From: Acidimicrobiales bacterium
GTDB taxonomy: Bacteria; Actinomycetota; Acidimicrobiia; Acidimicrobiales; AC-9
Reading direction: 5' to 3'
Length of the DNA: 34,330 nt
Assembly (NCBI GenBank): GCA_036270875.1
Contig: DATBBR010000149.1
Span: 1-34,330, forward strand
A program made the position numbers and the translations under genes. Below, one piece after another: positions 1 through 34,330 of this stretch. Within the stretch, counting starts at the first letter, position 1; every line of letters begins with the position of its first letter. The notes under the pieces are model-generated. The model made no database searches. It was not told the origin of the DNA and saw only the letters and a program-made list of their open reading frames with translations.

Positions 1-291
1 GAATTCATCGCCTTGGCGAACCACCGCAAGGCGATCCGAACCGAGATCGCCGCCTCGGCCGAGCGGTTCCGCGTCGAACAACTCAACGGCTTCCGGGGCG
101 TACTCGAGCGCTACGGGGTCGACCCCAACGAATGCCCCCCCATCGTCTGCACCGTCCTGATGTCCAGCATCTCCCGGTTTCTCGTCATCGAGCGCGAGAT
201 CCTCGGCATGTCGAGCGGGCACGCCGAGACGGTCGCATTCGTCGAGGGCTTCATTCGTCGATTTGAGGGAGAACGCCGGCCCTCTCCTTGA
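1..291 (+). CDS. TetR/AcrR-type regulator, C-terminal part (truncated by window start)
   Basis: The frame is open from the first base and ends at TGA 289-291, so only about 96 residues of the C-terminus are present. A TTG at 13 is in frame but lies inside the domain. The helical, polar sequence with ANHRKAIRTEIA near the start and an FVEGFIRRFEGE end resembles the ligand-binding and dimerisation domain of actinobacterial TetR regulators. The DNA-binding helix-turn-helix would lie upstream, outside the window. It converges on a second TetR gene 40 bp away. The family call rests on resemblance only, because the diagnostic N-terminal domain is missing. Confidence 0.6.
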   Translation, partial: EFIALANHRKAIRTEIAASAERFRVEQLNGFRGVLERYGVDPNECPPIVCTVLMSSISRFLVIEREILGMSSGHAETVAFVEGFIRRFEGERRPSP

Positions 292-292
292 G

Positions 293-328
293 CGCTGACG
301 ACGAACGCGCAACGACCTCGTCTCAGCG
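293..328. terminator. Hairpin between convergent TetR genes
   Basis: CGCTGA (293-298) pairs with TCAGCG (323-328), and ACGA (301-304) pairs with TCGT (318-321) across a small internal loop. It fills most of the 40-bp gap between two convergent stop codons, where a shared terminator is expected. There is no T-tract on either strand, so termination activity is inferred. Confidence 0.4.
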
Positions 329-331
329 TCC

Positions 332-1018
332 TTAGTGATCGTCTCGGGGGGCCTGCCGGGAGTTCCTCCGAGCCGGGCGCCGGCCCCGTGGTCGTCGTGG
401 TGCCGGGATCTCAGGGGTCATCGCCAGTTCCAGAGCCCGCTTCGTGACCCTCATCAGCGAGCCTTGGCCACCTGAGCCCTGCCATACCCGCACGGCCACG
501 TTGATCGCGCCCATGCTCGAAGCTGCGAGCACCAGCAGGCCGAGGTCGGGTGTGTCCATTCCGGCCTGGAGCGCCAGCTCGTCAGCGAGCGTCAGCTCCC
601 AGGAGCGCAGCATTCGCAGGCTCCGCTCTCTCAGGCGCTGGTTCTCCGTCACGAGCGTTGCTCGGATGAGGAGGGGCTGGTGCTCCTCGGCAAGGTAGTT
701 GGCGAAGGTCAAGAGGACCTCCTCGAGCGCGGACAGGTCCGTCGCAGCGGTGGGGCAGTCGCGGATCATCCGGCGCAGCGCCGCCAGGTGGCGTTCCTCG
801 TAGCCGAACAGGACGTCTTCCTTGGATCCGAAGTAGCGGAAGAAGGTCCTTGGGGACACCTCGACGGCGGCAGCGATCTCCTCCACTGTGGTCTCTTCGT
901 AACCGTTGGCCGCGAAGAGGGCGAGGGCGGCTGCCTCGAGCTCTCGGCGGGTCCGGGCCTGCTTGCGGGACCGCAGACCCTGCCCGGCAGTCAATTCTGG
1001 CTCCTGATGCTCGGCCAT
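332..1018 (-). CDS. TetR/AcrR family transcriptional regulator
   Basis: This 228-residue protein has a canonical TetR N-terminus. The helix-turn-helix spans about residues 20-70, with ELEAAALALFAANGYEETTV followed by EEIAAAVEVSPRTFFRYFGS and KEDVLF. The C-terminal ligand domain (about 80-200) is helical and does not reveal the ligand. The tail after residue 205 is rich in Arg and Pro (RRPRGRRPARR), is probably disordered, and may add non-specific DNA contact. The ATG at 1016-1018 has no good Shine-Dalgarno but sits 10 nt after a TACCCT hexamer, which suggests a very short leader. The gene is divergent from the YihY/BrkB gene, which is therefore a candidate target, although local autoregulation is equally possible. 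Confidence 0.9.
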   Translation of the reverse strand: MAEHQEPELTAGQGLRSRKQARTRRELEAAALALFAANGYEETTVEEIAAAVEVSPRTFFRYFGSKEDVLFGYEERHLAALRRMIRDCPTAATDLSALEEVLLTFANYLAEEHQPLLIRATLVTENQRLRERSLRMLRSWELTLADELALQAGMDTPDLGLLVLAASSMGAINVAVRVWQGSGGQGSLMRVTKRALELAMTPEIPAPRRPRGRRPARRNSRQAPRDDH

Positions 1019-1028
1019 CGACAGGTGG

Positions 1029-1034
1029 AGGGTA
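1029..1034 (-). promoter_or_regulatory. Candidate -10 element (TACCCT) for the TetR gene
   Basis: TACCCT on the minus strand lies 10 nt upstream of the ATG at 1018 and fits the actinobacterial TANNNT -10 pattern. Transcription would then start only a few bases before the ATG. No convincing -35 was seen. Confidence 0.3.
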
Positions 1035-1219
1035 TCTCAAACGGAAGACTGACCCACTCGAGGATGCGAGGAGGCGGCCATCGGAGCTTCCGGGATCTAA
1101 TGTCGTCCTGTGGGCGCCGCTGTGGTGGGAGCCAGCGGTTGGGTCGGGCGCCGACTGGTGGCCCGTCTGGCTGATGACGGCCATGCTGCGTTCGGGTGAG
1201 GGGAAGAAGCCACCGCACA

Positions 1220-2248
1220 ATGCAGAATCCCATCGAGGTCCTTGATCGCTTCCAGCAGCGCCACCGGCCGGCGGCTTTCGTCTTCGGGGTGATCAAGAAG
1301 TTCGGCGACGATGCAGGGTCTGTCCTGACGGCCCTCATCACGTACTACGGCTTCGTGGCGATCTTCCCGTTGCTGTTGGTGTTCGTCACCATCCTTGGCC
1401 TGCTCAGCACCAACTCGTCGTTTGCTCACTCACTCGAGAACTCCGCCCTGGCGCAGTTCCCCGTAATCGGCAACCAGCTGAAGGCCAACGTGAGCGCCCT
1501 CCACTCAGGCAGCGTCGTCGGACTGGTCATTGGTCTCCTCCTAGCCCTGTACGGGTCGCTGGGCGTCAGCCAGGCCGCTCAGCGGGCCATGGCCGAGGTC
1601 TGGAACGTACCCGGCGTCGTTCGCCCGGGCTTCTTCCCCCGGCTGACCCGGAGTCTGACCTTTCTCGCTGTCTTGGCCGGAAACGTATTGATCACCACAG
1701 GCGTGACGAGCCTGTCTACCTATGGCGCCCAGGTGGGCTTGTTCCGAAACATGGGATTCAAGGTGGGCGTCGAAGCTCTGGTGGTATTGATCAATGTGGC
1801 CGTGTACTGGCTGGCCTTTCGGGTCCTCACTCCGGCATCCATTGGCACTCGAGAGCTGTTCCCCGGGGCCGTTCTGGGTGGCGTTGGCTGGACCGTTCTC
1901 CAAGGTCTCGGCGTCTATCTCGTGGGTCACAACCTGCGTCACGCGGGCCAGGTTTACGGCACGTTTGCCCTCGTCCTGGGGACATTGGCCTGGATCTATG
2001 TCGGCGCGGAGTTGAGTCTTTACGCCGCCGAGGTGAACGTCGTGCTGAAGAATCGACTATGGCCCCGCAGCATCGTGCAGCCTCCCTTGACGGACGCTGA
2101 CAGGGAGGTGCTCGACCGCATTGCCTCAGTGGGTGAACGCCGTCCCGAGCAACACGTCGAGTCCTACTTCGATGGCGATGACGAGGCGGCGGGAAATGGA
2201 GGCGGCAGCGAGAGACGACTTGGCGGCCCTGGAGATGACAGGCCGTGA
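1220..2248 (+). CDS. YihY/BrkB family inner-membrane protein
   Basis: A 342-residue multi-spanning membrane protein of the YihY/virulence factor BrkB family, once confused with ribonuclease BN. Its cellular role is not firmly known. Family features visible are the ALITYYGFVAIFPLLLVFVT segment near residues 37-56, then LYGSLGVSQAAQRAMAEVWNVP, then further hydrophobic segments; about six membrane helices are likely. The C-terminal 60 residues (EVLDRIASVGERRPEQHVES onward) are hydrophilic and probably cytoplasmic. I prefer the ATG at 1220, preceded by a GAGGGGAAG tract with long spacing. An in-frame GTG at 1196 would add eight residues. The gene stands alone, divergent from the TetR gene. Confidence 0.88.
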   Translation: MQNPIEVLDRFQQRHRPAAFVFGVIKKFGDDAGSVLTALITYYGFVAIFPLLLVFVTILGLLSTNSSFAHSLENSALAQFPVIGNQLKANVSALHSGSVVGLVIGLLLALYGSLGVSQAAQRAMAEVWNVPGVVRPGFFPRLTRSLTFLAVLAGNVLITTGVTSLSTYGAQVGLFRNMGFKVGVEALVVLINVAVYWLAFRVLTPASIGTRELFPGAVLGGVGWTVLQGLGVYLVGHNLRHAGQVYGTFALVLGTLAWIYVGAELSLYAAEVNVVLKNRLWPRSIVQPPLTDADREVLDRIASVGERRPEQHVESYFDGDDEAAGNGGGSERRLGGPGDDRP

Positions 2249-2264
2249 CTCGAGCCCGCGACCC

Positions 2265-2288
2265 GCTCTGTACGGTAGCTGACAGAGC
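2265..2288. promoter_or_regulatory. 24-bp dyad, candidate operator of the STAS-TetR gene
   Basis: GCTCTGT (2265-2271) and ACAGAGC (2282-2288) are perfect 7-bp inverted arms separated by 10 bp. The dyad ends 5 bp before a TATCCT hexamer and about 60 bp before the STAS-TetR start, so it overlaps the expected -35 region. The size suits a dimeric TetR-type regulator and suggests autorepression. This is inferred from symmetry and position only. Confidence 0.45.
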
Positions 2289-2293
2289 ACTGG

Positions 2294-2299
2294 TATCCT
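2294..2299 (+). promoter_or_regulatory. Candidate -10 element (TATCCT) for the STAS-TetR gene
   Basis: TATCCT fits TANNNT and lies just downstream of the 24-bp dyad. The transcript would start near 2306, giving a leader of about 45 nt that includes the GGGGAAGGG Shine-Dalgarno sequence. No recognisable -35 hexamer was seen. Confidence 0.35.
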
Positions 2300-2350
2300 G
2301 ATCCTGGACGCCGGATATCCGGGCGGGTGACGCCTGGGGAAGGGATCGTG

Positions 2351-3235
2351 GTGCCGACTCCCTTCGATCTGAAGACAGCGATGTACGATGGCCTCGCCGT
2401 GATGGCGGTGGTCGGCCAGCTCGACTGCGCCACGGCCCCACGTCTGTCAGAGGCACTTGCCGAGATGGCCGAGCCAGGCCGAGTGATCCTGGTCGACCTG
2501 AGCGGCACCGTGTTCATCGACTGTGCCGGGCTGGCTCCGCTGGCGGCGGCCTGCGAGCGTCAGCGCCAACTGGGCGGCGATCTGGTCCTCGACGCACCGA
2601 CTGCAGCCGTTTCCAGAGTCATCGAATGCACCCAGCTCGACAAGGTCGTGACCGTGGCCTCGGGCCCGAGCAGATCCACGTCGAACTACTCTCGGGATGT
2701 GCCGACCGTCCATCATCGCCAGCTCTCGGATGCTGACCGTCGACGCGACGCGGTCCTTGGTGCCGCCCGCACCGAGTTTGCCGAGTGGGGGTACCACGGG
2801 GCGACGACCGCGGCAATCGCGACACGAGCCGACATCTCGCAGTCATATATCTACGCCTTGTTCCCCAGCAAGAAGGACCTGTTCATAGCCTGCTATCGGT
2901 GGCATCACCGTCAAATAATGGACATCATGGCAACCGCGGCCGAAGCGCCTGATTTGGTACAGGCGCGCGCACGGATGAACCAGTCGTACGCCGACAAGGT
3001 CCAGAACCGGAACCACTTTCTCTTCCGGCTGCAAGCAACCGCAGCAGCCGCCTCAGATGAGGACATCGCCGCCGAAGTACGGCAGGCGTTCATTGAAGGC
3101 TCTCAGAAGCTGGTCGATCTTCTTGACGATGATGTCGAAGCAGCGAAGGCGTACATCGCGCTCAGCCGGTTGATCGATGTCGCCATGGCCATAGAGCTCC
3201 CACGCGAGTTGTGGCCAGCACTCCCCGCGGGGTAA
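2351..3235 (+). CDS. STAS domain fused to a TetR-type regulator
   Basis: One uninterrupted frame encodes two domains. Residues about 5-105 form a STAS (anti-sigma-factor antagonist-like) domain: LAVMAVVGQLDCATAPRL, then VILVDLSGTVFIDCAGLAPL. Residues about 125-180 form a TetR helix-turn-helix (DAVLGAARTEFAEWGYHGAT, then DISQSYIYALFPSKKDLF) followed by a helical ligand-binding domain to residue 294. In SpoIIAA-type STAS domains a Ser in the D-S-S-G motif is phosphorylated; here it reads D57-C58-A59-G60, so that switch appears lost. GTG 2351 is preferred because GGGGAAGGG lies about 7 nt upstream. GTG 2348 and GTG 2327 are alternatives. A GTG at 2699 could start the TetR part alone but lacks a good ribosome site. 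A 24-bp dyad upstream suggests autoregulation. Confidence 0.85.
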   Translation: MPTPFDLKTAMYDGLAVMAVVGQLDCATAPRLSEALAEMAEPGRVILVDLSGTVFIDCAGLAPLAAACERQRQLGGDLVLDAPTAAVSRVIECTQLDKVVTVASGPSRSTSNYSRDVPTVHHRQLSDADRRRDAVLGAARTEFAEWGYHGATTAAIATRADISQSYIYALFPSKKDLFIACYRWHHRQIMDIMATAAEAPDLVQARARMNQSYADKVQNRNHFLFRLQATAAAASDEDIAAEVRQAFIEGSQKLVDLLDDDVEAAKAYIALSRLIDVAMAIELPRELWPALPAG

Positions 3236-3240
3236 GCCGG

Positions 3241-3261
3241 TCAGGCGGCGTCGTCCGCCGA
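3241..3261. terminator. Short GC hairpin between convergent genes
   Basis: GGCGG (3244-3248) pairs with CCGCC (3255-3259) around a 6-nt loop, in the 31-bp gap between the convergent STAS-TetR and adenylate cyclase stops. It is short and lacks a T-tract, so this is a weak call. Confidence 0.3.
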
Positions 3262-3266
3262 CCAGG

Positions 3267-4334
3267 TCAGGTGCCGGCCGCCCGTAAGCGGTAGGCGCCC
3301 ACCCGGCCCAGCCCCTTCAACCGCCTCGGGGCCAGCGTCGACAGCTCGAAGCGGTCGTCGTCGACCAGGGCGTCGCGACTTGCTTGGTCCACGAGCACGC
3401 TGTCCGGACGGGCGATCGTCACCAGGCGGCTGGCGAGGTTGACTGGTGTTCCGAAGACGTCGCCCTCCCGTGCCAGAACGGGACCGGTTGCCACACCGAC
3501 TCGCAGCTCCGGGGTGCCTCCGTCGGGTGAGACGGCGTCCAACAGGGCCACGGCCACTTCCGCGCCGCGTGCCGGATCGGGCGTGGTGAACATGACCTCG
3601 TCCCCGATGGTCTTTACGACGCGCCCACCCAACTCGGCGATCACGTCGGCGGTGGCCGCGTTGAAGTGTTCGATCGTGTCTGCCAGCTCTTCTGCCGAAA
3701 GTGCTTCGCTGACCTCGGTGAACCCCGTCATGTCGGCAAAGCCCACCGACAGGTTGATCGCACCCATGCCGCCCTCGGTGCCCATCAGCAGCCGCTGCTC
3801 CGTCGCCGCGGCCAGGTGCCGGCGATACATGTAGGTGAGCAGGTGGTCGAGCGCCGGCAGGGCGTCACCCGCGATGGCAACGGCCTCAGCTGCTGCGCTG
3901 CCAGGGTCGGGTCGGCTGAACATGGCGGCGATGACGTCCTGGTGCGAGTCAGCGATGCGCGCCACCGCCTGGCTCATGACTCGGGCCTGCTGGAGCATGG
4001 CAACGTCGCTCATGTCGACCTGGTCGAACAGGCGGAGTGCCACGCGCAAGGCCTCTACGTCAGCGTCGGTGAACGCTCTGTCCTCGTCCGGGACGTCAGG
4101 AAAGCCCATGGCTCGCCACAGCGACCGGGCAGTTGCCTCCCCCACGCCGGCGCGCTCCCAGACGTCTGCCGCCTGGAGATATCGAGATCCCGGGAAGGTC
4201 AAGTGCCGAGCGACGACAAGCGCCAGCTCATCTGGACCGGCCGCCACCGCATCGTCGATGCTGCTCGTGCTTGATCCGGCCGACCGCAACAGTTCGACGG
4301 CATGCTCCCAGCTATCGGAATCCTTCTCGGTCAT
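3267..4334 (-). CDS. Class III adenylate cyclase with Rv1264-like N-terminal regulatory domain
   Basis: The 355-residue soluble protein should convert ATP to cyclic AMP. The C-terminal catalytic domain (about 190-355) carries the class III residues: metal-binding D201 (FADMTGFT) and D245 (KTIGDEV), adenine-selecting K241 and D292 (GDVFG), and transition-state N299 and R303 (VNLASRL). A single set implies a homodimer with two active sites. The helical N-terminal part (about 10-170) resembles the autoinhibitory, pH-responsive domain of mycobacterial Rv1264-type cyclases; that assignment is from resemblance. There is no membrane segment. It lies 82 bp downstream of typA on the same strand, so the two may be co-transcribed. 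A GGGTAGG tract lies about 8 nt before the ATG. Confidence 0.9.
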   Translation of the reverse strand: MTEKDSDSWEHAVELLRSAGSSTSSIDDAVAAGPDELALVVARHLTFPGSRYLQAADVWERAGVGEATARSLWRAMGFPDVPDEDRAFTDADVEALRVALRLFDQVDMSDVAMLQQARVMSQAVARIADSHQDVIAAMFSRPDPGSAAAEAVAIAGDALPALDHLLTYMYRRHLAAATEQRLLMGTEGGMGAINLSVGFADMTGFTEVSEALSAEELADTIEHFNAATADVIAELGGRVVKTIGDEVMFTTPDPARGAEVAVALLDAVSPDGGTPELRVGVATGPVLAREGDVFGTPVNLASRLVTIARPDSVLVDQASRDALVDDDRFELSTLAPRRLKGLGRVGAYRLRAAGT

Positions 4335-4416
4335 GCAACACGCCTACCCAGGACGAGGCAACAGGTCACGTTGCCCACCATCTTCGGCATCGTCATGGGC
4401 AAGTGGTGGAGAGCCG

Positions 4417-6249
4417 CTACAGGCGGTCCCGCTTCGCTCGCGCCGCGCCACGGGCGCGCTGGGACCGGTCGAGGACCATCTTGCGAAGGCGCACCCCAGC
4501 CGGGGTGACCTCGACGCACTCGTCCTCGCGGATGAACTCGAGCGCCTGCTCGAGCGACAGCTGGCGAGGGGGGATGAGGCGGACGAGCTCCTCCGCTGTG
4601 GACGAGCGCATGTTCGTGAGCTTCCGCTCCTTGGTCGGGTTGATATCCATGTCGTCGGACCGGGCGTTCTCACCGACGATCATCCCCTGGTAGACCTCGA
4701 CGCCCGCGCCAACAAAGAGGGTGCCCCGCTCCTGCAGGCTGAGCAGGCTGTAGGTGGTCGTGGTACCCGGGCGGTCGGCGACCAGCGATCCGGTCGGTCG
4801 GGTTCGCAGCTCACCGAACCACGGCTCGAACCTGTCGAAGACATGGTGCAACACACCGGTCCCCCTCGTCTCTGTGAGGAACTCGGTGCGGAAGCCGATG
4901 AGCCCTCGGCTCGGAACCGAGTACTCGAGGCGGACCCACCCCGTGCCATGGTTGACAAACTGCTCCATGCTCCCCTTGCGCAGGGCGAGGAGCTGAGTGA
5001 CCACGCCCATGAAGTCCGCGGGCACGTCGATCGAGAGACGCTCGACCGGCTCGTGGAGTTTGCCGTTGACCTCGCGAGTGACGACCTGTGGCTTGCCCAC
5101 CGTGAGCTCGAAGCCCTCCCTCCGCAGTGTCTCGACCAGCACAGCAAGCTGTAGCTCCCCCCTGCCCTGCACCTCCCAGGTGTCCGGGCGGGCGGTCGGG
5201 TTGACCCGGAGGGAGACATTACCGACGAGCTCGGCATCAAGACGGTTCTCGAGCAGGCGTGCGGTGAGCTTTGTCCCCGATGTGCCGGACAAAGGCGAGG
5301 TATTCACACCGATCGTCATGGCGAGGCTCGGCTCGTCGACGATCAGGACCGGAAGGGGACGGGGATCGTCCCTGTCGGCGAGGGTCTCGCCGATCGTCAC
5401 CTCGCTGATCCCGGCGACGGCGACGATCTCACCGGGTCCCGCTTCAGCGGCGTCGACCCGCTCGAGTCCCTCGGCCACGTAGAGCTCGGTCACCTTCACC
5501 GACTCGACGGTGCCATCGGCGCGGCACCACGCAATCTGCTGGCCCTTGCGGATGGTGCCGTTGACCACCCGGCAGATCGCGAGTCGCCCGACGTAGGGCG
5601 ATGCATCGAGGTTCGTCACCAGGGCCTGGAGTGGATGCCCCTCCTCGAAGGACGGCGGAGGGATGTGCTCGACGATCGCGGCGAAGAGCGGCTCCAGGTC
5701 CCGACCTTCCTCGGTTGGCGACGTGCTGGCGGTTCCCACCCTGGCATTCGTGTAGAGGATCGGGAACTCGATCTGACCCTCGTCGGCGTCGAGATCGAGA
5801 AAGAGCTCGTACACCTCGTCCACGACCTCCTTCGGCCGGGCGTCCGGACGGTCGATCTTGTTGATGACGACCACGACTGGAAGTCGACGCTCCAGGGCCT
5901 TGCGGAGGACGAAGCGCGTCTGTGGAAGCGGTGCCTCGCTCGCGTCGACCAGCAGCAGGACGCCGTCAACCATCGCCAGCGCACGCTCGACCTCGCCTCC
6001 GAAGTCGGCGTGACCAGGCGTGTCGACGATGTTGAGCTTGATGCCGCTGTGACGCACGGAGGTGTTCTTTGCCAGGATCGTGATGCCCTTCTCGCGCTCG
6101 AGGTCCATCGTGTCCATGACTCGCTCTACGACGTCCTGGTTGGCCCTGAAGATGCCCGACTGCCAGAGCATGGCGTCGACGAGCGTGGTCTTGCCATGGT
6201 CGACATGGGCGACGATGGCGAGGTTGCGGATGTCGGCGCGCGGGATCAT
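4417..6249 (-). CDS. typA: Translational GTPase TypA/BipA
   Basis: The 610-residue protein is a full-length TypA/BipA, a ribosome-binding GTPase related to EF-G and LepA that acts in ribosome assembly and stress adaptation. The G domain shows the P-loop [10 protein letters not shown] (about 14-23), switch I with [20 protein letters not shown] and NKID. Domain II ([11 protein letters not shown]) follows, then a domain V-like segment ([20 protein letters not shown]) and the TypA-specific C-terminus ([46 protein letters not shown]). An AGGAAAG ribosome site lies 7 nt before the ATG. Adenylate cyclase follows 82 bp downstream. The gene is divergent from the crotonase, across a 263-bp region holding a small palindrome and a -10 candidate. 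Confidence 0.97.
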
Positions 6250-6373
6250 CTCGTGTCTTTCCTAGAGGGTGAAGCGCCGTCCGCCTCCAGGCCCTCGGGG
6301 CAGCACTGGGGGCGGCATCGGCCCGGACCAGGATACCGTCGGAGATGCCTCACCCGTACGCGATGGCAGGCTG

Positions 6374-6389
6374 CGGTCCGACCGGACCG
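6374..6389. promoter_or_regulatory. 16-bp palindrome in the typA-crotonase divergent region
   Basis: CGGTCCG (6374-6380) and CGGACCG (6383-6389) are perfect inverted arms with a 2-bp centre. The position between divergent genes suits an operator, but GC-rich sequence makes chance palindromes common and no regulator is assigned. Confidence 0.25.
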
Positions 6390-6500
6390 GCGGATGGCCG
6401 TCTCGGGCCCCGTGTGGCTCCGGTCATCCGGTGAGATGGACGACTTCGGGCGAACCGTTGGCCCTTGTCCAGACGGATGGGGTGCGGCCGCCCCGTACCC

Positions 6501-6506
6501 TAAGAT
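6501..6506 (+). promoter_or_regulatory. -10 element TAAGAT of a probable leaderless transcript
   Basis: TAAGAT is followed by exactly six bases and then the GTG start of the crotonase gene. No Shine-Dalgarno sequence lies near that GTG. Transcription would begin at or within a base of the start codon. The same spacing recurs at 13172 and, with a weaker hexamer, at 12255. Confidence 0.55.
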
Positions 6507-6512
6507 CACGGC

Positions 6513-7352
6513 GTGGCCGACTACGAGACGATCTTGTACGAGGAGCTCGAGGGCGTGGCCTGGGTGACGCTGAACCGCCCTGAGGTCCACAACGCGTTCA
6601 ACTTCTTGATGCAGCGAGAGCTGAAGGACGTCTGGAGGAGCCTTCGCAAGAACGATGACGTTCGATGTGCGGTGCTGACTGGGGCCGGCGACAAGGCCTT
6701 TTGCGTGGGCATCGACCGCAGCGAGGTGATGGGCGGCTGGGACAGCGTTGACGATGTGGAAGGGACGAGGGGGACCGGGGCCGGGCCAGCCTCGGCTACG
6801 CCGTGGCATGTCGATGACCCCGGTGAGAACATTGGGCCCAAGACCAACGACCTATGGAAACCAGTCATTGGCGCCATCAACGGCATGGCTTGTGGCGGAG
6901 CCTTCTACATGCTGGGAGAGGTCGACTTCATCGTCGCCGCCGAGCACGCCACGTTCTTCGACCCTCATGTGACGTTCGGCATGACGGCATGCTTCGAGTC
7001 GATACACATGCTTCAGAAGATGCCGTTTGGCGAGATCATGCGCGTGGCCTTGCTCGGGGCGAGCGAGCGGATGACGGCGCAGCGCGCCCATCAGATAGGG
7101 CTGGTCTCAGAGGTGGTCCCCGCCGTCGGTCTCCACGACGCAGTCAAGTGGGCAGCGACCGAGATCGCCAAGGCCCCGGCGGTCGCCATCCAGGGTACGG
7201 TGCGCGCCCTCTGGATGGGCAGAGAGCTCTCTCGCCTCCAGGCGCTCGACAACGGACGTATGCTCGTGCGGCTCGGGAGTGACCCGAGGTCGCTGTTCGA
7301 GGGCCAGCAAGCATTCGCGTCGGGCGAGCGGACCAAGCCTCGCACCCGCTGA
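6513..7352 (+). CDS. Crotonase-fold (enoyl-CoA hydratase/isomerase family) protein lacking both hydratase Glu residues
   Basis: This 279-residue protein has the crotonase fold: VAWVTLNRPEVHNAFN near the N-terminus, first oxyanion-hole segment KAFCVGID (61-68) and second at NGMACGGAFYML (123-134). In true enoyl-CoA hydratases two Glu residues (rat E144 and E164) activate water. By my alignment they correspond to Phe/Tyr at 131-132 and His at 152 (DPHVTFG), so hydration as in ECHS1 is doubtful; an isomerase, hydrolase or other crotonase reaction may apply. A Gly-rich insert at about 75-108 is also present. The GTG has no ribosome site but lies six bases after TAAGAT, so the message is probably leaderless. 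The SDR gene follows 53 bp later, likely in the same acyl-CoA pathway. Confidence 0.85.
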   Translation: MADYETILYEELEGVAWVTLNRPEVHNAFNFLMQRELKDVWRSLRKNDDVRCAVLTGAGDKAFCVGIDRSEVMGGWDSVDDVEGTRGTGAGPASATPWHVDDPGENIGPKTNDLWKPVIGAINGMACGGAFYMLGEVDFIVAAEHATFFDPHVTFGMTACFESIHMLQKMPFGEIMRVALLGASERMTAQRAHQIGLVSEVVPAVGLHDAVKWAATEIAKAPAVAIQGTVRALWMGRELSRLQALDNGRMLVRLGSDPRSLFEGQQAFASGERTKPRTR

Positions 7353-7405
7353 CGGCCTCCTACCGCGCTCGCCTGCATGACACACAGCTTCGGGGGGATT
7401 TCGAC

Positions 7406-8287
7406 ATGAGCGAACCGATTGGCCTGCCCGAGCCGCCGCCGGTGGGCGCCACAGCCCTCCCGCCGGACACGTTCTCTGGCCGCACCGTGCTCGTGACGGG
7501 TGGTGGAACCGGGCTCGGCAAGGCTACGGCCACCGAGTTTGCCCGCCTTGGTGCCGACATCGTGTTGGCCAGCCGGAAGGCCGAGCATCTCTCAGAAGGC
7601 CAGGACGCGCTGGCCAAGCTCGGCACGGCTGTTCTCACCGTTCAGTGCGACATCCGCCAACCTGACCAGATCGCCGCCGCCTTCGATGCCGCCGAAGCGG
7701 ATCTCCACCTCCCGGACGTCCTCGTCAACAACGCGGCCGCGAACTTTCCCGTTCCGACCGAGGAGATGTCACCGAACGCCTGGCGAACCGTTGTCGACAT
7801 CACCCTCAATGGCACCTTCTTCTGCGCCCGTGAGTTCGCTCGCCGCCACATGAGCGCGGGCACGCCGGGATCGATAATCAATATCGGCGCCTCCTACGCG
7901 TGGACCGGTGGCCCAGGCTTCGCCCATTCGGCTGCTGCCAAGGCCGGCGTGAAGAACATGGTGGAGACGCTCGCCGTCGAGTGGGGCCCCTACGGGATCC
8001 AGGTCAACGGCCTGGTACCCGGCCTGTTCCCGCACGAGGATATGACGGCCGATATCAAGGGCAACCTCGACCGCACCAACGAGAAGGACCGCTGCCAGCC
8101 GGCGATGCGGGTGGGTCGGCTGCGCGAGCTCGGATGGGCGGCCACCTTCCTCGCTTCGCCCTACGCCCGGTTCGTCTCCGGTCATACCCTGGTTGTCGAC
8201 GGCGCCAACTGGCAACGCCGGAGCCTCACCAACCCCGAGGTCGTCACGGTCCGTGACCAGATGGGTAGGCCACCCTTCGAGCAGTGA
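7406..8287 (+). CDS. SDR-family oxidoreductase, 2,4-dienoyl-CoA reductase-like
   Basis: The 293-residue protein is a short-chain dehydrogenase/reductase. The Rossmann motif TGGGTGLG (about 31-38) and LASRK favour NADP(H). The NNAAANFP segment and the active-site region GASYAWTGGPGFAHSAAAKAGV (split for reading: Tyr about 169, then Lys in SAAAK) match mitochondrial and peroxisomal dienoyl-CoA reductases, which use a displaced Tyr and Lys instead of the classical YxxxK. The proposed reaction is NADPH-dependent reduction of an unsaturated acyl-CoA. GGGGGGAT lies about 6 nt before the ATG. It follows the crotonase by 53 bp on the same strand, which supports a shared role in unsaturated acyl-CoA breakdown. 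The exact substrate is unknown. Confidence 0.85.
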   Translation: MSEPIGLPEPPPVGATALPPDTFSGRTVLVTGGGTGLGKATATEFARLGADIVLASRKAEHLSEGQDALAKLGTAVLTVQCDIRQPDQIAAAFDAAEADLHLPDVLVNNAAANFPVPTEEMSPNAWRTVVDITLNGTFFCAREFARRHMSAGTPGSIINIGASYAWTGGPGFAHSAAAKAGVKNMVETLAVEWGPYGIQVNGLVPGLFPHEDMTADIKGNLDRTNEKDRCQPAMRVGRLRELGWAATFLASPYARFVSGHTLVVDGANWQRRSLTNPEVVTVRDQMGRPPFEQ

Positions 8288-8288
8288 T

Positions 8289-8308
8289 GCGCGCCGTCGG
8301 CGGCGCGC
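8289..8308. terminator. 8-bp GC hairpin with TCGG tetraloop, bidirectional terminator candidate
   Basis: GCGCGCCG (8289-8296) pairs perfectly with CGGCGCGC (8301-8308) around a TCGG loop. It starts two bases after the SDR stop and lies before the convergent metallophosphoesterase stop. No T-tract follows, as is common for actinobacterial hairpins. Structure and position are clear; function is inferred. Confidence 0.6.
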
Positions 8309-8327
8309 GCGACCTCATCGACCCCCG

Positions 8328-9203
8328 CTACGCCGAGCCGCTCCATGTCGACCTACTGGCCAAGGCTCCACGGATCGGAAGGACCGTCTGGTCGAAGGGC
8401 TGACGGTCATGGCCGACGGGCTGGATGATGACCTGCTGGTCGATCACCCAGAGGTCGAGGAAGTGGTGCCGGGCGTGGGCCGCGGCGGTGAAGCGTCGCT
8501 TGCCCGTGGCCCGGAGATGCGTGGCGGCGCCGGACACGATGTAGACCGTCCCGCTGATCGGCTTCGACCGTTGGTAGTCGTGCTCGTGACCGGCGAGCAC
8601 GAGGTCGACGCCGTGGCGCACGAAGGCAGGCCCGAACGACCGCCGCACGTCCCTCGACGATCCGTGCCAGCCAGCGGAGTATGGCGGGTGATGGAGGGCC
8701 ACGACACGGAAGGTGGCGTCGCTACCAGCGAGTGTTCGCTCGAGCCACGCTCCTTGCTCGCGGTCACCGGCGCGGGTGGAATCGAGCGCCAGCAGCTGCA
8801 CCGGCCCGAACTGGCGCTCGTACCAGCGGGCCGGCATTCCGAGACGGCGGGCGACCTCGTCAGGCTGGCCTCGGTCCACGTCGTGGTTCCCCAGGACGGC
8901 GACGAGGACGACGCCTCGGCCGAGGATCGGAGCCAGCGGGTCAAGGACGGCCTCACCGACGCGGGCGGGGTCGCCGTCCGGATAGATGTTGTCGCCCAGC
9001 AGCACCAGGGCGTCGAAGGGCCGGCGGGCGTGCTCGTCCACCATGGCGGCGACGCTCAGCTCGAGCTCGGCGGAGGGGTGCCCGACATCTCCAGCGATGG
9101 CCAGGCGAAGCCCGGCCGAGCCAACCTGGGCTGCCGTCAGCGGAACGACCAACGGCAGTTCGTTGCCCAGTACCCGGCGGGCGGCGCGGCGGACGAGGCC
9201 CAT
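8328..9203 (-). CDS. Calcineurin-like metallophosphoesterase
   Basis: The protein, about 291 residues, carries the full dinuclear metal site of the calcineurin-like phosphoesterase superfamily in order: GDVG, GDNIYPDGD, GNHDVDRG, HHPPYS and GHEHDYQR. The spacing and the GHEHDYQR ending resemble purple-acid-phosphatase-like enzymes. It should hydrolyse phosphate esters, but the substrate cannot be told. No clear signal peptide is visible; the N-terminus (MGLVRRAARRVLGNELPLVV) is basic with only a short hydrophobic run. I prefer ATG 9203, with GGGGA 4-5 nt upstream, over the GTG at 9206. It is convergent with the SDR gene and divergent from the kinase-response regulator gene. Confidence 0.88.
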   Translation of the reverse strand: MGLVRRAARRVLGNELPLVVPLTAAQVGSAGLRLAIAGDVGHPSAELELSVAAMVDEHARRPFDALVLLGDNIYPDGDPARVGEAVLDPLAPILGRGVVLVAVLGNHDVDRGQPDEVARRLGMPARWYERQFGPVQLLALDSTRAGDREQGAWLERTLAGSDATFRVVALHHPPYSAGWHGSSRDVRRSFGPAFVRHGVDLVLAGHEHDYQRSKPISGTVYIVSGAATHLRATGKRRFTAAAHARHHFLDLWVIDQQVIIQPVGHDRQPFDQTVLPIRGALASRSTWSGSA

Positions 9204-9392
9204 CACGTCCCCAGCATGCCCGCACCTGCGGCGCCCCGCCCGCGGGCGGCTCGTCCTCTGAACGGAACGAACCGGACAAATGCCATCACCGCCAACTCGC
9301 CCGCTGCGAACGACCCAGGCCGGGCATACTGGCCTTGCGAGGATCGCGCCGTGTCGTTGGCAGGGCAGGCGACCGAAGGGTGGACTACGTCG

Positions 9393-10937
9393 ATGAGGGT
9401 GTTGGACCAGCGCTACGAGCTAATCGACCACCTCGGCTCAGGTGCCATGGCCAGCGTCTGGAGTGCCCACGACCGGCGGTTGGCCCGGGAAGTCGCGGTC
9501 AAGATGCTGAGCCCGCAACTTGCGTCGGACCCGGCCTTTCGACAGCGATTCGAGCGCGAAGCGGTCCACGTGGCATCCCTCAAGCACCCCAATATCGTCA
9601 CCGTCTACGACGCCGGGAACGAGGGCGACACCTACTACATCGTCATGGAGCTGGTCGAAGGTGAGTCGCTCCAAGACAAGCTCGAGGCGACATCGCCGTA
9701 TCTCGGAGTGGACAGGACCGAGGAGATCGCCGCCCAGCTCCTCGCCGGCCTCAGCCACGCTCACGGCAAGGGAATCGTGCATCGGGACATCAAGCCAGCC
9801 AACATCCTGATGACCATTGACGGCACGGCGAAGCTCGTCGACTTCGGCATCGCCAGAGCAGCGGGCGATGTCGCGAGGGTGACGACGATGGGCGAGTTCA
9901 TGGGAACCCCCGCCTACGCGTCCCCAGAGCAGCTCGACGCACGGTCGGCCACCGCGGCGACGGACCTCTACTCGCTCGGGTGCGTTCTCTACGAGTGCCT
10001 CGCGGGTCACCCGCCCTTCGAGGCCGAGGTCCCGGTGGGGGTGATCGCCCAGCATCTCCAGGCGACACCTCGTTCCCTGCGCAAGGAAAGGCCGGAAGTA
10101 CCGCCCGCGCTGGAGACGCTCGTCCTGAGAGCGCTCGAGAAGGATCCCGGCCGCCGCTTCAGCTCCGCAGACGACATGAGCCGGGCTCTCCCGGCCCCGA
10201 ACGCCGCCGCCATGTCGGACACGTCACTGTCGACGGTCGTCCTGCCGAGGCGAACCGTCGAGGGCGGCGACCAGAGCGACCATGCCGCGCCGGCGCCGGG
10301 CCAGAGCCCGGTGCGGGCAATCGTCGTCGACGACCATCCGTTCTTCCGGGATGGCGTCACCAGAGGCCTGAGCGAGAGCGGGCGGATCGAGGTCGTCGGC
10401 GAGGCGGACAACGGCGCCGACGCGCTGGAGGTGATCAGGCGGGAGCGGCCCACCGTGGCCGTGGTGGACTACCAGATGCCCGAGATGGACGGACTGGACC
10501 TGGTGCACGCTGTCGTCGACGAGGACCTACCCACCAGGGTGCTGCTGCTGTCGGCTGTGGCCGACAGCGCTGTCGTCTTCCGTGCGCTGGAGGAGGGCGC
10601 CGCTGGCTACTTGTCCAAGGACGCCCGCCGCAAGGAGATCGTCGACGCCGTGCTCAGGGCGGCTGAGGGCCAGACCGTGCTCCCCCCTGAGCTGGCGGGC
10701 GAGCTTGCCGGCGAGATCCGACACCGGGCCCGCAGCCAGACCTCGGCGCCGACCGACCAGGAGATCGAGGTGTTGCAGGCGTTCGCCAGGGGCAGGTCCA
10801 TCCCGCAGGTTGCCGCCGAGCTCGATCTCGGGGTGAGCGCGGTCAGGACCCAGGCCCAGCGCCTGTACGAGAAGCTCGGCGTCTCCGACCGGACGGCGGC
10901 GGTCGCCGAAGCGATGCGGCGCGGGCTCCTGAAGTAG
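9393..10937 (+). CDS. Ser/Thr protein kinase fused to a NarL-type response regulator
   Basis: This 514-residue protein joins two signalling systems. Residues 8-265 are a Hanks-type kinase: glycine loop GSGAMASV (15-22), K37 (VAVK), catalytic D132 and N137 (HRDIKPAN), D150 (DFG) and SPEQ 178-181. After a linker (about 266-305, rich in Ser, Ala and Pro), residues 306-425 are a receiver domain with D313/D314, phospho-acceptor D359 (VVDYQMPEMDG), S387 and K409. Residues 450-510 are a LuxR-type helix-turn-helix (AAELDLGVSAVRTQAQRLYE then KLGVSDR). There is no membrane segment. ATG 9393 fits the usual distance to RYEL. An in-frame GTG at 9351, six bases after GAGGAT, is an alternative leaderless start. 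A NarL-family histidine kinase converges on it, 18 bp away, and is the likely partner. Confidence 0.9.
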   Translation: MRVLDQRYELIDHLGSGAMASVWSAHDRRLAREVAVKMLSPQLASDPAFRQRFEREAVHVASLKHPNIVTVYDAGNEGDTYYIVMELVEGESLQDKLEATSPYLGVDRTEEIAAQLLAGLSHAHGKGIVHRDIKPANILMTIDGTAKLVDFGIARAAGDVARVTTMGEFMGTPAYASPEQLDARSATAATDLYSLGCVLYECLAGHPPFEAEVPVGVIAQHLQATPRSLRKERPEVPPALETLVLRALEKDPGRRFSSADDMSRALPAPNAAAMSDTSLSTVVLPRRTVEGGDQSDHAAPAPGQSPVRAIVVDDHPFFRDGVTRGLSESGRIEVVGEADNGADALEVIRRERPTVAVVDYQMPEMDGLDLVHAVVDEDLPTRVLLLSAVADSAVVFRALEEGAAGYLSKDARRKEIVDAVLRAAEGQTVLPPELAGELAGEIRHRARSQTSAPTDQEIEVLQAFARGRSIPQVAAELDLGVSAVRTQAQRLYEKLGVSDRTAAVAEAMRRGLLK

Positions 10938-10955
10938 GCGAACCGGCCCGGGGGT

Positions 10956-12209
10956 CTACAACCGTCCGTTGGCAGTGGTCGGCGCACAGGGCACGTCGAC
11001 CGTGGCGATCGTGCCCGACGGGCTTGCTCCGGTCATGCTGAGACCGCCACCCGCTGCTTGGAGTCGTACGCGGTGCGACGCCAACCCGATGTGACCACGA
11101 TCGAGGCTCGCTTCCACGGCACCGTCTGGGATCCCGCACCCGTCGTCGGCGATCACCAGCTGGGCGAGCTCGCCGGAGCGGGCGAGGTTGATATGCACGG
11201 CGCTGGCCCCGGCGTGCTTGACGATATTGCTGAGCAGCTCTCGGGCGGTCGCGTAGAGAAGTCCGTCCGCCGGGCTGCGCGCCCCTTCCTCCCAGCCATC
11301 GAGCTCGAGCGTGACGGCGAAGCCACCGCGGGCCTCGGTGGTGCGGGCCAGGTCTCGGAGCGCCTGGGCCAGGCCCAAGCGCTCGAGCACGGCAGGGTGC
11401 AGCTCGGCGACGGTCGACCGGAGCAGCCGGGAGGACTCAGTGAGGGCCTCGTCGAGACGGTCGAGCGCCGCTGGGTCGCTCTGGACGTCTTCGACGTCGT
11501 GGCGAGCCGCCAGGACGTACTGCAGCGCGCCGTCATGGAGACGCTCGGCCAGCTGCCGACGCTCTCGATCCTCGGTTGTCATCACCTCGGTGAGCAGGCT
11601 CGTGCGATCTCCGACCAATCGGCCGATCGTCGCAACCCGAGACTGTTGGATCCGGGTGAGAGCGATGCAGCCGGCTCCCAGCCCCGCCAGGACGAGGGCG
11701 CGGAGGAGGACCGACGACCAGGGCTCCCCGTTCGCCGACTGTGTCACGATGCTCACCGCGAGGTACACGGCGACGGTCGGAACGACAACGGCTGCGCAGA
11801 CGCCCGGCCGAAGCTGGGTCGCCGCCAGCAGGGGGATGACGAAGAAGCCGTTGATGAGGACGTCCGCCGTCCAGCTCTGGCTCGCCGCCACCCCGGCGAG
11901 CACGGTGAGGCCACCCAGCGCCAGGACGTCGACGAACAGCGCCAACCAGACGAACCGCACCGGAGCCGGGCCCCCCCGCTCGCTCCACACGGCGACGCCG
12001 ACCGCCCACAGGCCGTAGATGGAGACGATGACGTATGACGCGAGAGCGTGGTGCTCGGGGGGGACGATCGCGACCGTCAGGGCCACGAACACGACCAATA
12101 GGCCACGGAGGACGAGCTGCAGGCGAACCCCGTTGTATGCGTGCTCGAGCACGATGGCGTCGAGCTCGGGGCTGGTGGCCGGATCCGCCTCGCCCATCTC
12201 TTCGGCCAC
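10956..12209 (-). CDS. Membrane histidine kinase, NarL/DegS family (HisKA_3)
   Basis: This sensor kinase of 417 residues should autophosphorylate and pass phosphate to a NarL-type receiver. Residues about 30-185 hold roughly six membrane helices with little periplasmic sequence, so the signal is probably sensed in or at the membrane. The dimerisation box holds H225 (RERRQLAERLHDGALQYVL). The ATPase domain shows the N box ELLSNIVKHAGAS, the DDGCGIPDG box and GHIGLASHR. I choose the GTG at 12209 because GAGGGGGAG lies 6 nt upstream; longer open frame exists but reads into the divergent DUF72 gene. Its gene converges on the kinase-response regulator fusion with an 18-bp gap, so the two stop codons nearly meet. 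Partnership is inferred from position and family. Confidence 0.9.
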   Translation of the reverse strand: MAEEMGEADPATSPELDAIVLEHAYNGVRLQLVLRGLLVVFVALTVAIVPPEHHALASYVIVSIYGLWAVGVAVWSERGGPAPVRFVWLALFVDVLALGGLTVLAGVAASQSWTADVLINGFFVIPLLAATQLRPGVCAAVVVPTVAVYLAVSIVTQSANGEPWSSVLLRALVLAGLGAGCIALTRIQQSRVATIGRLVGDRTSLLTEVMTTEDRERRQLAERLHDGALQYVLAARHDVEDVQSDPAALDRLDEALTESSRLLRSTVAELHPAVLERLGLAQALRDLARTTEARGGFAVTLELDGWEEGARSPADGLLYATARELLSNIVKHAGASAVHINLARSGELAQLVIADDGCGIPDGAVEASLDRGHIGLASHRVRLQAAGGGLSMTGASPSGTIATVDVPCAPTTANGRL

Positions 12210-12254
12210 GGTCACCTCCCCCTCGACACTGTCGAGGGTACCTCGCCAAACTGG

Positions 12255-12260
12255 AAAGAT
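12255..12260 (+). promoter_or_regulatory. Candidate -10 (AAAGAT) of a leaderless DUF72 transcript
   Basis: AAAGAT keeps the critical second A and final T of TANNNT and is followed by exactly six bases and the GTG at 12267. No Shine-Dalgarno sequence precedes that GTG. It lies in the 57-bp divergent gap with the histidine kinase. Confidence 0.4.
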
Positions 12261-12266
12261 GGCGCC

Positions 12267-13139
12267 GTGACCGGACGCATCCTCGTCGGGACGGCTTCGT
12301 GGACGGACCGCTCGCTGATCGCCTCGGGCTGGTATCCCGAGGGAGTTACCTCGGCCGAGGATCGCCTGCGCCACTACGCCTCGCGCTTTCGACTGGTCGA
12401 GGTGGACAGCACGTACTACGCCCTTCCCCGCCAGGTGATGGCACGAGACTGGGCCAGCCGGACGCCGTCGGATTTCACCTTCGACGTCAAGGCGTTCTCA
12501 CTCCTGACCCAGCACCCGGCGCGACGCCAGGCTCTGCCGAGGGGCATCGAGGTCGAATCGGACAAGGAGACCGTCTACCTCAGGCACCTGGACGAGCGCG
12601 GGCTCGGTCAGCTCTGGGACCGGTTCCTCGACGGTGTCGACCCGCTGCGGCGCACCAACAAGCTCGGCTGTCTCCTGTTTCAGTTTCCGCCCTGGTTCTC
12701 GTCGAGGAGCGCCAACCGCGAGTACGTGGTCGACTGCGCCGATCGGGCAGCCGCCGACCGCATCGCCGTCGAGCTGCGCCACCCGAGCTGGTTCCGGCCC
12801 GAGGAGCGTGACCGGACGCTCAGCTTGCTGGCCGAGCACTCGATCGCGCTGGTGTGTGCAGACATGCCCCAGCGGGTCGACAAGGCGATCCCTCGGTTCG
12901 CCGCGGCGACGTCCACCGAGCTGGCCGTGGTCAAGTTCCACGGGCGAAACCGAGAGGGGTGGAAACGGTCCTCGTTCGCCGGGCTCACCGACTACCGCTA
13001 CCGGCCCCGCGAGCTGGAAGGTTGGATCCCGGACCTCCGTCGTCTGGCCGAACAGGCCAAAGAGGTGCACGTCGTGTTCAGGAACATGCACGGCGACAAC
13101 GCGGTCACCAACGCCGAGCAGCTCCTGGAACGGCTGTGA
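12267..13139 (+). CDS. DUF72 family protein (YecE-like TIM barrel)
   Basis: The 290-residue protein matches the DUF72 family throughout. Motifs in order are GTASWTD near the N-terminus, VEVDSTYYALP, FTFDVKAFSLLT, LLFQFPPWF, AVELRHPSW, VVKFHGRN and the end block VFRNMHGDNAVTNA. The family has a TIM-barrel fold and no settled biochemical role. The length is typical. The GTG at 12267 gives the expected N-terminus two residues before GRILVGTASW and is probably a leaderless start. It is divergent from the histidine kinase and 44 bp ahead of the thioredoxin-like/UGSC operon on the same strand. That operon has its own -10 candidate, so co-transcription is not required. Confidence 0.92.
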   Translation: MTGRILVGTASWTDRSLIASGWYPEGVTSAEDRLRHYASRFRLVEVDSTYYALPRQVMARDWASRTPSDFTFDVKAFSLLTQHPARRQALPRGIEVESDKETVYLRHLDERGLGQLWDRFLDGVDPLRRTNKLGCLLFQFPPWFSSRSANREYVVDCADRAAADRIAVELRHPSWFRPEERDRTLSLLAEHSIALVCADMPQRVDKAIPRFAAATSTELAVVKFHGRNREGWKRSSFAGLTDYRYRPRELEGWIPDLRRLAEQAKEVHVVFRNMHGDNAVTNAEQLLERL

Positions 13140-13171
13140 CCCACCACGCCTGGAGTCGCAGGTTCCTCCTC

Positions 13172-13177
13172 TAGCCT
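13172..13177 (+). promoter_or_regulatory. -10 element TAGCCT of the UGSC operon, probable leaderless start
   Basis: TAGCCT is followed by exactly six bases and the GTG at 13184. No ribosome-binding sequence lies close to that GTG. This is the same arrangement as at 6501 and is the likely promoter of the three-gene selenoprotein operon. Confidence 0.5.
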
Positions 13178-13183
13178 GTTGGC

Positions 13184-14638
13184 GTGTCCCGTCCTCGGAT
13201 ACCGCCAGGCGTGCCGGACGGCATCGTGGCCGTGGTCAAGCGTGAATGCGAGACGTGTGTGTCCATCACCCCGGTCCTGGCCCAACTGCGACGCGCCGGC
13301 GTGCCTCTGACCGTGTACACCCAGGATGATCCCGCGTTCCCCGCGGACGTTCCTGATGTCGTGGACGACACCGAGCTGCGCGTGTCGTGGGCCCTCGACC
13401 TCGTCACCGTGCCGACCTTGCTGCGTTTCGAAGGAGGCGTCGAGGTGGCCAGGACGCAGGGCTGGCACAGGCCGCGCTGGGAGGATCTCACCGGCGTCGC
13501 CGGGCTCGGCCCCGATCTCCCCGAGCTCCGTCCCGGTTGCGGGTCGCGCACGGCAGATCCCGCTACGGCCGACGAGCTCGCGGTGCGATTCGCGTCGGGT
13601 CGGCTGCGGGCCCGGCGGGTGGCGCTGGGCTACTCGGAGGACGACACCGAGGCGGCGTTCGACCGGGGATGGACCGACGGGCTTCCGGTCGTCCCGCCAA
13701 CCGAGTCCAGGGTGCTGCGCATGCTCGAGGGGACCCAGCGGGCCGCCGACGAGGTGGTGGCGATCGTTCCGCCTGATCTGGTCGAGTGCACCGTCGAGAA
13801 GGCGGCGATCAACGCGGTCATGGCCGGCTGCCGACCCGAGTACCTGCCGCTCGTGCTGACTGCGGTCGAGGCCTTGTGCACCGACGAGTTCAATGGCCAC
13901 GGGCTCCTGGCGACGACGTACTTCTCCGGGCCGGCCGTGATCGTGAACGGTCCGATCCGTCACGCGATCGGCATGAACTCGGGCGCCAACGTCCTGGGGC
14001 AGGGGAACCGGGCCAACGCCACCATCGGTCGGGCGCTGCAGCTGGTCGTGCGCAACGTCGGCGGGGGAGTGCCCGGCGGTGTCGACCGGGCGACCCTCGG
14101 CAACCCGGGCAAGTACACGTTCTGCTTCGCCGAGGACGAGGAGGGATCTCCCTGGGAGCCGTTGTCGGTCGAGCGGGGGGTCGCTCCCGGTGGATCGGCC
14201 GTCACGCTGTTCGCCGGCGAGGGGCCCCGCGGCGTCGTCGATCAGCTGTCGCGGACGCCCGAGTCCCTCGCCAGATCGTTCGCTGGGAGCCTGCGAACCG
14301 TCGGCCACCACAAGCTGGCGCTCGGCTTCGATGCCATGGTCGTGGTGAGCCCCGAGCACGCCCGGGTCTTTCGCGAGGGGGCGTGGACCAAGGCCAGGCT
14401 CCGGAACGAGCTGCTCGAGCTCCTCACCGTGCCGGGGGCGGAGCTCGTCCGCGGCGCCGACGGGTGCGACGAGGGCCTGCCGGCGGGCCTGGAGGAGGCC
14501 GCCATCCCGAAGTTCCGCCCCGACGGGCTGTGGTTCGTCCACGCCGGCGGGCGAGCCGGGCTGTTCTCGTCCATCATTGGAAGCTGGATCAACGGACCCG
14601 GCGGCAGCCAGGCCGTGACCCGGGAGGTAGGGGTATGA
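13184..14638 (+). CDS. Thioredoxin-like domain fused to a large conserved domain of unknown function, partner of the UGSC selenoprotein
   Basis: The 484-residue protein has two parts. Residues about 10-115 look thioredoxin-like: a redox C22-E-T-C25 after a beta strand (IVAVVKRECETC) and a Thr-Val-cis-Pro-type turn at VTVPTLLRFEGG (about 76-87). Residues about 150-484 are a conserved domain I cannot name, marked by GWTDGLPVVPPTESRV (163-178), CTDEFNGHGLLATTYFSGPA and MNSGANVLGQGNRANATIGR. No function is known to me for it. A further Cys (C120, PGCGS) lies after the thioredoxin-like part. The stop overlaps the ATG of the selenoprotein (ATGA at 14635-14638), which implies translational coupling and a working partnership. 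The CxxC could reduce or be reduced by the Sec centre; this is inference. Confidence 0.8.
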   Translation: MSRPRIPPGVPDGIVAVVKRECETCVSITPVLAQLRRAGVPLTVYTQDDPAFPADVPDVVDDTELRVSWALDLVTVPTLLRFEGGVEVARTQGWHRPRWEDLTGVAGLGPDLPELRPGCGSRTADPATADELAVRFASGRLRARRVALGYSEDDTEAAFDRGWTDGLPVVPPTESRVLRMLEGTQRAADEVVAIVPPDLVECTVEKAAINAVMAGCRPEYLPLVLTAVEALCTDEFNGHGLLATTYFSGPAVIVNGPIRHAIGMNSGANVLGQGNRANATIGRALQLVVRNVGGGVPGGVDRATLGNPGKYTFCFAEDEEGSPWEPLSVERGVAPGGSAVTLFAGEGPRGVVDQLSRTPESLARSFAGSLRTVGHHKLALGFDAMVVVSPEHARVFREGAWTKARLRNELLELLTVPGAELVRGADGCDEGLPAGLEEAAIPKFRPDGLWFVHAGGRAGLFSSIIGSWINGPGGSQAVTREVGV

Positions 14639-15192
14639 CGAGCGACGCCGGTACCGTCCTGTTGGACCCGACCGGTGAGCGTCGGCCCGCGACACGACCG
14701 CGGGTGGCCCGGCCATCGTCGCTGGAGGGCCTGACGGTCGGGCTGCTGGACATCTCGAAGCCACGGGGCGACGTCTTTCTGAGTGCGCTGGAGTCGGCGC
14801 TGACGTCACGGGTCTCAGACCTGCGGGTCGTCCGCTACCGCAAGCCCACCTTCGCCAAGGTGGCGCCGGTCGACCTGCGCCACGAGATCACTACCAAGTG
14901 TGACCTCGTGATCGAGGCGCTCGCCGACTGAGGCAGCTGCACGTCGTGCAGTGTGCACGACATCGCCGACCTGGAGACCCGGGGCCTCCCGGGGGTGTTC
15001 GTCGCCTCCACCGAGTTCATCGCCGCCGCTGCGACGCAGGCTCGCGCCCTGGGCTTCGATCCCGCCCGGGTGTTCGTGCCCCACCCGATCCAGGACCGGA
15101 CCGACGAGGAGATGCGTGCCCTCGCCGACGACGCCGTCGACGAGATCCTCGCCGCCGTGGCCGAGACCGGAGCCCGTCGCACCTCGCCGTGA
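14635..15192 (+). CDS. UGSC-family selenoprotein (in-frame UGA read as selenocysteine)
   Basis: Read through TGA 14929-14931 as selenocysteine, this frame encodes 185 residues. Residues 1-98 end in VIEALAD. U99 follows, then G100-S101-C102-T-S-C105-S-V-H-D. The rest, to residue 185, continues as a normal domain (LPGVFVASTEFI, ARVFVPHPIQDRT). The U-G-S-C tetrapeptide is the signature of the UGSC family, known from predicted bacterial selenoproteins with Cys homologues. Support for readthrough is fourfold: the frame stays open for 87 codons after the TGA, composition stays coding, both ends overlap neighbouring genes (ATGA before, GTGA after), and a SECIS-like hairpin follows. Its biochemical role is unknown; a redox role with the CxxC protein upstream is likely. 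Standard calling would split it into two fragments of 98 and about 79 residues. Confidence 0.88.
14929..14931 (+). other. Selenocysteine codon (UGA, Sec99)
   Basis: This TGA is in frame with both flanking halves and is followed by GGC AGC TGC (Gly-Ser-Cys). It is read as selenocysteine in the UGSC protein rather than as a stop. No selA, selB, selD or tRNA-Sec lies in the window, so the machinery must be encoded elsewhere. Confidence 0.85.
14943..14961 (+). promoter_or_regulatory. Candidate bacterial SECIS hairpin
   Basis: GTCGTGCA (14943-14950) pairs perfectly with TGCACGAC (14954-14961) around a GUG loop. The loop starts 19 nt after the UGA, and G is in the first loop position; both fit the usual description of bacterial SECIS elements read by SelB. 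A competing 6-bp hairpin (CTGCAC 14936-14941 with GTGCAG 14945-14950) lies too close to the UGA. Function needs a structure search to confirm. Confidence 0.65.
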
Positions 15193-17354
15193 CCGCCTTC
15201 GAGGAAGCCGCCGCCCGGGTCGCCGCCGGTGCCGACCACCATGCCGAGGCCGGCGCCCTCGTGCGGGCGATGACCCGGGCCGAGAAGCTCGGCTGTCTCG
15301 ACGGCGACACGCCCTTCTGGGCGGGCATGACCGACATGGTGTCCGGGGGGTACTACCGCCATCCCTGGCCCGCCGCCGCGGTCGAGCGGCTTGGGGTTCC
15401 GGGCCTGCAGTTCAGCGATGGTCCCCGCGGTGTCGTCGTGGGCGTGAGCACCTGCTTTCCCGTGAGCATGGCGCGCGGCGCGACCTTCGACCCTGACCTC
15501 GAAGAGCGCATCGGGGACGCCATCGGGCTCGAGCTCAGAGCGGCGGGGGCGACCTTCTACGGCGGCGTTTGCGTGAACCTCCTGCGCCACCCGGCTTGGG
15601 GCCGGGCCCAGGAGACCTACGGCGAGGATCCCCATCATGTCGGTGAGATGGGCGCGGCCCTCGTGCGGGGCGTGCAACGCCACGCCATGGCCTGTGTGAA
15701 GCACTTCGCCCTCAACTCCATGGAGAACGCCCGCTTCACCGTCGACGTCACGGCTGACGACCGCGCCCTCCACGAGGTGTACCTCCACCACTTCCGTCGC
15801 ATCGTGGCCGAAGGCGTTGCCAGCGTCATGAGCGCCTACAACTCGGTGAACGGCACGTGGTGCGGTCAGAACGCGGAGCTGCTGACCGATGTCCTCCGCC
15901 GGGAATGGGGCTTCGACGGCTTCGTCGTGTCCGACTTCATCTTCGGACTGCGTGACGCGGTGGCCTCTGTCCAGGCGGGGCTGGACGTCGAGATGCCGTT
16001 CGCCCAGCAGCGGGCCCAGCACCTGCCGGAGAAGCTGCGCAGTGGTGACCTGGACGAGGCCGAGGTGGACGCGGCCGCGTCGAGGGTCGTCGCCACCCTG
16101 TTGCGATTCTGGCCCGCGCTGGACCGACCGGGACCTGAGGCGTCCGTCGCGGCATCGGCGGAGCACCGCGCTCTGGCCCGGGAGGCGGCCCGCCGGTCGA
16201 TCGTCCTGCTCCGCAACGAGGGCGGCCTGCTTCCGCTCGATCCATCGGCGCTCAAACGGGTGGCCGTGATCGGGCGTCTGGCCGCCGTGCCCAACCTGGG
16301 CGACGGGGGGTCGAGCGACGTGCATCCGCCCGAGGCGGTCACGCTGCTCGCGGGGATGCGCGCAGCGCTACCGGGCGCCGTCGTCGTGCACCATGACGAC
16401 GACGCGTCGCTGGCCGAGGGATCGGACCTGGCCATCGCCGTCGTCGGCTTCACCAAGGACGACGAGGGCGAGTTCATCGGTGCCGCCGGTGCGATCGATC
16501 TCGCCGTGCTGTTCCCTCCCGCGGACCACCCGACGCTCGGGGTGGGGGCGTCGTCCCGCCAGCGCGCGCCCCTCACCGGCGAACCGGACGAGCGCCCGGC
16601 GGGCCGCCAGCCGACGGCCATGGCGCCCGGGGGTGACCGATCCAACCTGCGCCTGCGGCCCGAGGACGAAGCGCTCCTGCGGTCCGTGGCCTCCCACAAC
16701 TCCCGGACGGTGGTCGTCGTGATGGGCGGCAGCGCGGTCGTGATGCCGTGGTGCGGCGACGTGCCCGTCGTCCTCCTGACGTGGTACCCGGGCATGGAGG
16801 GTGGCCACGCCCTGGCCGATGTCCTCCTCGGCGCGGCCGCCCCGAGCGGCAGGCTGCCCTTCGCTGTGCCTGTTGACGAGGACGACCTCGTGGCCTTCGA
16901 CAAGGATGCCCGCTCGGTGACCTACGACCTGTTCCACGGGCAGTGGAAGCTGGACCGGGATGGCAGGGCGGCGCAGTTCCCCTTTGGCTTCGGCTTGTCG
17001 ACCACCTCCTTCGAGGTCCGCGACGCCCGTCTGGACACTGGGTCGAGGGAGGTCACGGTCACGGTGGCCAACGTCGGGCCGCGCCGCGGCGCCGAGGTCG
17101 TCCAGGTGTATGGCGGCTGTCCGTCGTCATCAGTGCCACGACCCCACCGGCGGCTCGTCGGCTTTCGCCGGGTCGAGCTGGAGGCCGGCCGCTCCTGTCA
17201 GGCGACGGTGCCACTGCACCTCGACGCCTTGGCTGTGCGCCAGGAGGGGCGCATGGTGATCGAGGACGGCGAGGTGGTGTTCACCGTGGCCGACCACGCC
17301 GCGGACCCCGGCATCGAGCTCGATGCCTGCTTCGCCGCTGGCGTCCTCACATGA
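15189..17354 (+). CDS. Glycoside hydrolase family 3 (beta-glucosidase-like)
   Basis: The 721-residue protein has the GH3 architecture. The N-terminal barrel contains LQFSDGPRG, GRAQETYGEDP, the CVKHFALNSMENAR substrate-binding segment (169-182), MSAYNSVNGTWC and the nucleophile D249 (GFVVSDF). The second domain has ARRSIVLLRNEGGLLPLD and an unusually long, Pro/Arg-rich insert around residues 435-480 (DDEGEF through the SSRQRAP region) near where the acid/base Glu normally lies. LTWYPGMEGGHALADVLLG and a fibronectin III-like C-terminus follow. It probably removes beta-glucosyl or related sugars. No signal peptide is visible, so it is likely cytoplasmic and acts on small glycosides. GTG 15189 overlaps the selenoprotein stop (GTGA), which indicates coupling. 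Its 3' end overlaps a convergent gene by 8 bp. Confidence 0.92.
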   Translation: MTAFEEAAARVAAGADHHAEAGALVRAMTRAEKLGCLDGDTPFWAGMTDMVSGGYYRHPWPAAAVERLGVPGLQFSDGPRGVVVGVSTCFPVSMARGATFDPDLEERIGDAIGLELRAAGATFYGGVCVNLLRHPAWGRAQETYGEDPHHVGEMGAALVRGVQRHAMACVKHFALNSMENARFTVDVTADDRALHEVYLHHFRRIVAEGVASVMSAYNSVNGTWCGQNAELLTDVLRREWGFDGFVVSDFIFGLRDAVASVQAGLDVEMPFAQQRAQHLPEKLRSGDLDEAEVDAAASRVVATLLRFWPALDRPGPEASVAASAEHRALAREAARRSIVLLRNEGGLLPLDPSALKRVAVIGRLAAVPNLGDGGSSDVHPPEAVTLLAGMRAALPGAVVVHHDDDASLAEGSDLAIAVVGFTKDDEGEFIGAAGAIDLAVLFPPADHPTLGVGASSRQRAPLTGEPDERPAGRQPTAMAPGGDRSNLRLRPEDEALLRSVASHNSRTVVVVMGGSAVVMPWCGDVPVVLLTWYPGMEGGHALADVLLGAAAPSGRLPFAVPVDEDDLVAFDKDARSVTYDLFHGQWKLDRDGRAAQFPFGFGLSTTSFEVRDARLDTGSREVTVTVANVGPRRGAEVVQVYGGCPSSSVPRPHRRLVGFRRVELEAGRSCQATVPLHLDALAVRQEGRMVIEDGEVVFTVADHAADPGIELDACFAAGVLT

Positions 17355-17658
17355 GCTTGGCCACGTCGGTCAGCAGGCCGTCGATCATCTCGGCGACCTG
17401 TCCCGAGGCGTACCGGTGCAGCGTGGTCAGACCCTGATGGGCCCCCTCCAGGCCCTGTCGTAGGCGCGCGACCTCACGGACCAGGCTCTCGACGTCGGTC
17501 CTCGCCCCCGCGATGAACTCGCCGTCCTCCCCCTTCCTCACCGTCACCGCGTAGGTGCCCAGTCCCTGCCCGATCATCACCTGCTGGCCCGAGTACCGCC
17601 ACGGGCCCCGGCTGGCCCGACTGAGCCGGTCTTGAATGTCCGCGAGAGGAAGCGCCAT
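17347..17658 (-). CDS. Conserved hypothetical protein, 103 residues
   Basis: I cannot assign a function. The sequence (RLSRASRGPWRYSG, EDGEFIAGARTDVESLVREV) follows a pattern I associate with small actinobacterial and phage-associated proteins of the type 'GPW ... D.EFIA.ARTDV..L..EV..LR'. It looks soluble and largely helical in the second half, with a possible coiled coil at about 55-75 (ESLVREVARLRQGLEGAHQG). It lies 9 bp downstream of the secreted esterase on the same strand, so it is probably its operon partner. Its stop region overlaps the end of the convergent GH3 gene by 8 bp. Confidence 0.7.
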   Translation of the reverse strand: MALPLADIQDRLSRASRGPWRYSGQQVMIGQGLGTYAVTVRKGEDGEFIAGARTDVESLVREVARLRQGLEGAHQGLTTLHRYASGQVAEMIDGLLTDVAKLM

Positions 17659-17667
17659 GAGCGAAGC

Positions 17668-19821
17668 CTACGTCCCGGACCTCTCGACGAGGTGCTGATG
17701 CCCGGCGGCGATCTGGACGCGCCTGGCGCCGCCCTCCGGGCCCACCAGCGTGAGCGTCGTCGGGCCGTCGGTCGTCACGTCGACGGTGTAGGTCGTGCGT
17801 GGACCGATGCCGGCGTCGGCCAGCCGGATGGACAGTGCGCCGACGTTGCCCAGGTCGAGCCCGATGGCTGGCCGGGGCCGGGCGTGGGGCCCGAGCTGCC
17901 AGTCCAGCTGGGTCACGATCGCCGGGGTCGGGTCACCGGGCACCAGCACGTCGTGGGTCCGCAGGTCGGTGACGCTCGGGTCGGGGTCGGCCGCCGAGGT
18001 GGCGTCGATCAGCGCGTCGGGGCCCGCCGAGCGGGCCTGAAGGTCCCGCAACCAGTAGGCGCCGGTCGTGCCGTAGCCGAAGCCGGGGCTGTTACCGGAA
18101 TCGTTCCAACGGAACGTGACGTGTCCGGGTCGGGTGGCGCGGGGGTCGGAGCCCATGAACCGGGCGGCGTCGGAGAACCCGTCCTGCAGCTCGAAGGCCA
18201 CGTGGTCCTCGGCGGGATAGAGCAGGTAGCGGTAGCGCGAGCCGCGTCGGTCGAGCCCCTGGGCCTCGGCGATCTCGTCGGTGACCGGCACCAGCTCGTC
18301 GGCCGCCCCGCCGGCGAGGTACATGGGCACCCAGCGCACGTTGTCCAGGCTGGAGGTGTCTCCGGCCGCCCCAGCCAGCAGGATCGCCCTGGAGAAGAGG
18401 TCCGGATGGCCCTCGGCCAGAAGCCCGGCTCCGAACCCGCCCATCGAGTAGCCCCCGATGACGGTTCGCTCCGGATCGAGCCGGTAGGCGGACGCCACCT
18501 CGCGCCAGACCTCCCAGAAGTCCAGCTGGGCCTCGTTCACGAAGCCGCCGGCAGGCCCGCGGCCCAGGGTCCCGACGCAGATCGACTGCCGGGCCTCGCA
18601 CGCCTGCTGGGAGAGCTTCGGGGTGGTGGCCGCGTACTGGTTGTGGTTCTGGGTGAGGGAGTGGAGCAGGAAGGTGAGAGGTGCCGGACGCGTGGGGTCG
18701 TGCCGGCTGGGGACGTAGACGGCGTAGGGCTGGACCCGGCCCAGATAGACAGGCTTGCCATCGGCGAGGGCGCCAACGTCGGTTCGCTCTCCCTGGCCCG
18801 GCTCGATCGACGACACGTACCATCGGTCGCTCCAGCCCGTCGGGGCCGGCTCGGGCGTCGTGTGTCGGGCGGCCATGTCCGCCCACCGGATCGTCGTCGA
18901 GAAGGCGCTCACGTCCCCGCGGGTCAGGGCCGCGGCCTGGCGATCGTCGTTCCAGAAGTTGTCACCCGGCGGTTCCTGGGCGATCGTGCGAAAGGCCACG
19001 TTGTAGACGGCTGGCTCGGTGGGCAGCGCCCCGCGCGCGGGGGCGAAGCCGTCGCCGGACGTGTCGGCCAGCCCCGAGGCCAGGCGCACGACCCAGCTGG
19101 CGCTCGGGGCGAGGACGCGGCGGGGAACCCGAACGACGAAGGACCTGGCTCCGACGTCCACGTCGACCGGCAGGCGGGCGAGCACGGCGCCGCTGCGCAC
19201 GTCCAGGAGACGGGCGCCCCGGCTCGAGACGACCAGCGCCCGGTCGATCCCGGGTGAGCGAACTCCGGCGCCGGCTGGCCACTGACTCCCGCTCGCCGCC
19301 GATCCTCCGGTGGCGAAGGCCCACTCGGCGACGGGCACGCTCGGATCGACGAGCGTGTTCCAGTCCACCCGCCACACGGTCGCCGTCGGCTCGAGGAAGA
19401 CGCCCGCCCTGAAGATGTCGGCGCCGTTGTTGTCCGCTGGGCCGGGCGGGTAGCTGTAGTCGCCGAAGGAGGGGACGCCCTGCTCGGCTGGATCGGCGCC
19501 GGGGGCGCCCGGCAGCCCCGGCTGGCCCTGGGCACCGTGGTCGTCGTAGATCCAGTCCGTCCAGTAGTAGCCGCCCCCGGCCAGGCGGCCCGTGCCGGCC
19601 GTTCGCGGAAAGCGTTCGGGCCCGGGCCAAGCCGCAGGGGCGGGCAGTGTCGGCGCCGGCCGGAGGGCGGCGACGGGCACGTCGTCGGGCAGCCCGCCCG
19701 GCGGGCTCGGCGCTCCCGGAGCTCCCGACGCTTGGGGCACCGGCAAGGCCTGGGCGGGCGCCACCGCCAGCAGGGAGACGACGGCGGCGCACGCGGTGAG
19801 CATGGCCACCCGTCGCCTCAT
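17668..19821 (-). CDS. Secreted alpha/beta-hydrolase (prolyl-oligopeptidase-like esterase)
   Basis: With the ATG at 19821 the protein has 717 residues and a classical signal peptide: MRRR, a hydrophobic core (MLTACAAVVSLLAVAP) and AQA before LPVPQ. The N-terminal half (about 30-370) is a beta-rich, Gly/Pro-rich region of unknown role (PGLPGAPGADP, GGGYYWTDWIYDDHGAQG). The C-terminal half is an esterase/peptidase domain with YAVYVPSRHDP, the nucleophile elbow GYSMGGFG (S459), ADELVPVTDE for the acid and AEDHVAFE for the His. The substrate is unknown. An ATG at 19884 with AGGAGG 13 nt upstream is an alternative start that would lengthen the N-region by 21 residues. That AGGAGG lies inside one arm of the 19890-19963 inverted repeat. 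Confidence 0.85.
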   Translation of the reverse strand: MRRRVAMLTACAAVVSLLAVAPAQALPVPQASGAPGAPSPPGGLPDDVPVAALRPAPTLPAPAAWPGPERFPRTAGTGRLAGGGYYWTDWIYDDHGAQGQPGLPGAPGADPAEQGVPSFGDYSYPPGPADNNGADIFRAGVFLEPTATVWRVDWNTLVDPSVPVAEWAFATGGSAASGSQWPAGAGVRSPGIDRALVVSSRGARLLDVRSGAVLARLPVDVDVGARSFVVRVPRRVLAPSASWVVRLASGLADTSGDGFAPARGALPTEPAVYNVAFRTIAQEPPGDNFWNDDRQAAALTRGDVSAFSTTIRWADMAARHTTPEPAPTGWSDRWYVSSIEPGQGERTDVGALADGKPVYLGRVQPYAVYVPSRHDPTRPAPLTFLLHSLTQNHNQYAATTPKLSQQACEARQSICVGTLGRGPAGGFVNEAQLDFWEVWREVASAYRLDPERTVIGGYSMGGFGAGLLAEGHPDLFSRAILLAGAAGDTSSLDNVRWVPMYLAGGAADELVPVTDEIAEAQGLDRRGSRYRYLLYPAEDHVAFELQDGFSDAARFMGSDPRATRPGHVTFRWNDSGNSPGFGYGTTGAYWLRDLQARSAGPDALIDATSAADPDPSVTDLRTHDVLVPGDPTPAIVTQLDWQLGPHARPRPAIGLDLGNVGALSIRLADAGIGPRTTYTVDVTTDGPTTLTLVGPEGGARRVQIAAGHQHLVERSGT

Positions 19822-19889
19822 CGGCCAAGGTTTCGGGGGGAAGCGGCCGAGATCCTCCCGTGCAGCGGGGCGCGGCCCCTTCATCTCTC

Positions 19890-19963
19890 GCGTTCCACCT
19901 CCTGTCGAAAGTGGGCGGGTCGCGCCGGGCCGCGGTGGCCACTTTCGACAAGAGGTGGAACGC
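19890..19963. repeat. 25-bp inverted repeat with 24-bp spacer between divergent genes
   Basis: The arms at 19890-19914 and 19939-19963 are inverted copies matching at 24 of 25 positions. Read outward, each begins CCACTTTCGACA and ends GAGGTGGAACGC; the single difference is A or G after CGACA. The spacer is GC-rich. The left arm supplies the AGGAGG ahead of ATG 19884 of the esterase, and the right arm points toward the acyl-CoA dehydrogenase. No flanking target duplication was seen. It could be an operator, a pair of outward leaders or a small palindromic element. Confidence 0.9.
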
Positions 19964-20030
19964 GCCGACACCCTGCGGGCCGGCTCCCGCCGGTTTCATG
20001 GTGGGGTCGCCTTCTGGCCGACGGCCGCCC

Positions 20031-20036
20031 TACGGT
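20031..20036 (+). promoter_or_regulatory. Candidate -10 (TACGGT) for acyl-CoA dehydrogenase
   Basis: TACGGT fits TANNNT and would start a transcript near 20043, leaving a leader of about 45 nt that includes the GGAGG ribosome site at 20077-20081. No -35 was recognised, so this is weak. Confidence 0.25.
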
Positions 20037-20086
20037 GTCGATCAGCGCACGGGCTGGCGCATGCTCGGCACCGGGTGGAGGCAATC

Positions 20087-21376
20087 GTGGACTTCGAGAT
20101 CCCCCAGGAGATCCGGGCGACGCTGGGCGCCCTCGACGAGTTCATCGAGCGGCAGATCGAGCCGCTCGAACGCCAGGACGACAACGTCCGCTTCTTCGAC
20201 CATCGACGCGAGTACGCACGCACCGACTTCGAGGCCGGCGGCGTCCCGCGCCCGGAATGGGAACAGCTCCTGGCCGAGATGCGACGCCGGGCCGACGCCG
20301 CCGGTTGGCTGCGGTGGGCGCTGCCCAAGGAGTACGGCGGGCACGAGGCCAGCAACCTGGAGATGGCGATCATCCGGGAGCACCTCGCGGCGCGGGGCCT
20401 CGGGCTGCACAACGACCTGCAGAACGAGAGCTCGATCGTCGGCAACTTCCCGACCGTGCTGATGATGCGCGACTTCGGCACCGAAGCCCAGCGCGCCGAG
20501 TGGATGCCCGGGTTCTTCGACGGCACGCGGCGCCTCGCCTTCGGGCTCACCGAGCCGAACCACGGCTCTGACGCGACGTATCTCGACACCACGGCGCTGC
20601 TCGACGGTGACGAGTGGGTGATCAACGGGCGCAAGCGCTTCAACTCGGGTCTGCACCACGCCACCCACGACATCATCTTCGCCCGGACGTCGGGAGACCA
20701 GGGCTCGCCGTTCGGCATCACGGCCTTGCTCGTGCCGACCGACTCGCCAGGATTCTCGGTCGACTTCTTCTGGTGGACCTTCAACATGCCCACCGATCAC
20801 GCCGAGGTGACCCTTGTCGACGTGCGGGTGCCGAGGTCTGCGGTGTTCGGACCCGTCGACCACGGCCTCGAGCTGGCCCAGCACTTCGTCCACGAGAACC
20901 GCATCCGCCAGGCCGCCTCTTCGCTCGGGGCCGCGCAGTTCTGCATCAACGAGGCGGTGGCGTATGCGAACGGGCGCCAGACGTGGGGGCGGCCGCTGTC
21001 GCGGAACCAGGCCATCCAGTTCCCGCTGGTGGAGCTGCACACCGAAGCGGCGATGCTGCGCCAGCTGGTGCGGTCCACCGCCTGGGCGCTCGACCGACAG
21101 CACCACATGGAGGTCACCCACGAGGTCGCCATGTGCAACTACCGAGCCAATCGACTGGCCTGCGACGCCGCCGACCGGGCCATGCAGACCTGCGGTGGCG
21201 TGGGCTACAGCCGGCACATGCCCTTCGAGCACATCTACCGCCATCACCGGCGCTACCGCATCACCGAGGGCTCCGAGGAGATCCAGATGCGCAAGGTGGG
21301 CCAGCACCTCTTCGGCCTGGGCTCGTCCGCTGGGCCCGCCTCCACGGCGGGCCGTGGCCTCAGGAGCTCGACGTAG
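20087..21376 (+). CDS. Acyl-CoA dehydrogenase family protein
   Basis: The 429-residue flavoprotein should oxidise an acyl-CoA at C2-C3 with electrons passing to ETF. The N-terminal helical domain is followed by the middle beta domain (LAFGLTEPNHGSDATYLDTT, DGDEWVINGRKRFNSG) and the C-terminal helical domain (QTWGRPLSRNQAIQFPLVEL, MQTCGGVGYSRHMPFEHIYR). The catalytic base is expected at E394 in RITEGSEEIQM, matching the YEG position of medium-chain enzymes. EPNHGSD in place of the common EPxAGSD resembles ACAD10/11-like members. GTG 20087 is fixed by GGAGG five bases upstream. The 3' end overlaps the convergent PhyH gene by 17 bp. The substrate is unknown. Confidence 0.93.
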   Translation: MDFEIPQEIRATLGALDEFIERQIEPLERQDDNVRFFDHRREYARTDFEAGGVPRPEWEQLLAEMRRRADAAGWLRWALPKEYGGHEASNLEMAIIREHLAARGLGLHNDLQNESSIVGNFPTVLMMRDFGTEAQRAEWMPGFFDGTRRLAFGLTEPNHGSDATYLDTTALLDGDEWVINGRKRFNSGLHHATHDIIFARTSGDQGSPFGITALLVPTDSPGFSVDFFWWTFNMPTDHAEVTLVDVRVPRSAVFGPVDHGLELAQHFVHENRIRQAASSLGAAQFCINEAVAYANGRQTWGRPLSRNQAIQFPLVELHTEAAMLRQLVRSTAWALDRQHHMEVTHEVAMCNYRANRLACDAADRAMQTCGGVGYSRHMPFEHIYRHHRRYRITEGSEEIQMRKVGQHLFGLGSSAGPASTAGRGLRSST

Positions 21377-22142
21377 ACGACGCCGGTAGGCCGCTCTGAT
21401 CGAGCAGCTTGCCAGGATGACGGCCGTCGACATAGCCGATGAAGGGCGGGTGAATGTTGTAGCCGAGGAGCTCCTGGAGTCGCACCGGAAGGGTCGACGC
21501 CAGGCTCGGGGGGACGGCGAGGACGTGGTTCTCGACCGGCCGCAGCCACGAGGCGGCGTAGTGCAGCACGACGCCCAGACGATCGTCCTCCGTCCGGTTG
21601 GCGCCGCCACCGTGCCACACGCTGCCGGTGTAGAGCAGCGCCGTGCCGGCCGGCATCTCGACGGTGACCGTGGGGGTGTCCGGGCCGGGTCGCTCCGACG
21701 TCCAGCGGTTGCTCCCGGGCACGATGCGCGTGGCCCCGTTGGCCTCGGTGAAGTTCTGGAGCGGCCACATCACGTTCACGACGACCTCGTCGTGTGGTCG
21801 GGGCAGCGGGTAGATGGCGTCATCGGGATGGAGGGGCTGGGCCTGCTCCCCCGGCCCGATCGAGATGCCGGTCGGGGCGCTCAGCTGATAGGCCCCGAGC
21901 AGGCGGTCGAGGATGGCGAGCACGTCCGGGTGCAGGGCGAGGGAGTCCAGCGAGCGGGTCTTGGCGAACAGTGCGTACACCCGCCGCGTCCGCCGGCCCT
22001 CGAAATCGTCGCGACCCGACGGCGTGCTGGAGAGGATCCCCTCGAGCTCGGCCCGGGCCCACCTGACCTGCTCGGCACCGATGGCGTCGGGGATCGTGGC
22101 ATAGCCCCGCTCCGCCAGTAGGGCCGCGGTTTCCTCGCTCAT
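21360..22142 (-). CDS. Phytanoyl-CoA dioxygenase (PhyH) family protein
   Basis: The 260-residue protein belongs to the Fe(II)/2-oxoglutarate PhyH family. The metal ligands are visible as H105-x-D107 (LHPDDAIY) and H177 (VWHGGGAN), with R188 (DDRLGVVLHY) placed to bind 2-oxoglutarate. NGATRIVPGSNRW is the usual family segment between them. It probably hydroxylates a lipid or other small substrate, which cannot be told from sequence. The ATG at 22142 has GGGAGGAG about 6 nt upstream. It is divergent from a PadR regulator across a 79-bp gap with repeat elements and convergent with the acyl-CoA dehydrogenase, overlapping it by 17 bp. PadR control is likely. Confidence 0.9.
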   Translation of the reverse strand: MSEETAALLAERGYATIPDAIGAEQVRWARAELEGILSSTPSGRDDFEGRRTRRVYALFAKTRSLDSLALHPDVLAILDRLLGAYQLSAPTGISIGPGEQAQPLHPDDAIYPLPRPHDEVVVNVMWPLQNFTEANGATRIVPGSNRWTSERPGPDTPTVTVEMPAGTALLYTGSVWHGGGANRTEDDRLGVVLHYAASWLRPVENHVLAVPPSLASTLPVRLQELLGYNIHPPFIGYVDGRHPGKLLDQSGLPASSTSSS

Positions 22143-22169
22143 GCCCGCTCCTCCCTGCGCTGGTGCGAT

Positions 22170-22216
22170 CATTCCCCAAGGGAATGTGCCAACTCTAACC
22201 GTCCAGAAGGGAATGT
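22170..22216. promoter_or_regulatory. Candidate PadR operator region: dyad plus direct repeat
   Basis: CATTCCC (22170-22176) and GGGAATG (22180-22186) form a perfect dyad with a 3-bp centre. Its right half belongs to AAGGGAATGT (22178-22187), which recurs exactly at 22207-22216, 29 bp downstream and over the ribosome site of padR. The position between padR and the divergent PhyH gene suits an operator controlling both. Confidence 0.5.
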
Positions 22217-22221
22217 CAAGC

Positions 22222-22740
22222 GTGGCTGAGCTGAACGCGACCCAGGGCTCGCTGCTGGGTTTTCTCCACGAGGGACCCCTGACCGGCTGGGACCTGATCC
22301 GACGGGTCGAAGGTGGTCTCTCGCGCTTCTGGAACGTCACGTCCAGCCACGTGTACCGCGAGCTGCGCGTGCTCGAGGAGCGTGGGCTGATCGAGGCGGG
22401 TCGCCCGGGTGTGCGGGACCGCGTCCCGTTCTCGATCACGGAGCCGGGTCGCAGGGAGTTCCTCGAATGGATTCGTCAGCCACCCGCAGCCGAGCAGATC
22501 CGCTTCCCTCTGCTCGTCTCCTTGTGGTTCGGTCGCCATCTCGAGCCGTCGCGGCTCACCGCCTTCGTCGAAGAGGCCCGTCACGAGCATGCCGAGCGTT
22601 TGGACCTCTACGAGTCGCTCGATGGGCACCTCGACACTGACGACCCCTCCCGAGACGCAGTGATCCGCTTCGGCATCGCCTACGAGCGCGCCGTCATCGG
22701 CTGGCTCGACGAGCTGCGGCAGGTGGGTCGAACGAGCTGA
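22222..22740 (+). CDS. PadR family transcriptional regulator
   Basis: The 172-residue protein has the PadR winged helix at the N-terminus: TQGSLLGFLHEGPLTGWDLI, then FWNVTSSHVYRELRVLEERG and LIEAGRPGVRDRVPFSITEPG for the wing. A helical C-terminal dimerisation domain follows (RLTAFVEEARHEHAERLDLY), making it a longer, PadR-s1-like member. The GTG at 22222 is preferred because GAAGGGA ends about 9 nt upstream; ATG 22213 would be only one base from that site. It is divergent from the PhyH dioxygenase and probably represses both genes through the repeats in the gap. The ligand is unknown. Confidence 0.9.
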   Translation: MAELNATQGSLLGFLHEGPLTGWDLIRRVEGGLSRFWNVTSSHVYRELRVLEERGLIEAGRPGVRDRVPFSITEPGRREFLEWIRQPPAAEQIRFPLLVSLWFGRHLEPSRLTAFVEEARHEHAERLDLYESLDGHLDTDDPSRDAVIRFGIAYERAVIGWLDELRQVGRTS

Positions 22741-22948
22741 TCTCCAGTGAGCTGAGCTCGAACGAGCGAGGACTCGACGAAGCCGGTGTTCGGCGCCTCC
22801 AGGATCACCAAGCTCCGGAGGGCATGGAACGCCGTCCCTGGTTTCACACCCGAGGATGACGTGACCACACCGTGGAGCGGCCGATCACACACCGACCCGA
22901 CGAGCCCGGGCCCCTCGCCGGGGACCACAGACTGCGGGTACTGCTGGA

Positions 22949-23371
22949 TCAGCGCTTTCTGGCGCTGGTGGTCTTCCGGGCCCGCTTGGCGACGGGACGT
23001 CGGGTTGTCTTCTTGGTCGCCGGACGCCGCACGGCCTTCTTGGCTGTCGTGCGCCGAGCGGTCTTCTTGGCTGCGGGACGCCGAGCAGCCTTCTTCGCTG
23101 CCGGTCGTCTCGCCGTCTTCTTGGCTGCGGGCCGCTTTGCCGTCTTCCTGGCTGCGGGCCGCTTTGCCGTCTTCTTGGCTGCGGGACGCCGAACCGCCTT
23201 GCGGGCAGTCGTGCGCTTGATCGTCTTGCGCGCAGCGGTGCTGCGCTTGACGGCCTTCTTGGCTGTCTTCCTGGCGGCAGGTCGCCGGCTCACCGACTTC
23301 TTGCTCGCTGACTTCTTGGGTGCAGCTCTAGCCACCCGTCTCCTTGCTACTACCACCGTCATCACCCCCAT
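22949..23371 (-). CDS. Histone H1-like Lys/Arg/Ala/Pro-rich protein
   Basis: This protein, about 140 residues, is composed almost wholly of Lys, Arg, Ala, Pro and Thr. It contains tandem nonapeptides of the type RPAAKKTAK (RPAARKTAK, RPAAKKTAR, RPAAKKAAR), giving an extreme positive charge. This resembles the C-terminal tails of mycobacterial HU (HupB) and eukaryotic histone H1, but no folded HU domain is present. The N-terminus is only a short MGVMTVVVARRRVARAAPKK. It should bind DNA or RNA electrostatically and act in nucleoid compaction. ATG 23371 lies 10 nt after TATAGT, so its leader would be very short; ATG 23362 is an alternative. The coding DNA is a 27-bp tandem repeat and may vary in copy number between strains. 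Confidence 0.8.
   Translation of the reverse strand: MGVMTVVVARRRVARAAPKKSASKKSVSRRPAARKTAKKAVKRSTAARKTIKRTTARKAVRRPAAKKTAKRPAARKTAKRPAAKKTARRPAAKKAARRPAAKKTARRTTAKKAVRRPATKKTTRRPVAKRARKTTSARKR
23034..23195. repeat. Six imperfect 27-bp tandem repeats inside the histone-like gene
   Basis: Units begin at 23034, 23061, 23088, 23115, 23142 and 23169. Most open with GTCTTC or GCCTTC, followed by TTGGCTGC or a close variant. Each unit encodes one nonapeptide of the RPAAKKTAR type on the minus strand. The units at 23115 and 23142 are the most alike, which suggests recent duplication. Confidence 0.85.
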
Positions 23372-23381
23372 CTCGTGTTGG

Positions 23382-23387
23382 ACTATA
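23382..23387 (-). promoter_or_regulatory. -10 element TATAGT of the histone-like gene
   Basis: TATAGT (minus strand) matches TATAAT at five of six positions and lies in a locally AT-rich patch, 10 nt before the ATG at 23371. It is the best -10 match seen in the window. No good -35 is present. Confidence 0.5.
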
Positions 23388-23398
23388 TGACGGAGCAA

Positions 23399-23853
23399 AT
23401 AAATGGTAGCGGTACTTATGTGTGTCGAGGTGGATGGTGCAGTGTCGCGCGTGTCATAGAGCGGACGCGGTCCACGTCAGCGGGGTCACGTGCGCATCGC
23501 GCGTCGTACTTCGTTGGGTCTTGACGTAGGTTTAATCGGGTTGCGGATCAGTCTCGATTGCTTCCGAACCGGGGGGAGGACGGGGTTCTAAACAGGAGCG
23601 CCGACGGTGGCGGGAACTCGGCCCTCTTCGGCACCTCCACATTCCCGTCGTGGCCCGAGTTTCCCGAAGCAGACTCTTCGGTGTCTGCTGGAGCAGGAAC
23701 GGCATGTACGGCCCGGGAGCCAGCCAGGTTGGGGGTGACTCGCAGAGGGCGCCGAGCCACGGCACTATTGAGACGAGGTGATCTGGGGCGGAGACCTCCA
23801 AGGAGGTTCCTGACCCACGCCGCGTCGACGACGGCCGAGCCCCAGGACCGATT
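23399..23853 (+). other. Long non-coding region before the lytic-like gene
   Basis: No convincing gene lies in these 455 bases. The left part (23399-23540) is less GC-rich than its surroundings, with TTGACG at 23521 and TTTAAT at 23531 but no correctly spaced promoter pair. The right part carries structured elements: a UUCG-capped hairpin at 23668-23689, a riboswitch-like stretch at 23712-23757, and a hairpin at 23794-23807 that holds AAGGAGGT. That last sequence has no start codon at usable distance. The region reads as a long structured 5' leader for the gene at 23854. Confidence 0.6.
23655..23795 (+). promoter_or_regulatory. Candidate structured leader, possibly ydaO-like (c-di-AMP riboswitch)
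   Basis: AGCAGAC (23668-23674) pairs with GTCTGCT (23683-23689) and is closed by a C(UUCG)G loop. It is followed by CCCGGGAGCCA (23712-23722), GGGGGTGACTC (23731-23741) and AGGGCGCCGAGCC (23745-23757). These resemble conserved blocks of ydaO leaders, which often precede cell-wall hydrolase genes in Actinobacteria. The usual 3' block ending CAGCTAACC is not recognisable, so the match is partial and the identity unproven. Confidence 0.3.
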
Positions 23854-24729
23854 GTGCCCACCCTGGAAGACACACCACCCTCCGGTACCGCGCTGAGCTC
23901 TCCCCGGCCCCGTAGGGGCCGGCGACTGGCACTCGTCGCCCTCGCCCTCGCCGTCGTCGCCGGCGGTGTCGCCTTCGCGGTCACCCGGATCGGCGGACCG
24001 AGCGCAGCCCCGGGGTGCACCGCCACGGTGGCGTCCCGCAGCTACCCGCTCGAGCTGGCCCAGGCGGCGAACGCAGCCACGATCGCCGCCGTCGGCAAGC
24101 GCAACGGCGTCGAGGACCACGGCGTGACGGTCGCCCTGGCTGCCGCCCTCCAGGAGTCGAGGCTGCACAACCTCCCCAATGGCGATCTCGACTCCGTCGG
24201 GCTCTTCCAGCAGCGCCCCTCCCAGGGTTGGGGACCCGCGTCGCAGCTCGTCGTGCCCAGCTACGCGGCGTCGGCGTTCTACCGGGCCCTCGTGCAGATC
24301 CCGGGGTGGCCATCGTTGCCCGTCACCGAAGCCGCCCAGCGGGTGCAGCGCAGCGCCGCGCCCGATGCCTACGCCTTCTGGGAGCCAGAGGCCCGCGACC
24401 TGGCCCAGGTGCTGACCGGAGAGGTCCCCAGCGGCCTCACCTGCCAGTTCTCGACACCGACCAAGACCAGCGGGTCCAGCACCCTCACCGACGCCATGGC
24501 CACCGAGCTCGGTTCACCCGCCCTGGGCGCCACCGTGACGCCAGCCCGGGGCTGGACGGTGGCGAGCTGGCTCGTGGCCTACGCCTACACCTACCGCGTC
24601 ACGGCCGTGAGCTTCGCCGGCATGCGGTGGACGCCCTCGTCGGCCAAATGGGCGTCGACCCCCCCGGTGCAGCAGCAGGTGCAGCTGACCCAAGCCGGGT
24701 CGGCGGGGGCCGGCAGCTCCAGCAGCTAG
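23854..24729 (+). CDS. Membrane-anchored lysozyme/transglycosylase-like protein
   Basis: The 291-residue protein has one N-terminal membrane helix (about 24-45, LALVALALAVVAGGVAFAV) after a basic stretch, so the rest lies outside the membrane. Residues about 65-190 resemble lysozyme-like folds: a candidate catalytic Glu in AALQESRL (E101), then LDSVGLFQQRPSQGWG and an AFYRALVQIPGW helix. Such actinobacterial proteins are often left as hypothetical or misnamed, so the enzymatic role is inferred. The C-terminal part (195-291) is Ser/Thr-rich and ends in a Gly/Ser tail. The GTG has AGGA about 6 nt upstream, after a long structured leader. Its stop shares a CTAG with the stop of the convergent NlpC/P60 gene, another cell-wall enzyme. 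Confidence 0.7.
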   Translation: MPTLEDTPPSGTALSSPRPRRGRRLALVALALAVVAGGVAFAVTRIGGPSAAPGCTATVASRSYPLELAQAANAATIAAVGKRNGVEDHGVTVALAAALQESRLHNLPNGDLDSVGLFQQRPSQGWGPASQLVVPSYAASAFYRALVQIPGWPSLPVTEAAQRVQRSAAPDAYAFWEPEARDLAQVLTGEVPSGLTCQFSTPTKTSGSSTLTDAMATELGSPALGATVTPARGWTVASWLVAYAYTYRVTAVSFAGMRWTPSSAKWASTPPVQQQVQLTQAGSAGAGSSSS

Positions 24730-25427
24730 GGCCGGCTGGCCCCCACGAGGCCGGAGCGGATGGGATTGATGCTCACGACGGTGCCGGAGTCCTCCGCCTC
24801 GATCATCCGACCAGGGCTCACGTACATGGTCACGTGACCGATGTTGCTGGTGCTCGACCCGAAGTACAGCAGGTCGCCGGGTTGGAGGCTGGACAGCGCC
24901 ACGTGGGGTGTCGAGCTGTACTGGTCGGTGGCGGAGTGCGGCAGGGAGACGCCGGCGGCCCTCCACGCCCACATGGTCAACCCCGAGCAGTCGAAGCTGC
25001 TGGGCCCGGCGCCGGCGTAGCGGTAGGGCTTGCCCAGCTCGGCCTCTGCCGCGGCCAGGGCCCGCTGACCCGGTCCTGCGTCAGCTGAGGGGGCGGCGAC
25101 GGACGGTCCCGACGCCGGTCGGGGACTCGAAGATCGGGCGCTGGCCGCCCTGAGCCAGGCGGCCGTCTGCTGGAGGCGCTGGGCCTCGGCCTGGTCGGCG
25201 GCCGCCGCCAGCCGCTGCTCGAGCTGGCCCAGGGCCGCCTGCTCCGAGGAGATGCCGGGGCTCAGCGACGAGGTCGCCGAGCTCGCCTCCGCCACCAGTG
25301 GCGACTTGGTGGACGCGTTGAGAACGCCGGTTCCTTTCCCCCCGGAGTGAAGCCCGGCCACCAGGGCCGACAGGACGAGGGCGATAGCCGCCATGGTGCC
25401 GATGAGATATCGGTTGGGCCATGTCAC
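24726..25427 (-). CDS. NlpC/P60 family cell-wall endopeptidase
   Basis: With the GTG at 25427 the protein has 233 residues. It contains one membrane helix at about 9-25 (IGTMAAIALVLSALVAG), an Ala/Gln-rich probable coiled coil at about 60-98 and an NlpC/P60 domain at about 120-230. C147 (FDCSGLTMWAW) and H198 (NIGHVTMYV) are the catalytic pair. The third polar residue, often His, appears as Glu-Ala-Glu in MIEAEDSG. It should cleave peptidoglycan stem peptides at the cell surface. The start is uncertain: a TTG at 25502 would add 25 coding-looking residues. It converges on the lysozyme-like gene with a 4-bp overlap and is divergent from aconitase. Confidence 0.85.
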   Translation of the reverse strand: MTWPNRYLIGTMAAIALVLSALVAGLHSGGKGTGVLNASTKSPLVAEASSATSSLSPGISSEQAALGQLEQRLAAAADQAEAQRLQQTAAWLRAASARSSSPRPASGPSVAAPSADAGPGQRALAAAEAELGKPYRYAGAGPSSFDCSGLTMWAWRAAGVSLPHSATDQYSSTPHVALSSLQPGDLLYFGSSTSNIGHVTMYVSPGRMIEAEDSGTVVSINPIRSGLVGASRP

Positions 25428-25578
25428 GCGCTCGTACCCCGCTTCGAGCTCGTCGTGGGTGGCTGAGCCCCAGCAACCCCAGCTGTCGCCGATGAACTTC
25501 AAGAGGGTAACGAGCGACGGGCCCCCGATGCCAACCGGCGTCTGTGGCCGCCGGAGCGCCGAGCAACGCGGGCGGGGG

Positions 25579-25584
25579 TAGGTT
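25579..25584 (+). promoter_or_regulatory. Candidate -10 (TAGGTT) for aconitase
   Basis: TAGGTT fits TANNNT and would give a transcript start near 25591, leaving a leader of about 42 nt with the AGGAGG ribosome site. It lies in the gap between divergent aconitase and NlpC/P60 genes. No -35 was recognised. Confidence 0.35.
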
Positions 25585-25632
25585 GCGACCAGGGTCTCAA
25601 TGAGGCAGCAACGAGGACGGCAGGAGGAACAG

Positions 25633-28473
<2,841 letters not shown>

Positions 28474-28486
28474 CGGCCGCGCTCTG

Positions 28487-28954
28487 CTACTGCAGCTGAC
28501 GCCAGTAGACGAGCGCGTCCTCGCCGTCGACCGCCGACGGCACCCGGCCAACGACAGTGAACCCGATGGACTCGTAGAGGCTGCGCGCCGGGTTGGACTC
28601 GAACACGAGGTTGAACAGCAGGGCGTCGAAGCCCAGGCGACGTGCCTCGATCATCGAGTGCTCGACGAGCGCCCGGCCGATCCCGGTGCCCCGGTGCTCG
28701 GCGACCACGAAGTACCCGGCGTTGGCGATGTGGGCGGCGCGTCCGACGAAGTTCGGCTTCACGTAGTAGGCGCCCGCCAGCTCACCGTGTTCCCGCGCCG
28801 CCACAACGATGGCGGAGCGGGCCAACCAGTAGTCGTCGAACTCGGCCCGATCGAGCGGAGGCGCCTGCGGGAAGCCCTCCTTGTCGTCCACGATCCGGGC
28901 GAAGGCGACGAAGAGCTCGTCGTGATCGCTGTCGGTGGCGGCAGCCAGATCCAC
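28487..28954 (-). CDS. GNAT family N-acetyltransferase
   Basis: The protein of about 155 residues has the GNAT fold. The acetyl-CoA loop is visible as VVAEHRGTGIGRALVEHSMI (about 86-105), preceded by HIANAGYFV and followed by LLFNLVFESNPARSLYESIG and FTVVGRVP. It probably acetylates a small amine or protein; the substrate is unknown. The start is inferred: GTG 28954 is the first start in frame after the thiolase-like gene, 53 bp downstream of that stop, with only a weak GAGAG ribosome site. It is likely the last gene of the operon beginning at 31629 and is convergent with aconitase, 13 bp away. Confidence 0.85.
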   Translation of the reverse strand: MDLAAATDSDHDELFVAFARIVDDKEGFPQAPPLDRAEFDDYWLARSAIVVAAREHGELAGAYYVKPNFVGRAAHIANAGYFVVAEHRGTGIGRALVEHSMIEARRLGFDALLFNLVFESNPARSLYESIGFTVVGRVPSAVDGEDALVYWRQLQ

Positions 28955-29007
28955 CGCACGGGAGCTCTCGCGCGGCCCCCGCCGGCCCGGCGTCGAACGC
29001 GCGCCGA

Positions 29008-30207
29008 TCAGCCCGGCTGCGAGCCCACGACGCCCACGAACGAGACCATCTCGCCCGGGTAGCCACCCAGGTTGTGAGTGAGCGCCAGGCCACGATCGGC
29101 GGCCGAGGCGACCCGACGGTCGTCTGGGGCCTCGCCCCGGAGCTGGAGCCAGCACTCGAACATCATGCGCAGCCCCGACGCTCCGACCGGGTGGCCGAAG
29201 CTCTTCAGCCCGCCGTCGGGGTTGACGGGAAGGTCGCCGTCCAGGTCGAAGCTCCCGGCCAGCTCCTCCTTCCACGCCGTGCCCCGCTCGGCGAATCCCA
29301 GGTCCTCCATGAGCACCAGCTCCGTCGGCGTGAAGCAGTCGTGGACCTCGGCCATGGCCAGCTGGCGGCGCGGATCGGTGACGCCCGCCTGCTTGTAGGC
29401 GTCGGCGGCGCACCGCTCGACCTCGGGGAAGTGGGTGAAGTCGTACTCGGGGTCGATCACACCCGATCCGGTGCCGGCCACCAGCGACAGCGCCTTCACG
29501 TAGATGGGCCGGTCCGTGTACCGGTGGGCGTCCTCCGCCCGCACCACGATGGCCGCCGCCGCGCCGTCGGCGACCCCGGCACAGTCGTACACCCCGAGCG
29601 GCCCCGCCACGCGCGGCATGTTGCAGATGACGTCCTGAGCCACCTCGCGACGGAACTGGGCCCGTGAGTTGCGGGCCCCGTTGTGATGGTTCTTCCAGGC
29701 GATGCGGGCCAGCACGTCCTTGAGCTCGGCCTCGTCGACCCCGTACTTCTTGGCGTAGGCCGGGGCGACGAGGCTGAACATGGCGGCGGCCGTCAGCGAC
29801 CGGCCGGTGCCGTCGGTCGGAGCCTTGCCGGCTCCGCTGAGGCCCTGGTAGCCGCCATCCTTCACCTTCTCCACGCCGATGGCCATGGCCACGTCGTAGC
29901 CGCCCGCAGCCACTGCGTAGGCGGCGCCGCGCAGGGCCTCCGAGCCCGTGGCGCAGAAGTTCTCCACGTGGGTCACCGGCTTGTCGTGGAGCTTGAGCGG
30001 GCGAGCCAGGGCGATACCGCTGTTCCCTGACATGGCGGTGCCGAGCCAGTAGGCGTCGACATCGGCCTTCTCCATCCCGGCCGAGGCGAAGGTCTCCTGG
30101 GCGGCGTCGACCAGCATGTCGTCGGTGCTCTTGTTCCAGTGCTCGCGAAACGGGGTGCATCCCATCCCGACGATGGCCACCTTGTCCTTGATGCCGTGCG
30201 ATGCCAC
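29008..30207 (-). CDS. Thiolase-like protein (SCP-x/lipid-transfer type)
   Basis: The 399-residue protein belongs to the thiolase superfamily. C85 (ENFCATGSEAL) is the acyl-carrying nucleophile, H289-D-C291 (EVHDCFTPTE) and H339 (GGLKSFGHPVGASG) complete the site, and NLGGYPGE near the end replaces the Cys loop of biosynthetic thiolases. This pattern is that of SCP-x thiolases and Ltp proteins, which cleave or retro-aldol acyl-CoA side chains, often with a DUF35 partner. It starts 3 bp after the stop of the HMG-CoA-synthase-like/DUF35 fusion, with AAGGAG upstream inside that gap region, so the two proteins likely form a complex. The GNAT gene follows. Confidence 0.9.
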   Translation of the reverse strand: MASHGIKDKVAIVGMGCTPFREHWNKSTDDMLVDAAQETFASAGMEKADVDAYWLGTAMSGNSGIALARPLKLHDKPVTHVENFCATGSEALRGAAYAVAAGGYDVAMAIGVEKVKDGGYQGLSGAGKAPTDGTGRSLTAAAMFSLVAPAYAKKYGVDEAELKDVLARIAWKNHHNGARNSRAQFRREVAQDVICNMPRVAGPLGVYDCAGVADGAAAAIVVRAEDAHRYTDRPIYVKALSLVAGTGSGVIDPEYDFTHFPEVERCAADAYKQAGVTDPRRQLAMAEVHDCFTPTELVLMEDLGFAERGTAWKEELAGSFDLDGDLPVNPDGGLKSFGHPVGASGLRMMFECWLQLRGEAPDDRRVASAADRGLALTHNLGGYPGEMVSFVGVVGSQPG

Positions 30208-30210
30208 TGA

Positions 30211-31629
30211 TCAGCTCCTTGGGATCCGAATGGGTCGGGCCTTCCAAAAATAGTTGTGGATGCCGTCGGCGGTGGAGAGGCGGCGGAACGTCATCTCGAC
30301 CCGGTCGCCGATCGACAGGTCCTCGGCGTCGACGTCGGTGAGCTCGGACGCGAAGCGCCCACCACCGTCGAAGTCGAGAACGGCGAAGACCACCGGCGGG
30401 CTGGGCGAGTAGACGAGCCGGTCGACCGTGAAGGTCACGACAGTGGCGGGGACGTCCGCCATCGGCACCGGCTCCATGTCGTCCACGGCGTCACCCTTCA
30501 TCGATATCCGCGCCGGGGGGAGATGGATGGCCCCGCTCGAGCGGTCTCGCGAGCCCACGAAGGCGAACTTCCACTCCTCGCTGCGGGCCGCGGCCGAGGA
30601 CGAGGTCCGCTCAGGCTCCGGGCGGCGGGGCGGCTCCACGGGCAACAGCCCCCGCCAGCTCAGGAACTTGGCGTAGGGGATGCTTGCGCCCGCCTCGACC
30701 TGGGCGGCAACGGGCCGCGCCGGCGTGAACGACGACAGGGCATCGCCGGCGCGGAACACCAGCACGTCAGCCCCGTCGGCCAGCACCACGAGGGCGATGA
30801 CCTGACCCGGTCGGGCCCCCTCCAGGGCCGAGGCGAGCAGCAGCCCGGGATGGGCGGTCCCGGTGTTGCCCACCGTCGTCGACAGGTCGTCGACCAGCGC
30901 CTCCTTGGCTGTTCCCAGCCGGCCGGCGAGCGAGCGCACGGCCCGGGCGTGGGTGCCGGTGACGACGATCCGGTCGACCTGCTCGGCCGTGATCGTCGAC
31001 GCCTTGAGGGCGTCGTTCCACGCCCGCTCGCCGAGGGGAAGGTAGGCAGTCTCGCCGAAGCGCTCCTCCCACACCTTCGAGCGCACGTCCCCCGGCGCGC
31101 GCCAGCGGTCGGTGAACTCCTCGGTGGCCGACGCCCCGCCCAGGTAGGTGGCCAGCACCGGTCCATCCGACTCGCTTCCAGTCAGGATGGCTGCGGCGCC
31201 GTCGCCACCGGAAGACTCATCCGCGCTAGAGGGCAGTCCCGTCCGCATGTCGGAGGTCACCACGAGGACCGAGCGAGTGCTGTCCAGGGCGGCTCGCAGC
31301 GCTCCCACGCCCGAGCGCACGGCCCCGCCCATGTCGATCGCCGGCCGGTCGGAGTCCAATCGCAGGGCGGCGTGGATGGCTGTGGCGTTCGTCTTGTCCT
31401 GGTAGGCCGGCGTCGCAGTGGAGAACCACAGCTCGTCCGGCTCGTGCCCCGCGGGGGACGAGTCGAGGGCCAGTCGGGCCGCCTCCATCCCCATCGTCGT
31501 GGTGTCCTCGTCGTAGGAGGCCACCGATCTGGTGCCCTTGGCGGGCGCTCCGCCGAGCACCTCGGCGATGGCGGAGCGAGCCAGGCGTCGATACGGCACG
31601 TAGCTGCTGAAGCTGAGGATTCCTCGCAT
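30211..31629 (-). CDS. HMG-CoA synthase-like (KAS III fold) protein fused to a DUF35 OB-fold, catalytic Cys replaced
   Basis: This 472-residue protein joins a thiolase-fold HMG-CoA-synthase-like domain (1-305) to a C-terminal DUF35 OB-fold (about 310-472). Motifs of the first are SYVPYRRL, ASYDEDTTTMGMEAARLAL, H228 (VVTGTHARAV) and N256 (TVGNTGTAHPG). The segment that normally reads FACKAGTAAL, with the acyl-enzyme Cys, reads GAVRSGVGAL, so Cys is Val104 and condensation by the normal route is not possible. In the DUF35 part, the zinc-ribbon Cys residues are also missing (FAFVGSRDRS, LPPARIS). Archaea encode HMG-CoA synthase, DUF35 and thiolase separately as one complex; here two parts are fused and the thiolase is the next gene. 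A scaffold or non-condensing role is likely. GAAGG lies 4 nt before the ATG. Confidence 0.85.
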   Translation of the reverse strand: MRGILSFSSYVPYRRLARSAIAEVLGGAPAKGTRSVASYDEDTTTMGMEAARLALDSSPAGHEPDELWFSTATPAYQDKTNATAIHAALRLDSDRPAIDMGGAVRSGVGALRAALDSTRSVLVVTSDMRTGLPSSADESSGGDGAAAILTGSESDGPVLATYLGGASATEEFTDRWRAPGDVRSKVWEERFGETAYLPLGERAWNDALKASTITAEQVDRIVVTGTHARAVRSLAGRLGTAKEALVDDLSTTVGNTGTAHPGLLLASALEGARPGQVIALVVLADGADVLVFRAGDALSSFTPARPVAAQVEAGASIPYAKFLSWRGLLPVEPPRRPEPERTSSSAAARSEEWKFAFVGSRDRSSGAIHLPPARISMKGDAVDDMEPVPMADVPATVVTFTVDRLVYSPSPPVVFAVLDFDGGGRFASELTDVDAEDLSIGDRVEMTFRRLSTADGIHNYFWKARPIRIPRS

Positions 31630-31680
31630 CGGACCTTCGGTCTTGGGGCTTGTGGGGTCTTTGTCGCTGTTGGCGCGGAT

Positions 31681-31696
31681 CTGACGTTCGAGTCAG
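31681..31696. promoter_or_regulatory. 16-bp palindrome, candidate operator of the thiolase operon
   Basis: CTGAC (31681-31685) and GTCAG (31692-31696) are inverted arms with a 6-bp centre. The site lies about 52 bp upstream of the operon start and just downstream of a TACACT -10 candidate, where a bound repressor would block elongation. The regulator is unknown. Confidence 0.35.
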
Positions 31697-31711
31697 TTTC
31701 CCTCCGGCGGC

Positions 31712-31717
31712 AGTGTA
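31712..31717 (-). promoter_or_regulatory. Candidate -10 (TACACT) for the thiolase operon
   Basis: TACACT on the minus strand fits TANNNT. Transcription would start near 31705, placing the 31681-31696 palindrome in the early transcribed region. No -35 was recognised. Confidence 0.3.
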
Positions 31718-31748
31718 CGCGCCACCCCGGTGCATCGCTGACGGAGGG

Positions 31749-32480
31749 TCAGGACCTGGCGGCGGGCGGCCCCGGTCCCGCTGCCCCCGGTCCCGCTGCC
31801 CCCGAGGCGGCGCGCCGGAGGAGGTCGCTGACCTCAGCGTCGGTGGTCTGGGAGAAGTCGTGGTACGAGAGCCCCACGGCGTGGAAGGGACGGGGCGTCG
31901 ACGCACAGATCACCTCGTCGGCCTCGGCCGCCAGCCGCTCACAGGTTTCCGCCGCGGCGGTCGGAACGGCCACCACGATGCGGGCCGGATAAAGGCGGCG
32001 GAGGGCCTGCACCGCGGCCCGCATGGTCGACCCTGTGGCCAGCCCGTCGTCGACGAGGATGGCGATCTTGCCCTTCACGTCGAGCGGTGGCATGCCCGAC
32101 CGGTAGGCCCCCAGGCGGCGCTCGAGCTCCTGCTCCTCGGCCGCGGCCACAGCCGCTATGCGCTCGGGTGGCACGTCGAGCGCCTCGACCACGTCCTCGT
32201 TCACGACCTGGACGCCGCCGCTGGCGATGGCGCCCATGGCCAGCTCCTCGTGGCCCGGAACCCCCAGCTTGCGGACCAGGAAGACGTCGAGAGGAGCCTG
32301 GAGCGCCTTCGCCACCTCGAACCCGACGGGAACGCCGCCCCTCGGCAGGGCGAGCACGACCACGTCGTCACGGCCGGCGTAGGCGGCCAGCTCCTTGGCC
32401 AGCGTCGTGCCGGCATCGAACCGGTCCTGAAATGCCGTCGCCTTCACTCCATTGGGGACTGGTCGCGGCTCCTTGCGCAC
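31749..32480 (-). CDS. Phosphoribosyltransferase-domain protein
   Basis: The 243-residue protein has a type I phosphoribosyltransferase fold. The PRPP loop is clear at AILVDDGLATGSTMRAAVQA (about 145-164), and LALPRGGVPVGFEVAKAL plus VFLVRKLGVPGHEELAMGAI form the flanking parts. This subgroup is common in Actinobacteria, and its true substrate is not known; some act as hydrolases or are fused to dienelactone hydrolase-like enzymes. The last residues (SGAAGPGAAGPGPPAARS) come from a tandem 15-bp repeat. The GTG at 32480 is used; GTG 32447, which gives a start right before KATAFQDR, is equally plausible and neither has a strong ribosome site. Confidence 0.85.
   Translation of the reverse strand: MRKEPRPVPNGVKATAFQDRFDAGTTLAKELAAYAGRDDVVVLALPRGGVPVGFEVAKALQAPLDVFLVRKLGVPGHEELAMGAIASGGVQVVNEDVVEALDVPPERIAAVAAAEEQELERRLGAYRSGMPPLDVKGKIAILVDDGLATGSTMRAAVQALRRLYPARIVVAVPTAAAETCERLAAEADEVICASTPRPFHAVGLSYHDFSQTTDAEVSDLLRRAASGAAGPGAAGPGPPAARS
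31771..31800. repeat. Two perfect 15-bp tandem repeats at the 3' end of the phosphoribosyltransferase gene
   Basis: CCCGGTCCCGCTGCC occurs at 31771-31785 and again at 31786-31800. Translated on the minus strand it gives the GAAGP repeat of the C-terminal tail. It keeps the reading frame and is a likely site of length variation. Confidence 0.9.
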
Positions 32481-32561
32481 GAGCTGCGCCGAAGCGGCTG
32501 GTGACCACGGTACCCCCCGGCGGCTCGTCCTCGTCCCGAAGATCGCCGGCGCACCTGTCGC

Positions 32562-32765
32562 TCAGCCGGGATCGTGCTCTTCGTCCTCGTCCAGGGGGAC
32601 TGCCCTGGCCTGCTCGAGGGCGTCGGCCTCGGGGACCTCGTTGCCGAGGTGCGGTGCCTCGTCGAGCTCCTCGTCGCTGACCTCGCGTCGCTGCTCGAGG
32701 GCGTCCGCCTCGGGCACGTCAGCGCCGAGCTTCGGGTCCTCGGCGGAGCTCACGGGAGCCGGCAT
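32562..32765 (-). CDS. Small acidic protein with duplicated VPEADALEQ motif
   Basis: The 67-residue acidic protein contains an internal duplication: PKLGADVPEADALEQRREV and then PHLGNEVPEADALEQARAV, separated by SDEELDEA. I recognise the VPEADALEQ motif from small actinobacterial proteins of unknown function but can give no role. The N- and C-termini are rich in Asp and Glu and probably disordered. Coding is supported by conservation of the repeat at protein level despite differing codons. The start is uncertain because no ribosome site is strong; GTG 32753 is an alternative. It lies 81 bp upstream of the phosphoribosyltransferase on the same strand and is divergent from the alcohol dehydrogenase. 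Confidence 0.65.
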   Translation of the reverse strand: MPAPVSSAEDPKLGADVPEADALEQRREVSDEELDEAPHLGNEVPEADALEQARAVPLDEDEEHDPG

Positions 32766-32882
32766 CCCGGTGTCGTCGGGCAGGTGCGGGCCATCACCTC
32801 CACGCTACAGGTGCTGGCGGCTTCGCCGCCCCGGACGATCAGTCCGCCGGCCGTCCCGGTGGTGGGCGAGGTCGCTCCAGCC

Positions 32883-32888
32883 TACGAT
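32883..32888 (+). promoter_or_regulatory. Candidate -10 (TACGAT) for the alcohol dehydrogenase
   Basis: TACGAT fits TANNNT closely and would start a transcript near 32895, giving a leader of about 28 nt before the GTG at 32923. No -35 was recognised. Confidence 0.4.
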
Positions 32889-32922
32889 CCCGTGCCGTGG
32901 GCGACGTCGAGCGGGTCCGGGC

Positions 32923-34011
32923 GTGAAGGCGGCGGTGCTCCCCGAGGTCGGAGCCCCGCTCGAGATCGCCGATGTCGAGTTGGCGCCGCCCGGACCCCAC
33001 CAGGTCGAGGTGCGGGTGGCGGCGAGCGGCGTGTGCCACTCGGACCTGTCGATGCAGAACGGCGGGATCCCCTACCCCTTGCCGGCGGTGCTCGGCCACG
33101 AAGGCTCTGGAGTGGTGGAAGCGATCGGGTCGGCGGTGACCCGCGTGCAGCCCGGTGATCATGTCGTTCTCTCGTGGATCCCTCCCTGTCGGGCGTGCCC
33201 CCGGTGCCTCGGCGGTCAGCCCGTGCTCTGCGAGCGTGGCCTCACCGACGCCTTGTCGGCGCCCTACGCGACGTGGGCGGGCAGACCGTTGCTGGCCGCC
33301 ATGGGCACGGCGACCTTCGCCGAGCGAGCGCTCGTGTTGGAGCGGTCGGTCGTCCCGATCGACCCTTCGTTGTCGCTCGAGGTGGCCGCTCTCGTCGGCT
33401 GCGCGGTCACGACCGGCGTCGGCGCCGTCATCAACACGGCGCGGGTGTCACCAGGTTCGACGGTCGCCGTGGTGGGCTGCGGCGGTGTCGGGCTGTCAGT
33501 CGTGCAAGGAGCAGCGGTGGCGGGAGCCGCGTCGATCGTGGCCGTGGATCGGGTGTCCGACAAGCTGGTGCTGGCGAGCGGCATGGGTGCGACCGAGGTC
33601 GTCGACGCGTCCGAGAACGATGCGATCGATGTCGTGCGGGAGCTCACCGGAGGGCGAGGCGTCGACTTCGCCTTCGAGGTGGTGGGCTCGTCGCCCACGA
33701 TCAAGCAGGCGTTCGGCATGACCCGGCGCGGTGGCACGACGATCCTGGTTGGGGCCGGTCGGCCCGACGACATCGTGTCCTTCACGGCCATGGAGTTGTT
33801 CGTCGATGCGAAATCGATTCTCGGATGCGTGTACGGATCGGCCGACCCTGATCGTGACTTTCCTCGACTGCTCGAGCTCGACCGAGCGGGCCGACTCCAC
33901 CTGGACCGCCTCATCAGCCGCCGCATCGCGCTCGACGAGGTGAACGACGCCTTTCGGGCCATGGACGCGGGCGAGGTGGCGCGCAGCGTCATCGTCTTCG
34001 GCGAGAGCTGA
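32923..34011 (+). CDS. Zinc-dependent alcohol dehydrogenase (MDR family, class III-like)
   Basis: The 362-residue enzyme should oxidise alcohols or reduce aldehydes with NAD(H). Catalytic zinc ligands are C38 (GVCHSD), H59 (GHEGSG, with E60) and C160 (LVGCAVTTG). The structural zinc site is complete: C89, C92, C95 and C103 (CRACPRCLGGQPVLC). The coenzyme domain begins VAVVGCGGVGLSVVQGA, and the Asp in AVDR suggests NAD(H). The typical N-terminus MKAAVL and the family length fix the GTG at 32923, although its ribosome site is weak (GCGGG). Mycothiol-dependent formaldehyde dehydrogenases and long-chain alcohol dehydrogenases belong to this group; the substrate cannot be decided here. Confidence 0.93.
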   Translation: MKAAVLPEVGAPLEIADVELAPPGPHQVEVRVAASGVCHSDLSMQNGGIPYPLPAVLGHEGSGVVEAIGSAVTRVQPGDHVVLSWIPPCRACPRCLGGQPVLCERGLTDALSAPYATWAGRPLLAAMGTATFAERALVLERSVVPIDPSLSLEVAALVGCAVTTGVGAVINTARVSPGSTVAVVGCGGVGLSVVQGAAVAGAASIVAVDRVSDKLVLASGMGATEVVDASENDAIDVVRELTGGRGVDFAFEVVGSSPTIKQAFGMTRRGGTTILVGAGRPDDIVSFTAMELFVDAKSILGCVYGSADPDRDFPRLLELDRAGRLHLDRLISRRIALDEVNDAFRAMDAGEVARSVIVFGES

Positions 34012-34026
34012 GCGACCGCTGAGCGT

Positions 34027-34330
34027 TCAGGTGGCGGTCGGGCGGAGCACGTACCCGATGCCACGCACCGTGTGGATGCAACGGTCGCCGTGGGCCTCGA
34101 GCTTGCGCCGGAGTGCGCTCATGTGGGCCTCCATCACGTTGCCGCTTTGGTCGTAGCCCCACACCTCCATGGCAAACACAGATCTGGATACCACTCGGCC
34201 TGGCTGGCGAGCCAGTACCCGCAGCAGCTCGAACTCCGTGCGGGTCAGCTCGATCGTACGGTCACCGCGGAGCACTTCTCGCGCGCCCTCGTCGACACTG
34301 AGGTTCCCGACTCGCTTCACGGTGGAGGCC
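34027..34330 (-). CDS. OmpR/PhoB-type response regulator, C-terminal winged helix (truncated by window end)
   Basis: The frame is open to the last base of the window, so only about 101 C-terminal residues are present; the GTG at 34320 lies inside the gene. The winged-helix DNA-binding domain is clear: LSVDEGAREVLRGDRTIELT, TEFELLRVLARQPGRVVSRS, the recognition helix region NVMEAHMSALRRKLEAHG and the wing IHTVRGIGYVLRP. The receiver domain should lie beyond the window. It converges on the alcohol dehydrogenase with a 15-bp gap. Confidence 0.92.
   Translation of the reverse strand, partial: ASTVKRVGNLSVDEGAREVLRGDRTIELTRTEFELLRVLARQPGRVVSRSVFAMEVWGYDQSGNVMEAHMSALRRKLEAHGDRCIHTVRGIGYVLRPTAT

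Follow-up and report, generated by a model that had tools for sequence, protein, structure and literature searches.

The window analysed here, a stretch of 34,330 nucleotides from an Acidimicrobiales bacterium, contains a selenoprotein gene of the UGSC family (14635..15192, + strand; 185 amino acids through read-through of an in-frame TGA) and, directly upstream, a conserved partner gene for a protein of 484 amino acids (13184..14638, + strand; the GTG start is provisional). On balance, we consider it probable that the two products form a thioredoxin-driven two-subunit reductase of the GrdB/PrdB type, with UGSC as the catalytic selenocysteine (Sec) subunit and the upstream gene product as the other subunit. 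The gene pair, the residues with their conservation and the decoding apparatus are direct observations. The UGSC family has been known since 2008 from the GOS survey (PMC2398784), in whose marine and freshwater metagenomes it ranked among the major selenoprotein families, and it was still without an assigned function in a 2026 review (PMC13188914). The adjacency of UGSC and its partner is new, as it was not found in the literature searched. The pairing is the first concrete lead on the role of the family and names two proteins to co-express.

The UGSC frame begins at an ATG (14635) that overlaps the TGA stop of the partner gene (ATGA, 14635-14638), meets the TGA of codon 99 at 14929-14931, continues with Gly-Ser-Cys-Thr-Ser-Cys and ends at the TGA of 15190-15192. 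This is the frame described by the first-pass annotation; its count of 87 further codons corresponds to 86 sense codons and the stop, and its 185-residue product stands. The overlap of the stop with the next gene is also probably right, the start of the following glycosidase gene being most plausibly the GTG at 15189. Because the window is GC-rich and many of its frames are open, an open frame past the TGA carries little weight alone; as judged from sequence comparison, what goes beyond chance is that the product is homologous to the family both before and after the TGA. The read-through product scores above the curated cut-offs of two family models, NF041046 (162 bits, cut-off 125) and PF24696 (155.4 bits, cut-off 25, E 2e-45), and residues 1-98 alone reach only E 6e-18 with the latter. 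The proposed family identity is thereby upheld, and the window gene is a new member of an already known selenoprotein family. Purifying selection is alike upstream (dN/dS 0.08-0.52) and downstream (0.13-0.36) of the TGA in eight pairwise comparisons. The family motif is present as TGA-Gly-Ser-Cys at 14929-14940, and among 24 diverse UGSC members position 99, Gly100 and Cys102 (14938..14940, + strand; the presumed resolving Cys) are all invariant. Conservation of Cys105 (14947-14949) is confined to the UGSC subfamily of the window gene.

The partner is larger than UGSC and highly conserved, with many invariant residues. Its main domain (residues 138-484; 13595..14635, + strand) has no Pfam or NCBIfam match and adjoins, or is fused to, almost every UGSC examined. 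No Pfam match to the partner protein was found even at E 10, and the window partner itself has no NCBIfam match, while some orthologues match a thioredoxin model. Sequence searches of solved structures revealed no relative of UGSC or of the partner. Profiles of both proteins identified the pair in 196 of 211 loci, a set that was partly fetched with the partner as query; among the loci fetched with UGSC as query, the partner is present in 87 of 91, and of the four loci without it one is close to the end of a contig. Pseudonocardia bannensis and Geodermatophilus obscurus are among the carriers of the pair. Where both are present, the distance between them is within 300 bp in 187 of the 196 loci, in either order, and eight of the 196 appear to encode a fusion, a single chain of 567-591 residues. 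The domain from residue 138 onward was found beside nearly every UGSC paralogue, whether upstream, downstream or fused. In the closest relatives the partner also accompanies UGSC, the upstream copy in L023 being only partial and displaced. Several of the apparent lone genes are contig ends, and in the betaproteobacterial genome G150 a partner and its UGSC are about 5 kb apart on one contig. The claim of the first-pass annotation that the gene has an informative operon context thus holds upstream, where the partner is conserved, and fails downstream, where the neighbour is not conserved beside UGSC beyond the genus. This neighbour is a GH3 glycosidase gene (15189..17354, + strand; GTGA overlap with the UGSC stop). 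It lies beside UGSC in one of two same-genus genomes (in G002, not at the G001 locus), three more distant loci do not have it there, and it is probably not functionally linked to UGSC. GH3 and DUF72 were considered as a pathway context and rejected, because in the compared loci from beyond the genus neither stays next to UGSC.

The N-terminal part of the partner (residues 12-105; 13217..13498, + strand) has a thioredoxin fold, with a VIA-align Z of 10.1 to 3ios and an rmsd of 3.2 over 105 residues, and carries the motif CETC (Cys22/Cys25, 13247-13258). Cys25 is invariant and Cys22 is found in 45 of 46 orthologues, 14 of which match TIGR01068. This domain with its two cysteines was found only in the partner subfamily of the window gene; since most paralogous partners do not have it, it is not essential to the whole superfamily. 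Between the two domains lies Cys119 (RPGCGS; 13538..13540, + strand). In two betaproteobacterial partner genes a TGA takes the very place of this Cys, which all the other aligned orthologues share, and among 30 orthologues related to G150 codon 119 is TGA in 23 (L221, L225, L227, L228 and L230-L248) and TGC or TGT in seven. The TGA forms share a downstream hairpin, CUCG-A-GCC-CGGGGU-GGC-CGAG, down to third codon positions, which is absent from the Cys119 forms; in L243 both sides of one of its pairs have changed. The UGSC gene of the same locus also has TGA in most cases. We found no description of a Sec119 partner in the literature searched, and on these sequence features it is probably an undescribed selenoprotein, which annotation would truncate. 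Because Sec occupies the same position in the betaproteobacterial orthologues, Cys119 of the window protein is likely to be a redox residue. The selenoproteome of G150, the genome of L192, is unusually large: it has 25 UGSC matches, each with an internal TGA.

Around the paralogous pairs, the gene families met most often are short-chain dehydrogenases/reductases (SDRs), acyl-CoA dehydrogenases, enoyl-CoA hydratases, thiolases and amidohydrolases. In nine cases the orthologous UGSC-partner pair also has thiolase genes next to it. Elsewhere in the window (29011-31629, - strand), a thiolase-like gene adjoins a gene with matches to an ACP_syn_III C-terminal domain and a ChsH2-type OB-fold domain, a gene pair that looks like acyl-CoA catabolism. 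In proteobacterial loci (L132, L134, L143, L173 and L179), selA and in some cases selB adjoin the partner-UGSC pair, an assignment inferred for each locus from gene length (a 1.4-kb gene downstream of UGSC).

The structure of UGSC was predicted with AlphaFold (pLDDT 89, 57 sequences). The model has alternating strands and helices (E-H-E-H-E-H-E-H-E-H) in a predicted Rossmann-like alpha/beta domain, and Sec99 sits at the predicted N-cap, where helix 100-115 begins. The strand and helix order of thioredoxin was not found in this model, so that the prediction gives no support to the thioredoxin-like fold which the GOS survey (PMC2398784) proposed for the family. A Foldseek search of the PDB with the model returned weak Rossmann- and flavodoxin-like matches (best E 7e-5, TM about 0.5 or less), and because they are weak no specific structural relative is claimed. 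Apart from UGSC itself, the NCBIfam models matched repeatedly by the 24 diverse members were TIGR01917 (15 members), GrdF (12), TIGR01918 (seven), GrdH (five) and PrdB (four), all of the selenoprotein B family of glycine, sarcosine, betaine and D-proline reductase. None of the GrdB/PrdB cut-offs was reached (18.6 bits against 602 for TIGR01917), and PF07355 had no match at E 1 in any of the 24. When the UGSC profile was aligned by hhalign with GrdB-like and PrdB-like selenoproteins of the same order, the Sec positions coincided, at scores of 32.6 (35% probability) and 40.0 (74%) from a single pair each; the maxima of 200 column shuffles were 25.9 and 23.2, respectively, and reversed profiles gave 12.7 and 19.3. 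These comparisons point to a homology between UGSC and GrdB/PrdB that appears real but distant and does not amount to membership. The relation is new, as it was not found in the literature searched. Genomes of this order, which stand apart from the anaerobic amino-acid fermenters best known for glycine reductase, encode full-length GrdB-like selenoproteins (T-U-G-T-G-T-R-C; L249-L259), and short PrdB-like selenoproteins (V-P-V-U-P-V-C and variants; L261-L273) are common in the order, with several per genome. The partner domain was also considered as a GrdB relative and rejected, since the comparison showed no similarity. Fold searches with the partner gave no convincing match to its large domain, the match list being filled by its thioredoxin domain. 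A pyruvoyl-type mechanism, which would call for a proprotein partner such as GrdE or PrdA, is not supported by these searches, in which the partner showed neither GrdB similarity, nor a Pfam match at E 10, nor a convincing fold match.

In glycine and D-proline reductase, a Sec nucleophile attacks the substrate, the resulting C-Se bond is broken and a selenenylsulfide is formed, and glycine reductase is fed by thioredoxin (PMC10298544). By analogy, we propose that UGSC and the partner would form a complex that carries out a reductive reaction. The substrate would bind where UGSC and the partner domain meet, and the Sec99 selenolate would attack an activated carbon or heteroatom in it, in the manner of these two reductases. 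Cys102 would then displace the product and form a selenenylsulfide with Sec99. The selenolate could be restored by Cys22/Cys25 of the partner thioredoxin domain through Cys119 (Sec in betaproteobacterial orthologues), giving a putative electron path from thioredoxin to Cys119, to Cys102/Sec99 and to the substrate. The neighbouring genes (SDRs, acyl-CoA dehydrogenases, thiolases and amidohydrolases) suggest that the substrates may be small organic or CoA-linked catabolites.

Two other functions deserve consideration. Following a suggestion of the GOS survey (PMC2398784), UGSC could have a thioredoxin-like fold and act in general thiol redox chemistry or as an antioxidant, with the partner as no more than its reductase. 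The U-x-x-C motif and the thioredoxin domain of the window partner are in keeping with this, and thiol oxidoreductases are, according to the same survey, the majority of selenoproteins (PMC2398784). We nevertheless regard it as unlikely, given the Rossmann-like rather than thioredoxin-like order of strands and helices in the model (pLDDT 89) and the relation of UGSC to GrdB/PrdB. Up to 25 paralogues per genome and their catabolic neighbours also argue for substrate diversification, and for these reasons catabolic enzymes with different substrates fit better than a single housekeeping antioxidant. Less likely again is that the partner domain transforms the substrate non-reductively, for instance as a lyase, and that UGSC only repairs or activates it. 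The size of the partner, its high conservation and its many invariant residues would suit such a role, and Foldseek gives it a weak similarity to fumarate hydratase (E 5e-3). This match is not significant, the invariant residues of UGSC are centred on Sec-Gly-x-Cys, and Sec is also found in the linker of the partner, all of which speak against this reading.

As to the decoding of codon 99, the window gene is almost certainly a genuine UGSC selenoprotein gene whose UGA is translated by the cell's own Sec machinery with the help of a SECIS element. The Sec reading of the first-pass annotation is supported by the family scores given above, the Sec machinery and the conservation of the TGA, and none of the three outcomes that it named as refuting came about. 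The covariation of the SECIS supports it too. The source genome encodes tRNA-Sec (67.9 bits; anticodon loop CUUCAAA, anticodon UCA), selA (402 bits), selB (277 bits) and selD (333 bits); selA and selB are neighbours on one contig. UGSC homologues do not stop at residue 98, and versions with Cys at position 99 exist in five paralogues and one orthologue. Among 89 UGSC loci of the order, codon 99 is TGA in 84 and Cys in five, and in 72 loci drawn widely from the bacteria it is TGA in 69, TAG in two and TGC in one. SelB is present in 61 of 64 genomes with a TGA-containing UGSC gene and in 23 of 84 other genomes (Fisher p ~2e-18, kinship ignored), and it had no match at the threshold used in two surveyed genomes with only Cys forms (G021 and G054).

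A bacterial SECIS-like hairpin with an 8-bp stem and the apical loop G23-U24-G25 is located at 14943..14961 (+ strand), +15 to +33 from the U of the UGA. It thus lies just 3' of the UGA and has the apical GU expected of bacterial selenoprotein genes, with G23-U24 at the position known from the E. coli SECIS element. The loop starts with GT in all 112 genes of the two main motif classes (63/63 with T[ST]CSVHD and 49/49 with TSCSLHD), and L186, the single Cys orthologue of the set, does not have the GU loop. The wobble-wobble pairs 18-30 and 21-27 each join two third codon positions; over all Sec genes, and with kinship ignored, none of 2000 shuffles kept them paired as often as observed.

A telling confirmation comes from Geodermatophilus obscurus and Candidatus Blastococcus massiliensis, where the UGSC codon is TAG (position 6299 of L181, L130) and the tRNA-Sec (L202, L203) has the anticodon CUA, that is, codon and anticodon have changed together. 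ARAGORN labels these CUA tRNAs as tRNA-Pyl. As UAG-encoded Sec in Geodermatophilaceae, including UGSC-motif proteins, and the CUA tRNA-Sec are already reported in PMC5330540, which cites earlier work, these cases confirm and are not a discovery. Read-through by itself does not identify the residue inserted, and the Cys at position 99 of five paralogues and one orthologue might suggest that the UGA is read as Cys, or else as Trp; this is nevertheless highly improbable in view of the UCA tRNA-Sec and the selA, selB and selD genes, the CUA anticodon wherever the codon is TAG, and the Cys-only genomes without SelB. Equally remote is a true stop or a sequencing error leaving a 98-residue fragment or a broken Cys gene. 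In its favour, the standard bacterial code reads TGA as a stop, and a single assembly does not by itself exclude an error, but the comparative data already contradict this: the 30 closest genes, including the window gene and two from other genomes of the same genus, all have TGA across many genera of the order, so that it is not a sequencing error, and the downstream selection, the full Sec machinery, the SECIS covariation and the TAG/CUA co-change also stand against it.

The partner subunit, the second Sec site, the built-in thioredoxin and the relation to GrdB/PrdB provide a testable enzyme hypothesis for a family without an assigned function. More tentatively than for the window pair alone, we suggest that UGSC and its partner could represent an unrecognised and widespread reductase superfamily, with glycine and D-proline reductase, both Stickland enzymes, as relatives. 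It would occur in free-living lineages far from amino-acid fermenters, with up to 25 paralogues per genome for the reductive cleavage of different organic substrates, and both subunits would be selenoproteins in one betaproteobacterial lineage.

Compared with known systems, the window protein shares with the UGSC family (NF041046, PF24696) the U-G-S-C motif and a downstream SECIS, and Cys homologues exist. To what is published on the family, the present analysis adds the conserved partner, the predicted non-thioredoxin fold and the link to GrdB/PrdB. The window organism uses the ordinary UGA/UCA pair for Sec, whereas UAG/CUA is reported for Geodermatophilaceae. The UGSC/Unknown_1 fusion in the GOS survey (PMC2398784) joins a conserved domain to UGSC that is probably the partner domain described here. 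The survey gives it only as a fusion of unknown meaning, whereas here it is a standing partner, usually encoded by a separate gene, with thioredoxin-fused and Sec-containing versions. The Sec of UGSC can be aligned with that of GrdB/GrdF/GrdH (TIGR01917, TIGR01918, PF07355) and PrdB (TIGR04483), with U-G-S-C-T-S-C in place of U-G-T-G-T-R-C or U-P-V-C, but UGSC is a single short domain and the GrdB chain is longer, and the window partner, which has no Pfam match, is not detectably related to GrdB. The GrdB/PrdB systems have a second subunit as partner and glycine reductase uses a thioredoxin-type reductant, and the window pair is alike in its genes. The window genes provide the ingredients of glycine and D-proline reductase: a Sec domain related to theirs, an invariant Cys at the second residue after Gly100, and a second subunit with a thioredoxin built in.
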